From Candidatus Thioglobus autotrophicus (lineage in GTDB: Bacteria; Pseudomonadota; Gammaproteobacteria; PS1; Pseudothioglobaceae), in contig JAKUUR010000010.1 of assembly GCA_022448455.1 (NCBI GenBank), forward strand, positions 1 through 57,864: a DNA stretch of 57,864 nt. The letters run 5' to 3'. Made by a program: the position numbers and the translations under genes. A model generated the notes under the pieces. That model made no database searches and was not told where the DNA came from. It saw nothing but the letters and a program-made list of their open reading frames with translations. Positions 1 through 57,864 of the stretch are shown here, in pieces. Position 1 is the stretch's first letter, and every line of letters starts with the position of its first letter.

Positions 1-1145
1 AAACTTTGTAAATTCTCTAAAATTAGGCCATTCAGTGTTTTGGCTTTATCATATGGCAGTTTAATCTTTAATGCTTTGTTCAGTTCACGAATGTTGATTC
101 GAGGATCTACTAGGTAACTACCATCTTCTTGTTGATTGATTTCTCCTATAATTTCGCCTTCGTTAGAAGTAAATTGTCCTACAATTTCTTCCAAAATATC
201 CTCAAGGACAGCCATTCCTTTAACTTTCCCATACTCATCAACCACTAAACCTAGTCTTCTTTTTTGGTTTTTAAAATGTTCAAGTTGCATGGATAGAGGT
301 GTACCTTCAGGAATAAAGTAAGGCTCACGAATTAGTTTTTTAATTGCTGTAATATTTATTTCATCTTTGGCATAAAGATTAACGATATCTCTCATATGGA
401 TAGTACCAATAATATTATTTTCTGATCCTTCGAAGATGAGAAGTCGGGTGTGTTGTATGCGTTTTAGTTGATCAAATAATTCAACTTCATTATTAATATC
501 AACACTAACAAGTTCATTATGTGGAATCATAATATCCTCGACCTTAACTTTTTCTAAATCAATAATGTTGAGAAGCATCTTTTGATAGTTTTTTGAAACT
601 ATAGATTTAGAATCTATCACAGCCATCCTTAGCTCTTCTGAGTTTAAATTATCTTTACTCGAATGTTTTAAACCAAAAGGTTTTAGGATGGTCTGAGAAA
701 TATAGGAAATTAACCAAATAACGGGTCTGAATAGTTTAATTAGTAATTCTATGGTTGCCGAAGCAGGCAAGGCAATTTTCTCTGGGTTTTTTGCTGCAAA
801 TGTTTTTGGTGTTGTTTCTGCAAAAATTAAAATAACTAGTGTTAAAGCTAACGATGCAATAATCACCGATCCTTCTCCCCAAAGCTTCAGTGCAAGAATA
901 GTTGTGATACTTGCTGCCAGTATATTGACAAAATTATTTCCCAGAAGAATAACGCCAATTAAATAATCAACATTTTTTAAGAGTTTTTCTACTCTTTTTG
1001 CTTGTGGGTTGTTTTTAGCACTAAGGGTTTTCAGTCGATAACGGTTCATAGCCATCATCGAGGTTTCAGTACCAGAGAAAAAAGCTGAAGCTAGAATTAG
1101 AGCGAAAAGTAAAACACTTAGCCAAAAAGTGGACAGTGATTCCAA
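1..1145 (-). CDS. CorB/HlyC-type CNNM membrane protein with CBS domains (C-terminus cut by window edge)
   Basis: I translated this from the minus strand; the reading frame stays open to the left edge, so the C-terminus is missing. The N-terminus has hydrophobic segments with the family hallmark FFSGTETSMM near residues 22-31, typical of the DUF21/CNNM domain of CorB (YfjD) proteins. About two CBS motifs follow (around IMIPHNELVSV and FIPEGTPLSMQ), then the start of a CorC_HlyC domain (VDPRINIRELN). The family is linked to magnesium/cobalt efflux or tolerance and sits in the inner membrane. The start is TTG: a TGA lies in frame immediately before it, and the next ATG would remove part of the first membrane helix. 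It lies 76 bp downstream of eno on the same strand and may be co-transcribed. Family is clear; exact transported ion is not known. Confidence 0.88.
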   Translation of the reverse strand, partial: MESLSTFWLSVLLFALILASAFFSGTETSMMAMNRYRLKTLSAKNNPQAKRVEKLLKNVDYLIGVILLGNNFVNILAASITTILALKLWGEGSVIIASLALTLVILIFAETTPKTFAAKNPEKIALPASATIELLIKLFRPVIWLISYISQTILKPFGLKHSSKDNLNSEELRMAVIDSKSIVSKNYQKMLLNIIDLEKVKVEDIMIPHNELVSVDINNEVELFDQLKRIQHTRLLIFEGSENNIIGTIHMRDIVNLYAKDEINITAIKKLIREPYFIPEGTPLSMQLEHFKNQKRRLGLVVDEYGKVKGMAVLEDILEEIVGQFTSNEGEIIGEINQQEDGSYLVDPRINIRELNKALKIKLPYDKAKTLNGLILENLQS

Positions 1146-1221
1146 TCAATTACCCATATTTATTCAATGAAAACTTATTTTAACCTTAAAGAAGATGAAA
1201 AATATTTGAACAAGTCTATTG

Positions 1222-2499
1222 TTAAAGATGCTTGAATGCACTGAGTCCAGGATAGTATGCATCATCTCCCAGTTCCTCTTCAATGCGTAGCAATCGATTA
1301 TATTTTGCAAGCCTGTCAGAACGAGACAATGAACCTGTTTTAATTTGTCCACAGCTGGTTGCAACAGATAGGTCTGCAATAGTAGTGTCTTCAGTTTCAC
1401 CACTTCTGTGAGACATAACGCAAGTGTATCCAGCACTTAAAGCCATCTTCATTGCGTCAAACGTTTCTGTAAGTGTACCTATTTGGTTGACTTTTATAAG
1501 GATCGAGTTGGCAATATTGTTCTCTATACCTCTAGCTAAAATTTTACTATTAGTAACAAATAAATCATCACCTACCAATTGAGTTTTGTCAGATAATCTT
1601 TTGGTAAGCATCTCCCAGCCTGACCAGTCATTTTCATCCATCCCGTCTTCGATAGAAATGATTGGATATTTTTCAACCCATGATGCAAGATAACTCGTAA
1701 ATTCCTCATTACTCAGTTTCAAACCTTCTGAGGATAAGTTATAGGTACCGTTAAAGTAAAACTCAGAACTAGCAGCGTCAATTCCAATAAAGATATCTTT
1801 TCCTGCTTCATATCCCGCACTCTTAATAGCTTTAAGGATGACCTTTAAAGCCTCCTCGTTAGAACTTAAGTTGGGTGCAAAGCCACCTTCATCTCCGACC
1901 GCTGTATTAAGACCTTCTTGGTCAAGCAACTTTTTTAAATGATGAAAAACTTCAACGCCATATCGTAACGCTTCTTTGAAGCTAGGTGCTCCAGCCGGGA
2001 TAATCATAAACTCTTGGATATCAATGCTATTATTGGCATGCTCGCCGCCATTGATAATGTTCATCATAGGAACTGGAAGTTGATAAGTTTCAGAAAAATC
2101 AAATGAACGAAACAGTGATTGCTTGTTGTTATTTGCATTAGCGTGTGCACAGGCTAAGGAAACTGCCAATATAGAATTAGCACCCAAGCGAGATTTTGTT
2201 TCAGTGCCATCGATGTCAATCATTTTTTGATCGATGGCTAGTTGATTTGAGATTTTCATACCAACGAGGGCGTCGTTAATCTCATGGTTAATATTATTAA
2301 CAGATTGAGTAACACCTTTTCCCAAATAACGGTTTTTATCGCCATCTCTTAGCTCCAAGGCTTCACGTTGCCCAGTGGAAGCTCCGGATGGAACCATTGC
2401 CCTTCCTAAAACACCGTTATTAAGAATTACATCTGCCTCAACAGTAGGGTTACCTCTAGAATCTAAAACCTCACGGGCTTTGATTTGTTTAATTGTCAT
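1222..2499 (-). CDS. eno: Enolase
   Basis: This cytoplasmic glycolytic enzyme interconverts 2-phosphoglycerate and phosphoenolpyruvate. At 425 residues it has the usual length and is full. The N-terminal domain begins [22 protein letters not shown], the classic enolase opening (conserved RGNPTVE). The barrel shows the magnesium ligands in the contexts [20 protein letters not shown] and VGDDLFVTN, and the signature [13 protein letters not shown]. The catalytic lysine region is present, followed by the conserved [15 protein letters not shown] block. It lies 14 bp downstream of dnaJ on the same strand, so it is probably read in one transcript with dnaJ; that neighbour is unusual compared with the common pyrG-eno pairing (pyrG is 41 kb away here). 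In an autotroph it would link the Calvin cycle product 3-phosphoglycerate to pyruvate. Confidence 0.97.
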
Positions 2500-2513
2500 T
2501 AAGGAATGGAAGT

Positions 2514-3614
2514 TTATTCAAAGAAAGACTTCATTTTACCAAAAAAGGAATTTGATTCTGGGTGTTGTTTGGCGTTGCAAGAACTAGAAAAGTCCTTTAA
2601 AAGCTGCTTTTGTTTAGAATTTAGGTTAACAGGTGTCTCTAATTTGACCTGGCAGAGAAGATCGCCGGAACCATTGTATCTCATTGCTGGCATGCCTTTG
2701 CCGCGAAGTCTGAAGAGTTTTGCGGTTTGAGTACCTGACGGAATATTAATTTTAAGCTTACCATCCAAGGTTGGAACTTCAATTGAGCCACCAAGAGTAG
2801 CTGTTGCAAAATCGATAGGGATTTCACAATACAAGTCGTTCCCCTCACGTTGAAAGATTTGGTGATCTTTGATATGCATTTGCACATAAAGATCACCAGA
2901 AGGTCCACCACGTAAACCAGCTTCACCTTCACTACTGAGACGAATTCTGTTTCCAGTATCAACTCCAGCTGGTATCTTGACGGAAAGAGTTTTTTGTTTT
3001 CTTACAATCCCTTGGCCACCACAAGTGCGACAAGGAGAATCAATTTTTTCACCGGTACCATGACATTGGTTACAAGGTCTCTGAATAGCAAAGAAACCTT
3101 GCTGTATTTGAACTTGACCACTACCATTACAATTTCCACAAGTTTTAACTGTTGTTCCTGGTTTTGCACCACTACCAGAACAAGTGTCACAAGTATCGTT
3201 TTTAGGTACTCTGATTTTAACTGTATCACCTTTAGCGGCTTGTCTTAAATCAATTTCTAGGTCATATCGAAGGTCAGGGCCTCGATTATCAGGCTTGGTA
3301 TTACCACCACCAAATATATCACCAAAAATATCTCCAAAGCCACCAGCACCAAAAGGATTTCCACCTCCAGAACCACCAGCACCTTGTTCTACGCCGGCGT
3401 GCCCAAATTGATCATAAGATGCACGTTTTTGAGGGTCAGAGATGATATCGTATGCTTTACGTACTTCTTTAAATTTTTTCTCAGCACCAACCTTATCATC
3501 AGCATTTCGATCAGGATGATATTTCATCGCAAGACGTTTATAAGCCTTTTTGATTTCGGCTTCTTCTGCGCCTTTTTTAACGCCTAAAACTTCGTAGTAA
3601 TCTCTTTGCGGCAT
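2514..3614 (-). CDS. dnaJ: Chaperone DnaJ (Hsp40)
   Basis: This is a type I DnaJ of 366 residues. The J domain (residues 1-70) contains the HPD tripeptide ([11 protein letters not shown]) that stimulates the DnaK ATPase. A Gly/Phe-rich linker follows ([22 protein letters not shown]). The zinc-binding region has four CxxCxGxG-type repeats ([32 protein letters not shown]), then the C-terminal substrate-binding domain. It lies 72 bp downstream of dnaK, the standard pairing. The gap holds a hairpin (see terminator entry) that may lower its expression relative to dnaK. The likely SD is the AAGAGA just before the ATG; the AGGAGG in the hairpin's 3' arm is about 20 nt away and too distant. Confidence 0.97.
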
Positions 3615-3631
3615 ATATCTCTTAAATTAAT

Positions 3632-3663
3632 AAAACCTCCTATGAATAATCAAAGGAGGTTTT
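3632..3663 (-). terminator. Hairpin between dnaK and dnaJ (attenuator-like)
   Basis: A perfect 10-bp inverted repeat (AAAACCTCCT / AGGAGGTTTT) with a 12-nt loop lies in the dnaK-dnaJ gap. On the minus strand, the direction of dnaK-dnaJ transcription, it is followed by only four T before an A/T-rich stretch, so it would be a leaky terminator or an mRNA processing and stability element. On the plus strand the T run is longer (7), but no plus-strand gene ends here. Confidence 0.6.
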
Positions 3664-3686
3664 TTTATTGCAGTTTGTTTAGTTAA

Positions 3687-5594
3687 TTACTTTTCTTCTT
3701 TAACTTCTTCAAAATCAGCATCTACAACATCTTCATCAGCTTTTCCATTGCCAGCTTCTGAATCTTCAGCACTGGCTTTTTCCTGTGCTTTTTGTGCTAA
3801 TACTTGAGCTTTTTCGCTTAGATTTTGTACTTTAGCATCGATGTCATCTTTGTCGTCCCCCTTAATACTCTCTTCAAGTTCATTCACTGCAGACTCAATT
3901 GTTGATTTTTCTTCGTCAGAAATTTCATCTTTGAGTTCTTCAAGTGTTTGTTTTGTAGAGTGAACAAGTGAATCAGCCATGTTACGTGCAGTAATAAGTT
4001 CCTGGAATTTTTTATCTTCCTCTGCATGCGCTTCAGCATCTTTAATCATTTTTTCAACTTCTTCATCTGAAAGACCACTTGAAGATTTGATTGTTATTGA
4101 CTGCTCTTTGCCAGTGTTCTTATCTTTAGCGGAAACATGCAAAATGCCATCCGAATCAAGATCAAGTGTTACTTCAATTTGTGGCTGACCTTTTGGAGCA
4201 GGGGCAATCCCTTCTAAATTAAATTGTCCAAGAGATTTATTGGCGCTTGCAACTTCACGCTCACCTTGAAGAACATGAACGGTTACCGATGACTGATTGG
4301 CTGCCGCAGTTGAAAATACCTGTGATTGATGAGTTGGAATCGTTGTATTTTTCTCAATCAGTTTAGTCATCACACCGCCCAAGGTTTCAATACCGAGAGA
4401 AAGTGGAGTCACATCGAGAAGCAGAACATCTTTAACATCGCCACCCAATACACCGGCCTGAATGGCAGCTCCCATAGCCACTGCTTCATCAGGGTTTAGG
4501 TCTTTCTTGGGCTCTTTACCAAAGAAGTCTTGTACCATCTTTTGTACTTTTGGCATTCTAGTTTGTCCACCAACGAGCAGCACTTCATCTATATCACCGC
4601 TTGACAATCCTGCGTCTTTCAGAGCTATCTTGCAAGGCTCAATTGAGCGCTTTAATAAGTCAGCAACTAATGATTCTAATTTTGCTCGGGTGATTTTAAT
4701 ATTAAGATGTTTTGGACCAGAAGCATCTGCTGTGATATAAGGCAAGTTCACTTCAGTTTGTTCTGATGAAGACAGTTCAATTTTAGCCTTTTCTGCAGCC
4801 TCTTTTAGTCGTTGTAATGCCATAGCATCGTTTGAAAGATCAAGGCCTTGGTCCTTCTTAAATTCTGCAACTAAGTGGTTAATAATGCGATGGTCAAAAT
4901 CCTCACCGCCTAGGAATGTATCACCATTTGTGGATAGAACTTCAAAGTGCTTTTCACCGTCAATGTCTTCCATTTCAATGATAGATACATCAAATGTTCC
5001 ACCACCCAAGTCATAGACTGCAACTTTTTTATCACCCATTGCTTTATCAACGCCGTAAGCTAGTGCAGCAGCTGTTGGTTCATTGATGATGCGTTTAACA
5101 TCTAAACCGGCAATTTTTCCAGCATCCTTTGTAGCCTGGCGTTGTGAGTCATTAAAGTAGGCAGGGACTGTAATAACAGCTTCTTTAATTTCAGTACCTA
5201 AATAATCTTCTGCGGTTTGCTTCATTTTTTGAATCACACGTGCAGAAATTTCAGGTGCTGCCATTTTTTTACCTTTGACTTCAACCCAAGCATCACCGTT
5301 TTTGGCTTCAATAATCTTATAAGGAACCAAGTCGATATCTTTTTGTACCTCGTCTTCTTTAAAGCGTCGACCTATCAATCTTTTGATAGCGTAAAGGGTA
5401 TTTTCAGGATTAGTTACAGCTTGTCGTTTTGCAGGCTGACCCACCAAAATTTCTTCAGAATCTTTTGGGTAAGCAATAATAGAAGGGGTTGTACGATTAC
5501 CTTCTGAATTTTCAATAATTTTAACCGTACCACCATCCATGACGGCGACACATGAATTTGTTGTGCCTAAGTCAATTCCAATAATTTTTGCCAT
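3687..5594 (-). CDS. dnaK: Chaperone DnaK (Hsp70)
   Basis: This ATP-dependent cytoplasmic chaperone has 635 residues, the usual length. The nucleotide-binding domain carries the three Hsp70 signatures: [10 protein letters not shown] at residues 5-14, [12 protein letters not shown] near 195, and [14 protein letters not shown] near 335. The substrate-binding domain begins after the [14 protein letters not shown] linker region near residue 390. The C-terminus is acidic and ends EEVKEEK, as in many proteobacterial DnaKs. The start ATG has an AAGGAG ribosome site a few bases upstream. It is first in dnaK-dnaJ; grpE is not in the window. A sigma32-type promoter is visible upstream, so heat-shock control is likely. 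Confidence 0.98.
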
Positions 5595-5627
5595 TATACA
5601 TTTACTCCTTGTATTTGATATAACCTC

Positions 5628-5656
5628 TATTTAGGGTTATAAAATCTTATTTCAAG
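5628..5656 (-). promoter_or_regulatory. Sigma32 (RpoH)-like promoter of dnaK
   Basis: On the minus strand, CTTGAAA (5656-5650) is followed after 13 nt by CCCTAAATA (5636-5628). The family consensus is CTTGAAA, 11-15 nt, CCCCATNTA; the -35 matches fully and the -10 in most positions. It lies just after the coaD stop and about 35 bp before the dnaK start, where a dnaK heat-shock promoter is expected. Assignment is by consensus only. Confidence 0.55.
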
Positions 5657-5668
5657 GCTTAAAAGGTA

Positions 5669-6151
5669 TTATTTTGTAGATGAACTGTGAAGTATTGTTT
5701 CAACAGGTTTAGGCACGAAAGCACTTATATCGCCACCCAGTGAAAAGATTTCTCGCACCAAAGATGAAGAAATGTTAGCAAATTCTTCAGACGGTGTCAT
5801 AAAAAGAGTTTCAATTCTGGGATTAAGTCGTTTGTTCATTCCACTCAGTTGAAACTCATATTCAAAGTCAGAAACAGCTCTTAATCCTCTTATAATTATT
5901 TGTGCATTGTGATCCTCTGCAAAGTTGACCAGTAACGAATTGAAAGCCAACACTCGGGTATTACTTATTGACGTTATAGAAGCTTTGACAGCTTCAATCC
6001 TTTGTTCGATAGGTAACAAGCTTGTTTTGTTAGCATTTTGAGTGATTGCAATTATAACTTCGTCAAATAGTTTACAAGCGCGATGAATTAAATCTATATG
6101 ACCGTTTGTTATTGGATCGAAAGAGCCTGGATAAATGGCAATTGTTTTCAT
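5669..6151 (-). CDS. coaD: Phosphopantetheine adenylyltransferase
   Basis: This enzyme transfers AMP to 4'-phosphopantetheine, the penultimate step of coenzyme A synthesis. The nucleotidyltransferase motif is at the N-terminus (YPGSFDPITNGH, residues 5-16), and the C-terminal part has ISSSLVREI, corresponding to the ISSTxVR ATP-binding motif. I start it at the internal ATG at 6151 (160 residues, MKTIAIYPGS), which matches the family N-terminus. A longer open frame to 6175 adds eight unrelated residues. With this start it overlaps the rsmD stop as ATGA, implying translational coupling. The rsmD-coaD order is common in proteobacteria. Confidence 0.95.
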   Translation of the reverse strand: MKTIAIYPGSFDPITNGHIDLIHRACKLFDEVIIAITQNANKTSLLPIEQRIEAVKASITSISNTRVLAFNSLLVNFAEDHNAQIIIRGLRAVSDFEYEFQLSGMNKRLNPRIETLFMTPSEEFANISSSLVREIFSLGGDISAFVPKPVETILHSSSTK

Positions 6152-6720
6152 AATGCTCCTAAGCTTATCAGACAATAATAGACATTACCCGATTTTTTCT
6201 GTTTATTAATTTTAAAGTGATAATTGATGAGTGAACTTAAATTGTCTTTGGTTATCTTGTATTCAGATTCTATATAGATTTGACTTTGACTATTTATGTA
6301 ATGATTATTCGAAAGCTTCTCTATAGTTTCCAGTAACAGATTTTTTGCAAAGGGAGGATCTAAAAAAACCAAGTCAAAAGACTGCTTACTGGGTTTAGCA
6401 AGATGAATCATAGCATCTTCATTAATTATTGTGTATTGGTTTTTATCTAACAACTTGAAGTTGGATTTGAGTTTCTTATAGATATTTCTATCCTTTTCAA
6501 TTACATAAACTTCTTTAGCGCCTCTCGATATTGCTTCAAGGCTCAGTGCGCCACTTCCCGCAAATGGATCAAGGGCAGTTTTGTTAATAATATCGAATTG
6601 TAGCCAATTAAAAAGTGTTTCACGAATTTTCCCAGGGGTTGGGCGCAATCCGTCTACATCAGGAAAACTAAACTTTCTACCCCGGAATTCTCCTGAAATA
6701 ATTCTAAAACTATTTTGCAT
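6148..6720 (-). CDS. rsmD: 16S rRNA (guanine-966-N2)-methyltransferase RsmD
   Basis: This SAM-dependent enzyme methylates G966 of 16S rRNA in the 30S subunit. At 190 residues it is the normal length. It starts with the typical FRIISGEFRGRKFSFP segment and RPTPGKIRETLFNWL, has the SAM-binding motif DPFAGSGALSLEAISRGA near residues 65-82, and the catalytic DPPF in DLVFLDPPFAKN near residue 120. It overlaps the end of rnd by 11 bp upstream and coaD by 4 bp downstream, so rnd-rsmD-coaD form one compact operon. Confidence 0.94.
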   Translation of the reverse strand: MQNSFRIISGEFRGRKFSFPDVDGLRPTPGKIRETLFNWLQFDIINKTALDPFAGSGALSLEAISRGAKEVYVIEKDRNIYKKLKSNFKLLDKNQYTIINEDAMIHLAKPSKQSFDLVFLDPPFAKNLLLETIEKLSNNHYINSQSQIYIESEYKITKDNLSSLINYHFKINKQKKSGNVYYCLISLGAL

Positions 6721-7756
6721 CTAATTTTTCCTTGTTGAATAGTTTTGCTCTCCAGCCATTGCGTAAAGGTGCATTTAAGTCTCCTCTTATGAATTGAATT
6801 AATGACTTGCTAGTGCTTATAACTTCAGGCGGTAGATTATAAGCTTCAGCTATGCTATTAATAATTCTTTGAAGTTCATTTTTTTTGCTTTTTTCAGAAC
6901 TAGTTAAAGGCTTTTGAGGTGTTAACAATTCAGAGAGAGTGAGGTTCACAGATGATTCTTTAACAAAGTCATCAAAAAGTTTTTGTGAACGAGTTGAAAG
7001 CTTACTTTTTCCACAAGCGTAATCTAGTAATTTTTGATCAGACATTATCCATTTTCGAGGCTTATTTTTTTGTTGGGCATTGTTCTCTCGCCAAGCTACA
7101 AGTTTGATTGCCTGGTCTTGAAATTTTTTTCCAAGCTGTGAGAGTCCTTTAGTTTTATAACAAATCTGTTCAATACTAGGTTCATAAAGCTCTTGATCAA
7201 GAAGAAATCTTGTCTCTTCATCGAGCCATTGTATTTTTTTACTAATGGTTAGCTCATGTTTCAGTTTTTCGAAATTAGGCAGCAAATATCTGACATCATC
7301 CAGGGCATATTCTACAACATTCGCTGGGAGTGGCCTTGTTGTCCAGTCAAATCGAGTAAAACTTTTATCTAGCTGAACGTCTTGCAAAATTTCTGTTAAT
7401 GCTTGGTAGGAAATTTGAAGTGGATAGTTCAATAATGAGGCAGCAATCTGAGTATCAAATAATGAAACTGGTATTCGTTTTGATAAATGGTAGAGGGCTT
7501 CAATGTCTTGTCTAGCTGAGTGAACAACCCATTCGGTTTCATTATGATAGAGTTTTTCAAATAATGGCTCTAAATCGTTAATTGACAGAACATCAATACA
7601 TTCTGCGGAGTGGGTGGTTGCAATTTGGACTAGACATAGCTCCGGATAATAAGTATTAATGCGTTTAAACTCAGTATCAATAGCAAGATGAAAAGCACTA
7701 TTAATAGTTTTGAGATGGCGCTCTAATTGTGGTTTTGTTTGTATCAAAGTCTGCAA
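6710..7756 (-). CDS. rnd: Ribonuclease D
   Basis: This 3'-5' exoribonuclease takes part in tRNA 3'-end maturation. It has 348 residues. The DEDD exonuclease domain shows the acidic motifs AIDTEFKR (Exo I), VVHSARQDIEALY (Exo II) and YALDDVRYLL (Exo III) in the first 160 residues. An HRDC domain follows around residues 205-285, with a second helical region to the C-terminus, as in E. coli RNase D. It is first in the rnd-rsmD-coaD run and is divergent from the NtrY-like kinase gene. An inverted repeat TTGTTG/CAACAA (7767-7786) lies directly upstream of its start codon. Confidence 0.93.
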   Translation of the reverse strand: MQTLIQTKPQLERHLKTINSAFHLAIDTEFKRINTYYPELCLVQIATTHSAECIDVLSINDLEPLFEKLYHNETEWVVHSARQDIEALYHLSKRIPVSLFDTQIAASLLNYPLQISYQALTEILQDVQLDKSFTRFDWTTRPLPANVVEYALDDVRYLLPNFEKLKHELTISKKIQWLDEETRFLLDQELYEPSIEQICYKTKGLSQLGKKFQDQAIKLVAWRENNAQQKNKPRKWIMSDQKLLDYACGKSKLSTRSQKLFDDFVKESSVNLTLSELLTPQKPLTSSEKSKKNELQRIINSIAEAYNLPPEVISTSKSLIQFIRGDLNAPLRNGWRAKLFNKEKLDAK

Positions 7757-7766
7757 ATATGGTCAA

Positions 7767-7786
7767 TTGTTGTATTTTATCAACAA
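7767..7786. promoter_or_regulatory. Inverted repeat in the rnd / NtrY divergent gap
   Basis: TTGTTG and CAACAA flank an 8-nt AT-rich loop, forming a 6-bp dyad 10 bp upstream of the rnd start. It could be an operator or a 5'-UTR hairpin of rnd. It is a short dyad and may be chance. Confidence 0.25.
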
Positions 7787-7851
7787 CTCGCGCTAGCAAT
7801 AATTCATTTATGAGATAATCAAGCCTATTTAAAGTTGTATAAATGTAGTTT

Positions 7852-9924
7852 ATGTTGTTAGATCAAGCCTTTTCGTTGAAAGAATCACCTCGCGCTTTGT
7901 TTTGGATTGCGATTATTTTAATCTCTTTTTCGGGAATGTTTTATCTCGGTCTCAATCAAAGTTTGATTAATGAGTGGTATTTAGTATTGATTGGTTTTAA
8001 CGTCGTTATGAGTTTAATTGCAATTTACTACATCATTCTTTCAATGAAAAAATTAAAAGAAAATACCGATGAAGGTGTTATAGGTTCAAAATTTACCTGG
8101 TCTTTCATTAAGATTGTCCCTGTCTTGGTTTTAGTTCCAGTACTTTCATTCTATCTTTTTTCATTTGAATCAATCAGAGACAACCTAAAAAAAGCTGAAG
8201 GTCAGTTTGAAGAATTTAATCTTAAGGTAGGCGGTGAAGTCGACGAGCTCTACTACAATACAAATAATATAGCCATTAAATATTACGAAGATCGTACCCG
8301 AAATATAGGTAAATTAGTGAACTATTTTGATGCTCCTCGCGCCTCTAGTGAAAAAATGCAGATAGTACTGAACCTCCTAGTTCAGGATAATTGGGCATGC
8401 GAGTTAAAGCTCTATGACGCCTTAAAGAATCTTGTTGCGCAAAGTAAAAGTGATACAGTATGTTTAGCGGATTATGCATATACTGCTTCAGCCGATGAGT
8501 TTACTCTTACTGCTCACTACGCATCAGATATGAGTATTAGTAACTTGACTTCAAGGATGATGCGTTTTAGGGATGCAGCGAAAGAAGCTGAATTAACACT
8601 TAATTCATCGATTATCAAAACCCGTTTTATGATTGATTTTTCTTCAACGATTTTATTAGCAGTTTTGAGTGCATTATTGGTTGTCTTAAGAATGATTGAT
8701 CAATTAATGCGTCCTATGCACAATTTATCAATAGCAACGAGAGAAATTTCTTCAGGTAATTATGATGTGCAGATTCAGCAAGATCCAAAGAGCAAAGATA
8801 TGCATGACTTAGTTGAACATTTTAACGAGATGAGTAAGCGAATAAAGTTATCTAGAGAAGGTTTAGATACGCATAATTTGTATCTAGAAACTATTTTGAA
8901 GTACACTTATGGTGTTATTGCCCTGAATCAGGATAAGACAATACAGCTGATAAATCCTGTGATTGGTAAGATGTTGCAAATTGGTGATGAAAGTGCTTTT
9001 TTAGGACAGTCATATGACAGTATCATCGAGAATTATGAAAATCTGAAACCTCTTTTTTCATTTATTGAGGAAAAAATTGATCAAGAGTTGGAAGAGTGGG
9101 GTGGTGAAATTGAATTAATGTTAGAAGATAGGCACCGTCTAATTTACTGTCAAGGTGCAACCCTTGATGCTGAGAACAGAAATCTAGGTTACGTTATTAT
9201 CATTAATGACATATCGAAGCTACATCGTGCGCAGAAAAAAGCTGCCTGGGGAGAAGTTGCAGTTAGAATGGCGCATGAAATAAAAAATCCTCTGACACCT
9301 ATATTGCTTTCAGCACAGAGACTTCGTAATCTATTTTTAGATAAGTTGGATTCTAAGGATTCAGCAATCATTAATAAAACTACTAAAACCATTATTGATC
9401 AAGTCGCATCAATGGATTCGATGGTGAGTGCCTTTTCCGATTATGCCAATACACCAGAAATTAAAAAAGTCTCTGCATCACTTAACGCTTTGGTTAACAA
9501 GGCAGCCTCTTTATATGACACCCAATCTGGAGTACGAATTGATCTTGACTTGAGTGGTGATTTACCAAAATTACAACTGGATAAAGATGCCATTTCACGT
9601 GCATTGATAAATTTAATTAAAAATTCCATTGAATCTAAGAAAAAGAAAACCAGACTTAACATTGTGATTAAATCACGAATTGTGAAGGATGAAGGCATCA
9701 TACGTTTGACAATTATTGATAATGGGAAGGGCTTTCCTACGAATATTCTTGATCAGGTTTTCGAGCCTTACGTCACTACTAAACCAAAGGCTGGGGGGTT
9801 GGGATTAGCAATTGTACAAAATATTGTTGAGCAGCACGATGGGCAAATTTATGCCAGCAATGTCGAACCTCATGGAGCAAGAGTGACAATTGAATTCAGT
9901 ATAATTGCAAGTCAAAGGAGTTGA
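7852..9924 (+). CDS. ntrY: NtrY-like sensor histidine kinase
   Basis: This inner-membrane sensor kinase has 690 residues. Three hydrophobic segments lie in the first 110 residues (about 15-37, 45-65, 85-107). A sensory region of about 150 residues follows, then a fourth membrane helix near 263-285. Next come a HAMP domain (QLMRPMHNLSIATREISSG), a PAS domain around 340-450, and the HisKA H-box RMAHEIKNPLTPI, with the phospho-accepting histidine at residue 475. The ATPase domain shows the N-box LINLIKNSIES, the G1-box DNGKGF and GGLGLAIVQNIVEQHDG. The architecture is that of NtrY, which senses nitrogen or redox status in alphaproteobacteria. Its partner regulator starts 1 bp after its stop. The signal sensed here is unknown. 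Confidence 0.9.
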   Translation: MLLDQAFSLKESPRALFWIAIILISFSGMFYLGLNQSLINEWYLVLIGFNVVMSLIAIYYIILSMKKLKENTDEGVIGSKFTWSFIKIVPVLVLVPVLSFYLFSFESIRDNLKKAEGQFEEFNLKVGGEVDELYYNTNNIAIKYYEDRTRNIGKLVNYFDAPRASSEKMQIVLNLLVQDNWACELKLYDALKNLVAQSKSDTVCLADYAYTASADEFTLTAHYASDMSISNLTSRMMRFRDAAKEAELTLNSSIIKTRFMIDFSSTILLAVLSALLVVLRMIDQLMRPMHNLSIATREISSGNYDVQIQQDPKSKDMHDLVEHFNEMSKRIKLSREGLDTHNLYLETILKYTYGVIALNQDKTIQLINPVIGKMLQIGDESAFLGQSYDSIIENYENLKPLFSFIEEKIDQELEEWGGEIELMLEDRHRLIYCQGATLDAENRNLGYVIIINDISKLHRAQKKAAWGEVAVRMAHEIKNPLTPILLSAQRLRNLFLDKLDSKDSAIINKTTKTIIDQVASMDSMVSAFSDYANTPEIKKVSASLNALVNKAASLYDTQSGVRIDLDLSGDLPKLQLDKDAISRALINLIKNSIESKKKKTRLNIVIKSRIVKDEGIIRLTIIDNGKGFPTNILDQVFEPYVTTKPKAGGLGLAIVQNIVEQHDGQIYASNVEPHGARVTIEFSIIASQRS

Positions 9925-9925
9925 A

Positions 9926-10501
9926 ATGGAAGAAAAAACTACTTTCGGAAAAATATTAATTATTGATGATGAGAAAGATAACACTGAAATCATCAAAGAT
10001 ATTCTGGAGGATGTTAACTATGAAACTGTCCTAGCTCGAAGTGCGAATGAGGCAAAAGCTATTGTTTCTGCTAATACTTTTGACTTGGTTTTATTGGATG
10101 TGTGGATGCCTGGTCAGGATGGAATTTCACTTTTAGCTGAATGGGCTTCTGAGGGATTCGACACACCGATTGTTATGATGTCAGGCCATGCTGAACCCAG
10201 TGATATTGTTAGAGCAATGAAACTTGGAGCAATAGATTTTTTAAAGAAGCCTTTGCATGACTTTTTGCCGATTTTACGAAATATAATGACTCGTCCAGAT
10301 CCACAAGAATCAAGTCAAGAAGTGAGTGGTATTGATTTTTCACTTAGACTCAAGGAAGCTCGAAATATTTTCGAGTGTCAATATTTACTTCATCACCTCG
10401 CATTAAACGATAATAACATTGCTATTGTTGCTGAAAAGGCAGGATTAGAGAGGACGACTTTGTATCGAAAACTTAAAGATTTAGGGATTGACAAGAAATG
10501 A
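9926..10501 (+). CDS. Short NtrX-like response regulator: receiver plus Fis-type HTH, no AAA+ domain
   Basis: This regulator has 191 residues from the ATG at 9926, which is preceded by AAGGAG at 9915-9920; an upstream start at 9905 would overlap the kinase and lacks that spacing. Residues 8-120 form a receiver domain with the acidic pair D14/D15, phospho-acceptor D58 (LLDVWMPGQDG), S86 and K108. After a short linker comes EARNIFECQYLLHHL and a Fis-type HTH (IAIVAEKAGLERTTLYRKLKDLGI), closely resembling the C-terminus of NtrX. The roughly 230-residue sigma54-activating AAA+ domain normally between them is absent, with no trace of GAFTGA or Walker motifs. Layout is like RegA/PrrA, but the sequence and kinase partner point to NtrX. 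It overlaps trkA as ATGA, suggesting coupled expression with potassium uptake. Confidence 0.88.
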   Translation: MEEKTTFGKILIIDDEKDNTEIIKDILEDVNYETVLARSANEAKAIVSANTFDLVLLDVWMPGQDGISLLAEWASEGFDTPIVMMSGHAEPSDIVRAMKLGAIDFLKKPLHDFLPILRNIMTRPDPQESSQEVSGIDFSLRLKEARNIFECQYLLHHLALNDNNIAIVAEKAGLERTTLYRKLKDLGIDKK

Positions 10502-11868
10502 AGATTTTAATCTTAGGTGCTGGCCAAGTTGGCTCAACGCTTGCAAAATATCTTTGTTTAGACGATGACAATGACATCACTATAGTTGATCAAGTAGAAG
10601 ACAAACTTACCCTCTTGCAGAGACATTTAGACATTAAAACAGTTGTCGGTCATGGAGCTTATCCAAGTGTTTTAGAAAAGGCAGGTATTAAAACCATGGA
10701 TATGGTGATAGCTGTGATGCGTTCCGATGAAAGGAATATGGTTGCCTGCAGAATGGCTCATACACTTTATCATGTTGAGAAGAAAATTGCACGAATCAGG
10801 ACGACTGAATACCTGCTTCGACCTGAGTTATTTTCAAATGAAACGGTACCTATCGATTTTATAATTACCCCAGAGATTTTAATCACCGACTATATCAAAG
10901 GGATCGTAGAAGAACCTGGCGCCTCTCAAGTCTTTGATTTTGAGAATGGCTTGGTTCAATTGGTTGAAACGCGAGCTTTTGTTGGCACCCCAATTGTGAA
11001 CCGACCTATTAAGGAGTTACATGATCACATTCCGGATGTGAAAATGCGCATTGTCGGTCTTTACCGAAACGATAGAGCAATACTTACTAAGAGTGACACT
11101 GTGGTTCGAGAGGGCGACCATGTCTACTTTATTGCTAAGAAGAATCACGTATCAAGAGCTCTAAAAGAGTTTAGGCGCGCCGAAAATACATATCAAAAAA
11201 TCTTCATTGCAGGTGGTGGAAACATTGGACTCAATGTCGCAAAACTACTTGAGGATACTCATAATATTCGTATTATTGAGTTGGATGAAGACAGGGCTAT
11301 GGCATTATCTGAAGAACTAAATCATACTTTGGTTTTACAAGGCAATGCTTCAGATGAGGACTTACTCCTAGAGGAAGGGATTGAAAATACTGATTTGTTT
11401 TTAGCGCTGACCGATTCTGATGAAGTAAATGTCATTGTCTCAATTTTAGCTAAACGCCTAGGAGCACATAAAACAATCGCTCTAGTTAAGCGTGATGTTT
11501 ATGCCTCATTGGCAGAGCAAAGTGATGATGTAGATATTATCGTATCTCCTGACCAAATAACGGTGGGTGGTATTTTGTCACATATTAGGAAAGGTGATAC
11601 TATGAAAGTGCACTCACTTCAACATGGTAAAGCTGAAGCCATAGAAATTGTCGTTCATGGAGATAAAAATACCTCAAAAGTGGTCGGATTAAAGATTAAA
11701 GATTTATCTTTACCAGAAGGAGTAGTGGTAGGAGCTATTGTTAGAGATAGTGAACTGTTGATGGGCTCTAAAAAGTTGGTGATTGAGCAAGGAGATCACA
11801 TTCTTATAATGTTGACAGATGTTGGAAAGATTCATCAGGTTGAATCCCTATTCTCCGAGAATGAGTAA
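10498..11868 (+). CDS. trkA: Trk potassium uptake regulatory protein TrkA
   Basis: This peripheral cytoplasmic NAD(H)-binding subunit gates the TrkH channel. It has 456 residues in two tandem RCK units, as in other TrkA proteins. The first Rossmann motif, ILGAGQVGSTLA, is at residues 4-15 and the second, IAGGGNIGLNVAKLL, near 235-250. Each is followed by an RCK_C segment. It overlaps the short NtrX gene by 4 bp and lies 39 bp before trkH, so NtrY-NtrX-TrkA-TrkH is probably one operon. Confidence 0.96.
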   Translation: MKILILGAGQVGSTLAKYLCLDDDNDITIVDQVEDKLTLLQRHLDIKTVVGHGAYPSVLEKAGIKTMDMVIAVMRSDERNMVACRMAHTLYHVEKKIARIRTTEYLLRPELFSNETVPIDFIITPEILITDYIKGIVEEPGASQVFDFENGLVQLVETRAFVGTPIVNRPIKELHDHIPDVKMRIVGLYRNDRAILTKSDTVVREGDHVYFIAKKNHVSRALKEFRRAENTYQKIFIAGGGNIGLNVAKLLEDTHNIRIIELDEDRAMALSEELNHTLVLQGNASDEDLLLEEGIENTDLFLALTDSDEVNVIVSILAKRLGAHKTIALVKRDVYASLAEQSDDVDIIVSPDQITVGGILSHIRKGDTMKVHSLQHGKAEAIEIVVHGDKNTSKVVGLKIKDLSLPEGVVVGAIVRDSELLMGSKKLVIEQGDHILIMLTDVGKIHQVESLFSENE

Positions 11869-11907
11869 CGGAAAAACAAAATCCATAACCAAAAAGGCAA
11901 TCCTAAA

Positions 11908-13359
11908 ATGCAATTAAGTGTTGTTTCTAAAACCATTGGTTTATTGCTTATGGTTTTCAGCCTAACTCAAATTCCACCGATACTGATTGACTTCATATAT
12001 GCTGAAGGTGAGTATCTTTCTTTTGTAATTTCTTTTGTACTGACGCTCATAGGTGGTTTTTCTTTGTGGTGGCCTTATCGAAATATCAAAAAAGATTTTC
12101 GTCTCAGAGACGGTGTACTGATTGTGGTCTGTTTTTGGTTGGTCTTATCTCTATTTGGTACTCTTCCTTTTCTTCTTACTGAGTCAATCAATGACTTAAC
12201 TTTCTCAGGTGCATTTTTTGAATCTATGTCAGGCTTGACTACCACAGGTGCTACGGTTTTAAGTCAGCTAGACGAGCTACCCAAAAGTATTCTCTTTTAT
12301 CGCCAACAGCTTCAGTGGTTAGGTGGAATGGGCATTATTGTTCTTGCAGTTGCTGTTCTTCCACTTCTTGGTGTTGGAGGTATGGAGCTCTATCATGCAG
12401 AATCGAGCGGTATCTCAAAGGACAGGCTGACACCCAAGTTAAGGCATACCGCGATTGCACTTTGGAAGATATATGTCTCTCTGACTGCTCTTTGCGCGAT
12501 TGGATATTTTTTATCAGGGATGACGCTCTTTGATGCGATAGGACATAGTTTTTCAACAGTTGCCATTGGTGGATTTTCAACACATGATGCTTCAATTGGC
12601 TATTTCAATTCTTTATCAATTGAAGTAATTGCAATGTTTTTTATGTTTTTAGCTGGTATTAATTTTTCCCTTCACTTTGTTGCTTGGAATAACCGTTCTT
12701 TAATGAACTATTTGAAAGACTCTGAATTTAAAACCTATACACTGATTTTGGTAATTACTGCGATAGTTGTTTTATTATTTCTCAGTATTAATGCAGAGTA
12801 TGACTCTTCTAGTGAAACCATTAGGCATAGCTTATTCCAAACAATATCAATTGCTACAACGACAGGATTTGTTTCACAAAAATTTAGTGGTTGGCCTGCC
12901 GCTATACCTGTATTTCTTATCATGGTCAGTTTTGTTGGTGCTTGCGTAGGTTCGACTGGTGGTGGCATTAAGGTAGTGAGGATACTGGTAATGTTTAGAT
13001 TGGGCATGAAGGAAATAAAAAAGTTTATTCGTCCTAGTGCACAGGTCAGTGTTAAGTTAAATCAAACAAGCCTTACCGATAAGACGATAATCTCTGTGCT
13101 GGGCTTCTTTTCACTCTATGCCATTTCTTTTGTAATTATTTTAATGTTGCTAATGTTTATAGGCTTGGATCAAGTAAGCGCTTATTCTGCCACCGCAGCT
13201 ACGATGAACAATCTTGGCCCAGGTTTAGGTCAGGTTGCTGAAAACTATGGTGCATTGAGTGACTCTGCTAAATGGGTTTTGAGTTTTTCAATGCTTATAG
13301 GACGATTAGAGGTATTAACCATTATTGCCCTTTTTCACAAAGCGTTTTGGCGTAATTAA
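11908..13359 (+). CDS. trkH: Trk potassium uptake channel subunit TrkH
   Basis: This inner-membrane potassium channel subunit has 483 residues and many hydrophobic helices. Four pore-loop repeats can be followed, including SGLTTTGATVL (first filter, about residue 110), VAIGGFSTHDASIG, ATTTGFVSQKFSGWP with the downstream GACVGSTGGGIKVVR, and ATMNNLGPGLGQV near the C-terminus. With TrkA it forms the low-affinity K+ uptake system. It ends in LTIIALFHKAFWRN, typical of TrkH. The downstream gene hppA is convergent, with a weak hairpin between them. Confidence 0.96.
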   Translation: MQLSVVSKTIGLLLMVFSLTQIPPILIDFIYAEGEYLSFVISFVLTLIGGFSLWWPYRNIKKDFRLRDGVLIVVCFWLVLSLFGTLPFLLTESINDLTFSGAFFESMSGLTTTGATVLSQLDELPKSILFYRQQLQWLGGMGIIVLAVAVLPLLGVGGMELYHAESSGISKDRLTPKLRHTAIALWKIYVSLTALCAIGYFLSGMTLFDAIGHSFSTVAIGGFSTHDASIGYFNSLSIEVIAMFFMFLAGINFSLHFVAWNNRSLMNYLKDSEFKTYTLILVITAIVVLLFLSINAEYDSSSETIRHSLFQTISIATTTGFVSQKFSGWPAAIPVFLIMVSFVGACVGSTGGGIKVVRILVMFRLGMKEIKKFIRPSAQVSVKLNQTSLTDKTIISVLGFFSLYAISFVIILMLLMFIGLDQVSAYSATAATMNNLGPGLGQVAENYGALSDSAKWVLSFSMLIGRLEVLTIIALFHKAFWRN

Positions 13360-13398
13360 TCAGTACTTTACTTTCAAGATAATGAAGATGAAGTAATA

Positions 13399-13421
13399 AA
13401 CCCTGCCTTAGAGACAGGGTT
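13399..13421. terminator. Hairpin between convergent trkH and hppA
   Basis: A 7-bp inverted repeat AACCCTG/CAGGGTT with a 9-nt loop lies between the two convergent stops. It is followed by T-rich but interrupted tracts on both strands, so it may act as a weak bidirectional terminator. Confidence 0.5.
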
Positions 13422-13436
13422 GATTTGATTTATTGT

Positions 13437-15437
13437 TTACAATAAAGGCGCAATAACCAAACTTACTATCGCCATAACATTGATGAGAATGTTCATTGAT
13501 GGACCAGAGGTGTCCTTGAAAGGATCACCAACAGTGTCACCAACAACAGTCGCAGCGTGAGTATCCGTACCTTTGCCACCAAAATTACCTTTCTCTACGT
13601 ACTTTTTGGCATTATCCCAAGCTCCACCAGCGTTGGCCATCATAAGTGCCATTAGTACACATCCAAGTAATGCACCACCAAGCATACCACCTAGCGCTTG
13701 TGGGCTAATTAAAAAACCCACCAAGATAGGTGCAGAGACCGCAATAACACCTGGGAGAATCATTTTTTTGAGTGCAGCAGTTGTAGCGATATCGATACAT
13801 TTTGCTGTATCAGGCTCGGCTTTTCCTTCAAGTAAGCCATCGATTTCACGAAACTGTCTTCTAATCTCATTAATCATTTCAAAGGCTGCATCTCCAACAG
13901 CTGTCATTGTAATAGCAGAGATTAGAAATGGTATTGTGCCACCAATGAAGAGACCAATCAAAACTTCTGCACTATTTAAGTTGAGCACAAAGTTTTCAAG
14001 ATTAACACTCACAGTTTCAACATAAGCTGTAATAATGGCAAGAGCAGCTAACGCAGCAGCACCAATCGCAAAACCTTTACCAATCGCAGCAGTTGTATTG
14101 CCTAATTCATCCAAAGAGTCCGTAATTTTACGAGTATCTTCACCCAAACCTGCCATCTCAGCAATTCCTCCAGCATTGTCTGCTATTGGTCCATATGCAT
14201 CAATTGCCATCGTCATACCTACAGTTGCAAGCATACCAATAGCGGCAATACCAACCCCATAAAGACCAACAAAAAGATCTGCAACGTAAATAATCAAACA
14301 AATCATTAAGATAGGGATAACAACTGACTGCATGCCAATCGCTAAACCTTTAATCATGACCGTTGCTGCGCCAGTTTCACCAGCTTTAGCAATTTCTCTA
14401 ATTGGTTTTCCAGCTGTGTAGTACTCTGTGACGAGTCCAATGATTATGCCTCCTATACTACCCATCAGAACAGCAGCCCAGACATCATTGTTGACATCAA
14501 GATTATCAATCAGAAAATATGATGCAATGATAAACAAGATAGCCGAACCAATCGTCCCCGTTCTAAGTGCTGATTCAGCTGATTTATTGGAGGACATCTT
14601 AACAACGACAATACCTATGATAGAGCATATTAGTCCAAGAGAAGCAAGTGCCAAAGGTAAAAACATGAGTTCGGATTGATTTCCTAGTTTGTCAAGTGCT
14701 ACCGCAGAAAGAGTTGAAGCGATAGCGATTGTTGCAATCATAGAGCCACAGTAGGATTCGAAAATATCAGAACCCATTCCGGCAATGTCACCAACGTTAT
14801 CTCCGACATTATCTGCAATGACACCAGGATTGCGAGGGTCATCTTCAGGAATGCCAGCCTCCAGTTTTCCAACTAAATCAGCGCCTATGTCGGCACTTTT
14901 AGTAAAAATACCACCACCAACACGAGAGAACAAAGCTACAACTGAAGCGCCCATACCAAAGCCATGTAATGCCTCCGAATGCGTTTCACCGAAAAAATAG
15001 TATAGAATACCCAAACCAAAAAGGCCAAGTGCAGCTACTGACAAGCCCATTACCGAACCACCAAAGAATGCAACCTTAAGTGCCGCAGCGCTGCCTTCAT
15101 CATGAGCAGCCTGAGTTGTTCTAACATTGGCAATTGTTGCTGTATTCATGCCAATATAGCCAGCTGTTGCAGAGGCCGTTGCTCCAACAATAAAGCATAG
15201 GGCGCTTTCCCAGCCAAGGAAAAAATAAAGTAGTATCAATAAAACTGAAGCAAACATGCTAAGCATTTTGTATTCACGCTTCATAAAAACAATAGCACCA
15301 CTATGGATTTGTTCTCCGATTTTTTGCACTTTTCCGCTACCACTGGGTTGCTTCTTAATCCATTGATGGATAACTATTACAATTAACAGCCCAAAAACTC
15401 CAAGTGCAGGGGCTATCAAATTAGCATCAAATTCCAT
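13437..15437 (-). CDS. hppA: Membrane-bound ion-pumping pyrophosphatase, K+-dependent type
   Basis: This integral membrane pyrophosphatase couples PPi hydrolysis to ion pumping. It has 666 residues and about 16 helices. The PPi/magnesium site is clear: [23 protein letters not shown] followed by [21 protein letters not shown] near residues 190-230, and the C-terminal [15 protein letters not shown]. In the subtype loop [11 protein letters not shown] (about 446-456) there is Ala where K+-independent enzymes have Lys (GNTTK) and Gly three residues later, which marks the K+-dependent class. That class includes Na+-pumping and H+-pumping members; the FESY glutamate position fits Na+-PPases but does not prove it. 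SD AGGAG precedes the ATG. It sits beside the Trk K+ uptake genes. Confidence 0.93.
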
Positions 15438-15628
15438 CTCTTCTCCTAATCATTGAAAATGCTGCCGCAATGTTACGCTAAAGGCCTAAACTTTGGTAAA
15501 AAAAATAGACATCTAGGGTTGAAATGAACAAAATTATCTTTTCATTTATCTTATAAAATTTGACTGTTCTTGACATTACTTTAGTTTGATAGACAAAGTG
15601 TTAAGAGTTCATCTCAAGTGGGGTTAAG

Positions 15629-16501
15629 ATGTTTGCTGTTAGGTTTGCACTATTGTCTTCGTTTTTCTATGCTTTAAATGTCAGCATGGTGCCTTTTATT
15701 TATTCGTTAGGAATCAGCGCCTTTTTCTTTTTGTTTCTGCGTTTTAGTACAACTTTTGTTTTGTCCTTAGTGATTACAAAAAGTCTGTTTTCTTTTACTA
15801 AAATAAAACAGCAAGGGCTTGGTTATTGGCTGCTCTTGCTAGCTTTACTTTATGGTGTTCAGTCTTGGCTCTTTGTAGAAGCGGTAAATTATATGTCGGT
15901 TGGTCTTGCAAGCGTTGCTCTCTATACGTTCCCTCTGATCACCTATTTGATGGATTGTTTTTCCAAGGGTAAAGTGCCCGATTTAACTACTATTGTGATG
16001 TTTGTAATGGCAATTATTGGCATAGCAGCACTTTCTCAAGGTTCAGATGGAATGCAATCACTTATTATTGGTTTAGGACTTGCTTTATTATCTGCAACAA
16101 CCCTAGCAATAATATTACACTTCACACCCAGAGTCAGCGGCATGAGAAACTGGGAAATAGTCAAATACACCACCTTTTTACCAGCCCTAACATACATGGT
16201 TTTATTTTTGTATGAGGGTGGTTCGTTTCTACCATTCACTGATGCGGTTTTATGGTGTCTACTTGCTGGCATCTTATTTTCAATTGGTATGTTCTTTTAT
16301 TACACAGCAATCAGAGAATATGGTCCAACTAGAACAGCCAATATTGGTTATTCAGAGCCACTTATTGTGCTTAGTATTGGATTTATTGCATATACTGACA
16401 CTATTACACTCATACAGTATATTGGAATAGTCTTGGTCGGTATTGCTTCGACTACAATTGAAAGACGACAGTTAAGACAAAATACCAATTCTGAGGTATA
16501 A
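15629..16501 (+). CDS. DMT-superfamily transporter with two EamA domains
   Basis: The protein has 290 residues and about ten predicted membrane helices in two similar halves, the EamA duplication of drug/metabolite transporters. The first half runs from VRFALLSSFFYALNVSM to about residue 140 and the second from GLGLALLSATTLAI to the end, with the family-like LFSIGMFFYYTAIREYGPTRTANIGYSEPLI near residues 215-245. It has a basic cytoplasmic tail. Members export amino acids and other small metabolites. It is 43 bp upstream of the diaminopropionate ammonia-lyase gene on the same strand, so it may move a substrate or product of that pathway. The substrate is not known. Confidence 0.85.
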   Translation: MFAVRFALLSSFFYALNVSMVPFIYSLGISAFFFLFLRFSTTFVLSLVITKSLFSFTKIKQQGLGYWLLLLALLYGVQSWLFVEAVNYMSVGLASVALYTFPLITYLMDCFSKGKVPDLTTIVMFVMAIIGIAALSQGSDGMQSLIIGLGLALLSATTLAIILHFTPRVSGMRNWEIVKYTTFLPALTYMVLFLYEGGSFLPFTDAVLWCLLAGILFSIGMFFYYTAIREYGPTRTANIGYSEPLIVLSIGFIAYTDTITLIQYIGIVLVGIASTTIERRQLRQNTNSEV

Positions 16502-16544
16502 ATCAGTTCTCTAAGATAATAAAACATTTAAATATTTACAATCA

Positions 16545-17753
16545 ATGATCAACGAATACAATAAATTTTTAGTCTCAACAAGTCATTTTCAAAACAAAAA
16601 ACTTCAAATTGGGGCACCATATAAACATCAACATATTCTTAGTCTTAATGGCTTTAATAAAGCGAGAAAAGAAATATGTTCATGGGACGATTATCAGCCG
16701 ACACCACTGCATTTATTATCTGACTTGGCTAAAGAGTCTGGCGTTTCTTCAATTGCATACAAAGATGAGAGTTGTCGTTTTTCGCTTAAAAGTTTTAAAG
16801 CGCTGGGGGGTGCTTATGCTGTTTCAAACTTGTTAATAAGGAAATTAAAAGACAAGGGTATCAAGGCAAATTCGGCTGATTTAACTGCAGATGTTTATAG
16901 AGACATTACCTCAACTATTACAGTTTGTTGTGCTACCGATGGCAACCACGGAAGGTCAGTCGCCTGGGGCGCACAGAACTTTGGATGCAATTGTGAGATT
17001 TATATTCATCGTCATGTGAGTCAAGCAAGGGAGGAAGCAATCGCAAAATTTGGTGCCAAAGTTAATCGAATTGAGGGTAACTATGATGACTCAGTTCACC
17101 TCGCAGCCGAAGTTGCAGAAGAAAAAGGCTATTACGTTGTTTCTGATACTTCTTACGAAGGTTATACAGATATTCCGAAGGATGTTATGCAGGGATACAC
17201 CATTATGGTTGACGAGACCATTAAACAAATTAAGGACACTCCGACCCATGTCTTTTTGCAAGGCGGTGTTGGAGGATTTCCGGCTGCTGTTGTCTCTTTT
17301 TTAGTCGAAAGTCTTGAATGTCCACCCATTTTTATTGTTGTTGAGCCAAAAAATGCAGACTGCCTTTTTCAAAGTGCTGTGAATGGCAAACCATCAATAG
17401 TGCATGGAGATTTGGACACTGTAATGGCAGGTCTTGCTTGTGGAGAGGTGTCACTCCTAGCATGGTCAATTTTAGAGAAACATGTATTGCACTACCTAAC
17501 TATAGCAGACAATTCAGTTTCTAAAACGATGCAGTTGCTTGCAAATCGTCAGACGCCAATTGTTGCCGGAGAATCTGCTGTTGCCGGATTAGCAGGCTTT
17601 CTGATTGCCAATCATGACAGTTCTCTCAAAGAGGCTTTAAAACTGGACCACAATTCACGTATTTTAGTTTTTGGTACAGAGGGTGATACAGATGAGAAAA
17701 TGTATGAAAAGATGGTAGGTAGGTCGGCGACAGAAGTTCTGAAAGGTTCATAA
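16545..17753 (+). CDS. dpaL: Diaminopropionate ammonia-lyase
   Basis: This PLP fold-type II enzyme would convert 2,3-diaminopropionate to pyruvate and ammonia. It has 402 residues, matching the YgeX/DpaL family. The PLP lysine is K85 in SLKSFKALGGAYA. CCATDGNHGRSVAWGA carries the catalytic-aspartate motif of the family, and VSDTSYEGYTDIPKDVMQGY matches the second aspartate region. The PLP phosphate loop QGGVGGFPAAVV is near residue 240, and the C-terminal LVFGTEGDTD is typical. Serine/threonine dehydratases differ in these blocks. It lies between a DMT transporter and an M24 hydrolase (16 bp downstream), suggesting a small catabolic unit. Confidence 0.88.
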   Translation: MINEYNKFLVSTSHFQNKKLQIGAPYKHQHILSLNGFNKARKEICSWDDYQPTPLHLLSDLAKESGVSSIAYKDESCRFSLKSFKALGGAYAVSNLLIRKLKDKGIKANSADLTADVYRDITSTITVCCATDGNHGRSVAWGAQNFGCNCEIYIHRHVSQAREEAIAKFGAKVNRIEGNYDDSVHLAAEVAEEKGYYVVSDTSYEGYTDIPKDVMQGYTIMVDETIKQIKDTPTHVFLQGGVGGFPAAVVSFLVESLECPPIFIVVEPKNADCLFQSAVNGKPSIVHGDLDTVMAGLACGEVSLLAWSILEKHVLHYLTIADNSVSKTMQLLANRQTPIVAGESAVAGLAGFLIANHDSSLKEALKLDHNSRILVFGTEGDTDEKMYEKMVGRSATEVLKGS

Positions 17754-17769
17754 TCATTAAGGAGCAAAG

Positions 17770-18939
17770 ATGATCATTTCACCAAAAAGAGGTTTTGAGG
17801 TTTCTGAATATGAGAATCGACTTGATAACATTCAGAAGCTTATGCATGAATCAAGGATGGATGCCATTCTATTGACAACACAAGTCGATATCGAATACTA
17901 CACAGGCTTCAAGACGCAATTTTTTCAAAGCCCAACACGCCCTTGGTATGTATTAATTTCGAGTAGCAACAAACCTAAAGCTATTATTCCTACAATCGGT
18001 GAATCAGGAATGAAAGAAACTTGGCTTGATGATATTCAAACTTGGACATCTCCCAACCCAGAGGATGATGGTATTTCGCTGCTTCTCTCGGCTATTAAGT
18101 CTTTAACAAAAAAATATAAATGTCTCGGTGTTCCTAAAAGTCAAGAGAGTGTTTTAAGAATGCCACTGGATGACTATGAGAACTTAGTTAAATCGCTAGA
18201 CGGAATAGAAATTAAAGATGCCAACAAAATATTACGCCAAGTTCGCTTAATTAAGTCAACAGCAGAAATTGACAAGATAAAGCACATTTGTCAACTAACC
18301 TCTCAGGGCTTTACAGATTTGACTCATCTATTAAAAGCTGGAGAAAGTGAACATGAAAATTGTAAGAGGTTTAAGCAACATTTACTATCTTTAGGAGTAG
18401 ATGACACGCCTTATATGGTTGCTGGGTCTGGTAAGGACGGTTATGGGTCTATTATTATGGGACCAAGAGATAAAATCATAGAAGAGGGTGATCTATTTAT
18501 TGTTGATACAGGATCTGTCTTTGATAGCTATTTCTGTGACTTTGATCGGAATTATGCATTTGGCTTTATTTGCGATGAAGCTAAAAAGGCATATAAGGTT
18601 GTATTTGATGCGACTGATGCAGGCTTCAATGCAGCTCAAGTAGGTAATACGACATGCGATGTATATCATGCAATGAATAATGTCATGCAAAAGGGCGGTG
18701 CTTTGGGTAATTCAGTTGGTAGGCTTGGCCATGGTCTAGGGCTTCAGCTTACTGAATGGCCGTCTAATACAGCAACAGACAATACACTTCTTAAGCCAGG
18801 AGTTATATTAACTCTAGAACCAGGCATGGAATATCTATCTGGAAAGGAAATGGTTCATGAAGAAAACATTGTGATTACCGAAAATGGCCCAGAATGGCTC
18901 ACTAAAAGAGCACCTGAAGAGTTGCCTATAATTCAATAA
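17770..18939 (+). CDS. M24-family (Xaa-Pro aminopeptidase/creatinase-like) hydrolase
   Basis: This is a 389-residue pita-bread-fold metallohydrolase. The N-terminal creatinase-type domain (to about 160) includes ILLTTQVDIEYYTGF. The catalytic domain has all five expected metal ligands: D246 (VDTGSVFD), D257 (CDFDRN), H321 (LGHGLGLQL), E350 (LEPGMEY) and E365 (HEENIV). The family includes proline dipeptidases, creatinase and the ectoine hydrolase DoeA/EutD. An SD AAGGAG lies before the ATG. It follows the diaminopropionate ammonia-lyase by 16 bp. A plausible reading is that it cleaves an amide or peptide bond to release the lyase substrate; this is inference. Confidence 0.85.
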   Translation: MIISPKRGFEVSEYENRLDNIQKLMHESRMDAILLTTQVDIEYYTGFKTQFFQSPTRPWYVLISSSNKPKAIIPTIGESGMKETWLDDIQTWTSPNPEDDGISLLLSAIKSLTKKYKCLGVPKSQESVLRMPLDDYENLVKSLDGIEIKDANKILRQVRLIKSTAEIDKIKHICQLTSQGFTDLTHLLKAGESEHENCKRFKQHLLSLGVDDTPYMVAGSGKDGYGSIIMGPRDKIIEEGDLFIVDTGSVFDSYFCDFDRNYAFGFICDEAKKAYKVVFDATDAGFNAAQVGNTTCDVYHAMNNVMQKGGALGNSVGRLGHGLGLQLTEWPSNTATDNTLLKPGVILTLEPGMEYLSGKEMVHEENIVITENGPEWLTKRAPEELPIIQ

Positions 18940-18989
18940 TAAGTAATTTTTTTATTTAAACTGTAAGCCTTCCAAAATAATTTATTTCC

Positions 18990-19026
18990 TATTTGTTTAC
19001 AAACATATTTTTATTTGTTTACAAAC
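18990..19026. repeat. Two phased copies of a 15-bp palindromic element
   Basis: TATTTGTTTACAAAC occurs at 18990-19004 and again, identically, at 19012-19026, exactly 22 bp apart (about two helical turns). Each copy contains the dyad TTTGT-N2-ACAAA. The second overlaps the probable -35 region of the FTR1 gene. This looks like a pair of operators for a dimeric regulator; the regulator is unknown. Confidence 0.6.
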
Positions 19027-19038
19027 CTATTTTTTGTA

Positions 19039-19060
19039 TATAATAATGCGAATCATTCTT
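19039..19060 (+). promoter_or_regulatory. Promoter -10 overlapped by a Fur-box-like site
   Basis: TATAAT (19039-19044) is a perfect -10 element. Overlapping it, 19042-19060 matches the 19-bp Fur consensus GATAATGATAATCATTATC at 14 positions (core ATAATG..AATCATT). Iron-loaded Fur would block the promoter. It stands upstream of an iron permease gene, supporting the call. Confidence 0.65.
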
Positions 19061-19133
19061 ATTTGCATTTATAATTTAATAATACAAGGCAATATTAGTG
19101 ATGATAATTTTATAAACATTTAATGAAAATATA

Positions 19134-19958
19134 ATGACACAAATGCCAAGTTTTATCATGGGATTTAGAGAAGGATTAGAAGCCTTTCTTTTAATTGCTA
19201 TTACTTTGAAATATATAATTTCAATTAACCAGGGACATTTAAAAAATAAAGTTATACAAGGAAGTGTTGCAGGTTTAATTATTTCTGTCATTCTAGGCTT
19301 GTTGTTAAGTCTATTTTCTGAATATCTGGGTGGTGTCTCAAGCTTAACAAAACTATGGGAAAGTGTCGCTAGTTTAGTTGCTTTATTGCTTGTGTCGGTT
19401 TTTATTATTTGGATGATTCGTCATGGAACTCACATGTCACAATACATTGAAAATCAAGTGGGTCAGAATATTTCTTCAAACGCTTTGTTTTGGATTTCAC
19501 TTATCATTATTGCGCGTGAGGGCACTGAGATTGCTATCTTTTCATTTGCAGGCAAATATCCATTTGATGTTGTTAGCATGGGAATTGTAACGGCTCTAAT
19601 ACTATCTATATTGATATTCTATTCTTTAGTTAAGATAAATTTATCGCTCTTATTTAAGATTACTTTAGCCTATCTTATTTTGCAAGCTGGGTATTTGTTG
19701 GGCTATTCTATACATGAGGGCTTTTCAGCTCTGAAAGGCTATGGCATGATTATGTCAGATAATTATATTTTTGATAAGGCTTTTAATGTTTCAAACAGAA
19801 TATTGAGTCATAAAAATGGTTCTTTAGGTATTCCATTACATGTAATATTTGGTTGGTATTCTAAGCCTGAATGGACTCAGTTTATTGTGCAATATTTGTT
19901 CACTTTCTCGATGTTCGGTTATTGGGCTTTGTACAATAAGAAAATTGCTACCAAGTAA
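19134..19958 (+). CDS. FTR1/EfeU-family iron permease
   Basis: This inner-membrane iron permease has 274 residues and about seven helices. The two RExxE iron-binding motifs are visible: REGLE in GFREGLEAFLLI (helix 1, residues about 11-15) and REGTE in IIAREGTEIAIF (helix 4, near residue 125). These are the hallmark of FTR1/EfeU proteins, which take up oxidised Fe3+ after ferroxidation. No EfeO or EfeB partner is adjacent. Upstream are a Fur-box-like site and two phased palindromes, so iron-responsive control is likely. It stands alone between the M24 hydrolase and argJ. Confidence 0.88.
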   Translation: MTQMPSFIMGFREGLEAFLLIAITLKYIISINQGHLKNKVIQGSVAGLIISVILGLLLSLFSEYLGGVSSLTKLWESVASLVALLLVSVFIIWMIRHGTHMSQYIENQVGQNISSNALFWISLIIIAREGTEIAIFSFAGKYPFDVVSMGIVTALILSILIFYSLVKINLSLLFKITLAYLILQAGYLLGYSIHEGFSALKGYGMIMSDNYIFDKAFNVSNRILSHKNGSLGIPLHVIFGWYSKPEWTQFIVQYLFTFSMFGYWALYNKKIATK

Positions 19959-20122
19959 AAAACATCGACAATATTTATCTCAGTTACTATGATTTCTAAT
20001 TGTAGGTATTGTGAGTAGATTGACTAAATTTGTATTTTATAGTTTTCAGATTAAATATTATTAATGCGAAGTTCCCTTGTCAGTAAAATCCCTTATTACT
20101 AATTTGAGGTATATTACTATTA

Positions 20123-21307
20123 ATGAACGACCCATTGTTAAATATTAAAGGCGTACGTTGTGCGGCGGTTAATGCTGGTATCAAAAACAATGATGACTTG
20201 GATTTGTCCGTTATTTCATTGGTCGAGGGTAGCGAAACTGCAGCTGTTTTTACTCAAAATGTTTTTTGTGCAGCGCCAGTGTTTGTGGCAAAAAATCATT
20301 TACAAAACATCCCTAGGGCTTTGTTAATTAATAGCGGCAATGCAAACGCTGGAACTGGTGAAAAGGGCTTAGAAAACACTATTAAAGCTTGCGAAATATT
20401 AGCAAATGAGCTTAATATTAAAACTGAACACATTATTCCTTTTTCAACAGGCGTTATAGGTCAACAACTAGATTTGTCTAATTTTGAGTCAGGTATTCCC
20501 AAGGCTGTAAGTCAATTATCTGATAGCGCAATTAATGATGTTTCTAAAGGAATCTTGACAACAGATTTGGTTGAAAAAAACCACTCAATATCATTTGAAG
20601 TGGATGGAAAAACAGTATCACTTACAGGTATAGCTAAAGGTTCTGGCATGATTAGGCCTGATATGGCAACAATGTTGAGTTTTATTTTTACAGATATAGG
20701 CGCCTCTCAACAAGAATTGCAAGACTGTTTATCATTGTCAGTCAACCAATCGTTTAATCGAATTACAGTTGATGGTGACACTTCAACAAATGACGCCTGT
20801 ACATTAAGTGCCTCCAACCAGTCCGGTGTCCAGCTGAGAGATTGTTTAAAAGATTTTCAAATGGCACTCAATGAAGTGACAAAAACTTTAGCTCACATGA
20901 TTGTTAGGGACGGAGAGGGTGCCACTAAGTTTGTTGAAATTCGTGCTAGTGGCTTGGATACAGATGAAGACTGTTTAGAAGTCGCTTATACAGTTGCCCA
21001 TTCACCGTTAGTCAAAACCGCGCTTTTTGCAAGTGATGCAAATTGGGGTCGAATATTTGCTGCAGTAGGCCGTTCAAAAGTAAATGGACTAGTCATTGAA
21101 AATATTAATATTTATTTAAATAATTTGCCAATTATTACTGCCGGTGAAATAGATAAACAATACACCGAGGAAGCGGGTAGTGTCGAGATGTCAAAATCTG
21201 AGATTGTGATTCGGATAGAGATGGGTAAATCATCATCTTCTGAAAGTGTTTGGACAACTGACCTTTCTTATGATTACGTTAAAATTAACACAGAATATCG
21301 CACCTGA
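20123..21307 (+). CDS. argJ: Bifunctional glutamate N-acetyltransferase / amino-acid acetyltransferase ArgJ
   Basis: ArgJ catalyses the fifth step, and in bifunctional forms also the first step, of arginine synthesis, recycling the acetyl group from N-acetylornithine to glutamate. It has 394 residues. The self-cleavage site is visible in KGSGMIRPDMATMLSF, where the precursor breaks before the Thr of ATML into alpha and beta chains. Also present are LINSGNANAGTG near residue 70 and the C-terminal ANWGRIFAAVGRS. The chain ends in DYVKINTEYRT, the normal family end. It is a single gene between FTR1 and cbbR, convergent with cbbR. Confidence 0.96.
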   Translation: MNDPLLNIKGVRCAAVNAGIKNNDDLDLSVISLVEGSETAAVFTQNVFCAAPVFVAKNHLQNIPRALLINSGNANAGTGEKGLENTIKACEILANELNIKTEHIIPFSTGVIGQQLDLSNFESGIPKAVSQLSDSAINDVSKGILTTDLVEKNHSISFEVDGKTVSLTGIAKGSGMIRPDMATMLSFIFTDIGASQQELQDCLSLSVNQSFNRITVDGDTSTNDACTLSASNQSGVQLRDCLKDFQMALNEVTKTLAHMIVRDGEGATKFVEIRASGLDTDEDCLEVAYTVAHSPLVKTALFASDANWGRIFAAVGRSKVNGLVIENINIYLNNLPIITAGEIDKQYTEEAGSVEMSKSEIVIRIEMGKSSSSESVWTTDLSYDYVKINTEYRT

Positions 21308-21327
21308 TCATATTAAATCTTATCAAA

Positions 21328-22206
21328 CTAGGTGTTATCAATAACGAACTGTTTAAAACGTCTAGCAATTGGAGACAATTCAGCTTCAGCGTGATGAACG
21401 ATATGCCATTGCCTGATGATAGGAAATGGGGCAACATCTAACTGCTTAATGATGTTGTTTTTTAGTTGTAAACTAACGGAATGCTTTGAAACAAAGCCAA
21501 TTCCCAAGCCTGCTTGAACTGCCTCAACGATTGCTTCATTAGAGTTAATTTGGATATCAGAGTTAAAATCCAAGCCCGTAAAGCGTTCAATTGTAATACG
21601 TGTACCTGAGCTAATTTCTCGGGTCAGTAATGTTTCTTTGCTTAGGTCTTTGATTGAAATATTTTTCTTAGAAAGTAGTTCATTGTCAGGATGCACAATA
21701 GCAATTAATGGATTTTTCATAAAAGCCTTGGAAATCAATGGAATGTTTTTGGGTGGTTCACCCATAATAACCAAATCTGCATTTTTATTTTTTAGGTTAT
21801 CTAATAATGCATGGCGGTTAGTAACATCCATATAAAAAGTCATTTTTGGAAATTCTTTTTTAAATTTTGATAAAAGATTACTTACAAATGAGTTTGCTGT
21901 TGTAGCAACTGCAATTTGAAGGTGACCAGAGTTAGGATTTAAACTTTGTTCGATTTCTAGTTTTGAGTTCTCAACAACATTGATAGCTTTAACTGCCGTC
22001 TCATAAATCTTCTTACCAATAAAGGTAGGAGTAATTGTTTTTCCATTAATATTAAATAGTTTTGCACCAATATTTTTTTGTAATTGTTGTACCTGCATAT
22101 ATACTGCTGGCTGTGTAATATGAAGCTCTTTGCTTGCACTGGTGAAGCCTCCAAGTCTAACAACTGCTTCAAAACTATAGAGTTGTTTTAATGTGTAATT
22201 AATCAT
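21328..22206 (-). CDS. cbbR: LysR-type regulator CbbR
   Basis: This LysR-type regulator has 292 residues. The N-terminal winged HTH is at residues 1-60 (YTLKQLYSFEAVVRLGGFTSASKELHITQPAVYMQVQQLQKNIG), followed by a linker helix and an effector-binding domain (about 90-290). It is divergent from cbbM with a 95-bp gap, the standard placement of CbbR, which activates Calvin-cycle genes in response to metabolites such as RuBP or NADPH. Naming rests on fold and context; the effector is not visible in the sequence. Confidence 0.9.
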   Translation of the reverse strand: MINYTLKQLYSFEAVVRLGGFTSASKELHITQPAVYMQVQQLQKNIGAKLFNINGKTITPTFIGKKIYETAVKAINVVENSKLEIEQSLNPNSGHLQIAVATTANSFVSNLLSKFKKEFPKMTFYMDVTNRHALLDNLKNKNADLVIMGEPPKNIPLISKAFMKNPLIAIVHPDNELLSKKNISIKDLSKETLLTREISSGTRITIERFTGLDFNSDIQINSNEAIVEAVQAGLGIGFVSKHSVSLQLKNNIIKQLDVAPFPIIRQWHIVHHAEAELSPIARRFKQFVIDNT

Positions 22207-22210
22207 AATA

Positions 22211-22241
22211 AAATATTATTATTTTATAAATAAATATTATT
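22211..22241. repeat. Phased direct repeat in the cbbR-cbbM gap (candidate CbbR operator)
   Basis: AAATATTATT occurs at 22211-22220 and again at 22232-22241, 21 bp apart, immediately upstream of the cbbM -35 element. Two phased half-sites at this place are what a LysR activator such as CbbR would use. The region is very AT-rich, so chance similarity is possible. Confidence 0.4.
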
Positions 22242-22269
22242 TTACATTATTTATTTCTCGTTCTATAAT
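22241..22269 (+). promoter_or_regulatory. Sigma70-type promoter of cbbM
   Basis: TTTACA (22241-22246, five of six to consensus) and TATAAT (22264-22269, perfect) are separated by 17 bp. Transcription would start about 25 bp before the cbbM ATG, which has AGGAG at 22290-22294. Confidence 0.65.
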
Positions 22270-22301
22270 GAACCTCATTTAAATAAATAGGAGTTCAGAA
22301 A

Positions 22302-23681
22302 ATGGATCAATCTAATAGATATGCTGATTTGTCGTTAGACGAAGACACCTTAATCGCTGAAGGTAAGCATATATTGGTTACTTATACTATGACACCAGCT
22401 GAAGGTTATGGTTATTTATCAACTGCTGCTCACTTTGCTGCAGAGTCATCTACTGGGACAAATGTTGAAGTTTCCACAACTGACGACTTTACTAAAGATT
22501 TAGATGCGATGGTCTACGAAATTGATGAAGCTAATGGCATCATGAAGATTGCCTATCCAAATGATCTTTTTGATCGTAATATAATCGATGGTAGTGCGAT
22601 GGTTGTTTCATTCTTAACTCTTGCTATTGGTAACAACCAAGGTATGGGTGATGTTAAATGTGCACAGATGCAAGATTTCTGGGTTCCAAAATCAATGCTT
22701 GATATTTTTGATGGTCCTTCTAAAGATATTACCGATTTATGGAATCTTTTAGGTCGTTCACGAACAGACGGTGGTTATATTGCAGGTACCATAATTAAGC
22801 CTAAATTGGGTTTGCGTCCTGAGCCATTTGCAAAAGCAGCATACCAGTTCTGGCTAGGTGGTGACTTTATTAAGAATGATGAACCACAAGGAAATCAAGT
22901 ATATGCAAGAATTAAAGATGTTACTCCTTTGGTAGCTGACTCAATGAGACGTGCACAGGATGAAACAGGTGAAGCAAAATTATTCTCTGCAAATATAACT
23001 GCAGATGATCATCACGAAATGTGTGCCCGTGCAGATTATATTCTTGAAACATTTGCCGAGAATGCTCATCATGTTGCCTTCCTAGTTGATGGGTATGTTG
23101 GTGGGCCTGGTATGGTAACTACAGCACGACGTAACTATCCAAATCAGTACCTACATTATCATAGAGCTGGCCATGGTGCAGTAACTTCTCCATCAGCCGT
23201 TAGAGGTTATACAGCGTTTGTACTTGCAAAGCTTTCACGTTTAATGGGAGCTTCTGGTATTCATGTTGGTACTATGGGGTACGGAAAAATGGAAGGTGGT
23301 GCGGATGATAGAATCATTGCATATATGATTGAAAGAGACAGTGTAGATGGCCCTTTTTATCATCAGGAATGGTTTGGAATGAAGCCTACAACACCAATAA
23401 TTTCAGGTGGTATGAATGCGTTGCGTCTTCCAGGTTTCTTTGAGAATTTGGGTCATGGTAATGTAATCAATACTTCTGGCGGTGGCGCTTATGGCCATAT
23501 CGATTCCCCTGCAGCTGGAGCGATATCTCTTCGCCAAGCTTATGAGTGCTGGAAATCAGGCTCAGACCCAATTGAGTTTGCAAAAGAACACCATGAATTT
23601 GCAAGAGCATTTGAATCATTCCCAGGAGATGCAGACAACCTTTATCCGGGATGGAGAGATAAGCTAGGTGTTCATAAGTAG
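22302..23681 (+). CDS. cbbM: Ribulose-1,5-bisphosphate carboxylase/oxygenase, form II
   Basis: This is the CO2-fixing enzyme of the Calvin cycle; form II is a large-subunit-only enzyme. It has 459 residues, typical of form II (form I large subunits are about 475 and are followed by cbbS, which is absent here). The active-site motifs are [16 protein letters not shown] near residue 160, the carbamylated-lysine region [14 protein letters not shown] near 188-200, and loop 6 as [12 protein letters not shown] near 325. The form suits low-oxygen, high-CO2 conditions. It is divergent from cbbR and followed, past an opposed membrane protein gene, by the activase genes cbbQ and cbbO. Confidence 0.98.
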
Positions 23682-23703
23682 AATGACTAGAAGAGGGTGT
23701 AAT

Positions 23704-24405
23704 TTATTGACTAAATAAGGAGTAAATTGCACCTACTAAGGAAAACAGTATTACCTGATGTAATAAATAGATAATCAATGAATGTTGACCTATAAGTTGT
23801 AATAAAGGTAGTTTCATGAAAAATATTTTTTTATATATAGGATTATGACCTAGATAAATGCCAGTAAATATAAATGCAATCCAAGGGAAAAGTGGGTAAA
23901 AATCTACACTAGACAGTGGCAAATAATCTGATAATAAAATCCTTAAAAAAGAAAGGTCGGTTAAATTTAAATAACCAAACAGAAATATCAAGGCAGCAAT
24001 AAATAGTGATATTTTAGGAAGTTGTATAAAAAAGATAGCAATCAATGTTCCTGTCCAGATTAAATGCAGGATGCCGAAATAGACCCAAGCATCTGGAAAC
24101 AATATGAAGGTGCCGATAGAAACTGAGAGAGCTGCAAGACCAAGCAAAGAAAGGCGTTTCATAAATTTGTTTAATCTATAACCATTACCGTAGGCAATAA
24201 CAAGACTAATTCCTACTGAATTTAGAAATAAGAAAACAATTAAGTAGCGCCAATAGCTAGTAAGCCAAAAGTTAGATAGGGGGATATTAGTATAACCAAA
24301 TTCATTTAGATCATAAATCAAATGAAACACTATCATCATTATGATTGCAATTCCTCTCATAAGATCAAGTGCCTGGTCTCTATTTGATTTTTTTATGCTT
24401 ATCAT
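23704..24405 (-). CDS. DUF1624 / heparan-alpha-glucosaminide N-acetyltransferase-like membrane protein
   Basis: This membrane protein has 233 residues and about seven hydrophobic helices. It starts with NRDQALDLMRGIAIIMMIVFHLIYDLNEFG, the signature opening of the DUF1624 (HGSNAT-like catalytic domain) family, in which the histidine of the FHLIYD segment is conserved. It also has FPWIAFIFTGIYLG near residue 170 and ends with QHSLIIYLLHQVILF, typical of acyltransferase-like membrane proteins. Its role in bacteria is not established. It lies between cbbM and cbbQ in the opposite direction, so it interrupts the expected cbbM-cbbQ-cbbO operon. I know no functional link to RubisCO. Confidence 0.8.
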   Translation of the reverse strand: MISIKKSNRDQALDLMRGIAIIMMIVFHLIYDLNEFGYTNIPLSNFWLTSYWRYLIVFLFLNSVGISLVIAYGNGYRLNKFMKRLSLLGLAALSVSIGTFILFPDAWVYFGILHLIWTGTLIAIFFIQLPKISLFIAALIFLFGYLNLTDLSFLRILLSDYLPLSSVDFYPLFPWIAFIFTGIYLGHNPIYKKIFFMKLPLLQLIGQHSLIIYLLHQVILFSLVGAIYSLFSQ

Positions 24406-24434
24406 TGCTATTTTTGCAAAATTAATGTACCAAC

Positions 24435-24456
24435 TAATGTGTGTTTTTTAACATTA
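24435..24456. promoter_or_regulatory. Inverted repeat upstream of cbbQ
   Basis: TAATGT and ACATTA flank a 10-bp T-rich centre in the 102-bp divergent gap between the DUF1624 gene and cbbQ. The size suits a LysR-type or other dimeric regulator and could allow cbbQO to be controlled separately from cbbM. Weak evidence. Confidence 0.3.
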
Positions 24457-24507
24457 AAATAGCGAAAGTGTTTATATTTTTTACAAAAGATTATTCGGAG
24501 AATAGTT

Positions 24508-25317
24508 ATGGCTAATTTTGATATAAGTCAGTTTAAGGTAGTTGAGAGTCCTTATTATCAAGAGCAATTTAATGAAATTGATCTCTATAAAGTTGCTTAC
24601 AGTTCACGCCTACCAGTCATGATAAAGGGTCCAACTGGCTGTGGTAAATCTAGATTTATTGAGCATATGGCTTACAAATTAGATAAACCTATTATTACAG
24701 TATCTTGTAATGAAGATATTACAGCTTCGGATTTAATTGGTCGTTTCTTACTTGATTCTGATGGAACAAGGTGGGTAGATGGCCCATTAACTATTGCTGC
24801 TCGTCATGGTGCAATCTGTTATCTTGATGAAGTTGTAGAAGCTCGTCAAGACACCATGGTTGTGATCCATTCATTAACTGACCATCGTCGTGAATTGATG
24901 ATTGATAAAAAAGGAGAACTATTAAAAGCGCATCCGGATTTTCAGTTGGTTATTTCATATAACCCAGGCTATCAGTCATTAATGAAGGACCTTAAGCAGT
25001 CCACCAAACAACGCTTTGTGGCTCTAGATTTTGATTTTGCAAGTCCGGAGATAGAGGCAATTATTGTAAGCAATGAGTCTGGAGTAGATTCTGAAATAGC
25101 TAAAAAGTTAGTTCAATTTGCCAATACCACACGCAAACTTGTCGGACACGGTCTTGATGAGGGCGCTTCGACAAGACTTCTGAATTATGCTGGTATTTTG
25201 ATAAGTAAAGGTGTTGATATAAAAGACGCTTGTCAAATAGCTTTGATAAAGCCTATTACTGACGATGCTGAAGTTAGGGAAGTCATGAATGCCTCTATGG
25301 AAGCTATTTTTGGATAA
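24508..25317 (+). CDS. cbbQ: RubisCO activase AAA+ subunit CbbQ
   Basis: This is the MoxR-type AAA+ ATPase that, with CbbO, removes inhibitory sugar phosphates from RubisCO. It has 269 residues. Walker A is GPTGCGKS at residues 41-48, Walker B is AICYLDEVVEA near 107-113, and a sensor-type VISYNPGYQ follows near 150. SD GGAG lies upstream of the ATG. cbbO follows 17 bp later, so the two form one transcript. The CbbM-plus-CbbQO set is that of the Q2O2 activase acting on form II RubisCO in chemoautotrophs such as Acidithiobacillus. Confidence 0.94.
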   Translation: MANFDISQFKVVESPYYQEQFNEIDLYKVAYSSRLPVMIKGPTGCGKSRFIEHMAYKLDKPIITVSCNEDITASDLIGRFLLDSDGTRWVDGPLTIAARHGAICYLDEVVEARQDTMVVIHSLTDHRRELMIDKKGELLKAHPDFQLVISYNPGYQSLMKDLKQSTKQRFVALDFDFASPEIEAIIVSNESGVDSEIAKKLVQFANTTRKLVGHGLDEGASTRLLNYAGILISKGVDIKDACQIALIKPITDDAEVREVMNASMEAIFG

Positions 25318-25334
25318 ATTCAGGTTACACTGTT

Positions 25335-27578
25335 ATGACTGACCCTACTTATGATCGTAATCTAAAATGTGCATTTGAGTCGGTTCATCTAGAATTTTCT
25401 AAACATATAGACACTGCTCGTTCAAAACTTAGTCAAGAGTCTTTGGATGAGTATTATGATGGAGTTGAATTTTTTGCTACGATTGGGCAAGGAGACAGCG
25501 TTTCGATCGCTTTTGCCAATGTTATGCCTTGGGTAGGGGCTCATTTTGGAAAGAATTCAATTAAAACAATCACTGGTTTTTCTTATGAAACCATTGCCAG
25601 AAGCCCAAATAAAGAGTTTTTGGTTGATTTTATATTTAGTTTGATAGAGGTTATTAATTACGCAAAGGAAGATGAACTTGAAAAGTTTTTAAGCCTGATT
25701 GGTTACCAACTAAAACAAACTACATACTCTGTTCACGGAATCCATGTGACTCATAGCTCTCCATCGTTTAGAGCCTTTTTATCTAGGATAGGTGTAATAC
25801 TTTCACAACTGGATTATGAAGGAATATATGAATGGATTAATTACGGTTTAAGATATTTTAAAAGTCACCCAGAACGGCAAGAGGCTTTTTTCTTATTATC
25901 AACATCAGATTCTCGTGCAGTTTTCCAACGACAGAGAAAAGGAGTTTTGTTTGTTGACATTGAGAGACGTGCTAATTTATTACAGCTCGCATTGTGGGGT
26001 ACTGATTTTATGTATGCACCTTATTCACCAGACTTTGAGCAGCATGAACATTTTCATCCTTATTTGGAAGATGGCGTTATTAGGTTGCCTGATATTTATA
26101 CCGAACTAAATGGAATTAATGGCTCGAAGCGCTATTTTGCATTAATAGCACACTTGTTGGCGCATAACCAATTCACCACTGCGATTGTTGCTGATAATCT
26201 GAGTCCACATCAAAGATTGTTTGTTGAGGTTTTTGAAGATGCGCGAGTGGAATATTTATGTATTCAGCAGTATCCCGGTCTCAAATCCATATGGCAAAAA
26301 TTGATTCCAAAGATTGGAGAAAGTGTCTGTAATGAAGAAACTCAGTCTTGTATTCGGCATCGAGCTTCAATGCTTAGTCGTGCATTAATTGATGAAAATC
26401 ATAACTATAAAAATGTTGAAATATTAAAATTTGTAAACAAATTTAAAGAGCTAATGAATACAGGAGAATCAACTACTGAAGATAGTTTATCTTTGGGGTT
26501 AGATTTTTTAGCTAGTACACGTCATGCTTCAGATTCACTCGCAGATATATTCTTCACAGATACTGAGATTAGCTATCGTGATGATAATCGAGTTATGTGG
26601 ATTTTTATTGAGGACGGTGATGAGGGTGATGATATATTTCAAAAGAAATTCGAAGACAAAGAAAACCAAAAAATTGAAGCAGTTATTCCACCGCACTATT
26701 ACGACGAATGGGACTATAAATATGAATCCTATAAGCCAGATTGGGCAGTAGTTTATGAGAGGTTGCATTCCCATTCTGATGCTACTTTTATTGATCAATT
26801 ACTTGATAAGAATCGTGATCTCGTAAAGCAATTAAAACGTGTTTTAGATCTCTTAAAGCCGCAAAATAAAAAACGCCTCCGGTTCCAAGAGGAGGGTTCT
26901 GAACTTGATTTAGATATTGCACTTCGAAGTGTTATTGAACTTAAGAATGGGTCACAACCTGACACTAGAATTAATACCGATTTTGAGCATGATTCTCGAA
27001 GTGTATCTGTACTTCTTTTGTTAGATTTATCGGAGTCACTTAATGACATTGTAGAGGCTACAAACCAGACAATCCTTGAGCTTTCTCAAGAAGCTGTATC
27101 TTTACTAGCATGGTCAATGGAGCAATTAGGTGATAATTTTGCGATTGCTGGGTTTAATTCGAATACTCGTGAACATGTAATGTATTACCATATTAAAGGT
27201 TATTCAGAGCACTGGGATGATACTGTTAAAGCGAGACTGGCTAACCTAAAGGCAGAATATTCAACACGAATGGGTGCCGCCATTCGTCATGGCACACATT
27301 ATCTCGATCTTCAAAAAAGTGATAAAAAACTAATGTTAATTTTGACTGATGGTGAGCCATCCGATGTTGATGTAAAAGATCCTGAAATGTTGATAAAGGA
27401 TACTCATAAGGCAGTTCAAGAATGCCAGCAAAAGGGTATGTACCCATATTGTATTAGTTTGGATAATAGGGCCGACAATTATATTTCAGATATTTTTGGG
27501 TCGCATTATTCAGTCATTGACAGAATTGAATCTTTACCAAAAGAGTTGCCACAATTGTTTTTATCTTTAACAAAGTAA
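25335..27578 (+). CDS. cbbO: RubisCO activase adaptor subunit CbbO (VWA domain)
   Basis: CbbO binds RubisCO and is the adaptor for the CbbQ hexamer. It has 747 residues. The long N-terminal part (about 1-540) is the CbbO/NorD-type helical region. The C-terminal von Willebrand A domain has the MIDAS motif DLSES (LLLLDLSESLND, near residue 560) and the later LILTDGEPSD near 675. It is close to the usual length of 750-790. It ends the cbb cluster; the next gene, mogA, is convergent. Confidence 0.93.
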   Translation: MTDPTYDRNLKCAFESVHLEFSKHIDTARSKLSQESLDEYYDGVEFFATIGQGDSVSIAFANVMPWVGAHFGKNSIKTITGFSYETIARSPNKEFLVDFIFSLIEVINYAKEDELEKFLSLIGYQLKQTTYSVHGIHVTHSSPSFRAFLSRIGVILSQLDYEGIYEWINYGLRYFKSHPERQEAFFLLSTSDSRAVFQRQRKGVLFVDIERRANLLQLALWGTDFMYAPYSPDFEQHEHFHPYLEDGVIRLPDIYTELNGINGSKRYFALIAHLLAHNQFTTAIVADNLSPHQRLFVEVFEDARVEYLCIQQYPGLKSIWQKLIPKIGESVCNEETQSCIRHRASMLSRALIDENHNYKNVEILKFVNKFKELMNTGESTTEDSLSLGLDFLASTRHASDSLADIFFTDTEISYRDDNRVMWIFIEDGDEGDDIFQKKFEDKENQKIEAVIPPHYYDEWDYKYESYKPDWAVVYERLHSHSDATFIDQLLDKNRDLVKQLKRVLDLLKPQNKKRLRFQEEGSELDLDIALRSVIELKNGSQPDTRINTDFEHDSRSVSVLLLLDLSESLNDIVEATNQTILELSQEAVSLLAWSMEQLGDNFAIAGFNSNTREHVMYYHIKGYSEHWDDTVKARLANLKAEYSTRMGAAIRHGTHYLDLQKSDKKLMLILTDGEPSDVDVKDPEMLIKDTHKAVQECQQKGMYPYCISLDNRADNYISDIFGSHYSVIDRIESLPKELPQLFLSLTK

Positions 27579-27694
27579 TGACAAAGAATTCTGTTGTGGC
27601 CAAATCTCTTTAACTTCTATATATCTTAAGCCATCTGAAATTAGTATTAATGTTCGTAAAACACTAATTGAGGCTTACAAGTTAGGGAAAAAAA

Positions 27695-28225
27695 TTAACT
27701 AAAATCTTTCTCGACAAAATCTCTATTTATTTGCAATTTTGAATTATCTAGTAACTCAAGGCACTTAGGTACCGCCAAGAACACTGCACTAAGGCATACA
27801 GCAATAGCTACCGGCTTTCCTGGGAGATTAATAATTAGACTATTGCCTCTAGTGCCAGCAATTTGACGAGATAGGATGGCAGTCGGTACAGTACGAAGTG
27901 ACACTATTCTCATCTGTTCAGCAAAACCGTCAAAGATTCTCTCACAAACTGATTGGGTTGCTTCAGGCGTCACATCTCTAGTAGTTGGTCCAGTACCACC
28001 TGTGGTCAAAATTAGATTACAACCGAGAGTGTCACTCATTTCGATAAGGGTTTTTTCGATTACAGGCTGTTCATCTTCAATAATTCTTGAAACCACCTCA
28101 TATGGGCTTGTTACTGCCTTTGAAATCCACTCTTGCATCGCAGGACCACTGATATCTTCATAAACACCACGAGAAGCCCTATCCGAAACAGTAAGAAATC
28201 CAATTTTGATTGCACTTTTACTCAT
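27695..28225 (-). CDS. mogA: Molybdopterin adenylyltransferase MogA/MoaB
   Basis: This enzyme adenylates molybdopterin before molybdate insertion by MoeA. It has 176 residues. It starts with IKIGFLTVSDRASRGVYEDISG and has the conserved TTGGTGPTTRDVTPEAT (residues about 75-92) that binds the pterin phosphate, then GTRGNSLIINLPGKP near 130-145. Length and the RDVTPEAT block fit MogA. It is last in the run moeA-moaC-moaA-moaD-mogA. The 116-bp gap to cbbO holds a weak AT-rich dyad (AATTAGT/ACTAATT) but no gene. Confidence 0.93.
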   Translation of the reverse strand: MSKSAIKIGFLTVSDRASRGVYEDISGPAMQEWISKAVTSPYEVVSRIIEDEQPVIEKTLIEMSDTLGCNLILTTGGTGPTTRDVTPEATQSVCERIFDGFAEQMRIVSLRTVPTAILSRQIAGTRGNSLIINLPGKPVAIAVCLSAVFLAVPKCLELLDNSKLQINRDFVEKDFS

Positions 28226-28233
28226 ATAATCCT

Positions 28234-28470
28234 TTAGCCCCCAGTTACAGGTGGGAAAAATGCAACTTCATCGCTTTCACAAACTTTAGTGCTTTCATTG
28301 GCCATTTCATGATTGACAGCGCACATGATATTGTCAGGAAAGTATTGTGCACCATATTTCTCAATCAGTTGTTTTTTGATCGATGAAATGGATACTGGCG
28401 ATACAATATTGATTTCGTCATGGGCAGTGTTTAAATTTTCTTTTAGTGAAGCAAAGTAGAGAATTTTCAT
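28234..28470 (-). CDS. moaD: Molybdopterin synthase small subunit MoaD
   Basis: This ubiquitin-like sulfur carrier is thiocarboxylated at its C-terminus and passes sulfur to precursor Z in the MoaD-MoaE complex. It has 78 residues, with the conserved EVAFFPPVTGG end; the terminal Gly-Gly is essential and present. Its start overlaps the moaA stop by 4 bp, and mogA follows 8 bp later. The MoeB-type activating enzyme is not in the window. Confidence 0.93.
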   Translation of the reverse strand: MKILYFASLKENLNTAHDEINIVSPVSISSIKKQLIEKYGAQYFPDNIMCAVNHEMANESTKVCESDEVAFFPPVTGG

Positions 28471-29462
28471 CCACCAATCTCCACCATTTGTCGGTTGCTG
28501 ATATTATCAATATCAGAGCTAAAGAAATGCTTCTCTGGTTTTTTTGTAATAGCATTTATAATCAAATTCTTGATTTCTGCGTCATTCATTTTTGAGCGAA
28601 CAGCATCACGAAGAGAGACAGAATCTTTCTGTCCAAGACAGAGAATTAAGTCTCCTTTGGCTGTCAATCTGACGCGGTTGCAGCTACCACAAAAATGATT
28701 AGAAACTGCCGAAATTGTTGCAACACTTGTATTTGTTCCTTCAATCAGCATGGCTTTTGCAGGACCGTCTGTTTGTTTAGGGTTCTTGGCAATAAGCTTG
28801 TTACCATACTTTTTATAAACTCTTTCAAGGATTTCTTGTTCACTATAGTGTCTGTCAAGAGCTTCAATTCCAGCAAGTCCTATAGGCATGGTTTCTATGA
28901 AACGAATATCTAGTCCTCGACCAATTGCAAAATCAATCATTGATTCAATTTCTTCATCATTGACACCTTTCATTACTACCATATTAAGTTTGATGGGACT
29001 CATTCCAGCAGCAATTGCTGCATCGATGCCTTTAATAACTCTTGCTAAGTCACCATCTCGAGTAATCTCTTTAAAACGTTCAGGAATAAGAGAGTCAATT
29101 GAAATGTTGACCCTATTAATACCATGACTTTTTAATTTTCCAGCCAATGATGGCAGAAGGTGAGCGTTGGTTGAAAGAGGTATGTCAGTCAAACCTGGAA
29201 TATCTCCTAACATTCTCGCCAAGTCAAGAATATCTTTACGGAGCAAAGGTTCGCCACCCGTGAGTCGAACTTTTGTTACACCTAGTTCGGCAAATAGGCC
29301 GACAATTTTGACAATTTCTTCAAAAGAAAGGACTTCAGATCGTGTAGTGTGTGTTTGATGATCTTCGTCACGACAGTAATGACATCGATAGTTACAATGA
29401 TCCGTTACTGAGACTCGTAAATAAGTAATATGACGGTTAAAGGGGTCAATTATTTGATTCAT
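28467..29462 (-). CDS. moaA: GTP 3',8-cyclase MoaA
   Basis: This radical-SAM enzyme makes the first molybdenum-cofactor intermediate from GTP. I start it at 29462 (MNQIIDPF, 331 residues), which gives an ATGA overlap with moaC; an ATG 15 bp upstream would add METTI. The N-terminal cluster motif is CNYRCHYC (CxxxCxxC). The second cluster is [21 protein letters not shown] near residues 250-270. The chain ends in VEIGG, the C-terminal Gly-Gly needed for MoaA activity. It is coupled to moaD downstream by another 4-bp overlap. Confidence 0.95.
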
Positions 29463-29938
29463 GATTGTAGTTTCCAATGACCCGACTTGCCACCTTTCTT
29501 TTCTAATAATTGAACGTTATCTATCCGCATAAATCGATCAACTGCTTTGCACATATCATAAATGGTTAGAGCTGCAATGCTAGCTGCAGTTAATGCTTCC
29601 ATTTCAACTCCTGTTTTACCATTAAGTTTCGCTGTAGCTATAATTTCAATACAGGATTTTTCATGGTTAGGAGTTAGTTCAATGCTAACTTTGGAAAGCA
29701 TCAGAGGGTGGCAAAGTGGAATTAGCTCCCAACATTTTTTTGCAGCCTGAATGCCAGCGACTCTTGCAACAGCAAGCACATCACCCTTCTTGTGAGAACT
29801 AGAAGCAATCAATTCCAGTGTTTCTGCTTTCATCAGGATAACCGCACCAGCTTTGGCTTCACGAGCAGTGTTATTTTTATCCGAAACATCGACCATTTGA
29901 GCGTCACCATTGTCGTTAATGTGGGTTAATTTACTCAT
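29459..29938 (-). CDS. moaC: Cyclic pyranopterin monophosphate synthase MoaC
   Basis: MoaC converts the MoaA product to cyclic pyranopterin monophosphate. It has 159 residues, full length. Typical blocks are [18 protein letters not shown] at the start, ELIPLCHPL near residue 75, and [26 protein letters not shown] near 115-140, which contains the catalytic Asp and Lys. It overlaps moeA upstream and moaA downstream by 4 bp each. Confidence 0.97.
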
Positions 29939-31197
29939 CGTGTTAGCTCACTTAAAGGATAGTAATTGAGCAGCTCACCTAGTTCAAAAGTTTTGTTTTC
30001 TGGAATTTCAACTAGGCCATCAGCCCAAACAATGGAACTCATTACATCGGAGCCTTGTTTAGGATAGAGGTTGGCAACTGGTGTGCTTTCTGAGTGATCG
30101 ATACGTGCGCGCGCATACTCACGCCTTGGTTTGGCACGTTTGCATTCAAAATTTGCTTTCACTTTTATTATTTTAGATTGATAGTCATTGTTACCCTGCA
30201 TTTTTTTTATGAATGGCAAAGAAAATATGCAAAAGGTTACGAAGCTGGAAACAGGGTTACCAGGCAATCCAATGAAGGGAGTTTGTTTTACTTTTCCATA
30301 GGCCAAGGGTTTACCTGGTTTTATACGAATTTTCCATAGATTTAGCTCTCCAAGGCTTTCTACAGCTGTCTTAACGTGATCTTCTTCTCCAACAGAGACA
30401 CCACCTGTCGTCATAATCAAATCGCACTGACTCTCTAAAGCTTCTAGGGCGTCACAAGTTGCACTAAATTTATCTTCAATATTGCCCAAATTGATAACTT
30501 CACAGCCAACTTGTCCAAGAAGAGCGACAAGAGCATAGCGATTGGAATTGTATATTTTTCCCAAAGACAGAGGAGTACCTGGCTCAACTAATTCGTCACC
30601 AGTAAAAAATACTCCAACTTTGATTTTTTTATAAACGATGAGTTCTCCAACACCTACCGAGGAAGCTAAGGAAATATCTTGTGGCTGAATTTGTTTTCCA
30701 GAGCTAAGAACAACATCATCTACAACGATATCGTTTCCAGTTGGCCGAATATTTTCATTCAGTTTAATAGCTCTTGCAATAGTAATCTGGGCCCCGTCCC
30801 CTGAAACTTCACACTCTTCTTGCATAATAACAGTATTAGCTCCTTCTGGGATTGGTGCTCCGGTAAAGATTCTTGCAGCACAACCTTTGTTCAATTCATT
30901 GCCAGTCGAGCCTGCAGGAATTCTATCAACAATATCGAAACTAAGATTTTTCTGTAATAATTGATTATCATTAAGCGCAATTGCATAGCCATCCATAGCG
31001 CTGTTGTCAAAGCCTGGAACGTTTATTGTGGAGTGAATATCGCAAGCTAAAATCCTACCCAGTGAATTATCAAGTGACACCGATTCTTTTTTTTCTGGGG
31101 CGGCAGAGGCATCAAGCAAAAATTCCAAGGCTTCGTCAGCACTCAGTAATGACTGATTAAAAACAGGTGAGTCACATTTAACTGCTTGATTATTCAT
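29935..31197 (-). CDS. moeA: Molybdopterin molybdenumtransferase MoeA
   Basis: MoeA inserts molybdate into adenylated molybdopterin. It has 420 residues. Visible blocks are [14 protein letters not shown] (residues about 60-73, MDGYA motif), [24 protein letters not shown] near 105-128, [11 protein letters not shown] near 200, [17 protein letters not shown] near 260-276, and [16 protein letters not shown] near 315. It is first in the minus-strand molybdenum-cofactor operon. The 93-bp gap upstream separates it from the divergent, broken mobA gene. Confidence 0.95.
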
Positions 31198-31290
31198 TAG
31201 GTTTGATGGTTTCAGAATTCAATCTATGTATTATACAATTGCAAGTAAATTTTCTACTTATAATTAACTTGAAAAATGAACGGTCTTTAA

Positions 31291-31869
31291 GTGAAAAAAA
31301 TTTCCAAAAATGAGATTACAGCAGTTATTTTGGCAGGCGGTCAAGCTTCAAGAATGGATGGTGAGGATAAGGGGCTTATTGTATTTCGTGAACTCCCGTT
31401 AATAGCTCATGTTGTCAATATTACCAAACCAAAAGTTAGCTAAATTCTTATTAGTGCAAACCGAAATTTTGAAGAATACGCTAATTTCGGTAAAGTAATT
31501 AGCGATGACTTAGAAGGTTATCAAGGACCTTTGGCAGGGATCTCTAAAGCACTGAAAGTATGCTCAACACCTTATCTTTTGGTGCTTCCTTGCGATAGTC
31601 CTTTGATTGATACAGCATTAATCGATTCTCTGATCGAGAAGATGGGGGTATCGAAAGTAGATATTTGTGTTGCCCACGATGGTTCGATAATGCATGCAAC
31701 ATTTGCGCTGATGCAAACTAAACTGGAAAAGAGTTTAGAAGAGTTTTTAGGAGAGGGCGGTCGTAAGATGGCTCTTTGGTATCGTCAACAGAGTTTAGAA
31801 AGAATAGATGTTTCGAGTCATTTGGAAGTTTTAACCAATATAAATCGACCTGAAGACTTTAATCTTTAA
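31291..31869 (+). pseudogene. mobA: Molybdenum cofactor guanylyltransferase MobA, interrupted by an in-frame TAA
   Basis: MobA adds GMP to molybdenum cofactor to make the guanine dinucleotide form used by DMSO-reductase-family enzymes. From the GTG at 31291 the frame reads EITAVILAGGQASRMDGEDKG (the NTP-binding LAGGxxxRMGGxDKG motif) to codon 50, then a TAA at 31441-31443. Without a frame shift it continues LISANRNFEEY, DDLEGYQGPLAGI, LPCDSPLID and VLTNINRPEDF to 31869, all MobA-like. Total is 192 codons plus stop, a normal MobA length. Only one codon breaks the gene, so this is a recent nonsense mutation, a sequence error, or a read-through case. An ORF starting at the ATG at 31531 would lack the active site. 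It overlaps moaE by 4 bp, convergent. Confidence 0.85.
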
Positions 31870-32318
31870 GACTGCCAGCGTTTTTTTTGTTCATCGTCAC
31901 TTTCTAGTGATTCCACCCATTCCTCTTTTTGCTCTGTTGATTCTTTTTTCCAAAAAGGCGCGTCCGTTTTTAAATAATCCATAATAAAATGGCATGATTC
32001 AAAAGCCGCTTGACGATGTTTGCTTGTTGTCACAACTAGAACAATTTGATCATTAACTTTTAGTTCTCCAATACGGTGAATAATGGTAACGTTTTGCAGA
32101 TCCCAGCGCTCTCTAGCCTCTGTGACAATTGATTTAAGTGATTTTTCAGTCATCTCTGGATAATGTTCAAGCGTCATGCTACTAATGGAACCAGGGTGCA
32201 GTTCTCTAACGGTACCGATAAAGCTTACAATGGCACCAACCTGAGGGTTGTTGTTGCGTGTGTGACTGACTTCGGTTGTTAAATCGAAATCCTCTGTTTG
32301 AACGACTATTTTATCCAT
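31866..32318 (-). CDS. moaE: Molybdopterin synthase large subunit MoaE
   Basis: MoaE transfers sulfur from MoaD to precursor Z. It has 150 residues. Conserved blocks are NNPQVGAIVSFIGTVRE (residues about 22-38), LEHYPEMTEKSL, HRIGELKVNDQIVLVVTTSKHRQAAFE, and MDYLKTDAPFWKKE, which carries the active-site lysines. It is separated from the rest of the moa genes by mobA, which runs toward it. Confidence 0.95.
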   Translation of the reverse strand: MDKIVVQTEDFDLTTEVSHTRNNNPQVGAIVSFIGTVRELHPGSISSMTLEHYPEMTEKSLKSIVTEARERWDLQNVTIIHRIGELKVNDQIVLVVTTSKHRQAAFESCHFIMDYLKTDAPFWKKESTEQKEEWVESLESDDEQKKRWQS

Positions 32319-32387
32319 CCTGTAATTTTATCGCTTTTGTGTCTTGTTTAATCATCTTTGAATGCTTTTTAATTGGATTATAATTCA

Positions 32388-33179
32388 ATGAACCGTTTAT
32401 TAATCGACCAGATGAAAGTTGCTACTATCTCTTTAAATATTGTTTGGCAAGATATTGAAAAGAATCTTGAGCGGGCGGAAAAATTTGTTCTTCAAGCTAA
32501 GGCGGACGGTTGCGATGTAGTGGTTCTTCCTGAGGTCTTTAATACTGGTTTTATCGCTGATGTAGGTAAGTACGCTGAACCGCCGAATTGTAAAACTCAT
32601 CATGCTCTACAACAATTTGCATTAAATAACTTAATTAATATAGTTGCTGGTGCCAGTGAAAAGCAACCTAACGAAAAAGCTCATAACATTGCTCTTGTGT
32701 TTGATAGTCATGGCAAAGAGGTAGCGAAATACTCAAAATTACATCCTTTTAATTATGCCAATGAAGGTAAGTACTTTGCTTCTGGTAATGAAACTATTAA
32801 ATTTGAATTAGACGGAATAGCTTGCTCTGTATTTATTTGTTACGACTTACGTTTTCCTGAAATTTTTCGTCAAATTGCTGAAGAGGTTGAGGTAATCTTT
32901 GTTATTGCTAACTGGCCACATACGCGAGAAATGCATTGGCAAAACTTGTTAATAGCAAGGGCAATCGAGAATCAATGCTTCATTGTCGGTGTTAATCGTA
33001 TTGGTAATGACGGTGTTGGCTTAAAGTACAACGGCTCTTCAATGGTAATTAATCCTTTAGGTGAAGTGTTGTTACAAACTGATAAGATAACAGAGTATGC
33101 TAGTTGCGATATTGATACTTTAATGGTCTCCAAGACTCGAAAAAATTTTCCGTTTTTAGAAGACATTCGTTTTATCTAG
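32388..33179 (+). CDS. Carbon-nitrogen hydrolase (omega-amidase YafV/Nit2-like)
   Basis: This nitrilase-superfamily protein has a complete catalytic triad: Glu in VVVLPEVFN, Lys in YSKLHPF and Cys in VFICYDLRFPE. The pattern ANEGKYFASGN, CYDLRFPE and ANWPHTREMHWQNLL is that of the YafV/Nit2 omega-amidase subgroup, which hydrolyses amides of alpha-keto acids. Three in-frame ATGs are possible (32373, 32388, 32412). None has a strong ribosome site; I give 32388, but 32412 (MKVATISLN) agrees best with relatives. It precedes the kynureninase gene by 9 bp and is probably co-transcribed with it. Confidence 0.85.
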   Translation: MNRLLIDQMKVATISLNIVWQDIEKNLERAEKFVLQAKADGCDVVVLPEVFNTGFIADVGKYAEPPNCKTHHALQQFALNNLINIVAGASEKQPNEKAHNIALVFDSHGKEVAKYSKLHPFNYANEGKYFASGNETIKFELDGIACSVFICYDLRFPEIFRQIAEEVEVIFVIANWPHTREMHWQNLLIARAIENQCFIVGVNRIGNDGVGLKYNGSSMVINPLGEVLLQTDKITEYASCDIDTLMVSKTRKNFPFLEDIRFI

Positions 33180-33188
33180 CTACTCATA

Positions 33189-34436
33189 ATGAATAAGCTC
33201 ATTCGTGAAGATTTCACACGACTTGATCAAATAGACCCTCTCGCTGATGTTCGAGATGAATTCACTCTACCGCAAGATTTAATATATTTTGATGGGAATT
33301 CTCTAGGTCCGCTACCAAAACGAACCATTAATACTCTGGAGACAATGATTCATAATGAGTGGGGCGATGGCTTGATTAGCAGCTGGAATAACGAAAACTG
33401 GATTAACATGCCGCGAGAGCTTGGCAACAAAATTGCCCCGTTAATTGGGGCTAAAACAGGTGAAGTTGTTGTTGTAGATAGCACTTCAGTAAACCTATTT
33501 AAGGTTCTTACTTCTGCGTTGTTATTGAGTAAGAATCGTAGGAATATTCTCAGCGAAGCTGGAAATTTTCCTTCTGACCTCTACATTTTAGAAGGCGTCA
33601 ATAAAATGCTTGGAGAAAGTTACGAAAGGCGCTTGATCGAAGAAGGCGATTACGAAATTGACAAATATATCGATGCCTCAACAGCCGTTGTTATGCTTTC
33701 ACACGTTAACTATAAGACTGGAAGAATTAGTGATATTAAAAGAATTACAAGTGTTGCACATGAAAAAGGTGCTCTCGTTATTTGGGATATAAGTCACAGT
33801 GTCGGTGTTATGCCGTTGGATCTGCACAATTGTGATGTAGATTTTGCAGTTGGATGCACATACAAACACTTAAACGGAGGGCCTGGTGCTCCTGGGTTTT
33901 TGTATGTACACAACTCACTTATTGAAAAAGTGTCACAACCATTAACAGGTTGGATGGGCCATATTCAACCTTTTGAATTTATAGCCGACTACCAGCCTGC
34001 AAATGATATTGGAAAGTATATTTGTGGCACACCACCTATTATTGCCTATAAAGCAATTGAAAGTAGTCTGGCAATCTTTGAACATTTGTCGATGAAAGTG
34101 GTCCGTGAAAAAAGTATTCAATTGTCTGAAATGTTGATACGATTAATGCATCAAGAATGCACTTCATTTGGCTTTGAGCTATTTTCGCCAAGAAATGCAG
34201 AGCAACGCGGCAGTCAAGTTTCTTTCGCGCATAACAACGGTTTTTCCATTATGCAGGCACTCATATCACATGGCGTTGTTGGTGATTTTCGTGAGCCTAA
34301 TATTTTACGTTTTGGCATCTCCCCGCTCTATATGCGCTACGTGGATGTATGGGATGCGGTGATTTGTTTAAGGAAAATAATGAAAACCGATGAATGGCAG
34401 TCAGAGCAGTTCAATCAAAGAGGTTATGTAACATAA
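33189..34436 (+). CDS. kynU: Kynureninase
   Basis: This PLP enzyme cleaves kynurenine or 3-hydroxykynurenine to anthranilate or 3-hydroxyanthranilate plus alanine. It has 415 residues. Family blocks are IYFDGNSLGPLPKRT near residue 35, DSTSVNLFKVL near 98, LSHVNYKTGRISDI near 170, VIWDISHSVGVMPLDL near 198, and the PLP lysine in GCTYKHLNGGPGAPGFLYV near 222-240. The C-terminal FREPNILRFGISPLY is also typical. No tryptophan dioxygenase or formamidase gene is nearby, so the source of kynurenine is not clear from this window. It is probably paired with the amidase 9 bp upstream. Confidence 0.93.
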   Translation: MNKLIREDFTRLDQIDPLADVRDEFTLPQDLIYFDGNSLGPLPKRTINTLETMIHNEWGDGLISSWNNENWINMPRELGNKIAPLIGAKTGEVVVVDSTSVNLFKVLTSALLLSKNRRNILSEAGNFPSDLYILEGVNKMLGESYERRLIEEGDYEIDKYIDASTAVVMLSHVNYKTGRISDIKRITSVAHEKGALVIWDISHSVGVMPLDLHNCDVDFAVGCTYKHLNGGPGAPGFLYVHNSLIEKVSQPLTGWMGHIQPFEFIADYQPANDIGKYICGTPPIIAYKAIESSLAIFEHLSMKVVREKSIQLSEMLIRLMHQECTSFGFELFSPRNAEQRGSQVSFAHNNGFSIMQALISHGVVGDFREPNILRFGISPLYMRYVDVWDAVICLRKIMKTDEWQSEQFNQRGYVT

Positions 34437-34459
34437 TTAGTTAGAGCGTTTAATCTGAA

Positions 34460-35134
34460 TTAAATCGTTTTTGAGGCTTTGCCAACCATAGAAAGCCCAA
34501 GTGCAACAGATGGTCCTATACCAAATGCAAAGATGGCTGTTCCCAGTCCTACAACACCTCCCATTAACCAGCCTACAATTACAACACTAACTTCAATGAT
34601 TGTACGAATTGAATAAATAGGTAAGTTGGTCTTTTTTTGTAAACCAATCATTAATCCATCTCTGGGTCCAGCGCCTAGGTTTGCTATGAGATAAAATCCG
34701 CTACCAATTCCAATAATAAGGACGCCAACTACAACTTGTAAAATCTGCATCGGGTAAGTCTCTGGATAAGGCAAATAAAAAACAGAGAATTCAATCGTTA
34801 ACGCTATAATAAAGGCGTTGAGGATAGTGCCCATCCCAGGTTTTTGTTTAAGCGGAATCCACATCAATAGTACAAAAATACTAATAACGAAAGTTGACAG
34901 ACCAATTGACCAGTCTGTGTGGTTTACTACGCCCTGTGCAAGAACTGTGTACGGGCCAACGCCAGCACCGCTGGTAATAAGGAGGCTCTCTCCCAAGCCA
35001 AACAAAAACAATCCAAACACTAAAAATATTAAGGTTAGTGGTTTAGGCTTTAGATTGAAGGCGTCTTCTGAACTCCAAGTAACTTTAGGAATTTTTTTGA
35101 TGGAGAAGGCAAGAGAAAAAAGTTTCAATGTCAA
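34460..35134 (-). CDS. YczE/YitT-type membrane protein
   Basis: The protein has 224 residues with five or more hydrophobic helices. It has repeated glycine-rich motifs, SGAGVGPYTVLAQGV near residue 58 and NLGAGPRDGLMIGLQKKT near 150, as seen in the YczE/YyaS group of the YitT-like family. It ends with a small hydrophobic repeat (GLGTAIFAFGIGPSVALGL). No role or substrate is established for these proteins. It is convergent with kynU and divergent from the oxygenase gene; the 160-bp gap upstream is AT-rich and shows no further feature. Confidence 0.8.
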   Translation of the reverse strand: MTLKLFSLAFSIKKIPKVTWSSEDAFNLKPKPLTLIFLVFGLFLFGLGESLLITSGAGVGPYTVLAQGVVNHTDWSIGLSTFVISIFVLLMWIPLKQKPGMGTILNAFIIALTIEFSVFYLPYPETYPMQILQVVVGVLIIGIGSGFYLIANLGAGPRDGLMIGLQKKTNLPIYSIRTIIEVSVVIVGWLMGGVVGLGTAIFAFGIGPSVALGLSMVGKASKTI

Positions 35135-35294
35135 TTAACGAAGCTAAAAATTATAGTAATAATACAGATGTTTAAGATTATTCTATAACTGTGTATAAAT
35201 TATTATATTTATCCTCTCAATTTCAAGTTTTACTGATTATCATATGCTTAGTAAAAAAACGATCTTTTATTGTTAAATTATTTAATCAAAGAAC

Positions 35295-36092
35295 ATGACC
35301 GAGGCCATTACTAGAACTGATATCAAAAACTTTAATAATGATGGTGTCGTTATATTGCGCAGTATTTTTAGTGATTGGATTAAAGTTCTTAGAAGGGGTG
35401 CGGAATTTCATATAAATCATCCCAGCGAAAATGCCTTGATTCATAAGCAGGACAATTATCAAGGACAGCTCATGGAAGATTTTTGCAATTGGCAACGTAT
35501 ATCGGAATACAAAGACTTTGTTCTCAATTCCGCTTTAGGTTCTCTTGCTACAGATTTAACAGAATCTCAATCTGTACAGTTTTTTCATGACCACTATTTG
35601 CATAAGGAGGCAAGTTCTGGCGTGCCTACACCCTGGCATCAGGATATGCCTTATTATTGCGTTGATGGAACTCAAACTGTAAGTTTTTGGTTACCACTTG
35701 AGTCAAGAAAACGAAACGTCTCACTAAAATGTGCGGCTGGTAGTCATCTCTTACCTAAGGAAATACGCCCAACAAGTTGGTCCAATAATGAAAGTTTTTA
35801 TGAAAACACTGATGAGTTTATGGATCTGCCTGATATCGAAAATGGGGATTTTGAGATTAAGCAGTGGGCGACTGAACCAGGTGATGTGGTTGCCTTTAAT
35901 TTTAGGATAATTCATAGCGCCAATGCTAATAAGTTAAGTGGTATCAGCCGAACGCTTTCTTTTCGTTTGCTTGGTGACAATGTGCGTTATCGGCAGCGTC
36001 CTGGAAGAACTTCTCCTAATTTTCCAGATATTAATCAAAAAAATGGAGAACGCTTAAGGGAAGATTGGTTTCCGACTATTTGGAGAAATTAA
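35295..36092 (+). CDS. Phytanoyl-CoA dioxygenase (PhyH)-family Fe(II)/2-oxoglutarate oxygenase
   Basis: This protein of 265 residues has the PhyH pattern. The iron ligands are the His and Asp of TPWHQDMPYYC (about residue 115) and the distal His in FNFRIIHSANANKLSGISRTLSFRL near 200-225, whose Arg can bind 2-oxoglutarate. DGTQTVSFWLPLE follows the HxD motif, as in the family. PhyH members hydroxylate many small substrates. The ectoine hydroxylase signature is not present, so I do not call it EctD. The next gene is a TauE/SafE transporter a few bases downstream, so a shared function is possible. Confidence 0.85.
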   Translation: MTEAITRTDIKNFNNDGVVILRSIFSDWIKVLRRGAEFHINHPSENALIHKQDNYQGQLMEDFCNWQRISEYKDFVLNSALGSLATDLTESQSVQFFHDHYLHKEASSGVPTPWHQDMPYYCVDGTQTVSFWLPLESRKRNVSLKCAAGSHLLPKEIRPTSWSNNESFYENTDEFMDLPDIENGDFEIKQWATEPGDVVAFNFRIIHSANANKLSGISRTLSFRLLGDNVRYRQRPGRTSPNFPDINQKNGERLREDWFPTIWRN

Positions 36093-36097
36093 TTTTT

Positions 36098-36865
36098 ATG
36101 GATTTAGCTGGTTATTCTTTCGAAATATTAACTTTTTTGTTTTTTATAGCCACCATCGCAGGCTTTATTGACACTCTGGTTGGTGGTGGTGGCTTACTTG
36201 CAGTTCCAGCCTTGATGTTGAGTGGTATGCCACCGATTTATGTTTTAGGCACCAATAAATTACAAGGAAGTATGGGTACAGGTATTGCGACTTTTGTGCT
36301 GTTTCGAAAAAACAAGTTGAAGTGGGACAGGATTAAATACTTGATGCTTGCCTCCTTTTGTGGTGCTGTTTTAGGTGGTGTTATTGTTCAGTTGATTAAT
36401 ACGAAGTTTCTTTCTTTTGTAATACCTGTTGTACTGGTTGTTATTGCAATATATTTTATTATCTCTCCTGAACCTAAAAAACAACTTAGTAATGGATTGT
36501 CTGAGCGAAGCTTTAATAATGTTGCTGTGCCAACAATTGGTTTTTACGATGGCATGTTTGGTCCTGGAGCGGGCTCTTTTTATATTCTGACGGGAGTGTT
36601 GTTTAAGAAGCTTGATATCATTCAATCTACAATCTTGGCAAAACCACTTAACTTTGCATCAAATGTTGCAGGTTTGGTAGTTTTTCTGAGTTTTGGTCAC
36701 ATAGCCTGGTTAATAGGATTTTTGATGATGTCAGGTCAACTGATTGGAGCAACTCTTGGTGCCAATTATTTATTGAAAGCAAACCCAAGAGTTATTAGGT
36801 TTTTAATTGTTGTAATGTCTATTTCAATGCTAGCTAGATATATGTACTCGATGGGTTTGTATTAA
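36098..36865 (+). CDS. TauE/SafE-family anion (sulfite/sulfonate) exporter
   Basis: This membrane protein has 255 residues from the ATG at 36098 (an earlier start at 36065 overlaps the oxygenase gene by 28 bp). It has about eight helices in two repeats. The first repeat has [25 protein letters not shown] and [16 protein letters not shown]; the second has [16 protein letters not shown] and [20 protein letters not shown]. These are the classic TauE/SafE (YfcA) features. Members export sulfite, sulfoacetate or related acids. In a sulfur oxidiser it could handle sulfite; the partner oxygenase upstream may act on a sulfonate, which is speculation. Confidence 0.88.
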
Positions 36866-37896
36866 GTAAGCATATCAAAACGAGTTTTAAAATGTCGCCA
36901 TTCAAAGCGATCAGGGTAATTCCTTCGGTAGTCCTCAAATTTTGAAATGTCTTTTATTGCTAGACCATCGTCAATGAATGGGTATATTGCGTTAAGAGTT
37001 TCGTGCGGTGTATTTTCATTAATAGTAACTGATGCTGGACTTATAAGGTGTTCGACTTCATTCTTCAAAGGAGTCTTAGTAAAGTTACATAAGTCCTTAT
37101 AAATCATATAACTACCCATAAATTTAGCATCTATCGAGTGTCCTGCAATGTGAGGAGTTGCCCAGTAGGCCGAACTTTGGAGCTTAGTGTTAATGTTGGG
37201 CTCTTCTTCCCAGCAGTCGATTACATTAGCTTTTGTTTTAGTGTTCTCCCATAGATCTTCGTCAATGATTCCTCCTCGAGCAGTATTAATTACAATAGTG
37301 TCTTGAGTAATTAGCTCAAAATTATGACTTCCTAGAAGGTTGTGGGTGGGATGTGGGCCTGAAAAGGTTAGCGGCGTATGAAAGGTCACAATATCAGCAC
37401 TGAGAGCCGTGTTAAGGTCTACAAAGTTTTCTTTTCCCTCAATTTCCTGACGAGGCGTGTCATTAAGAAGGGTGGTGATTCCAAGCTGTTTTGCTTTGAA
37501 ATCAAGTCTAGAACCTACATTACCAACACCAATAATTCCCAGTATTTTGTTGGATAAATCAAAACTGTAATCGTTAGCTATATTTAAAATAGCACTGATC
37601 ACATATTCTGCAACAGCATTCGCATTGCAGCCCTGAGCAGATGCAAAAGTTATGTTGTTTTCATACAAATAGGCTTGATCAATATGGTCAAGTCCGGCAA
37701 CGGTTGAACCAACAAATTTAACCTTAGTTCCATGGAGTAACTCCTTGTTGACCCTTGTTCTCGATCTTACAATCAATATGTCGTAATCTAGCAGACTTTG
37801 ACGGTCGATCTGTCGTCCAGGAAGAGTAACAATTTCACCAAAATCAGAGAAAATTTCCTCATAACCCCAAACAGCATCATCTATCATTAATTTCAT
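36862..37896 (-). CDS. pdxB: Erythronate-4-phosphate dehydrogenase
   Basis: PdxB oxidises 4-phosphoerythronate in pyridoxal-phosphate synthesis. I start it at 37896 (MKLMIDDAV, 344 residues), overlapping the ung stop as ATGA; an ATG 15 bp upstream is also open. NAD-binding motif [12 protein letters not shown] is near residue 115. Catalytic blocks are [13 protein letters not shown] (Arg), the Asp/Glu region of [11 protein letters not shown], and ATPHIAGHS (His). The C-terminal dimerisation domain follows. [24 protein letters not shown] and [13 protein letters not shown] agree with PdxB rather than other 2-hydroxyacid dehydrogenases. It is convergent with the TauE gene, overlapping it by 4 bp. 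Confidence 0.93.
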
Positions 37897-38561
37897 GAAG
37901 GTATTCCCCATTCAATAGGTGTCTGATTAGTTGATAAAAGATATTGGTTAGTTTTAGAAAAATGTTTGCATCCGAAAAAACCCTTATTTGCTGAAAAGGG
38001 TGAAGGGTGGGGTGCATTAAGAACTAAATGTCTTTCAAGATTAATTAATTCAGCTTTTTTTCCGGCATAAGCGCCCCAAAGTAAAAAAACTAAATTGTGT
38101 TTTTTTTCATTAAGTAATTTAATGACATTATCTGTAAAAATTTCCCATCCATGATTTGCATGTGAAGCAGGACTGTTTTTTTCAACTGTTAACACGCTGT
38201 TCAGTAACAAAACCCCTTGCTTTGCCCAGTATGATAAGTGACCATGATTAGGCACGGTAATTCCTACATCACTCTTAAGTTCCATATAGATATTCCTAAG
38301 TGAAGGAGGTATGGGTACACCTTCAGGTACTGAAAAACTAAGTCCTTCTGCCTGATTTATGCCGTGATAAGGGTCTTGGCCAAGAATAATGACCTTTGTG
38401 TTGGCAAAGCTGGAGTATTCAAAGGCTTTATACCAATTTTCTTTTGGTGGATATATTTCTTTAGAGTGATTTTTGTAAAGAAAAGAATACAGAGATTCAA
38501 AATAATCCATCTCTCTTTCTTCTGCCAAAAGCTCAGACCAGTCCCCAATATCAGGCCTCAT
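37893..38561 (-). CDS. ung: Uracil-DNA glycosylase
   Basis: Ung removes uracil from DNA by base excision. It has 222 residues, the family length. The catalytic motif is [11 protein letters not shown] with the water-activating Asp near residue 62; [23 protein letters not shown] and [12 protein letters not shown] follow. The minor-groove loop is [10 protein letters not shown] near residue 185. The start ATG lies inside the end of a small upstream ORF (38551-38664) that has its own strong ribosome site, and ung itself has only a poor one, so translational coupling is likely. Confidence 0.96.
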
Positions 38562-38664
38562 TTGTTTTCATCCAATCTCTTGATTTGAAGAAGAATCTCT
38601 TAAATTGTATTTTGCATTTGGAGCATAAAATAAGGACTAAAATAATCGGCAGGGTATTAGACAT
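38551..38664 (-). CDS. Candidate small membrane protein overlapping the ung start
   Basis: A 37-codon ORF starts at the ATG at 38664 with a perfect AAGGAG seven bases upstream. It encodes MSNTLPIILVLILCSKCKIQ and a basic tail ending in DWMKTNEA. The first 15 residues are hydrophobic, then a cysteine pair (CSKC) and a positive tail follow, giving a one-helix inner-membrane protein. The last codons overlap the ung start by 11 bp in another frame. It may be a real small protein or a leader whose translation feeds ung. I recognise no homologue; a conservation test in relatives would decide. Confidence 0.4.
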   Translation of the reverse strand: MSNTLPIILVLILCSKCKIQFKRFFFKSRDWMKTNEA

Positions 38665-38719
38665 TGTTTTGCTCCTTGGGCAGAATGTATCACTGAGAAT
38701 ATTATAGCAAGGTTTGAGA

Positions 38720-39376
38720 ATGGGTAACTGGTTGGAGTTTTGGGCTAACAATGAAACTAATTGGCATTCTGATGTAGTCACTCAAGAGCTAGAAAAGTAC
38801 TTAGGATTGCTTAAACTCGAATCTGGAGATACAGTGTTTGTCCCTCTTTGTGGCAAAAGTCTTGACATGATTTACATGCTCAATCGGGGTTTTTCTGTCA
38901 TTGGTGTTGAAGTTAGTGAGATTGGTATTAAGCAGTTTTTTCATGAAAATGGGTTAGATTTTACAATCTCTCAAGTTGGTGAATTTGATCTTTACAGTGC
39001 TAAAAATATAGAAATATACTGTGGTGATTTCTTTTCATTGACCTCTAAACATTTGTGTGGCGTCAAAGCTGTATTTGACCGGAAATCATTGATAGCACTT
39101 GACAGGAATTTAAGACAAAAATATGTAAAACATTTAAATGATATAATATCGTTGGGTGTTCGGATACTATTGATAACTTTGCATTATCCGAAACATCAGA
39201 TGAGCGGCCCACCTTTTTCAGTTGATAAATCTGAAGTTGAGTCGCTTTTTAGTATGGCCTTTAATTATCAAGAATTAAAGCCTTTTCAAGATATTGAGAA
39301 TGGGTTAAAGCTAGCGCGTTCAGGCGTAGATTATATTGAAAATGCAGCTTATTGTCTGCAAAAAGTGAGAGAATAA
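38720..39376 (+). CDS. tpm: Thiopurine S-methyltransferase family protein
   Basis: The SAM-dependent methyltransferase has 218 residues from the ATG at 38720, which follows an AAGG site. It starts WLEFWANNETNWHSD, typical of TPMT proteins (WxxxWxxxxxxFH). Motif VFVPLCGKSLDMIYMLNRGFSVIGVEVSE (residues about 45-75) is the TPMT SAM-binding block, and VFDRKSLIALDRNLRQKYV and GPPFSVDKSEVESLF follow. Bacterial members methylate selenium, tellurium or thiol compounds. It is first in a tight run with the cold-shock-domain protein (stop and start overlap by 1 bp). Confidence 0.92.
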   Translation: MGNWLEFWANNETNWHSDVVTQELEKYLGLLKLESGDTVFVPLCGKSLDMIYMLNRGFSVIGVEVSEIGIKQFFHENGLDFTISQVGEFDLYSAKNIEIYCGDFFSLTSKHLCGVKAVFDRKSLIALDRNLRQKYVKHLNDIISLGVRILLITLHYPKHQMSGPPFSVDKSEVESLFSMAFNYQELKPFQDIENGLKLARSGVDYIENAAYCLQKVRE

Positions 39377-39684
39377 TGGCAAAAAAAATGACGGGCATAG
39401 TCGCCCAGTTTGGCACAAAGGGTTATGGATTTATTACGGGTGATGATGGTGAAAAGTATTTTGTACATCAAAAAAATGTTTATAACAAGTCTCGATTAAG
39501 GACCGATACACGGGTCAAGTATAGGGTAGAAACTTCTGAAAAGGGTCTTGTGGCAGTTGATGTTAAGCTTGAAAAATTGACTGAAGAAACAAAACCGTTG
39601 ACTGACAACACTATTAAAAGAATGTTTTTTATATTGTTATTTATACAATTGATTACTGTTTATTACGTATTTTTGGATAAATGA
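39376..39684 (+). CDS. Cold-shock-domain protein with a C-terminal membrane helix
   Basis: The protein has 102 residues from the ATG at 39376. Residues 4-68 form a cold-shock (OB-fold) domain with RNP1-like KGYGFIT and RNP2-like KYFVHQ motifs. After a short charged linker, a single hydrophobic helix (about 82-99, MFFILLFIQLITVYYVFL) ends the protein. A CSD fused to membrane segments is known from the CSD-DUF1294 family, but here only one helix is present and it is much shorter. This would tether a nucleic-acid-binding domain to the membrane. Its end overlaps the SLT lipoprotein start by 4 bp. Confidence 0.8.
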   Translation: MAKKMTGIVAQFGTKGYGFITGDDGEKYFVHQKNVYNKSRLRTDTRVKYRVETSEKGLVAVDVKLEKLTEETKPLTDNTIKRMFFILLFIQLITVYYVFLDK

Positions 39685-40289
39685 AAAAACTAATCGTTCT
39701 TGGTTTGGCAATTTTAATGGTCCTTTCGGGATGTTTTTCGACACCAGCAAGAGAGGTTACTAATATTTGTGATTTGCTAGATGAGAAAGTGAGTTGGTAT
39801 CGAGCAGTCAAGAAAAGCGAAGAAAAATGGGGTGCTCCCATGCACTTGCAGTTAGCGATTATTTATCAAGAGTCACACTTTGCCTCAGACGCAAAACCAC
39901 CAAGAAATAAGATTTTTGGAATAATACCTGGTTCAAGACCAACAACATCATTCGGCTTTACTCAGGCAAAGAAGGCAACCTGGGATTGGTATCAACTCAA
40001 AACAGGAAACAAGTCAGCTAAACGAGACAATTTTGCTGACGCTGTTGACTTTGTTGGATGGTATATTAATCAATCCGAGTTGCGTTCTAAAATTAGCAAG
40101 ACAAATACCTACCGTCAATATTTGGCTTATCATGAAGGTCATGGTGGTTATAACAATAAGACTTATGAAAATAAGGCTTGGCTTATTGATATTGCTAAAA
40201 ATGTTGAAAAGAAGTCTAATACCTACAAAAGTCAACTGTCTCAATGCAGGACCCAGCTTGATAAAAATCGTATTTGGACGCTTTTCTAA
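39681..40289 (+). CDS. Lytic-transglycosylase (SLT)-like lipoprotein
   Basis: The protein has 202 residues. The first 18 residues form a lipoprotein signal peptide with lipobox LSGC, Cys18 being the acylation site, so it is probably anchored to the outer or inner membrane. The SLT-like part has MHLQLAIIYQESHFASDAKPP with the presumed catalytic Glu in YQES, then SFGFTQAKKATWDWYQ, where GxTQ is the family turn, and a C-terminal AYHEGHGGY. It would cleave or bind peptidoglycan. It lies in the cluster with the cold-shock-domain protein and is upstream of the Rieske gene by 18 bp. Confidence 0.85.
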   Translation: MKKLIVLGLAILMVLSGCFSTPAREVTNICDLLDEKVSWYRAVKKSEEKWGAPMHLQLAIIYQESHFASDAKPPRNKIFGIIPGSRPTTSFGFTQAKKATWDWYQLKTGNKSAKRDNFADAVDFVGWYINQSELRSKISKTNTYRQYLAYHEGHGGYNNKTYENKAWLIDIAKNVEKKSNTYKSQLSQCRTQLDKNRIWTLF

Positions 40290-40307
40290 TTAATTTTAGT
40301 AGATGAG

Positions 40308-40613
40308 ATGTGGTTCAAGGTTTTAGAGCACTCACCAAAACCCGACGCCTTGAAAGAGATTTCTGTAAATGGCGTTGAATTAGTCCTAACGAATGTTAAA
40401 GGTAGGCTTTACTGTTTCGAGAACCGTTGCCCACACGAAGAAGTGAGGCTTAGCTTGGGTTGCATTAAAAATAAAAAAATTAAATGTGCTTTGCATGGAT
40501 ATAGCTTTAATCTAGAAACTGGCTGGAGTTCAGAAGAAGATCTGGAACGCTTAAAAATCTATCAGGTTAAGCGAGAAAAGGCCGGGATATTTATCGAGAT
40601 GGAGGATAGTTAA
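40308..40613 (+). CDS. Rieske-type [2Fe-2S] ferredoxin-like protein
   Basis: This soluble protein has 101 residues. It contains the Rieske motif: CPHEEVRLS (CxH) near residues 40-48 and CALHGYSFNLETG (CxxH) near 63-75, so both cysteines and both histidines that bind the 2Fe-2S cluster are present. The form is like NirD/BphF-type small Rieske proteins that pass electrons to oxygenases or reductases. No oxygenase catalytic subunit is adjacent. The next gene (TrpD2-like) starts at its stop with a 1-bp overlap. Confidence 0.9.
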   Translation: MWFKVLEHSPKPDALKEISVNGVELVLTNVKGRLYCFENRCPHEEVRLSLGCIKNKKIKCALHGYSFNLETGWSSEEDLERLKIYQVKREKAGIFIEMEDS

Positions 40614-41686
40614 TGAGCTCACAAAACCTTATTCATTCCATTATTCAAAGAATTGCTACTGGCCCTGAACTCAGTAAAAACATAGAAACGGAAGAGGCAG
40701 AAGCAGCGATGAGTGCAATTCTTAGTGGTGAAATAGATGAGGTTCAGTCGGCCATCTTCTTGATTGCACTGAGAATGAAGCGTGAAACAATGGACGAACA
40801 TATAGGCATTCTTGAAGCCTTATTAAAGTTTACTGATTGCCAGAAAATTGATGTAGACAACCTAATTGATATCGGGGACCCTTATAGTGGCTATAATCGA
40901 TCCATTCCTATTTCAGCATTCTTACCACCACTGCTTGCAGAGCTCGGATTACCAACGCTAATTCATGGTCTAGATTCTGTGTCCCCAAAATACGGGTTAA
41001 CCCATCGCCATATTAATCAGGCCTTGGGTATGAATGTAGATTTATCGATTGATGAATCAAAGGCTAGGATTAAGGATAGCGATATTGGTTGGTCTTATGT
41101 GGATCAAAACCAATATTGCAAGCCACTACATGACCTTGTTCCACTGAGAAACAAGGTCGTTAAAAGGACTGTTCTTAATACAGTGGAAACATTGATTGGG
41201 CCTCTTAGAGGCAAAAATACTCATTCCATTTTGGGTTACGTCCATAAACCTTATCCTCCTATTTATGCTGCTTTATGTGAGAAAGTAGGATTCAGTAGTA
41301 GTCTACTGATTCGTGGAGTTGAAGGGGGTGTTGTGCCATCACTTAGACAAAAGGGTTTGATGATTTCCTACCATAAGGGTGTCGAAAAAGCCCGAGTTAA
41401 GACAGACCCTAAACTCTTGGGAATTAATAGCGAGTTACGTGCTATAGCTTTTCCCAAAGAGTTTGAAAATGGTATAAAAAGAGATTTGCTTGCCGAGTAT
41501 GCTGTTAATTTAGGTCGTTCTGCATTGTCCGGTGAGTCGGGTATGTTTTATGATGGCCTGGTATACTCCGCGAGTTTGATTCTTTGGCATTTAGGGAAAT
41601 CGAAAACGCTGCCATCAGCTGCTGACAAGGTAAGAGAGGTTCTAAACTCAGGTAAAGCTTTAACTAGATTAGCGGCAAAACCTTAA
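40613..41686 (+). CDS. TrpD2/YbiB-like protein (glycosyl transferase family 3 fold)
   Basis: The protein has 357 residues with the two-domain fold of anthranilate phosphoribosyltransferases: a helical N-terminal domain (residues 1-75, including SGEIDEVQSAIFLIALRMKRET) and a catalytic-like domain. The PRPP-binding glycine loop of TrpD (GTGGD) is replaced by IGDPYSGYNRSIP, so it is unlikely to be a true tryptophan enzyme. This, with LLAELGLPTLIHGLDS, matches the TrpD2/YbiB group, which binds DNA in E. coli. Rieske and TrpD2-like genes adjacent may be a conserved pair, but I cannot test it. It is convergent with msbA, 2 bp apart. Confidence 0.8.
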   Translation: MSSQNLIHSIIQRIATGPELSKNIETEEAEAAMSAILSGEIDEVQSAIFLIALRMKRETMDEHIGILEALLKFTDCQKIDVDNLIDIGDPYSGYNRSIPISAFLPPLLAELGLPTLIHGLDSVSPKYGLTHRHINQALGMNVDLSIDESKARIKDSDIGWSYVDQNQYCKPLHDLVPLRNKVVKRTVLNTVETLIGPLRGKNTHSILGYVHKPYPPIYAALCEKVGFSSSLLIRGVEGGVVPSLRQKGLMISYHKGVEKARVKTDPKLLGINSELRAIAFPKEFENGIKRDLLAEYAVNLGRSALSGESGMFYDGLVYSASLILWHLGKSKTLPSAADKVREVLNSGKALTRLAAKP

Positions 41687-41688
41687 AT

Positions 41689-43413
41689 TTACTGAAATTG
41701 TTGTTGGTTTAGCTTGGCATACTCGCCAGAAGCATTAATTAATTCCTTATGTGACCCTTGTTCAATGATTTCACCTTCTTTTAAGACAATGATGCGGTCA
41801 GCATTCTGTATGGTGCTCAATCGATGAGCAATAATTATTGTCGTTCGCCCTTGCTGCATTTTATTGATTGCTGATTGAACGAGCCTTTCCGTGGCAGAAT
41901 CAAGAGCAGAGGTTGCTTCATCTAGAATTAAAATAGGACTGTCTTTGGCAATAGCTCTCGCTATTGAGAGTCTTTGACGTTGACCACCTGATAAGGTGAT
42001 GCCATCTTCTCCGATTTCAGTGTCAAATTGATCGTCCAACTTTTCAATAAACTCAACTGAGTTTGAAACTTTGGCAGCATGAATAATTGATTCTAGAGGC
42101 ATACTATCTTTTTGTCCGAAAGCAATATTACCTTTTACTGTGTCATTAAATAAGCGAACATGTTGATCTACAAAAGAAATATTAGACCTAAATGAGTTTA
42201 ACTCAAATTCATCGATGTTTATTTCGTCTATCGTTATCTTGCCACTACTTGGTTTATAGAATCGTGCCAACAGGTTTACCAGTGTCGTTTTACCGCTGCC
42301 AGTGCTACCAACCAAGGCGACAGTTTCACCAGCCTTAATGCTTAAGTTGATATTTTTTAAAGGAGACTTCTCTCCGTCATAGGAAAAACTTACATTGACA
42401 AAGTTAATGTTACCTTTGGCATGATCTAGTATTTGATTGCCATCATTAACTTCAGTTTTTTCGTCAATCAATGTAAAGACACTTATCGCAGCGACTATTG
42501 CCTGTTGCAATGGTTTGTTAATATTAATGAGAGTCTTTGCTGGCTTAACTAGCATACCCATCGCAGTAAAGAAAGCGAGAAAGTCACCAGCGCTCATAGT
42601 CAAATAGGTTGAAGATATGTAAACCACACTGGCTAGTGACAAGCCTATAAGTATATTAACTACTGAGGTGTTAAGGCCGGCTGCCATGTCAACTTTAAAG
42701 CGCTGTTGTCGAATTGTATTGATGAGTTTAAAAAACTTACTTTGTTCGTTGTCTTGAGCATGATAGATTTTAACCAGATCAATGCCAGAAATATTTTCAT
42801 CCAGAAGGTGAGTCATCTGGCCCATAGAGTCTTGAACCTTTTTAGAGCCACTTCTCATGCGAGAGGTTGAAAATTTGACGGCTAGATAAACTAAGGGCAG
42901 GAGCACTAAAAGAGTGATGCTTAATAGGTAGTTTTTGTAAAACAAATACCCCGTTAACAGAACGACGGTTAATGACGACTTGATTAAGTCAAGCCATATA
43001 GTTGAAGCTGCAGCAGAGATTTGTTCCACATCAAAGGTTAACTTAGAGAGTGTTCCACCGGTTGTGTTTTTATCAAAGTAAGCCTTAGGTAGTTTTAATA
43101 ATTTAGCAAACATGTCAACCCTTAGATCCATGATGACCTTATTTGATATCCAGGAACTAGCGCTCACCGAGGTTAGTGCGAATAAAGAGCTCAGCGCAAT
43201 GACTGCAAATAGTGTCAACGAATAAAGTAGTGCGGATTCATTGGAGCGTCCAATCCCAAACAGGGTATCAATGATTTGCCCTGTTATTTCAGGAATTGAG
43301 GCCTCTAATGCGGTAGCAAATACCATCATTGAAGAGGTAAAAACTAGCTTTCCTATGTGACTTTTAAGGTAAGGAAAGAGTCGCTTTATGAATTGTCTAT
43401 AACCCATCATCAT
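41689..43413 (-). CDS. msbA: Lipid A / lipopolysaccharide-core flippase MsbA (ABC transporter)
   Basis: This fused ABC exporter has about 574 residues from the ATG triplet at 43413; an open frame to 43446 adds an unrelated N-terminus. Residues 1-310 form six membrane helices, with SKLTFDVEQISAAASTIW and VKIYHAQDNEQSKF typical of MsbA. The ATPase domain has Walker A VGSTGSGKTTLVNL, signature LSGGQRQRLSIARAI and Walker B ILILDEATSALDSATE. It flips lipid A-core across the inner membrane. Neighbour pyrG is divergent; lpxK, often next to msbA, is not here. Confidence 0.9.
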   Translation of the reverse strand: MMMGYRQFIKRLFPYLKSHIGKLVFTSSMMVFATALEASIPEITGQIIDTLFGIGRSNESALLYSLTLFAVIALSSLFALTSVSASSWISNKVIMDLRVDMFAKLLKLPKAYFDKNTTGGTLSKLTFDVEQISAAASTIWLDLIKSSLTVVLLTGYLFYKNYLLSITLLVLLPLVYLAVKFSTSRMRSGSKKVQDSMGQMTHLLDENISGIDLVKIYHAQDNEQSKFFKLINTIRQQRFKVDMAAGLNTSVVNILIGLSLASVVYISSTYLTMSAGDFLAFFTAMGMLVKPAKTLININKPLQQAIVAAISVFTLIDEKTEVNDGNQILDHAKGNINFVNVSFSYDGEKSPLKNINLSIKAGETVALVGSTGSGKTTLVNLLARFYKPSSGKITIDEINIDEFELNSFRSNISFVDQHVRLFNDTVKGNIAFGQKDSMPLESIIHAAKVSNSVEFIEKLDDQFDTEIGEDGITLSGGQRQRLSIARAIAKDSPILILDEATSALDSATERLVQSAINKMQQGRTTIIIAHRLSTIQNADRIIVLKEGEIIEQGSHKELINASGEYAKLNQQQFQ

Positions 43414-43486
43414 TACTTTAATTGGATGTGACCATATTCTACACAAATTTGTGTATCATGACTATTTCAAACTTTGTTAGTTTTAG

Positions 43487-45121
<1,635 letters not shown>

Positions 45122-45152
45122 TTTTCTATTCTCAGATTTTTCTAAAGATTAT

Positions 45153-46544
45153 TTATTTTTTCTTAATGAATTTCATTAGGCGCTTTCTTTTTTGAACTTG
45201 ACGTGCCGATAGTTTATTTTTTTTATCCTTAAACGGGTTATCACCACTTTTAAATTCAAGCTTAATAGGTGTGTTTGAAAGCTTAAGGGCGTCTATAAAA
45301 AAGTTTTTTAAAAATTGTTCATAGGCCTTAGGAATGCTGTGCAGATGATTCCCATGCATCGTTAGTGTTGGTGGAAAAACATTAGATTGGTGGACATATT
45401 TTAGTTTTGGCCTCCTTCCCCCAACTGCTGGGGCTTGATGTTTCTTATTAGCCTTTTCTAATATTTTGTTAAGTGAAGAAGTTGAAAACTTTGCGCCGGC
45501 GTGTTCAAAGGATTTCCTAATGGGGGTGAACAATTTACCCACACCAGAGCCATGAAGTGCTGAAATATAATGCACAGAAGCGTAGCTAACAAATGAAAGT
45601 TTGACATCTAGTTTTCTTTTTACCTCACTTTTTTGATAGTCATCCAATCCATCCCATTTGTTGATGGCTATTAATAGGGCTCTTCCTTTCTCGGCAATCA
45701 TTCCAAGCAGAGTTGCGTCCTGTTCCGTAACACCTTCATGGGCATCGAGAACCAGAATGACGACATGAGAATCCTCTAAAGCTTCTATGGCTTTGATGAT
45801 GCTAAATTTTTCAACCTTTTCTTCGACACTACGTTTACGCCTGATACCTGCAGTATCAATCAGAGTGTACTGCTCACCCTCACGCTCGAAAGGGATAAAT
45901 ATTGTATCACGAGTGGTTCCTGGTAAATCGATAGCAAGAACTCTTTCTTCACCCAGTATGCGGTTAATTAGTGTAGATTTTCCAACATTAGGTCTACCAA
46001 GCACGGCCACAGCTATACCCTTAACTTCAGTTTTATTATCTTCAAAACTTTGAGGTAACAAGGGTATGCTGGTTTCGATCAATTCTGGAATTCCTTGATT
46101 ATGTTCAGCCGAGATAAGGATGGGTTTCCCTAAGCCTAATTCAAAAAATTCAGCGGCTGTAGCTTGATTCAGGCCTTCAGCTTTGTTACACACCAGAATG
46201 ATGTTTTTTTCCAGTTTTCTGAGTTGACTAGAGATATCTAGATCTAATGATGTGACACCATCTTTATTGCTGACAATAAAAAAAATTACATCTGATTCGT
46301 TAAGGGCGCTTAGAATTTGTTCATGAATTCCGGTATCTATCAAGGAGTCTTCATTGGTTAAGCCCCCGGTGTCAATAATCGAGCACTTTATATCATCATC
46401 AAGTTGAATAGTAGCATATTGACGATCACGCGTTAGCCCTTCAAAGTCTGAAACAAGCGCCTGACGAGATTTACTCAGACGATTAAAGAGGGTAGATTTT
46501 CCTACATTGGGACGACCAACCAATGAAATAACAGGGTAGCTCAC
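45153..46544 (-). CDS. der: GTPase Der (EngA), ribosome assembly
   Basis: Der is an essential 50S assembly GTPase with two tandem G domains. It has 463 residues. Each domain has a P-loop GRPNVGKSTL(F/I) (residues 8-18 and about 182-192), with later G3 motifs DTGG and DTAG, and G4 NKAE and NKWD. A KH-like C-terminal domain follows, and a basic tail ends RLMKFIKKK. It follows yfgM by 20 bp on the same strand. The gene bamB, which lies between yfgM and der in E. coli, is absent. Confidence 0.97.
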   Translation of the reverse strand: MSYPVISLVGRPNVGKSTLFNRLSKSRQALVSDFEGLTRDRQYATIQLDDDIKCSIIDTGGLTNEDSLIDTGIHEQILSALNESDVIFFIVSNKDGVTSLDLDISSQLRKLEKNIILVCNKAEGLNQATAAEFFELGLGKPILISAEHNQGIPELIETSIPLLPQSFEDNKTEVKGIAVAVLGRPNVGKSTLINRILGEERVLAIDLPGTTRDTIFIPFEREGEQYTLIDTAGIRRKRSVEEKVEKFSIIKAIEALEDSHVVILVLDAHEGVTEQDATLLGMIAEKGRALLIAINKWDGLDDYQKSEVKRKLDVKLSFVSYASVHYISALHGSGVGKLFTPIRKSFEHAGAKFSTSSLNKILEKANKKHQAPAVGGRRPKLKYVHQSNVFPPTLTMHGNHLHSIPKAYEQFLKNFFIDALKLSNTPIKLEFKSGDNPFKDKKNKLSARQVQKRKRLMKFIKKK

Positions 46545-46564
46545 AGCAAATCAATGAATTTGTA

Positions 46565-47182
46565 TCAATTCAGATCGTCGAGTTTGATCTGAATTAATTG
46601 TGTTAAATTTGAGTTTTCGGTGACATTATTGATTGCCAGGCTGTAATATTTCTGTGCCTCTGTACGGTTACCAAGGTCTAAGTATATATCACCCATTAGA
46701 TTATAAATTAGGCCTGAAAAGCCATCATCAGATTGTCCCTCAAGTATTAACAGTGCCTGGTCGTGTTGCCCTAGTTGTAAGTAAATAGAAGCTACTCTTA
46801 GAGCCGCCGTGGTAGCAATTACTGAACTTGAATTATTAATAAGAGGCTTAATTACACCGAGTGCTTGGGTATAGCTTCCCGCGTCAAAGAGATACTTGGC
46901 CATCAATAATATTGCCTGGTCCGTATAACTGCTCGAAGAAAAATCTGTAGTTAATTTATCGTAGGCTCCGAGATTGTTAGAATCTGAAGCAAAACTAAGG
47001 TAAAGACTTCTTGCATTTAAAGACTGCTTATCTTGATAATCTGAATAAGTATTCCATCCCCAAATACCAGAGAGACCAATAACAGCACCAGCTATTATCT
47101 GCTTACCATAACTATTCCACCATTTCTTAATTTGTTCGACCTGCTCTTCTTCTGCGCCGCCGACTTGGATAAAGTTTTTCAT
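46565..47182 (-). CDS. yfgM: YfgM-type TPR membrane protein (ancillary SecYEG subunit)
   Basis: The protein has 205 residues. A cytoplasmic N-terminus (EEEQVEQIKKWWNSYGKQ) is followed by one membrane helix (IIAGAVIGLSGIWGWNTYSDY, residues about 29-49). The periplasmic part contains TPR-like repeats, including ATTAALRVASIYLQLGQHDQALLILEG and LIYNLMGDIYLDLGNRTEAQKYY. This is the YfgM architecture; YfgM works with PpiD at the SecYEG translocon. It overlaps hisS by 4 bp and precedes der. Confidence 0.9.
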   Translation of the reverse strand: MKNFIQVGGAEEEQVEQIKKWWNSYGKQIIAGAVIGLSGIWGWNTYSDYQDKQSLNARSLYLSFASDSNNLGAYDKLTTDFSSSSYTDQAILLMAKYLFDAGSYTQALGVIKPLINNSSSVIATTAALRVASIYLQLGQHDQALLILEGQSDDGFSGLIYNLMGDIYLDLGNRTEAQKYYSLAINNVTENSNLTQLIQIKLDDLN

Positions 47183-48447
47183 AATATCTCCCGAAGATGT
47201 TGAATGATACCCTCAAGCTTAATTAATTGTTGGTCACCTTGTCCCTTTAAGGGCTTAATGCTAAGTTGATTATTTGATAATTCTTCTTCACCTAAAATTA
47301 AAGCGAAGTCTGCATTAGATTTGTCTGCCTTTTTCATTTGGATTTTTATGCTACCCAGGCTCATATCATTAGTAATAATTATTTCTGGCAGAGTCGTATG
47401 GATATCTCTAGAGAGCTTCATTGATGCCATTTGAGCTTTTTCACCTAGTGCAACAAAATACAGGTGAGGTTTATTTTCTTGGAGTTTATTAGTTCGATCT
47501 TTGATGAGAAGGATAAGTCTCTCAATACCAATAGCAAAACCTATAGCAGGGGTTGGGTTGCCACCCATTTTTTCCACTAGACCATCATATCTACCACCCC
47601 CACAAATAGTTCCTTGGGCACCTAAGTCATTTGAAATCCATTCAAAAACGGTACGATTATAGTAATCCAGTCCTCTTACAAGTCTCGGATTTATAATGTA
47701 TGGTATTTCAAGACAATCAAGATAATTTTTGAACGCCGAGAAGTGTTCTTCAGATTCATCATCAAGGTGGTCAATCATTTTTGGTGCACCTTCTATCAAA
47801 GCTTCCATTTCATTGTTTTTACTATCTAATATTCTTAACGGGTTTGTTTTTAGTCGACGCAAATTGTCTTCGTCTAATTGAGATTTGTTGTCAATAAAGT
47901 AATTTTGTAAAAGCTTTCTGTAGGATGATCGAGTCTCGCTTGAACCTAAAGAGTTAATTTCTAAACTGGCATTATTAATTCCGATTAACTTCCAGAGAGA
48001 ATCAGTTATTTCGATTAATTCAGCATCAACCTTGGCATCAGAGGCACCAAACACTTCTACATCAACTTGATGAAACTGACGATACCTGCCTTTTTGAGGT
48101 CGTTCATGTCTAAACATGGGTCCATGATAAAAAACTTTTTGAATTCCTTCACGCGGTAAGTTATGTTCAATCATCATTCGCACAATGCCAGCTGTCGCTT
48201 CAGGTCTCAGGGTCAGAGAATCTCCACTGAGGTCTTTCCAGGTATACATCTCTTTCTCAACTATATCGGTCACTTCTCCAATTGCACGAGAGAAAGTTTC
48301 AGTATTTTCAACGATAGGTGTGCGGCAATATTTGTAACCATAGGAAATCAATAACTTGTTAATGATCTCTTCTAGTGCCAACCAGAGATTCGACTCTGAT
48401 GGAAGGAGATCATTCATTCCTCGAATTGCTTGAATTTTTTTTGACAT
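47179..48447 (-). CDS. hisS: Histidyl-tRNA synthetase
   Basis: This class II synthetase charges tRNA-His. It has 422 residues. Class II motif 1 lies in the first 50 residues (IQAIRGMNDLLP, then LLISYGYKYCRTPIVEN), motif 2 is FYHGPMFRHERPQKGRYRQFHQ near residues 105-125, and motif 3 with TPAIGFAIGIERL near 310. The histidine-binding LVRGLDYYNRTVFEW is near 260, and the C-terminal anticodon-binding domain follows. It heads the hisS-yfgM-der run. Confidence 0.98.
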   Translation of the reverse strand: MSKKIQAIRGMNDLLPSESNLWLALEEIINKLLISYGYKYCRTPIVENTETFSRAIGEVTDIVEKEMYTWKDLSGDSLTLRPEATAGIVRMMIEHNLPREGIQKVFYHGPMFRHERPQKGRYRQFHQVDVEVFGASDAKVDAELIEITDSLWKLIGINNASLEINSLGSSETRSSYRKLLQNYFIDNKSQLDEDNLRRLKTNPLRILDSKNNEMEALIEGAPKMIDHLDDESEEHFSAFKNYLDCLEIPYIINPRLVRGLDYYNRTVFEWISNDLGAQGTICGGGRYDGLVEKMGGNPTPAIGFAIGIERLILLIKDRTNKLQENKPHLYFVALGEKAQMASMKLSRDIHTTLPEIIITNDMSLGSIKIQMKKADKSNADFALILGEEELSNNQLSIKPLKGQGDQQLIKLEGIIQHLREIL

Positions 48448-48532
48448 TAGTAAGGTTTTATATAGTTTGGAGGTATTTTACCAACGAAATACGTTTCACT
48501 GTTCAAGCAATGTAGAAGATGTTATTTATACT

Positions 48533-49435
48533 TTATATGTTCTTTATACCGCTAGGTACGTGCCCAGTTGATACATATTTAGAGGCTGAATTACAGTGCT
48601 GTTGTTGATCATCAAAAAAGATGTCGGCAGCAAACTCTCTTAAGAAAATACCCTTGTCTAGACCACCAAGAAAAAAGGACTCATCGATACGAATACCCCA
48701 TTCCCTCATCGTGTGGATTACCCGTTTGTGTGAGGGGGCAGATCTAGCGGTAACCAAAGCCGTTCTAATGGGATTGTTTTCCTCTGGAAAGGTTGACTGA
48801 ATTTTTTGCAAAGAGACAAGAAAAGATTTAAAGGGTCCAGCTTTAAGTTCTACATTTTCAGATAGCATTTCGTTTTCGTGAAAAGCTTTGAGTCCTTGCT
48901 CTTGAAATATCTTTTCAGATTCGTCAGAAAAAATAACCGCATCACCATCAAAAGCTATTCGGAGTTGATGTGGATGGATGTTATCTGACTTGGATTCCAC
49001 AATAGAGGCTGCAGCGAAGCCAGATTGTAGGGCTTTTTGTACATCATGGTAATTACTAGAAAGAAATAAGTCAGCTTTAAAAGCGCCAACAAATGGATGA
49101 GTGCTTTCTCCCCTAGTGAAGGCTGCCCTAGATATATTTAAGCCATAATGCTCGATTGAGTTAAAGATTCTTAATCCAGTATCTGCACTATTTCTGGAAA
49201 GTAAAATAACATCAATCGGGGTCTTTTTACTATTTAGTTTGAGTAGCTTTCTAACCAGTGTGAAACCGACACCAGGCTCTAGTATAGCGCTTTCGTTTTC
49301 CTGTTGATGCTTTGCATACGCTTCAATTCCTTCTTCCTTAAAGATCTTATGTGAACGGTCGAGATTAAAGAGTGCTCTGGAAGATATTGCAATAACCAAT
49401 TTATGGCTCTCTTCTTTTATTTGTTTTTTTGCCAT
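48533..49435 (-). CDS. Cytosolic 5'-nucleotidase (NT5C1-like)
   Basis: The protein has 300 residues of the 5'-nucleotidase family related to cytosolic NT5C1. It starts LVIAISSRALFNLDRSHKIFKEEGIEAYAKHQ. Other family blocks are VILLSRNSADTGLRIFNSIEHYGL near residue 75, RIAFDGDAVIFSDESEKIF near 160 with the acidic DGD motif, ALVTARSAPSHKRVIHTMREWGI near 225, and FLGGLDKGIFLREFAADIFFDDQ near 255. These proteins dephosphorylate AMP or other mononucleotides. It stands alone, 85 bp from hisS. Confidence 0.88.
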   Translation of the reverse strand: MAKKQIKEESHKLVIAISSRALFNLDRSHKIFKEEGIEAYAKHQQENESAILEPGVGFTLVRKLLKLNSKKTPIDVILLSRNSADTGLRIFNSIEHYGLNISRAAFTRGESTHPFVGAFKADLFLSSNYHDVQKALQSGFAAASIVESKSDNIHPHQLRIAFDGDAVIFSDESEKIFQEQGLKAFHENEMLSENVELKAGPFKSFLVSLQKIQSTFPEENNPIRTALVTARSAPSHKRVIHTMREWGIRIDESFFLGGLDKGIFLREFAADIFFDDQQQHCNSASKYVSTGHVPSGIKNI

Positions 49436-49561
49436 TTCGCTCCATTGTACGTATCCACGCAGTATTCAAGCCATCTTAACATGAAGAGGTTTAATTTCTA
49501 TTGAAATATGAAACCTTTTTTTGTTGTTCGTAAATTACTCTGATTTGAGGCTAATCGTCTG

Positions 49562-50263
49562 TCATAACCACCGCGTCTTACAATAAATTTCACCATCTTC
49601 ATTGAGCGTGTAGTGGTTATAACCAATACCCGATTGCCCATTAAACTGAAGTGCCGTAGAAGGGCAGGAGAACAACTTCACACCATTACGATTAAATTCA
49701 CAACACTGATGAGCATGTCCCCACATTACAGCCTTAATAGTGTCAAATTGGTCAATCACAGCAAACAAATCATCAGGATTTTCAAGTGACATTTCATCAT
49801 CCCAGTCACTCTGCATTGAAACGGGTGGGTGATGCAGACAAAGAGCAATATATTTTGCACTTGATGAACTAATTTGTTGCGACAAGGAATGAAGTTGTTC
49901 ATCGCTTAATCGACCACTAACTTTTCCAGATTGTACTGAATCTAAGGTAATAATTTCCCAACAACCAATAATAAAGTTACACAAAGAAGATTGGTTAAAA
50001 ACTTGAGATAGGTTTGAAAAATCATCATGATTTCCTGGTAATACGTAGATCTCGGTCTCAATAGGGTTAAGTATTTTCTGGAGTTTTTGATAGGACTCAA
50101 GAGTTCCATTATGAGCCAAGTCGCCGCTTATAAGTAAGACATCATAATTCTGATCAGAAATCATACTAACGATGGAACCTAAATTCGCCTGTGAGTCAAC
50201 ACCCAGAACTAACTTATTATCATCAATATGACTGTCACTAATTTGAATGAAAGACTTTGTCAT
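49562..50263 (-). CDS. cpdA: CpdA-like metallophosphoesterase (3',5'-cAMP phosphodiesterase family)
   Basis: This calcineurin-like phosphoesterase has 233 residues. The dimetal motifs are all visible: FIQISDSHID (DxH), LLISGDLAHNG (GDL), VLPGNHDD (GNHD), ALCLHHPPVS and VMWGHAHQ (GHxH). The order and spacing are those of CpdA, which hydrolyses cyclic AMP. A metallophosphoesterase of other specificity remains possible. It lies 38 bp downstream of dnaB on the same strand. Confidence 0.85.
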   Translation of the reverse strand: MTKSFIQISDSHIDDNKLVLGVDSQANLGSIVSMISDQNYDVLLISGDLAHNGTLESYQKLQKILNPIETEIYVLPGNHDDFSNLSQVFNQSSLCNFIIGCWEIITLDSVQSGKVSGRLSDEQLHSLSQQISSSSAKYIALCLHHPPVSMQSDWDDEMSLENPDDLFAVIDQFDTIKAVMWGHAHQCCEFNRNGVKLFSCPSTALQFNGQSGIGYNHYTLNEDGEIYCKTRWL

Positions 50264-50301
50264 AATGACTATGATGGGTGGTAAGGATTTGGAATGTAAT
50301 T

Positions 50302-51744
50302 CTAGAAATCGTCCTGGTCAAAATTTGTCATATTATTGATGTATGATGCATTCATTTCATCATTGGTAATGTTTTGGAATCGATCTTCAAAAGCCAAATC
50401 TTCGAATCTTGCATATTGCCCAATAAAAGCAAGCTTTATGTTTCCTGTTGCCCCGTTGCGATGCTTTGAAATTCTTAAATCAGCCTTACCAACTTCCTCT
50501 GGATTGGTATATGCATCATCATGATAAAGTTCGTCACGATAAATGAAGCCAATAATATCGGCATCCTGTTCAATCGATCCAGATTCACGCAGGTCAGCCA
50601 TTTGGGGCATTCTTCCTTTGCCAGTTTTGGTACGAGATTCGACGCCACGATTAAGTTGTGATATGGCAATGACTGGTACATTGATTTCTTTGGCAAGTGA
50701 TTTCAAAGAGCGTGATATTTCAGAAATTTCTTGAACTCTGTTTTCTGATTTTCCATAAACGGTCATAAGTTGAAGGTAATCGACCATCACTAAACCCAAG
50801 TCTGGATACTGCCTTTTAAGGCGGCGACACTTTGCACGTATTTCTGTAGGTGTAATGGAGGGCGTTTCATCAATTAGTATTGTACTTTCTTCGAAAGCCC
50901 TTACTGCATGATTAAAGCTGTTCCAGTCTACTTCTGTCATATCACCGTCACGTAATTTACTTGAATCGATACGACCAAAGGACGAAATCATTCTTATTAC
51001 TAATTGCTCTGTTGGCATCTCTAAACTAAAAACTGCAACTGGAATCGAGTTATGAATGGCGACATGTTCAACAATGTTCATTGACAGTGAAGTTTTCCCC
51101 ATACTAGGTCGACCGGCGATAATAACTAGGTCACCATTTTGTAAGCCAGATGTCAGTTTGTCTAAATCAGCAAAACCGGTTTCAATGCCCTTAAAGCCTT
51201 TTTTCTCTTGCATCTCATGAACACGGTTTACTACATCCTTAATAATATCTTTGATGTTCGTTATGTCTTTTTGGTTGCGACTAACTTGTTCTGCAATTTC
51301 AAAAATCTTTTTTTCAGAAAGGTCAAGTAGTTCGTTGACTTCAATATCTTTTGGCTGGAATGCAGTGTCAGCGATTTCTCGACCGATTTTTATAAGTTGT
51401 CTGTATACGGATAGCTCTCTAACATGCTTTGCATAAGTTTCAATATTCGAAACTGTAGGAGTATTGTCTGCGATTTGTGCAAGGTAGGCAAAACCACCAA
51501 TAGAGTCCTCATCGTGGGTTTTTGTAACTTGTTCTTTTACTGTCAGAATATCTGCGGGCTTGTCGTGTTCAAGTAGGGTCACGATTGCATCATAAATAAT
51601 TCGGTGAGAGGCTTGATAAAAGTCATTTGTGCTGAGGATATTGACAACTCTATCCCAGGAATCGTTGTGCAAAAGGAGTCCACCAAGCACCGACTGTTCT
51701 GAGTCTATTGAGTTTGGTGGTAATTTGGTATTTTCAATATCCAT
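50302..51744 (-). CDS. dnaB: Replicative DNA helicase DnaB
   Basis: DnaB is the hexameric 5'-3' helicase of the replication fork. It has 480 residues. The N-terminal domain starts PPNSIDSEQSVLGGLL. The RecA-like C-terminal domain has Walker A GRPSMGKTSL near residue 210, Walker B LGLVMVDYLQLM near 316, then VIAISQLNRGVESR and QMADLRESGSIEQDADIIGF. No intein is present. It follows rpsF-rpsR-rplI, the standard order, but a terminator hairpin lies just before its start. Confidence 0.98.
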   Translation of the reverse strand: MDIENTKLPPNSIDSEQSVLGGLLLHNDSWDRVVNILSTNDFYQASHRIIYDAIVTLLEHDKPADILTVKEQVTKTHDEDSIGGFAYLAQIADNTPTVSNIETYAKHVRELSVYRQLIKIGREIADTAFQPKDIEVNELLDLSEKKIFEIAEQVSRNQKDITNIKDIIKDVVNRVHEMQEKKGFKGIETGFADLDKLTSGLQNGDLVIIAGRPSMGKTSLSMNIVEHVAIHNSIPVAVFSLEMPTEQLVIRMISSFGRIDSSKLRDGDMTEVDWNSFNHAVRAFEESTILIDETPSITPTEIRAKCRRLKRQYPDLGLVMVDYLQLMTVYGKSENRVQEISEISRSLKSLAKEINVPVIAISQLNRGVESRTKTGKGRMPQMADLRESGSIEQDADIIGFIYRDELYHDDAYTNPEEVGKADLRISKHRNGATGNIKLAFIGQYARFEDLAFEDRFQNITNDEMNASYINNMTNFDQDDF

Positions 51745-51763
51745 CAGTGTAAAACAAAAAAAT

Positions 51764-51783
51764 AAAAAACCCTCGAAGAAGGG
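51764..51783 (-). terminator. Rho-independent-type hairpin between rplI and dnaB
   Basis: On the minus strand CCCT and AGGG pair around TCTTCG and are followed by TTTTTT and more T-rich sequence. It would end or attenuate the rpsF-rpsR-rplI message. The T-run stops only about 15-20 bases before the dnaB ATG, so dnaB either reads through or starts very close to its coding region. Confidence 0.6.
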
Positions 51784-51820
51784 CTCTTTATTTTAACTCA
51801 CTTATATGAATTGGTTTTAC

Positions 51821-52276
51821 TTATTCACTTTTAGTAGCTGCTATAACAATTACTTTTATAGTGACAAGAACCTCTGCATATAGGGAAACGCTAACTTCAT
51901 ATTCACCTGTATGATGGATTGCTTCTGGCATATTGATGTCGCGCTTTTCAACTTCAAAGCCTTGGGAGTGAAGATTTTCAACAATATCAGCCGGACTAAC
52001 CGATCCATATAGTTTGCCTTCTTCACCTGCATTTGCAGAAATGGTGCAAACAATATCTGTCATCGCTGACTCTTTGGTTTGTGCGTCAGACAAAGCTACT
52101 GCTTCTTTTGCTTCGAGTTCTACTCTAATTGCTTCAAATGCTGTTAAGTTTGCTTTATTTGCTGGTTTGGCTTTACCTTGAGGAATCAGGTAATTACGCG
52201 CATATCCAGACTTCACATTTGCTACGTCACCTAAGTTACCCAGCTTTTCATTTTTTTCTAATAAAATTACTTGCAT
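51821..52276 (-). CDS. rplI: 50S ribosomal protein L9
   Basis: L9 binds 23S rRNA and helps keep the reading frame. It has 151 residues with the N-terminal domain MQVILLEKNEKLGNLGDVANVKSGYARNYLIPQGKA, a long helical connector rich in Glu and Ala, and a C-terminal RNA-binding domain (about 80-150). This is the family layout. It is 8 bp downstream of rpsR. Confidence 0.97.
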   Translation of the reverse strand: MQVILLEKNEKLGNLGDVANVKSGYARNYLIPQGKAKPANKANLTAFEAIRVELEAKEAVALSDAQTKESAMTDIVCTISANAGEEGKLYGSVSPADIVENLHSQGFEVEKRDINMPEAIHHTGEYEVSVSLYAEVLVTIKVIVIAATKSE

Positions 52277-52284
52277 AAGGGCTC

Positions 52285-52542
52285 CTATTTCTTGTGTTTG
52301 TCAGTATAAGGAATCAATGCCAAGAATCTAGCTCTCTTGATTGCAGTAGTTAACTGACGCTGAAATTTGGCAGAGGTGCCAGTTATTCTTGATGGTGTTA
52401 TTTTACCACTCTCGTCAATATTCTTTAATAAAGTATCAACATCTTTGTAGTCTATTTCCTTAACGCCAGCCTTAGTAAAGCGGCAAAAGCGGTTAACAGG
52501 AATTTGAAATTTGCGTCTTTTAGTTACTTGTTTTTTAGCCAT
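52285..52542 (-). CDS. rpsR: 30S ribosomal protein S18
   Basis: S18 has 85 residues here and pairs with S6 on the 30S platform. It has the conserved [24 protein letters not shown] and [33 protein letters not shown] blocks. It lies between rpsF and rplI, 9 bp from each. priB, found between rpsF and rpsR in enterobacteria, is absent here. Confidence 0.98.
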
Positions 52543-52551
52543 ATCAATCTC

Positions 52552-52905
52552 CTATTTTTTTGTTGTTGCTTTCTCTTTCTCTTCTTCAGTATTTGTCATC
52601 ATGATTGAAGGTGTAGTAATAGCTTTTGATTTAGAAATAATTAAGTTTCTAAGCACTGCATCATTAAAACGGAAATTATAGTTAAGTTTATCCAGAGTTT
52701 CCTTGTCACACTCGATATTCATCATCAAGTAATGTGCTTTATAGATTTTATTGATTGGGTAGGCTAGGTGTTTACGACCCCAGTCCTCTTCACGATGAAC
52801 ACCACCACCACCTGTAGTGATGATTTCTTTGTACTTTTCTGTCATCGTCGTTACCTGAGAGCTTTGGTCAGGGTGGACAATGAGAGTTATTTCGTAATGT
52901 CTCAT
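52552..52905 (-). CDS. rpsF: 30S ribosomal protein S6
   Basis: S6 has 117 residues from the ATG at 52905, which has AAGGAG six bases upstream (the ATG two codons earlier touches the ribosome site and the longer open frame to 52953 runs into the leader hairpin). It starts [18 protein letters not shown] and has [27 protein letters not shown], then [11 protein letters not shown], as in S6. The C-terminal tail is rich in Lys and Glu, a common S6 trait. It heads rpsF-rpsR-rplI. Confidence 0.96.
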
Positions 52906-52931
52906 TAACATCTCCTTATGGATTATAAAAG

Positions 52932-52958
52932 CTTGCCAGCAAGCGCTGATCAAGCAAG
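52932..52958 (-). ncRNA. Leader hairpin of the rpsF operon (possible autoregulatory element)
   Basis: In the mRNA, CTTGC pairs with GCAAG and an inner CAGC pairs with GCTG around a GCTT loop, leaving a five-base bulge (TTGAT) on the 5' side only. It lies about 27 bases before the rpsF ATG and just after a TATAAA-like -10 (52970-52975). This resembles an autoregulatory leader such as that bound by S6:S18, but the CCG signature reported for that RNA is not obvious, so the identity is uncertain. Confidence 0.35.
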
Positions 52959-53091
52959 GAAGTGAGTATTTTATACTACTTGTCGTTTTTTCACAATTAT
53001 TTGTGGAAGTTTTGTAGATATTAGGGATTAAAGATTCTGAGTTTGTGATTTTGTTACAATAAGGTTAGTTAACTTTATACTTAATATATCT

Positions 53092-53748
53092 ATGAAAAAA
53101 TCGCTAAAGCGAATTATTTTGCTAGGCTTGATTTTATTTTTTGGTTACCTTATCTATTTAAATCATCTCGTTAAAGGTGCCCTCTCTTCAGAGATTCAAG
53201 AAAGCGAGAAAATCAATCAAATTGAATACCCTCTAGAGGGATATCCTAAAGAAATGGTTAACATGCTTTTGCTAATCGAAGATCAATCATTTTTTCAGCA
53301 CTGGGGTGTCGATTTTAAAGAAATTGTGAGAGTTTTCTATGGATATTTTTTGGAAGATAGGCCCATCAGAGGTGCTAGTACTATTACCCAACAATTAATC
53401 AAGAATACTCTTCTGTCAAGGGATAAAACTTTATCTAGAAAAATTGATGAGGTATTAATGGCAATGTTGATGGAGTTGAACTATGATAAGAATTATATTC
53501 TTGAGCGTTATATGAATACGGTATATTTAGCACAGCAAGGTTCAATAGCTTTCCACGGTTTTGCGAGTGCTAGCCGGTTTTACTTTGACAAGAAGGTGGA
53601 CGATTTAGATTTGAGGGAAATGGCAACCCTTGTTGCGTTATTAAAAGGTCCATCCTATTACCATCCAGTTAAGCACCCTGATCGCTTAAATAAAAGAGTA
53701 GATATGGTATTGTCAATACATAATAAGTATAAAAAAATTATACAATGA
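53092..53748 (+). CDS. mtgA: Monofunctional biosynthetic peptidoglycan transglycosylase
   Basis: MtgA polymerises lipid II into glycan strands. It has 218 residues: one N-terminal membrane helix (IILLGLILFFGYLIYLNHL, residues about 8-26) and a GT51 domain. The GT51 motifs are LLIEDQSFFQHWGVD (catalytic Glu in EDQxF), RGASTITQQLIKN and ERYMNTVYLAQQG. No transpeptidase domain follows, which separates it from class A PBPs. Its stop overlaps the tsaB start by 4 bp. Confidence 0.95.
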   Translation: MKKSLKRIILLGLILFFGYLIYLNHLVKGALSSEIQESEKINQIEYPLEGYPKEMVNMLLLIEDQSFFQHWGVDFKEIVRVFYGYFLEDRPIRGASTITQQLIKNTLLSRDKTLSRKIDEVLMAMLMELNYDKNYILERYMNTVYLAQQGSIAFHGFASASRFYFDKKVDDLDLREMATLVALLKGPSYYHPVKHPDRLNKRVDMVLSIHNKYKKIIQ

Positions 53749-54401
53749 ATATACTAGCTATTGATACATGTACGGAAGTTGCATCTATAACTTTGTACTC
53801 ATCCGATGTAAAAACAAGCAGGAAAGTTTCAGATGTTGCTAAAAGTTCAGGCCATATTTTGAAGTTATGTGACGAAGTATTTAGTGAAGCTGATACAAAG
53901 TTAAGTGAAGTTGACTTTATAGCTTACACTAAAGGACCTGGGTCTTTTACTGGCGTTAGAATGTGCATTGGAGTTGTTCAGGGATTGTCACTTGCTTGTA
54001 ATATTCCTACTTTAGGTTTCTCAACCTTGGAATTACTTAGTTTTAGAGCTTCTAAGAAATTTAAAACACAAAAAGTAGCAACTGCTATTGATGCCCGAAT
54101 GGGGGAAGTATATTGGGCAGTTTATGAAGAAGGTATTGTCAAAAGTGAGCGAATTTGTAAACCAGAACAGGTTGACAAGTTAGGCGCTGAATTTGTGGGC
54201 GTTGGAAGTGGATGGAAGATCTACAAGGATTCATTGATTAAAGCGAGTGAAATTAAGTGTGTTGAGTCAGAGCTTTATCCAGAATCTTCTGAACTTGTTG
54301 ATTTATCAATATTGTCTATTGAGTCAGGTCAAAAGCCGACACATGAGTTACCGCAGCCTACTTATTTACGAAACAATGTAGCCCAAAAGTCATTAAAATA
54401 A
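53745..54401 (+). CDS. tsaB: tRNA threonylcarbamoyladenosine synthesis protein TsaB
   Basis: TsaB (YeaZ) is a partner of TsaD in making t6A37 in tRNAs. It has 218 residues. It begins NILAIDTCTEVASITLYSS, and has YTKGPGSFTGVRMCIGVVQGLSLA near residues 64-85 and AIDARMGEVYWAVYEEG near 115, all typical of the family. It is coupled to mtgA and followed 30 bp later by ccmC. Confidence 0.95.
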   Translation: MNILAIDTCTEVASITLYSSDVKTSRKVSDVAKSSGHILKLCDEVFSEADTKLSEVDFIAYTKGPGSFTGVRMCIGVVQGLSLACNIPTLGFSTLELLSFRASKKFKTQKVATAIDARMGEVYWAVYEEGIVKSERICKPEQVDKLGAEFVGVGSGWKIYKDSLIKASEIKCVESELYPESSELVDLSILSIESGQKPTHELPQPTYLRNNVAQKSLK

Positions 54402-54431
54402 ATCCTTTTATTTTTTTACTATGATTTAGTT

Positions 54432-55175
54432 ATGTGGAAGTGGATTCAGAAACTTGCTTCACCTAAGGTTTTCTATGAAACAACCAACAAGTTAATTCCT
54501 TGGTTTTTGTGGCCATTTATTGCGCTACTCATTTTGGGATTGTATTGGGGTTTAGTACTTGCGCCAGCTGATTATCAGCAGGGTGAGAGTTTTAGGATTA
54601 TGTATATTCATGTACCTAGCGCTTGGATGTCTATGTTGGTTTATTTTATTATGGCAATGGCAGGCGGGATAGGCTTAATATGGCAAATCAAGATGGCTGA
54701 AGTTGTCGCTAAAGTGTCTGCCCCAATTGGGGCTTCTTTTACGTTAATGGCTTTAGTTACTGGCGCAGTTTGGGGTAAACCTATGTGGGGAACTTGGTGG
54801 GTTTGGGACGCTAGACTGACATCTGAACTTATTTTGTTATTTTTGTATTTGGCATATATTTCTTTAAATAACGCTTTTGATAACCCTAAAACTGCTGCCA
54901 AAGCGAGTTCCATTTTAGCGATTGTTGGTTTAGTCAATCTTCCGATCATTCATTATTCAGTCAAATGGTGGAATACCCTTCATCAAGGCTCGATTCTTGA
55001 AGACCTTGCAGAACCTTCTGTGCATCCTGACATGCTTTGGCCTTTAATTATTATGGTGTTTGCGTTTCAGTTTCTTTACGGAGTTCTTGCTTTAATGAAT
55101 GCTAGAGATGAAGTATTAGTTCGTGAACAAAATTCACGCTGGGTTCGTGCCGTTGTAACGGGAGAACAGTCATGA
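54432..55175 (+). CDS. ccmC: Heme exporter / cytochrome c maturation protein CcmC
   Basis: CcmC is an inner-membrane protein that presents heme to CcmE. It has 247 residues and six helices. The heme-binding tryptophan-rich motif is MWGTWWVWDARLTSELIL near residues 115-132, and the flanking conserved histidines are in YIHVPSAWMS near 60 and IIHYSVKWWNTLHQG near 175. ccmA and ccmB, usually upstream of ccmC, are not present here; upstream genes are mtgA and tsaB. Confidence 0.96.
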   Translation: MWKWIQKLASPKVFYETTNKLIPWFLWPFIALLILGLYWGLVLAPADYQQGESFRIMYIHVPSAWMSMLVYFIMAMAGGIGLIWQIKMAEVVAKVSAPIGASFTLMALVTGAVWGKPMWGTWWVWDARLTSELILLFLYLAYISLNNAFDNPKTAAKASSILAIVGLVNLPIIHYSVKWWNTLHQGSILEDLAEPSVHPDMLWPLIIMVFAFQFLYGVLALMNARDEVLVREQNSRWVRAVVTGEQS

Positions 55176-55345
55176 ACTTAGCTGAAATCTTATCTTTCTT
55201 ACCTTATGGCAAATATGCCCTTTATATTTGGCTTTCTTATGGCATAACCTTTATATTAATTGTAGGACTATTTGTGCGTGCGTCAATTAACCACAAAAAA
55301 ATACGCAATCAATTAAAAAACAAGTACGCAAGAGAGAATGACTAA
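55172..55345 (+). CDS. ccmD: Cytochrome c maturation protein CcmD
   Basis: This small inner-membrane protein has 57 residues. It has one helix (YALYIWLSYGITFILIVGLFVRA) and a basic tail, and the N-terminal FLPYGKYALYIWLSYG matches the CcmD family block. It stabilises the CcmC-CcmE complex. Its start overlaps the ccmC stop (ATGA) and its end overlaps ccmE by 8 bp. It is easily missed because of its size, but position and sequence make it secure. Confidence 0.92.
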   Translation: MNLAEILSFLPYGKYALYIWLSYGITFILIVGLFVRASINHKKIRNQLKNKYAREND

Positions 55346-55763
55346 GCGTCAAAATCGTATGATATTAGTTGCACTTCTTGTGTTCGGAGTTAGCTTGGCG
55401 GGTTACTTTGGAATTAAGGCTTTCAATGATAATTTGCTTTACTTTTTTACACCAACTGACGTTTCAGAGGGCAAGATTCCTAAAGGAAAAAGTTTTAGGA
55501 TTGGGGGGTTAGTACAGCCAGGAAGCGTTATTAGAGATGACTTGCTTGTTTTCTTCACATTGACAGATAACAAGAAGACCATCGAAGTGCACTTTGAGGG
55601 CATATTGCCTGATCTATTTAAAGAGGGACAGGGTATAGTTGCGACGGGTTCAGTGTCTGATGAAAATTTTTTTCTAGCGACTGAAGTTTTGGCTAAGCAT
55701 GACGAAAATTACATGCCCCCAGAGGTTGCAGAAGCCCTACAAAACTCTAGTACAAAAGAATGA
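55338..55763 (+). CDS. ccmE: Heme chaperone CcmE
   Basis: CcmE binds heme covalently through a histidine and delivers it to apocytochromes. It has 141 residues. One N-terminal membrane anchor (residues about 7-27) is followed by a beta-barrel with FRIGGLVQPGSV near 50. The heme-binding His is in VLAKHDENYMPPEV near residue 126. It overlaps ccmD by 8 bp and ccmG by 4 bp. ccmF, normally after ccmE, is missing. Confidence 0.96.
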   Translation: MTKRQNRMILVALLVFGVSLAGYFGIKAFNDNLLYFFTPTDVSEGKIPKGKSFRIGGLVQPGSVIRDDLLVFFTLTDNKKTIEVHFEGILPDLFKEGQGIVATGSVSDENFFLATEVLAKHDENYMPPEVAEALQNSSTKE

Positions 55764-56284
55764 AAAAACTCATTCCCCTCATTTTATTTGTCGTCGTAGT
55801 TGTCTTTCTTTACTTCAGCCTTAACTCTACTTCAAATAAACTTCCTTCACCATTACTGGGAAAAATGTTTCCTAATATCGAAGCTCAGGATTTTTATTCT
55901 GATGAATCAGTTTTGTTAACTGACCTATTTAGTGACAATAATATGTCTCTGGTTAACGTCTGGGCTTCTTGGTGTTTAACCTGCCGACAAGAACATCAAA
56001 TGATGATGAAGATTGCAAACAACAAAGACCTGCAATTAATCGGCATCAATTACAAAGATACAAGGGCTGATGGTGAAAAATATTTAGAGGTGATGGGTAA
56101 TCCTTTTGATGTTATCGTTTTTGATCCAAGTGGCAAGATAGGACTTGATTTAGGAGTCTATGCAACACCTGAAACTTTTTTGGTAAATCAACAGGGTGTT
56201 ATCTTATATAAACACATCGGAGCAATTGATTCCAAAGTCTGGGAGGAAGGTTTTATTCCTCATATAAAGAAAAAAGTTATCTAG
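55760..56284 (+). CDS. ccmG: Thiol:disulfide interchange protein CcmG/DsbE
   Basis: CcmG keeps apocytochrome cysteines reduced in the periplasm. It has 174 residues: an N-terminal membrane anchor (LIPLILFVVVVVFLYFSL) and a thioredoxin fold with active site WASWCLTCRQEH (CxxC = CLTC) near residues 71-82, then INYKDTRADGEKYL and VYATPETFLVNQQGVILYKHIG with the cis-proline. It directly follows ccmE. ccmH/ccmI are not in the window. Confidence 0.94.
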   Translation: MKKLIPLILFVVVVVFLYFSLNSTSNKLPSPLLGKMFPNIEAQDFYSDESVLLTDLFSDNNMSLVNVWASWCLTCRQEHQMMMKIANNKDLQLIGINYKDTRADGEKYLEVMGNPFDVIVFDPSGKIGLDLGVYATPETFLVNQQGVILYKHIGAIDSKVWEEGFIPHIKKKVI

Positions 56285-56352
56285 CCAATAATTTCATATT
56301 ATTATTTGCATAAATTATGCAATTTTATTTAATAATTTTTGCTGAAAGTCGC

Positions 56353-56380
56353 TTGACAGAAGGGTTTAATAATGGATAAT
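56353..56380 (+). promoter_or_regulatory. Sigma70-type promoter of the HU gene
   Basis: TTGACA (56353-56358, perfect) and GATAAT (56375-56380, five of six) are 16 bp apart in the 174-bp gap between ccmG and the HU gene. Confidence 0.65.
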
Positions 56381-56458
56381 CAACTTAAAGATTAGAGATA
56401 ATCTTTGTATGATTCAAGCAGATCCACACAAATTCAAAAAAAAACTAAGGAGAGAGAA

Positions 56459-56731
56459 ATGAATAAATCAGATTTAGTCGCAGCTATTGCTGATGGCTCA
56501 GGTCTAACCAAAGCTGATGCCGCTCGAGCCCTATCAGCAACAACAGGAGCAATTTCAGGTGCATTAGCAAGTGGAGATAAAGTTTCCATTACAGGTTTCG
56601 GTAGTTTTTTGGTTAGAAGTCGAGCAGCTCGCATAGGACGTAACCCGCAAACGGGTGCAACTATCCAAATTTCTGCCTCAAAAGTGCCAGCATTTAAAGC
56701 AGGTAAATTATTGAAGGAATCTGTTAACTAA
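56459..56731 (+). CDS. hupB: DNA-binding protein HU
   Basis: HU is a histone-like nucleoid protein that bends DNA. It has 90 residues from the ATG at 56459, which has AAGGAG upstream; an earlier open start at 56405 would add unrelated residues. The sequence begins [21 protein letters not shown] and has the signature [24 protein letters not shown] with the proline-tipped arm RNPQTG, then [15 protein letters not shown]. Alpha/beta subtype is by similarity only. A strong terminator follows. Confidence 0.95.
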
Positions 56732-56753
56732 GCAGATTTTTTGTAAGTATAAT
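56724..56753 (+). promoter_or_regulatory. Probable tRNA promoter, overlapping the HU terminator
   Basis: TATAAT (56748-56753) is a perfect -10, with a TTAACT-like -35 (56724-56729, four of six, spacer 18) at the end of the HU gene. It is followed by a GC-rich discriminator (CGCCCG), as in stringently controlled stable-RNA promoters. Transcription would begin near 56760, inside the left arm of the HU terminator. Confidence 0.5.
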
Positions 56754-56755
56754 AC

Positions 56756-56792
56756 GCCCGATTCCAAAAAAGAATCGGGCATTTTTTTTTTT
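56756..56792 (+). terminator. Rho-independent terminator of the HU gene
   Basis: A perfect 9-bp stem (GCCCGATTC / GAATCGGGC) with a 7-nt A-rich loop is followed by a run of 11 T. The T run ends at the base before the tRNA-Val 5' end. Confidence 0.85.
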
Positions 56793-56868
56793 GGGCGCTT
56801 AGCTCAGTTGGGAGAGCATCGCCCTTACAAGGCGAGGGTCACAAGTTCAAGTCTTGTAGCGCCCACCA
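56793..56868 (+). tRNA. tRNA-Val (anticodon TAC)
   Basis: All arms fold: acceptor GGGCGCT/AGCGCCC, D stem GCTC/GAGC, anticodon loop CTTACAA with TAC, and T arm ACAAG/CTTGT with TTCAAGT. The CCA end is encoded. It starts directly after the T run of the HU terminator. Confidence 0.96.
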
Positions 56869-56874
56869 AAATTT

Positions 56875-56951
56875 GGAGCGGTAGTTCAGTTGGTTAGAAC
56901 GCCTGCCTGTCACGCAGGAGGTCGCGGGTTCGACCCCCGTCCACTCCGCCA
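56875..56951 (+). tRNA. tRNA-Asp (anticodon GTC)
   Basis: D stem GTTC/GAAC, anticodon loop CTGTCAC with GTC, T arm GCGGG/CCCGT and discriminator G73 match tRNA-Asp. CCA is encoded. The acceptor stem GGAGCGG/CCACTCC has one C-A mismatch at pair 5-68, where other tRNA-Asp genes have C-G. It is 6 bp after tRNA-Val, so they are co-transcribed. Confidence 0.95.
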
Positions 56952-56959
56952 TTACAAAG

Positions 56960-57011
56960 AAGCCCCGTATTTTGTAACCAAATCAGTGGGATATGATATG
57001 CGGGGTTTTTC
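56960..57011 (+). terminator. Terminator of the tRNA operon
   Basis: AAGCCCCG and CGGGGTTTTT form an 8-bp stem (one G-T pair) with a long loop of about 33 nt and a T run. The loop is longer than usual. Confidence 0.55.
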
Positions 57012-57118
57012 TATGAACCACAAGTTTTACATCTAAATTTACTCTAAATCAATTAGCCTAACCGGAAAGACTATCGCGATCATTAAGAACTATAATTTTA
57101 GATATAATTAAACAATCA

Positions 57119-57220
57119 CTTCATTAATTATTAAAAATAAAATTGTTGAAAACTTTTCTACATGTTGGCTGTGGTCCTCAGAATAAATCCTCTTGTTTGG
57201 GATTTAATAATGATAATTGG
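57119..57220. repeat. First copy of a near-identical repeat covering a methyltransferase gene start
   Basis: This stretch, including about 27 bp of upstream sequence and the first 25 codons, recurs at 57766-57864. In the coding part only 2 of 75 bases differ. It marks a recent tandem duplication. Confidence 0.9.
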
Positions 57221-57751
57221 AAAGAAATTAGGTTCGATATTGATAAAAATGTCAATCCAGATATAGTGGGTACGTTGACAGACATGAAGTTAGTTGAAAC
57301 TGGGAGTGTTGATGCTGTTTACTCATCTCACAACATTGAACACATTTTTCCACACGAAGTTCCAATCGCTCTAAGAGAATTCTATAGAGTGTTGAAAGAA
57401 GACGGCATAGTTGTTATTACATGCCCTGACTTACAAAGTGCTGGCGAAGCAGTTACACAAGATAAGTTGTTTAAGACGCTTTATGAAGGACATGATGGTC
57501 CAGTAACTGCATTTGATGTTTTGTTTGGACACAGAGAAACTACAGCAGATGGGAATGTATTTATGATACATAAGGGTGGATTCACCTATTCCTTATTAGA
57601 TAAGGCATTCTATGAGGCAGGATTTAAGGCTAGAGTAGGGGGGAGAAGACCAGAAGCTTGTGATTTATTTCTTGTTGCATTTAAACAAAAAAAATCTGAT
57701 GAGGAAATAAAAAAAATAGCAATACCATTCTTACCAGAACCCAAATTTTAG
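57146..57751 (+). CDS. SAM-dependent methyltransferase (class I), first copy
   Basis: This protein has 201 residues from the TTG at 57146, the codon aligned with the ATG of the second copy; another TTG precedes it. The SAM-binding motif is HVGCGPQNKS at residues 6-15. DAVYSSHNIEHIFPHEVPIALREFYRVLKEDGIVVITCPDL (about 58-98) is typical of Methyltransf_11-type proteins in which a conserved HxxEH motif sits before the post-motif helix. The C-terminal region is unusual and ends in PFLPEPKF. Substrate is not known; similar proteins occur in glycan or polysaccharide clusters. It is followed by a second copy and is unlike its upstream neighbours. Confidence 0.85.
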   Translation: MKTFLHVGCGPQNKSSCLGFNNDNWKEIRFDIDKNVNPDIVGTLTDMKLVETGSVDAVYSSHNIEHIFPHEVPIALREFYRVLKEDGIVVITCPDLQSAGEAVTQDKLFKTLYEGHDGPVTAFDVLFGHRETTADGNVFMIHKGGFTYSLLDKAFYEAGFKARVGGRRPEACDLFLVAFKQKKSDEEIKKIAIPFLPEPKF

Positions 57752-57765
57752 CTTCATTTAAATGT

Positions 57766-57864
57766 CTTCTAATTATTAAAATAAATCTGATGAAAACTTT
57801 TCTGCATGTTGGCTGTGGTCCTCAGAATAAATCCTCTTGTTTGGGATTTAATAATGATAATTGG
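57766..57864. repeat. Second copy of the methyltransferase repeat, cut by window edge
   Basis: Matches 57119-57220: the TAATTATTAAAA upstream stretch, then ATGAAAACTTTT and the following 63 bases with a single further difference. The repeat continues beyond the window. Confidence 0.9.
57790..57864 (+). CDS. SAM-dependent methyltransferase, second copy (truncated by window edge)
   Basis: Only the first 25 codons are in the window. They start with an ATG and encode the same residues as the first copy from MKTFLHVGCGPQNKSS onward. The start is ATG here but TTG in the first copy, so the two may differ in expression. Confidence 0.85.
   Translation, partial: MKTFLHVGCGPQNKSSCLGFNNDNW

Follow-up and report, generated by a model that had tools for sequence, protein, structure and literature searches.

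The gene at positions 9926-10501 (plus strand) of the window, the whole 57,864-nucleotide stretch of Candidatus Thioglobus autotrophicus DNA analysed here, codes for what is, judged by its domain and profile matches, the NtrX of the SUP05/Thioglobus family cut down to a receiver and a Fis-type helix-turn-helix (HTH), in 191 amino acids without an AAA+ domain. The short ntrX is a real, conserved and family-wide feature, and by sequence comparison it represents a probable independent case of an AAA+-less NtrX. We propose that the protein probably acts as a sigma-70-type regulator of its own ntrYX-trkAH operon through a palindrome upstream of ntrY, to which its binding is predicted.

The receiver spans residues 10-111 (9953-10258, plus strand; PF00072, 93.3 bits). 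It is followed, at the position of the AAA+ domain of relatives, by a linker of residues about 112-141 (10259-10348, plus strand), and then by a C-terminal helix (residues 142-160) and the HTH (165-185) with its recognition helix, ERTTLYRKLKDLGI (10349-10498, plus strand). HTH_8 (PF02954) matches residues 149-185 over its cut-off, at 28.9 bits, and the profile search gave no AAA+ or Sigma54_activat match in the protein at E values up to 0.1. The top NCBIfam model is NtrX (NF051870), which matches in two stretches with 110.6 bits and does not reach its whole-protein cut-off of 600. The top PDB match is chain 5m7n, titled Brucella abortus NtrX: residues 9-111 of the short protein align to its residues 5-109 and residues 125-188 to 395-454, and the two aligned stretches are separated by 285 residues in 5m7n versus 13 in the short NtrX. 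A sequence-only reading of this DNA had described an intact receiver joined to an NtrX-type HTH with the AAA+ domain absent; the domain, NCBIfam and PDB matches agree with this description, and in the alignment to full-length NtrX that it recommended both halves of the protein best match NtrX. The receiver type, the C-terminal Fis HTH and the NtrY-type kinase neighbour are those of NtrX; the central AAA+ domain and the score of 600 are lacking, as is the AAA+ domain with a GAFTGA motif that characterizes sigma-54 enhancer-binding proteins. A predicted structure built from 26 sequences (mean pLDDT 82, pTM 0.59) has a full receiver fold, a low-confidence segment at residues 125-134 of the linker, a long helix at 142-160 and the HTH.

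The layout of a receiver plus a Fis-type HTH is equally that of RegA/PrrA, and the top Foldseek match of the short NtrX, over 180 aligned columns, is the response regulator 3rqi, which we take to be RegA-like; the Foldseek matches are mostly receivers. That the protein is a RegA/PrrA-type regulator which happens to adjoin ntrY nevertheless deserves almost no credence. NtrX is its best model, PrrA lies outside the best 25 of 107 models, a PrrA-type protein of the class reaches 163.8 with the PrrA model (cut-off 250) and 58.7 with that of NtrX, and the HTH of the short NtrX aligns to the NtrX C-terminus in 5m7n. The comparison with RegA/PrrA, suggested earlier as a check, found no resemblance, as PrrA models do not fit the protein, and this identity was rejected on profile scores (NF033791 is not the best match). 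A PrrA outgroup, whose branch length of 10 spoilt a quick NtrX tree, was omitted from later trees.

The distribution of the short form was determined in 83 genomes of the order (SUP05, Thioglobus and Ruthturnera), which belong to one family with 11 genera. Short ntrX is present in 77 of them, the 76 proteins from the other genomes being 59-95% identical to that of the window; none was found in six genomes that are 53-86% complete (G009, G012, G022, G032, G047 and G068). Since the matched frames are 160-234 amino acids long, there is no room for an AAA+ domain in any of the 77; the shortest, in G003, matches residues 58-191 only. No full-length ntrX was found in the 83 genomes searched. The occurrence of the short form in 77 of the 83 genomes indicates that the loss of the AAA+ domain is old and family-wide. 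The proposal of an old, lineage-wide change was thus upheld by the comparison of gene lengths in relatives, with no close relative carrying a full AAA+ domain at this locus among the order genomes searched, and a local deletion or assembly error was rejected on the same count. Named order loci, 18 among the best 80 of 573 relatives, come from SUP05, Ca. Thioglobus, Ca. Ruthturnera, Ca. Thiodubiliella and Bathymodiolus symbionts, some being labelled just Gammaproteobacteria and one Piscirickettsiaceae.

In ten sequences from the order, D14, D15, D58, S86 and K108 of the receiver are invariant, and so are residues 175-190 of the HTH tail, which differ in 2 of the 18 order rows that are named or come from the window. 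As judged from nucleotide substitutions, short ntrX is under purifying selection, with a dN/dS of about 0.1 in close pairs (0.022/0.22 and 0.029/0.288). This ratio and the homologues in 76 other genomes of the order argue that the open reading frame is not a chance frame.

Upstream of ntrX lies a gene for a membrane sensor kinase of 690 amino acids (7852-9924, plus strand), in which HAMP, HisKA and HATPase_c exceed their cut-offs, HEIKN is found within HisKA, a weak PAS match is sub-threshold, and NtrY_N has no match in the profile search. From these domains and from its matches to kinases at plrP-ntrY-ntrX loci the kinase is classed as NtrY-like, in keeping with the earlier reading, and it adjoins ntrX at each of the 41 order loci read. 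The genes ntrY, short ntrX and trkA are in line at all 41 loci read. The locus of one Bathymodiolus symbiont (L218; G049, locus coordinates 1033-3188 along the minus strand) has an NtrY frame that stops at 611 amino acids, with a gap before ntrX; here the kinase gene may be broken, with short NtrX intact. In the window trkA (10498-11868, plus strand; TrkA match of 614 bits) is followed by trkH (11908-13359, plus strand; TrkH match), and a divergent ribonuclease D gene (rnd; 224 bits, below the model cut-off of 299) lies upstream of ntrY. The class set used to examine full-length relatives is one draw of 369 genomes, thin in betaproteobacteria; it supplied the 96 regions, from 95 genomes and selected for the most part on plrP or receiver matches, at which NtrX was read. 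A same-strand TrkA match is present in 66 of these 96 regions, many of which are cut short, and in 62 it lies within 300 bp of ntrX, so that trkA beside ntrX is a common gene order with full-length ntrX also. The 4-bp overlap of ntrX with trkA (10498/10501) that had been pointed out is confirmed, and the link to trkA is not special to the short form. Control of potassium uptake by the short NtrX would follow from gene order alone.

The sequence-only reading held that NtrX normally acts with sigma-54 and that the loss of the AAA+ domain could be linked to loss of this factor. The search for rpoN that it proposed found no match to the RpoN DNA-binding domain in the source genome (95% complete, 70 contigs) and no strong sigma-54 activator, the activator-domain matches being weak (29.7 and 19.3 bits); as far as this genome shows, the regulator must work without sigma-54 here. 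Within the order, RpoN exceeds the cut-off in 12 of 83 genomes, from 4 genera (14 genomes at E up to 0.001), and 71 are without it. All 12 carry the short NtrX, the RpoN match of one (G079) being fragmentary, and because both occur together in these genomes the loss of the AAA+ domain and the absence of RpoN are not tightly tied.

The 96 class regions comprise 91 full-length NtrX, four short forms (in G189, G305 and G179) and one cut by a contig end (L138). A GxF[TS]GA string is present in 0 of the 91 full-length proteins, and every one of the 89 whose receiver and HTH share a single frame has gaps at the A, F and T columns of GAFTGA. The controls were eight activators of the order (loci L037-L044, one each), chosen as motif-holding frames, which makes this control dependent on the motif. 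Of the 89 proteins, 70 retain the Walker A lysine, 34 the Walker B aspartate and 23 the arginine-finger arginine. The accessible part of PMC10274813 reports that Caulobacter NtrX is likewise without GAFTGA and that some activators without the motif act at sigma-70 promoters. The absence of GAFTGA in 89 of 89 class proteins suggests that NtrX was probably not a sigma-54 activator even before the AAA+ domain was lost, and, with the similar case of Caulobacter (PMC10274813, as far as its available text goes), it speaks against the view that NtrX normally acts with sigma-54.

Two RpoN-bearing genomes of the order that were read further contain other proteins that look like the clients of RpoN: in one (L044) a true activator adjoins a sensor kinase, and in another (L040; G051:C1:219333-222818) a GAFTGA activator lies between hypB and hypD, which suggests that sigma-54 serves hydrogenase genes there. 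In G079 two RpoN DNA-binding fragments lie in separate frames (G079:C209:918-1248), one with an internal stop, and this rpoN is perhaps decaying. A further genome, G014, which is 99% complete, has two strong sigma-54 activator domains (contigs C43 and C66) and no RpoN match; contamination is possible, as one of the domains is on a 3.9-kb contig. Loss of sigma-54 from the lineage as the cause of AAA+ loss would accord with the source genome and with the 71 order genomes lacking RpoN. We consider it highly improbable, given that GAFTGA was already missing in class NtrX, that 12 RpoN genomes in 4 genera still have the short form, and that the activators at L044 and L040, rather than NtrX, look like the RpoN clients. 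The loss of sigma-54 as a driver is weakened, and this story should be dropped.

NtrX proteins without an AAA+ domain are a kind already known from betaproteobacteria; in the portion of PMC13001219 available, they are described with a citation of Bonato et al. 2016, and Bordetella PlrR is given as a receiver plus a DNA-binding domain. Among the best 80 of 573 relatives of the short NtrX, 62 come from outside the order (35-43% identity; Gallionella, Nitrosomonadales, Polynucleobacter, Alcaligenes and others, with 6 labelled Proteobacteria only); the 18 that were read have frames of 213-255 amino acids with NtrY adjoining, and 12 were included in the tree. The short NtrX has the PlrR-type architecture, a receiver and an NtrX HTH with no AAA+ domain, without a plrP partner: plrP (DUF4390) was found in 0 of 83 order genomes, and in 0 of the 14 named controls of that search, against 244 of 369 class genomes. 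The order linker is about 12-45 residues shorter than in eight aligned beta forms, and the residues after WMP are GQDG in the order versus DTDG or ETDG in the beta forms.

Phylogenetic trees bear on the number of losses. The NtrX tree (receiver plus HTH, 175 columns) had 66 rows, and the NtrY trees (448 columns) had 65 rows, or 58 rows with 14 beta shorts; order rows were sampled (18 of 41 in the NtrX tree and the 65-row NtrY tree, 14 of 41 in the later NtrY trees, 30 in the quick NtrX tree), and the groups tested were named only after the first tree was seen. On NtrX the order is one clade (100/100), and two beta-like short forms pair with a full-length protein, L133 (100/95). The latter (G403:C1:1149600-1155200) is full-length but short at 422 amino acids, with a decayed Walker B motif (FLKDI), and in its sequence it looks like an intermediate before AAA+ loss. 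On NtrY, L133 lies within the beta clade (100/100), its exact place inside being weakly supported (88/30). The position of the full-length L133 in the beta clade implies at least two AAA+ losses on the NtrY tree, assuming joint inheritance of NtrY and NtrX.

A single loss common to SUP05 and betaproteobacterial PlrR, by descent or transfer, would account for their identical architecture; the NtrX receiver-plus-HTH tree is compatible with a single clade of the order and the two beta-like shorts (AU p 0.49, not rejected), and NtrY allows the order with the entire beta clade including L133 (p 0.24). It is improbable, however, since NtrY rejects the order with the beta shorts without L133 (p 0.002 with 65 rows; p 0.003 with 58 rows and 14 beta shorts). 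The shorter order linker, GQDG in place of DTDG or ETDG, threonine rather than histidine in the recognition helix, and the absent plrP partner (0/83 versus 244/369) also count against it. A separate short NtrX occurs at a second site in G179 (L049/L259; G179:C19:12064-12612), between rpoC-like and YeeE-like genes as assigned by eye; it is 42% identical and shares the WMPGQDG motif, and the best NtrY match in this genome is on another contig, C39. Its branch was too long to place in the quick NtrX tree.

Between the divergent rnd and ntrY genes lies a perfect 20-bp inverted repeat, TTGTTG-TATTTTAT-CAACAA (7767-7786, no strand assigned), which we regard as a candidate NtrYX operator, new here. 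It is followed, 23 bp further on, by a conserved and putatively functional extended -10-like element, ATGAGATAAT (TGAGATAAT; 7810-7819, plus strand). A promoter scan listed no -35 for ATGAGATAAT, and its matches over 7600-13500 were no more numerous than in shuffles. Upstream of ntrY the repeat TTGTTG-N8-CAACAA stands in perfect form at 30 of 40 order loci and with one mismatch at 2 more, 32 in all. It is missing at eight, namely all six g5 loci read plus L209 and L221, each of which keeps NtrX; in the background downstream of the same loci (243,791 bp) no copy has one mismatch or fewer, and 28 copies have two. The gap between the repeat and the -10 element is 23 bp in 26 of the 32 loci and 21, 21, 24, 13, 11 and 3 bp in the other six. 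Helical-turn spacing was not relied on, as just three shifted loci stand behind it. The g5 loci without the repeat (L203, L207, L208, L211, L212 and L217) have other AT-rich imperfect repeats, for example AAGTTATT...AATAACTT in L207, near a conserved TATGCGATAAT; L207 matches the Ca. Ruthturnera Tsphm01 locus L311.

Exact half-site matches occur in 26 of 29 genomes of the window's genus, and in 24 of the 29 a single exact site carries a [TC]ATTTTA-type core; 21 of these core sites are at ntrY (19 seen directly, those of G020 and G024 by matching distance from ntrX), and the other three lie on a contig that lacks ntrX, those of L299 and L302 overlapping a ribonuclease D-like frame. Exact sites with other cores number 14 in the 29 genomes versus 12 for a backwards control pattern, and the nine of them that were read are all inside open frames. 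Allowing up to two mismatches, the pattern matches 9 times in the window versus 6.2 expected, and only one match is exact. The repeat is not above background at full-length class loci (3 one-mismatch matches in 434,542 bp) or at named ntrYX loci outside the order (1 in 489,693 bp). In the recognition helix one position is threonine in 40 of 41 order HTHs (one HTH was missed by the search pattern) and in 0 of 93 other class proteins, which have histidine (77), asparagine (12), tyrosine (3) or serine (1), and histidine is present in the eight aligned beta forms. By these alignments the threonine is specific to the order and new here, and together the palindrome and the helix threonine, as correlations, suggest a shift in DNA specificity.

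The repeat could instead serve rnd or another regulator, with NtrX controlling other genes, because the start of the divergent rnd gene is close by and, in a promoter scan that was at chance level overall, the repeat encloses a weak -35-like hexamer directed towards rnd (7783, minus strand). The half-site order also departs from the NtrX motif CAAN2-5TTG, as given in the text available of PMC9223101, and g5 keeps NtrX without the repeat. Upstream of ntrY, CAAN2-7TTG has scattered, unconserved matches only. We consider this alternative rather unlikely in view of the identical spacing from an ntrY-directed -10 at 26 of the 32 loci, the single such site per genome in the genus, and the joint occurrence of an order-specific palindrome with an order-specific recognition helix; moreover, the parts seen of PMC7240162 and PMC9223101 report NtrX autoregulation at ntrY in R. 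sphaeroides and B. abortus.

For autoregulation by the short NtrX, we envisage that NtrY would phosphorylate D58, and that the phosphorylated receiver would dimerise and set two HTHs on TTGTTG-N8-CAACAA. The protein would then be bound just upstream of the extended -10 of a sigma-70-type promoter, and would regulate, probably activate rather than repress, its own promoter. Transcription of ntrY-ntrX-trkA-trkH as one operon would run into trkA and probably trkH. The AAA+ domain would be dispensable in this scheme, because the AAA+ domain of the family had already lost its sigma-54-contacting loop. Against the own-promoter model stand the 8 of 40 loci that keep NtrX without the repeat and, with respect to activation, the 3-bp gap, at which the site would be expected to block polymerase and not to help it.

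SUP05 bacteria are abundant in oxygen-poor seas, and we offer, tentatively, a wider account in which a stepwise, convergent reduction of NtrX and a new DNA specificity in SUP05 led to a sigma-70 switch for one operon. The sigma-54 loop would have been lost first, across the class, and the ATPase motifs would then have decayed; the whole AAA+ domain would have been dropped at least twice (in betaproteobacteria and in SUP05/Thioglobus) and perhaps a third time, in G179. The freed receiver-HTH protein of SUP05 may then have gained a new specificity, with the helix threonine and the TTGTTG-N8-CAACAA operator, and become a switch of sigma-70 type devoted to a single operon, potassium uptake included. 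On this account a relative of sigma-54 activators has become an ordinary regulator; likely intermediate forms survive in the class, and an end point was probably reached at least twice. The palindrome gives the NtrYX system of SUP05/Thioglobus bacteria a specific candidate operator; full-text searches of one paper collection found no paper naming Thioglobus with NtrX or SUP05 with NtrY. For genome annotators, the name NtrX should not be taken here to mean nitrogen or sigma-54 control.

Several known systems resemble the short NtrX in part. RegA/PrrA/ActR proteins are alike in having a receiver and a Fis-type HTH in about 190 amino acids, but they are a separate family by profile, and the partner kinase of the short NtrX is NtrY-like by domains and locus. 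Full-length NtrX, as in Brucella abortus (5m7n) and at the plrP-ntrY-ntrX loci of the class, shares the kinase neighbour, the receiver and the HTH, often with trkA next, but has the central AAA+ domain (GAFTGA-less in 89 class proteins) that the short NtrX lacks. The GAFTGA-less NtrC proteins of Rhodobacter and Caulobacter that act at sigma-70 promoters are likewise NtrC-family regulators working without sigma-54; as the available text of PMC10274813 describes them, they retain the AAA+ domain and depend on binding or hydrolysing ATP, whereas the short NtrX has no such domain. The published NtrX motif CAAN2-5TTG (PMC9223101, in the part consulted) has its half-sites in the reverse arrangement to those of TTGTTG-N8-CAACAA. 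The closest parallel in architecture is provided by Bordetella PlrR and other betaproteobacterial NtrX proteins, which also consist of a receiver and an NtrX-type HTH with an adjoining NtrY-family kinase, and whose loci are sometimes followed by trkA/trkH as at short ntrX. The beta forms have a longer linker, histidine in the recognition helix and, in the account seen of PMC13001219, rsmB-plrP upstream; the SUP05 forms have a short linker, threonine in the helix, no plrP match in 83 genomes and, apparently, a separate origin on the NtrY tree, and in the window it is a divergent rnd gene that lies upstream.
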